A DNA stretch of 6,537 bases from JBFMHD01 sp040752395 [NCBI: Candidatus Hydrogenedentota bacterium] (lineage in GTDB: Bacteria; JBFMHD01). Below are positions 1 to 6,537 of the stretch, one piece after another. Below the pieces are notes generated by a model. The model had not been told where the DNA came from and made no database searches. It saw nothing but the letters and a program-made list of their open reading frames with translations. The position numbers were made by a program, and so were the translations under genes. Every line of letters begins with the position of its first letter. The stretch's first letter is position 1. The DNA is taken from NCBI GenBank assembly GCA_040752395.1, contig JBFMHD010000156.1:1-6537 (forward strand). Direction: 5' to 3'.

Positions 1-70
1 GGTAGACGCAACGGACTTAAAATCCGTCGGGGTCTTGTGCCCTGTGCCGGTTCAATTCCGGCCTCCGGCA
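1..70 (+). tRNA. tRNA-Leu (anticodon UAA), 5' end cut off by the window
   Basis: This is the 3' four-fifths of a class II tRNA; the 5' acceptor strand and the start of the D arm lie before base 1. The D loop retains GGTAGACGC at 1-9. The anticodon stem pairs 11-15 with 23-27, and the 7-base loop 16-22 holds TAA at 18-20, so the tRNA reads UUA (and probably UUG) leucine codons. A long variable arm (about 28-45), typical of Leu/Ser/Tyr tRNAs, follows. The T stem pairs 46-50 with 58-62 around the loop TTCAATT. The 3' acceptor strand CTCCGGC is at 63-69, with discriminator A at 70. The next bases are GCT, so CCA is not encoded and must be added after transcription. Confidence 0.95.
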
Positions 71-176
71 GCTGATTAAACCACCAAGGAATTGAACGGA
101 CATTTTGCGCCGAGCGGATAGTCAATTCCAGCTGTAGTCTTGAAAGATTGAAAGATTAGATTTCGTAAAGCCGGAT
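71..176. other. Spacer between tRNA-Leu and the converging GT9 gene, with short repeats
   Basis: I see no gene here. Bases 88-97 (GGAATTGAAC) are the exact reverse complement of 50-59 in the tRNA T arm, and TCAATTCC recurs at 122-129, forming an 8-bp inverted repeat with 88-95. An 8-bp unit, TTGAAAGA, occurs twice in tandem at 140-155. The 9-mer GCTGTAGTC at 131-139 also occurs at 3474-3482 inside the long palindrome, so this spacer may hold a decayed piece of the same repeat family. There is no hairpin followed by a T run, so I do not call a terminator for either flanking gene. Confidence 0.5.
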
Positions 177-1226
177 TTATCCACCCATTTTACTGATAAA
201 TATTCTTAAAGCGTTTTCTACTTCAGCGACAGTTATACTTTTAATACATTGCGGGTCTTTGCAGAAAGTATTCAGGCAAGGATTAATATCACCTTTTTTT
301 CTATCAAGATAAGGACAATTATAGTACCCACTGATGCCTACAGAATCTTTATCGAGCTCAACCACATCTGGGCAAGTTGGGCCGAACAAACCAATTACAG
401 GGGTGTTAACTGCTCTTGATATATGTAAGGGTCCTGTATCATTCGTTATCAGGAGATCAAGTTGTTTTATAAATGCTACAGTTTCTCTTAAATCAATATT
501 CTCAATTAAAGTAATGTCAGGAAATAGCCCTTTACAACTAATTACAAATTCTTTTGATTCACGTGGGCCTAAAAGAAGATAAAATTCTATTTCAGGTGAT
601 TCAAACTTATCTACAATATTTCTAAAATAAAAAAGAGGCCACATTTTTGCATGCCAGCCTGCTCCTGGAAAAATCCCTATTTTTAATCTCTTATCTGAAA
701 CATCGCTGAATAATCTTTTAACTCTCTGAATCTCTTCTTCCCGTAAATAAATACGCGGGTATAAATTTCTACTTTTAATATTCAGTGTTTTTAGAAATTC
801 ATTTATCTTGGACGATAAATGCGGGGAAAGATTATGAAGGAATACAAATTTGTCATATATTATATTTCGCAAATGCTTTTTTTTATAAAGGCCAATTTTA
901 AGTTTTGCTTTAGATAGAAGAGATAAAAAAGCTGAACGTGTATTACCTATTAAGTCTATACAATAATCATATTTACAAAAAAGAAGTTCTTTATAGAAAG
1001 TAAACAAAGAAAATCTATTTAATATTTTTTCGTAAATATATTCTTTTTTAGGTAATATATGAATTTTATCGATATATGGATTATACTGCAATATAGGATA
1101 CGAATAAGGTTTTGTAATAACGGTTAAATGGGTATCCTTGAAGCTGGATTTAATTTCTTCAAAAAGAGGTGTCGAAGAGATAACATCCCCAATAAGTCCC
1201 CAGTTGATGATGAGAAATTTATCCAT
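177..1226 (-). CDS. Glycosyltransferase family 9 (ADP-heptose:LPS heptosyltransferase-like)
   Basis: The 349-residue product has normal GT9 length and is probably a cytoplasmic, membrane-peripheral GT-B enzyme that transfers a sugar, classically L-glycero-D-manno-heptose from ADP-heptose, to a lipid-linked acceptor. The N-terminal domain opens with a glycine-rich loop containing G13-D14 and then STP at 18-20. The DLIGNTRSA segment (91-99) is typical of the family. The C-terminal nucleotide-sugar domain shows PGAG (187-190), K194 with WP at 196-197, LLLGPRES (217-224), NDTGPLH (262-268) and FGPT (281-284). Four C-terminal cysteines (304, 317, 322, 327) follow a pattern common in this family. 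The donor sugar cannot be read from sequence. The ATG at 1226 fits the family N-terminus, but no Shine-Dalgarno sequence precedes it. A promoter candidate ends 9 bases upstream, suggesting a leaderless or nearly leaderless message. It is transcribed divergently from the GT2 gene. Confidence 0.92.
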   Translation of the reverse strand: MDKFLIINWGLIGDVISSTPLFEEIKSSFKDTHLTVITKPYSYPILQYNPYIDKIHILPKKEYIYEKILNRFSLFTFYKELLFCKYDYCIDLIGNTRSAFLSLLSKAKLKIGLYKKKHLRNIIYDKFVFLHNLSPHLSSKINEFLKTLNIKSRNLYPRIYLREEEIQRVKRLFSDVSDKRLKIGIFPGAGWHAKMWPLFYFRNIVDKFESPEIEFYLLLGPRESKEFVISCKGLFPDITLIENIDLRETVAFIKQLDLLITNDTGPLHISRAVNTPVIGLFGPTCPDVVELDKDSVGISGYYNCPYLDRKKGDINPCLNTFCKDPQCIKSITVAEVENALRIFISKMGG

Positions 1227-1235
1227 AATAATTTT

Positions 1236-1264
1236 ATATTAAACATAAAGTGTTTAATTGACAA
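1236..1264 (-). promoter_or_regulatory. Candidate sigma70-type promoter for the GT9 gene
   Basis: Read on the - strand, TTGTCA (1264-1259, 5 of 6 matches to TTGACA) is followed by a 17-base spacer and TAATAT (1241-1236, 4 of 6 to TATAAT). Transcription would begin almost at the ATG at 1226, which agrees with the missing ribosome binding site. The region is so AT-rich that -10 matches arise easily by chance, so the call rests mainly on the -35 box and the exact spacing. Confidence 0.4.
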
Positions 1265-1286
1265 GTATTAATATTTTATAGATTAT
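1258..1286 (+). promoter_or_regulatory. Candidate sigma70-type promoter for the GT2/Wzy-like operon
   Basis: A perfect TTGACA (1258-1263) is followed by a 17-base spacer and GATTAT (1281-1286, 4 of 6 to TATAAT). The transcript would start near 1293 and carry the Shine-Dalgarno AAGGAAG (1301-1307) to the ATG at 1314. The -35 box shares five bases with that of the opposing GT9 promoter candidate, so RNA polymerase could not hold both at once. This is a motif reading only. Confidence 0.45.
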
Positions 1287-1294
1287 TAATATTT
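1266..1294. repeat. 11-bp direct repeat TATTAATATTT in the divergent promoter region
   Basis: TATTAATATTT occurs at 1266-1276 and again at 1284-1294, 18 bp start to start, and each copy contains the palindrome TATTAATA. The first lies in the spacer of the + promoter candidate and the second overlaps its -10. This could be an operator for a dimeric regulator, or simply low-complexity AT sequence. No known regulator site is recognised. Confidence 0.4.
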
Positions 1295-1313
1295 AATACA
1301 AAGGAAGACTTTT

Positions 1314-2288
1314 ATGCGATATGATGGTGTAACCATTTTGATAACAAACTGGAATGGTAAAAAATTAATCTTACCCTGTATCAGAGATGCAATCAATTCA
1401 GCTAATCTTTACAAAGGTCCAGTAGAGTTATTAGTTATTGATGATTTTTCTTCTGATGATTCTGTCTCCGCCATACAACAGGAGTTCCCTTCTGTAAATA
1501 TTTTTGTAAATGAAAAAAATCTTGGTGTTGGTGGCGCTATCAATGTGGGATTTGAAAAAGCTATGTATGACTATGTTATCTTATTAAATAACGATTGTTA
1601 CCTCCGAGGTGATTATATTACACCTATGATGGATACGATTAACAGATTTAACCCTCAAAGGGTCTTTGCTGTTATGAGCAGGGTATATGAGAATGATAGT
1701 GAAACTCCTGGTGGTGGTCTTTCGAGAGCATATATACATTATGGTTTACTAAGGGTCAGATGGGCAACCGAAGGAAAATATTTAGAAAAAGAGAGTTATA
1801 CATTTTACGCTACTTCAGGTGCTATGTTCAGCAAAAAAAAATGGTTAGAGTTAGGCGGCATGGACCCTTTGTTTAAACCGTTTTATTCTGAGGATGTCGA
1901 CATCTCTTACCGAGCATGGAAACGCGGCTGGTTGATAATTTATCAGCCAAAATCCAAATTAATACACAATCAAGGGACTACAATAAAATCTAATTTTTCT
2001 AAAAAATTAATAAGATTCAGTTCGCAAAAAAATAGATTTCTTTTCTTTTATAAAAATATGGATGATTTTCTATTCAATCTAAATCACTGGTCTGTAATTT
2101 TTTTCAGATTACTTGAGTTTTTTATTAAATGCGATTTTAAAGTGATTATTGAGATTATTAAAATGTGGAGTAAATTCCCGTATTTTAATAATCATAAACA
2201 AAAAGAAAATTTACAAAGAAGATTGACTGATAGAGACATATTAAGTATATCTTCAAAATGGTATTTTACCAATGCTCCAACAAAGTAA
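1314..2288 (+). CDS. Glycosyltransferase family 2 (GT-A fold), polysaccharide biosynthesis
   Basis: The 324-residue product is an inverting GT-A glycosyltransferase of the kind often annotated as rhamnosyltransferase-like. It would transfer a sugar from a nucleotide donor to a growing glycan on the cytoplasmic face of the membrane. Visible motifs are the first strand with TNWNG (11-15), the nucleotide-binding acidic pair VIDD (41-44), NLGVGGAINVG (69-79), the DxD-equivalent LNND (91-94), SGAMF (168-172), and GG-D-P followed by YSED (191-194), where the ED pair normally supplies the catalytic base. The C-terminal third (230-324) is basic and aromatic, with amphipathic stretches that could lie on the membrane but no clear transmembrane helix. 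AAGGAAG at 1301-1307 sets the ATG six bases downstream. The 3' end overlaps the next gene by 17 bases, implying one operon. The donor and linkage are unknown. Confidence 0.92.
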   Translation: MRYDGVTILITNWNGKKLILPCIRDAINSANLYKGPVELLVIDDFSSDDSVSAIQQEFPSVNIFVNEKNLGVGGAINVGFEKAMYDYVILLNNDCYLRGDYITPMMDTINRFNPQRVFAVMSRVYENDSETPGGGLSRAYIHYGLLRVRWATEGKYLEKESYTFYATSGAMFSKKKWLELGGMDPLFKPFYSEDVDISYRAWKRGWLIIYQPKSKLIHNQGTTIKSNFSKKLIRFSSQKNRFLFFYKNMDDFLFNLNHWSVIFFRLLEFFIKCDFKVIIEIIKMWSKFPYFNNHKQKENLQRRLTDRDILSISSKWYFTNAPTK

Positions 2289-3480
2289 AAAAATTACAAA
2301 ATTATTATTGCTACTATTTTTCTTCTTTCTACCAATCTCAATCACTCTGTCCGAGATTTTTGGTTTCTTATCTTTTCTAACAGCTATTTTTATTATGGTT
2401 CAGCATAATACACCATATTACAAACCATCGAAAAATATTGTAATCTCTTTAACATTACTTATTTTAATGCTGATACTATCTGTAGTTTTTTCTAAAGATA
2501 CAGGTTTGAGTCTGAATTACTTGAAAAGACACTGGAAACTTTTGATACCTGTAGGTGTTTTTTTACTTGTAAGCATTGATAATGATTTTTTTATTAAAAT
2601 TATAAAATCATTTCTTTGTGGTATTATTTTATCTATCATAGCCATTATTATCTCAGAATTTTTTTCAATTGAATTTTTAGATAATTACGATTTTTCTTAT
2701 GGTTTCTTAAGAAAGAATGCTGCCGGAGTTATGTATATCTATGCCGGGATATGGACGGCTATATCTATTATGAAAAAAGATTTAATAAAGTATATAGTTT
2801 TTATTTTAACTCTGGGTCTGTTAGTTCTTCTTGATATAAGAGAATCGGTTTGTGGTTTCCTGACTGCTATGATTACTTATTTTGTTTTATCAAATAAAAA
2901 AGTAATAATCACTTGTTGTGTTATCATATTAGTTATAGGTATCTTGTTTACAGGCAAAGGTAAATATTTTATAAGGGGAGATAATGGTTCTATTACTGGC
3001 AATGTTCTTGACAGATTCGGTGCCTGGAACAGATGTTTTGAATTATGGAAGAAAAATCCTGTCTTTGGTCTTGGAATGAGTGTATTTGATAAAATTAATC
3101 ACGATTTTATCTGGGAGAGAAAAGGATTTATTAAATCAGGTCCAATCACACCTCATTCTATGTATATCAAAGTTCTCATTGATGGCGGTATAGTTGGCAT
3201 ATCATTATTTGCTGGATTCTTATTTTATCTTTTAAAAGAATTACACAGCCTATTCTATTCTATTAAAGATAATGAGTTGTTAAGAGGTGTATGGTTATCA
3301 TTATTTTCAAGTTTTACAGGTTTTTTAACAGTGGGGTTTTTCAACGAATGTTTTACAGATGCTGAGGTTTTCTTACTTGTATTCAGTTTTTACAGTGCTG
3401 GTGTGGCTTATTTGAACGTTAACTACACACTTCAGATTGCAGACTACGGGCTACGGGCTACGGACTCCAGCCGGCTGTAG
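2272..3480 (+). CDS. O-antigen ligase/polymerase-like membrane protein (Wzy/WaaL superfamily)
   Basis: The 402-residue product has roughly ten to twelve hydrophobic segments, including about 10-43, 56-74, 108-131, 150-188, 193-227, 304-322, 337-358 and 363-382. The largest hydrophilic loop (about 228-300) is where the Wzy_C domain active region sits. Within it, R248 and W252 precede NPVFGLG (262-268), and PHSMYIKVLIDGG with H295 follows; these are hallmarks of O-antigen ligases and polymerases. The family joins undecaprenyl-linked glycans to each other or to lipid A-core in the periplasm, and the two roles cannot be separated by sequence alone. The start overlaps the GT2 gene by 17 bases with no good Shine-Dalgarno sequence, so coupled translation is likely. 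The last 12 codons (residues 391-402) and the TAG stop lie in a palindromic heptamer repeat, so the natural C-terminus probably ended earlier, soon after the last membrane helix. Confidence 0.85.
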   Translation: MLQQSKKITKLLLLLFFFFLPISITLSEIFGFLSFLTAIFIMVQHNTPYYKPSKNIVISLTLLILMLILSVVFSKDTGLSLNYLKRHWKLLIPVGVFLLVSIDNDFFIKIIKSFLCGIILSIIAIIISEFFSIEFLDNYDFSYGFLRKNAAGVMYIYAGIWTAISIMKKDLIKYIVFILTLGLLVLLDIRESVCGFLTAMITYFVLSNKKVIITCCVIILVIGILFTGKGKYFIRGDNGSITGNVLDRFGAWNRCFELWKKNPVFGLGMSVFDKINHDFIWERKGFIKSGPITPHSMYIKVLIDGGIVGISLFAGFLFYLLKELHSLFYSIKDNELLRGVWLSLFSSFTGFLTVGFFNECFTDAEVFLLVFSFYSAGVAYLNVNYTLQIADYGLRATDSSRL

Positions 3481-3502
3481 TCCGTAGCCTGTAGCCTGTC
3501 CT
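3433..3502. repeat. Heptamer-built 54-bp near-perfect palindrome at the end of the wzy/waaL-like gene
   Basis: Bases 3446-3499 form an inverted repeat centred between 3472 and 3473, and 24 of 27 base pairs match. The exceptions are 3467/3478 (C/T) and two G/T pairs (3455/3490 and 3448/3497) that could wobble in RNA. The core CAGCCGGCTG (3468-3477) is perfectly palindromic. From 3433 the sequence divides into ten 7-bp units: CAGATTG, CAGACTA, CGGGCTA twice, CGGACTC, then the inverted forms CAGCCGG, CTGTAGT, CCGTAGC, CTGTAGC, CTGTCCT. It is visibly richer in G+C than its surroundings. It supplies the stop codon (3478-3480) of the membrane protein gene. The transcript would fold into a long hairpin, but no T run follows, so a classic intrinsic terminator is not supported. 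Confidence 0.85.
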
Positions 3503-3517
3503 GATACCTCTCACTTC

Positions 3518-3594
3518 TTCCGTTATCTTGCTTCTTGCATCTTGCTTCTTTCGTTATCTTTCTTTTCCGTTATCTTGCCTCTTGCCCCTTGCTT
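3518..3594. repeat. Heptameric CTTGCNN short tandem repeat array
   Basis: Three 7-bp units stand in tandem at 3527-3547 (CTTGCTT, CTTGCAT, CTTGCTT), and three more at 3574-3594 (CTTGCCT, CTTGCCC, CTTGCTT). The nonamer CGTTATCTT occurs at 3521-3529, 3552-3560 and 3568-3576, and the longer TTCCGTTATCTTGC occurs at 3518-3531 and 3565-3578. The + strand is almost purely pyrimidine here. No coding sequence is seen in the 160 bases from 3481 to 3640. The array ends about 46 bases before the next gene, leaving an AT-rich stretch (3595-3627) that could hold a promoter. Heptameric short tandem repeats are known between genes in some cyanobacteria; that is an analogy and does not identify the host. Confidence 0.8.
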
Positions 3595-3640
3595 CTATTT
3601 GATATTATTATAGTTACAAAGTTTTTCAGAGGAAATTTAT

Positions 3641-4438
3641 ATGGAATCTATTGTTATAGAGAATTGTCCTGTATGCGAAAATAAAGAATCAGAAAAGTAT
3701 TGTGAAGGAGATTGGTGGGAATATGTAAAATGCAAGAAATGCGAACTCTTATATTTGAAAAAAAGACTCCCGACATCAAAGATGTATAAGTCTTACAGCG
3801 GTGGTCTACTTAAAGAAATAAGACGAAAATTAACATACCCATTTAGAAAATCAAAAACATTTAAAAATCTTGAAACATCACTTGCAAGATGTGAAATCAT
3901 TGTTGATGAAATAGAAAATTTTGTTTATCCACCGGGAAAGCTGCTTGACATAGGCTGCAACAAGGGATATCTAATCGCTACCTCTTTGTGCAGAGGGTGG
4001 GATGCTTATGGAATAGAACTTATTCCTGAATTGCCAATGGTGATTAAGCGAGAGTTCTGTCTTGAAAATAAAATATTTATAGGTGACATCTCAAGAAATC
4101 ACAATTATTTTGAGGATAATTTCTTTGACTGCGTCTCGCTTATAGATATGATAGAACATTTTGAAAAGCCGGTTTCTGATTTAAATAATTTAAACAGAAT
4201 CCTTAAAAATAACCGTATCCTTTTTATACAAACCCCTGATTTTAATAATATTCTATCAAAAATATATAGAAGTGCGTGGGGCGGCCTTAATCCCTGCGAA
4301 CATCTCTGTATATACAATATCAACTCAATTAAATATCTTTTAGATAAAACAAATTATAAACTCATCAAACTAAAAAGTGGCATTGATAAATATTGCGGTA
4401 ATATGGTTGTCATTGCTGAAAAATTGTCTAATGTATGA
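3641..4438 (+). CDS. Class I SAM-dependent methyltransferase with N-terminal zinc-ribbon
   Basis: The 265-residue product begins with a probable structural zinc site made of C9/C12 and C31/C34. A Rossmann methyltransferase domain follows: motif I is LLDIGCNKG (101-109), the SAM-ribose acidic residue is E126 in YGIELIPE, motif IV is around D169-MIEH, and the following strand is ILFIQTPD (193-200). This arrangement is common in methyltransferases of polysaccharide clusters and resembles sugar C-methyltransferases such as the NovU/TylC3 type, but the C-terminal domain of those larger enzymes is absent. The substrate is therefore open: a sugar nucleotide, a glycan or a lipid carrier. The Shine-Dalgarno AGAGGA at 3628-3633 supports the ATG. 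The stop overlaps the next start (ATGA, 4435-4438), indicating coupled translation. This is the first gene of a three-methyltransferase run. Confidence 0.88.
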   Translation: MESIVIENCPVCENKESEKYCEGDWWEYVKCKKCELLYLKKRLPTSKMYKSYSGGLLKEIRRKLTYPFRKSKTFKNLETSLARCEIIVDEIENFVYPPGKLLDIGCNKGYLIATSLCRGWDAYGIELIPELPMVIKREFCLENKIFIGDISRNHNYFEDNFFDCVSLIDMIEHFEKPVSDLNNLNRILKNNRILFIQTPDFNNILSKIYRSAWGGLNPCEHLCIYNINSIKYLLDKTNYKLIKLKSGIDKYCGNMVVIAEKLSNV

Positions 4439-5163
4439 ACAAAGAAGAGATAACTGTTTTTAATTTAATAAAAGAATCAAATAAAGGCAGAGTTATTGAG
4501 TTATGTCCTGGTTTTGGAAATCTCGCCGAAGAATTAAAATCAACTGGATTTCGAGTATTCACCGCTGATATCGAGCCATCAAACCTGCAAAAAAAAGATA
4601 TACCGATAATTAAAGCTGATATGAATAAACAACTACCATTTAAAGATAGTTCAGCTGATTATATCATATGTCTTGGTTCTATAGAGCATCTGGAAACACA
4701 ATATAATTTTACAAAAGAAATAAAAAGAGTTTTAAAAAATAGCGGCAAATTTTTATTATCAACGCCTAATATATTAAATCTTGCAAGCAGATTAAGATAT
4801 TTATTAACAGGTTTTTATTCTCTTGCTGAAAGACCCTGCCCTGAAAATAACAAAAAAAATTATTTTATTGAACATATCTACCCCCTGACCTATTATCAAT
4901 TACGCCATATGATTCATACCGCTGGTTTAAAAATAACAAAACTAACTTCTGACAGAAAACGCAAAAGTTGCATCTTCTTATTATGGCTATATCCATTAAT
5001 ACTTTTTATTACTTATATCGCTTTAATAAAAGAACCAGATCCCAGACAAAAAGAAATTAATAAAATGATATTAAAAGACTTATTATCTTTAACAATTCTT
5101 ACAGGTAGAAATTTAATTATCGAAGCAGAAAAAAATGAAAATAGTAGATATAGATTTATTTAA
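4435..5163 (+). CDS. Class I SAM-dependent methyltransferase with C-terminal hydrophobic segment
   Basis: The 242-residue product carries a Methyltransf_11-type Rossmann core. Motif I is IELCPGFGNL (21-30), an acidic residue at D45 ends the second strand, KADMNKQLPF (60-69) covers the adenine-binding turn, and ICLGSIEHLE (78-87) is motif IV. STPNILNLASRLRYLLTG (109-126) is a segment I associate with methyltransferases in glycan clusters. Residues about 180-197 are strongly hydrophobic (IFLLWLYPLILF and onward) and could anchor the enzyme at the inner membrane, near lipid-linked substrates. It starts inside the previous gene's stop (4-base ATGA overlap) and runs 29 bases into the next gene. 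The target is unknown; O-methylation of a sugar in the glycan is the simplest guess. Confidence 0.88.
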   Translation: MNKEEITVFNLIKESNKGRVIELCPGFGNLAEELKSTGFRVFTADIEPSNLQKKDIPIIKADMNKQLPFKDSSADYIICLGSIEHLETQYNFTKEIKRVLKNSGKFLLSTPNILNLASRLRYLLTGFYSLAERPCPENNKKNYFIEHIYPLTYYQLRHMIHTAGLKITKLTSDRKRKSCIFLLWLYPLILFITYIALIKEPDPRQKEINKMILKDLLSLTILTGRNLIIEAEKNENSRYRFI

Positions 5164-5941
5164 CTGTGATAATTTATTTAATGCTACCTACCTCTCTATT
5201 CTTGAATCAATCTACAACTTTGTTAATAAGAAATTTATAAAAGAGCCTCCTTTCAGACCACTTGTAATCGGTCATGGAAATTTTAGGATCGCTGATATGG
5301 AACCTGGCAAACACTGGGAGTATCCTTATGCAATCCTTAATTCTGATCTACAGCCGGGGATGGAAATAATTGATTGTGGTGCTGGAAGAGGTCTTCTGCA
5401 GTTTTATCTTGCAAAACTCGGTTGTAAGGTAACTTCTATTGATAAAAAGACCTTCCACTCAAAAAAATTGCAACGTTTTTATAGCTTTTTAAACAAAATA
5501 GCGATCAAAATAAAAAAAGACCCATCATATTTTATTAACAGGTCATCCAGAAAGTTAGGGGTTAACGTAAATTTTATAAATACCTCTATCGACGATATGC
5601 CATTCCCGGCCAGGTCTTTTGACAGAGTTTTTTGTATCTCTGTTATTGAGCATATTCCCGAGAAACATCGAATTACAAACATTGTAAAAATGTTAAACGT
5701 TTTAAAAAAAGGTGGTAAAATGGTTTTAACGTTTGATTATAGTCCTTATGGCGATAGTGGATCTATCTCGGATATAGAATTAAAAAAAATTATTGAATGC
5801 ATAGATAGCGGATATAAATTCGATAAAGCAAAATATTTTAGTAACTGGGATGATTATATCGCTGGCGTTAATCGTGTTCTTGGACTGAATTTAAAATATA
5901 CGAGTCTCGGTATGGTCATAGTAAACCAACACACCAATTGA
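5135..5941 (+). CDS. Class I SAM-dependent methyltransferase, third of the tandem trio
   Basis: The 268-residue product has an N-terminal extension of about 70 residues before the SAM domain, containing GHGNFRIADM (46-55) and the aromatic WEYPYAIL (61-68). Motif I is IIDCGAGRGLL (78-88), D103 follows the second strand, SIDDMPFP (151-158) is the adenine-binding turn, and CISVIEHIPE (167-176) precedes LKKGGKMVLTFDY (190-202). These are standard methyltransferase landmarks. The insertion at about 105-140 is rich in lysine, arginine and aromatic residues and may serve substrate or membrane contact. The ATG at 5135 overlaps the preceding gene by 29 bases and lacks a strong Shine-Dalgarno sequence, so re-initiation is likely. 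No other start before the conserved region looks better. The substrate is unknown. It ends inside the left arm of an inverted repeat shared with the converging gene. Confidence 0.87.
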   Translation: MKIVDIDLFNCDNLFNATYLSILESIYNFVNKKFIKEPPFRPLVIGHGNFRIADMEPGKHWEYPYAILNSDLQPGMEIIDCGAGRGLLQFYLAKLGCKVTSIDKKTFHSKKLQRFYSFLNKIAIKIKKDPSYFINRSSRKLGVNVNFINTSIDDMPFPARSFDRVFCISVIEHIPEKHRITNIVKMLNVLKKGGKMVLTFDYSPYGDSGSISDIELKKIIECIDSGYKFDKAKYFSNWDDYIAGVNRVLGLNLKYTSLGMVIVNQHTN

Positions 5942-5988
5942 ACTAAGGTATCTTACATAGGGTATTTTGTTATTTCAATTGGTGTTGG
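5926..5988. terminator. Inverted repeat between convergent 3' ends, possible bidirectional terminator
   Basis: ACCAATTGAA (5933-5942) pairs with TTCAATTGGT (5974-5983). Past a two-base bulge (5931-5932), CCAAC (5926-5930) pairs with GTTGG (5984-5988). The 31-base loop contains a minor TAAG/CTTA hairpin (5944-5955). The left arm contains the stop of the methyltransferase gene, and the stop of the opposing gene sits just inside the right arm. Position suits a bidirectional terminator, but the loop is large and neither side has a run of T, so a Rho-independent mechanism is doubtful. Confidence 0.4.
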
Positions 5989-6537
5989 GGTAAAGAATTA
6001 ACAATATTTTCTGATACACCATTGATTAGTATCTGAACCTCTTCTTCATAAGTCCGAAAAAGTGATTGAAGAGGACTATTTAGTTCATCATAATAAAATT
6101 GATGTTCGAGGTCTTTGAAAATTATATCATCTGACCATATAATTGATTCTGATAGATCATACATCGCTAAATTTATCCTGATAAAAGATTCTCTGCTTAT
6201 CACAGACGAGCTTGATAATCTTGAATTTATATACATATCCTCTATCTCTGGTATATTGATTTCTTTAATTTTCAGGATTATATAACCTTGTGCTTCAAAG
6301 GTTGATGCTAATTTTTTATAGCTTATCTGTGGATTTTTAGTTATAAAATCTTTTACGGATAAAGGTTTTATTATATAAGTCGGGCTGTCGTCTTTACGAA
6401 GGAGCGTATAAACATTTTCCGTTATAATCCAGCCGATTTTTTCATCAAAAGGTGTATTTATGAGAACAAATGTATTTATTGACATGAGTGGTTTATTTGA
6501 ATTTAATATCTGGTGGTTTGTGCAGGTAATGAAAAAT
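5970..6537 (-). CDS. Partial probable lipoprotein, LpoB/CsgG/FlgO-like fold suspected; N-terminus beyond the window
   Basis: I do not recognise a named family. From the stop at 5970-5972 the frame stays open to the edge of the window. An ATG at 6485 would give 171 residues, but it lacks a Shine-Dalgarno sequence, and 17 further codons continue upstream with no stop. These read FFITCTNHQ and onward, with the cysteine codon at 6522-6524. A hydrophobic stretch ending in FITC resembles a lipoprotein signal-peptidase II site, so the true start probably lies past 6537. Counting from M at 6485, the pattern is a strand (3-10), a helix (15-30), a strand (36-40), a helix and a strand (56-73, AQGYIILKI), then a hairpin (102-122) with the segment LSESIIWSDD. 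This alternation resembles small periplasmic domains of LpoB, CsgG, FlgO or TolB-N type. That is inference from pattern only. It converges on the methyltransferase gene with 28 bases between stops. Confidence 0.65.
   Translation of the reverse strand, partial: FFITCTNHQILNSNKPLMSINTFVLINTPFDEKIGWIITENVYTLLRKDDSPTYIIKPLSVKDFITKNPQISYKKLASTFEAQGYIILKIKEINIPEIEDMYINSRLSSSSVISRESFIRINLAMYDLSESIIWSDDIIFKDLEHQFYYDELNSPLQSLFRTYEEEVQILINGVSENIVNSLPQHQLK

Follow-up and report, generated by a model that had tools for sequence, protein, structure and literature searches.

Mirrored heptanucleotide arrays form a palindrome at the 3' end of a wzy-like gene and carry its stop codon

The stretch of DNA analyzed here (the window, 6,537 nucleotides at its full length) holds a polysaccharide gene cluster. 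In addition to the genes given in Table 1, which include one of three methyltransferase-like genes in all, there is one open reading frame (ORF) without a Pfam match. The product of the wzy-like gene matched Wzy_C (PF04932) over residues 176 to 314 with an E value of 1.6e-14, and its last hydrophobic stretch, judged by eye, spans about residues 366 to 383. An Rfam scan of the window gave a sole match, the 3' part of a tRNA gene truncated at the window edge (positions 1 to 70; 33.7 bits), where ARAGORN found none. We searched for relatives of the Wzy-like protein in several collections. One stretch matched among viral contigs without confirmation, leaving no relative there; the peptide matched 30 stretches of genome contigs, none of which was confirmed; and none was found in 119, 398, and 193 genomes of three phyla, although such empty results prove little.

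Table 1. Positions of the genes and repeat features of the window discussed in the text
Feature	Position	Strand	Basis
GT9 heptosyltransferase-like gene	177-1226	-	ORF list, Pfam
GT2 gene	1314-2288	+	ORF list, Pfam
O-antigen ligase/polymerase-like membrane protein gene (Wzy_C), 402 aa; 3' end enters the repeat	2272-3480	+	ORF, PF04932
Sense heptad array, open in three frames; residues 388-400 and first base of codon 401	3433-3472	+	Lag-7 identity, translation
Palindrome (54 bp) made by two arrays, loop of 0 nt	3446-3499	.	Inverted-repeat search, RNA fold
Inverted heptad array, CTACGGR-type words reverse-complemented; one TAG per 7 nt	3473-3499	+	Inverted-repeat search, translation
Stop codon TAG of the Wzy-like gene, within the inverted arm	3478-3480	+	Sequence, ORF, three-frame translation
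Gap between wzy-like and methyltransferase-like genes	3481-3640	.	ORF list, Pfam
Second period-7 tract with a different word (CTTGCTT/CTTGCAT/CTTGCCC)	3511-3600	+	Lag-7 identity, direct repeats
Methyltransferase-like gene, next after the wzy-like gene	3641-4438	+	ORF list, Pfam

An earlier note on this DNA described an inverted repeat that begins in the wzy-like coding sequence, runs past the stop, and supplies both the stop codon and residues 391 to 402. Our inverted-repeat search confirmed the repeat, with arms of 27 nt each (3446 to 3472 and 3473 to 3499), 24 of 27 positions complementary (89%), and a spacer of 0 nt. By comparison, the best palindrome with 27-bp arms in 20 dinucleotide shuffles of the window had at most 20 matches (mean, 17.7). 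The same note had proposed folding the RNA of positions 3430 to 3510. This gave a very stable hairpin at −47.2 kcal/mol, compared to a shuffle mean of −25.0 (z = −7.3), and none of 200 shuffles equaled it. Two of the arm mismatches are transitions, both G-U on the sense strand, and the third, read from the sequence, is C-U. The repeat does start within the gene, and it does provide the TAG at 3478 to 3480, but the count of 12 residues did not hold. Codon 391 occupies 3442 to 3444 and codon 392 occupies 3445 to 3447, with the palindrome starting inside the latter, which leaves 10 complete codons (393 to 402) ahead of the stop and part of an eleventh. Taking the period-7 array as the repeat moves its start to about 3433, so that the last 15 residues (388 to 402), QIADYGLRATDSSRL, are array-encoded.

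That period had been overlooked in the earlier note. Both arms are period-7 repeats of the unit CTACGGR, and the lag-7 identity of positions 3430 to 3510 was 0.635, a value that none of 2,000 shuffles reached (mean, 0.254; maximum, 0.419). The sense array reads CAGATTG, CAGACTA, CGGGCTA, CGGGCTA, and CGGACTC, then CAGCC. In the 3' arm, TAG stands at 3478, 3485, and 3492, once per reading frame, since 7 is one more than a multiple of 3. As the reversed word carries TAG at a 7-nt pitch, the stop of the wzy-like gene is a plain consequence of that pitch. A gene reading into this arm would be closed within a few codons, since each frame meets a TAG within 22 nt of the start of the inverted arm. 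Thus, the repeat has a 7-nt period and an inverted arrangement, and the stop codon comes from the inverted arm.

The second tract, behind the palindrome, was weaker (lag-7 identity, 0.554; shuffle mean, 0.381; 1 of 2,000 shuffles as high). Compound blocks of differing heptad words within one gap, as seen there, were also observed in two of the genomes described below, G004 and G132.

All of our array surveys cover genomes other than that of the window's host. A search of a genome collection with a paired-heptad pattern returned nine loci, three of which (L002, L003, and L004) show heptad arrays by eye. The other six (L001, L005, L006, L007, L008, and L009) were rejected as hairpins that, by eye, have no period-7 arrays. 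Of the seven genomes behind these loci, four have the word at up to two mismatches. Counting overlapping matches and tallying adjacent heptads separately, we found it versus the reversed pattern at 61 versus 1 places in an Anaeromyxobacter sp. metagenome-assembled genome (MAG) (G003), 108 versus 2 in an Acidobacteriota MAG (G004), 13 versus 0 in G006, and 6 versus 2 in G002; G005 had the word at 0 places and the reversed pattern at 10. At up to one mismatch, the word is patchy, occurring in 8 of 149 genomes from the G004 phylum and in 3 of 97 from the G003 phylum. The exact GGCTACGGGCTACGGACT was absent from the viral contigs searched, and a plasmid search gave a single 25-base match (E = 0.5).

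Genomes with the word carry many other heptad words too. In G132, which is a single 7.48-Mb contig, 400 kb contained 99 period-7 tracts, and the other periods between 4 and 12 had 0 to 8 tracts each; 17 of the 20 stretches in this sample had been picked for the word. We also took contiguous 400-kb stretches around one orthologous gene pair in G132 and in G276, a member of the same genus. They contained 70 and 54 period-7 tracts, respectively, with maxima of 9 and 15 for the other periods from 4 to 12. In the G132 stretches that were read, many different heptad words were seen, at about one array per 4 to 6 kb (for example, L069:9295-9429, L070:9482-9582, and L074:17387-17889).

Using gene ends from a simple custom gene caller, we examined how these arrays lie relative to genes. 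G003 was excluded from gap analyses for the runs of N in its stretches. Tract bases were coding in only 8% (G132) and 15% (G276) of cases, versus 85% and 90% for the whole sequence. Array edges fell at −10 to +5 nt of a stop codon for 21 of 75 arrays in G132 and 18 of 55 in G276, while random noncoding placement gave 3.9 and 4.1. When arrays were shuffled within their own gaps, the observed stop edges were 21 versus 10.8 in G132 (76 arrays) and 19 versus 9.7 in G276 (55 arrays), with 0 of 2,000 shuffles as high in either genome; these within-gap shuffles gave no excess of array edges at start codons in the two genomes. A first G132 set of 96 arrays had given 0.323 versus 0.132 at −20 to +10 nt of stops and 0.021 versus 0.113 for overlap with starts. 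For the 18 arrays of a further word-bearing genome, G016, the same interval gave 0.222 at stops (null, 0.061) and also 0.222 at starts (null, 0.085), so a preference for stops is not demonstrated as general. We dropped the idea that arrays are selected to close reading frames, as, among arrays adjoining stop codons, stops in all frames were supplied by 26 of 105 in sense and by 24 of 105 in antisense. With the two orientations alike, the supply of stops looks like a by-product.

The mirrored arrangement of the window recurs elsewhere. Inverted repeats were more common in gaps with arrays than in gaps without them in all four genomes tested (21/110 versus 27/278, 8/40 versus 9/143, 11/15 versus 9/48, and 4/23 versus 1/120). 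For pairs of CTACGG words, G004 had 12 in the order of the window (+−), 0 in the opposite order, and 4 direct; G016 had 5 in the opposite order (−+) and 0 direct; G132 had 0 inverted and 1 direct; and G276 and G003 had none. In these counts, same-strand arrays up to 21 nt apart were merged, leaving close direct pairs uncounted; among G004 pairs more than 21 nt apart, 6 were inverted and 4 were direct. A tail-to-tail arrangement like that of the window is found behind stops in G004, for example, at L041:2697 and L038:3180. For all words in G132 and G276, the 129 within-gap pairs comprised 19 inverted, 26 direct, and 84 unlike pairs, compared to 35, 40, and 525 among 600 random pairs. Taken together, mirror pairing of arrays is common but not universal. 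Two other counts were rejected. The first CTNCRGN pair count in G132 (32 inverted versus 5 direct) was an artefact because CTGCAG reads identically on both strands, and a binomial value (18/23; 0.011) was set aside, as it includes the window and the merging bias.

The five G016 pairs have the form CCGTAG..CTACGG (L058:10086-10202, L059:10284-10381, L060:9448-9554, L061:9877-9965, and L063:9391-9483). There are 57 to 66 nt between their arms, the inner sequences appear unrelated by eye, and the arm order is opposite to that of the window. The genus of G016 consists of one genome, making a within-genus comparison uninformative.

Orthologues were compared between G132 and G276, with 144 reciprocal best pairs at a median identity of 80%. 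An array lay behind the gene only in G132 for 24 pairs, only in G276 for 14, in both for 13, and in neither for 93. Where both orthologues had an array, the word was the same in 6 of 13 pairs (21-nt identity of at least 0.8), compared to 34 of 400 random pairs. The site at a gene end is thus reused between species, with the word kept in about half.

For the effect of arrays on protein ends, we kept pairs whose identity was 60% or higher (136 of 144). In 24 of them, an array overlapped the stop by at least 4 nt, and in 14 of these 24 the proteins align to the final residue. Stop-overlapping genes had a mean extra tail of 2.0 residues, which is driven by one pair (A41/B41) whose two gene calls have quite different ends; the median was 0. 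One gene of this genus, counted among the 14, was matched in five genomes, and its 3' end was read in four (the match in G274 was in two pieces). It ends PWRT* in G277, where the array is absent. With CTGATGC arrays, it ends PWRT-RDA* in G132 and ..SDA* in G275, and in G276 it ends PWIT-LDA* within an array of other words. In L087, the heptads behind this gene are followed by a run of direct repeats, each about 20 nt long and, by eye, AAGTCCGGCGGCTACGCC-like. In G132, the peptide NAER ends three different proteins (the L072 gene at 2307 to 3170 and genes A29 and A68 of the stretch at 700 to 1100 kb), with 3' ends in GAACGCC-type arrays. This shared NAER end is a mark of array-derived tails.

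A second gene was followed in the family of G004. It encodes a protein that we take, from its sequence, to be malate dehydrogenase-like. The search matched 27 of 27 genomes, and the 12 returned loci were read. The C-terminal end was kept, with substitutions, in 12 of 12 loci, array or not. In G004 the stop is followed by a CTNCGGG-type palindrome, and in G868 by heptad words of other kinds; at the remaining 10 loci, there was no period-7 tract above the threshold in the stretch displayed. An 8-nt repeat was seen by eye behind the gene in G123. In L174, an array of 8-nt words (GAGGATTT/GAGGATCT, by eye) stands directly behind the stop, at the site occupied by heptads in relatives, showing that the pitch can differ from 7.

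In these comparisons, arrays usually start at the stop codon, which they shift in some cases. The earlier note had suggested that a mobile or expanding repeat landed at the 3' end of the wzy-like gene and replaced its tail. By analogy with other genomes, a dispersed repeat that differs between related species can indeed add residues and a stop at gene 3' ends, but the comparisons do not support this as a general rule (14 of 24 pairs and 12 of 12 loci). The idea that a growing repeat gives a gene its stop is right in spirit; for the wzy-like gene itself, it is a proposal.

We consider it likely that two degenerate CTACGGR arrays, inverted and convergent, grew behind the wzy-like gene, overran its stop, and make up the palindrome. 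Such arrays would arise through replication slippage, and their mirror-image doubling might come about via template switching or fold-back copying. As one word is dispersed to many places, more than local slippage would be needed. The growth of arrays would usually be halted at a stop codon by selection on the protein. In the wzy-like gene, they would have gone about 15 codons beyond the stop position into the frame, and the natural end of the protein may once have been near residue 388. This overrun could be tolerated because the last hydrophobic stretch lies upstream.

A first alternative is that the wzy mRNA ends in a functional hairpin formed by the palindrome, which would be kept because it blocks 3' exonucleases or aids termination and insulates the operon. 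The stability of the fold fits this proposal, as does the G-U nature of both transition mismatches of the window. Arrays also cluster at stops, and their share of gap bases in G132 and G276 is lower in divergent gaps (0.051) than in convergent (0.090) and codirectional (0.097) ones. However, a consensus scan that counts only loops of 3 to 8 found 0 intrinsic terminator sites at 3300 to 3700, and by reading there is no T run after 3499. Sense-strand mismatches in array-linked inverted repeats of codirectional gaps comprised 13 G-U and 10 A-C, small numbers that give no sign of selection at the RNA level. In addition, the gene is often kept where the array is not, as the 24 and 14 one-sided cases versus 13 shared cases among the 144 orthologue pairs indicate. 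We regard this alternative as unlikely, and the palindrome is explained without any RNA-level function.

The earlier note also likened the hairpin to REP elements. These are dispersed 3'-end hairpins, each a single conserved palindrome with a GTAG or GGAG foot, and are associated with RAYT transposases. A REP-like or MITE-like hairpin of this kind, moved by a transposase such as RAYT, could have landed in the 3' end of the gene, and the hairpin shape, the 3'-end position, the dispersal of the word in other genomes, and the repeated GTAG would suit it. Genes that we take, from a sequence motif, to be RAYT-like are present in G132, G276, and G016, and Y1-transposase matches occurred in six of seven word-bearing genomes (G003, G016, G058, G080, G128, and G132 but not G004). 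Such matches also occurred in six of nine word-free genomes, so their presence is uninformative. Further, three RAYT-like loci from G132, G276, and G016 (L156, L158, and L164; 3.2 kb) have no period-7 array within about 1.1 to 1.4 kb on each side, and kinship to REP elements found no support. In the window, GTAG recurs as part of the heptad word, and in the genomes examined the words change from site to site at a constant 7-nt pitch, unlike a fixed mobile sequence. The palindrome shares a dispersed 3'-end hairpin with REP elements but consists of period-7 arrays rather than one conserved palindrome. We find a mobile hairpin very improbable. That this is a chance or selected palindrome within ordinary coding sequence, with a tail ancestral to the protein, is barely credible: the frame is open up to the stop and no relative was found that shows otherwise, but the period and the pairing lie far beyond shuffles and both continue past the stop into noncoding sequence.

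Convergent pairs of heptad arrays have been reported before, and we compared ours to the published accounts. In Xanthomonas, two species have 70 and 75 convergent inverted pairs of GGGAATC heptamer arrays (Rehm et al. 2015, PMC4692102), and four or more units with intact G tracts are present in 56% and 42% of the repeats. Like the arrays described here, the GGGAATC arrays are short, consist of a degenerate 7-nt unit, and are mostly intergenic, near or overlapping stops (PMC4692102). The pairs also resemble the window in that arrays of one word stand close together on opposite strands in a convergent order (24 of 27 pairs in the window), at or near a stop codon (in the window, within the second arm), and with the G-richer strand, CTACGGG here, first on the coding strand. 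They differ in that the Xanthomonas unit is G-rich and quadruplex-forming in vitro, whereas the word of the window is CTACGGR; by reading, the plus strand of 3446 to 3499 has only two GGG runs, compared to the four or more G3 tracts of a quadruplex, which about half of the Xanthomonas repeats contain. One unit was studied per Xanthomonas genome, while many words coexist in the genomes examined here.

Heptanucleotides are reported to be the most common category of long simple sequence repeats in most genomes, for which slippage with a 7-nt polymerase contact has been proposed (Mrazek et al. 2007, via PMC4679880); that account concerns direct tandem repeats, whereas the window has an inverted pair inside a gene end. 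The TAACTGA heptamer of Beggiatoaceae (PMC4679880) is likewise intergenic, and its forward repeats have stops in all three frames. However, it occurs in 169 direct sets with one indirect repeat, mostly faces start codons, and has near-variants that are rarely repeated. The GGGACCG ×4 and MTYCTGA ×5 elements of Geobacter metallireducens (PMC2700814; 49 elements; 15 of 16 aligned class-3 sites) are also dispersed heptanucleotide arrays, the MTYCTGA kind being drawn as looping back on the other strand, but their words are other than those of the window and they were proposed to be regulatory elements. The excerpts of the heptanucleotide-array literature covered by our search held neither a comparison of array-coded tails across related species nor a word swap at one gene end.

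Taken together, the palindrome belongs to a reported but unexplained kind, the inverted heptanucleotide arrays, with its own word. It is conceivable, though we rate it as quite doubtful, that a dedicated activity in some bacteria writes or rewrites arrays of 7-nt pitch and changing word at stop codons, often in mirror pairs, and that those of the window turned coding. If true, this would explain why arrays cluster at stops, why a period of 7 dominates, and why related species have differing words at one gene end. The arrays of two related genomes begin at stops, come and go between species, and often swap words at a constant pitch. They occasionally supply the last residues of a protein together with its stop, and such ends are to be read as repeat-derived and not as conserved protein.
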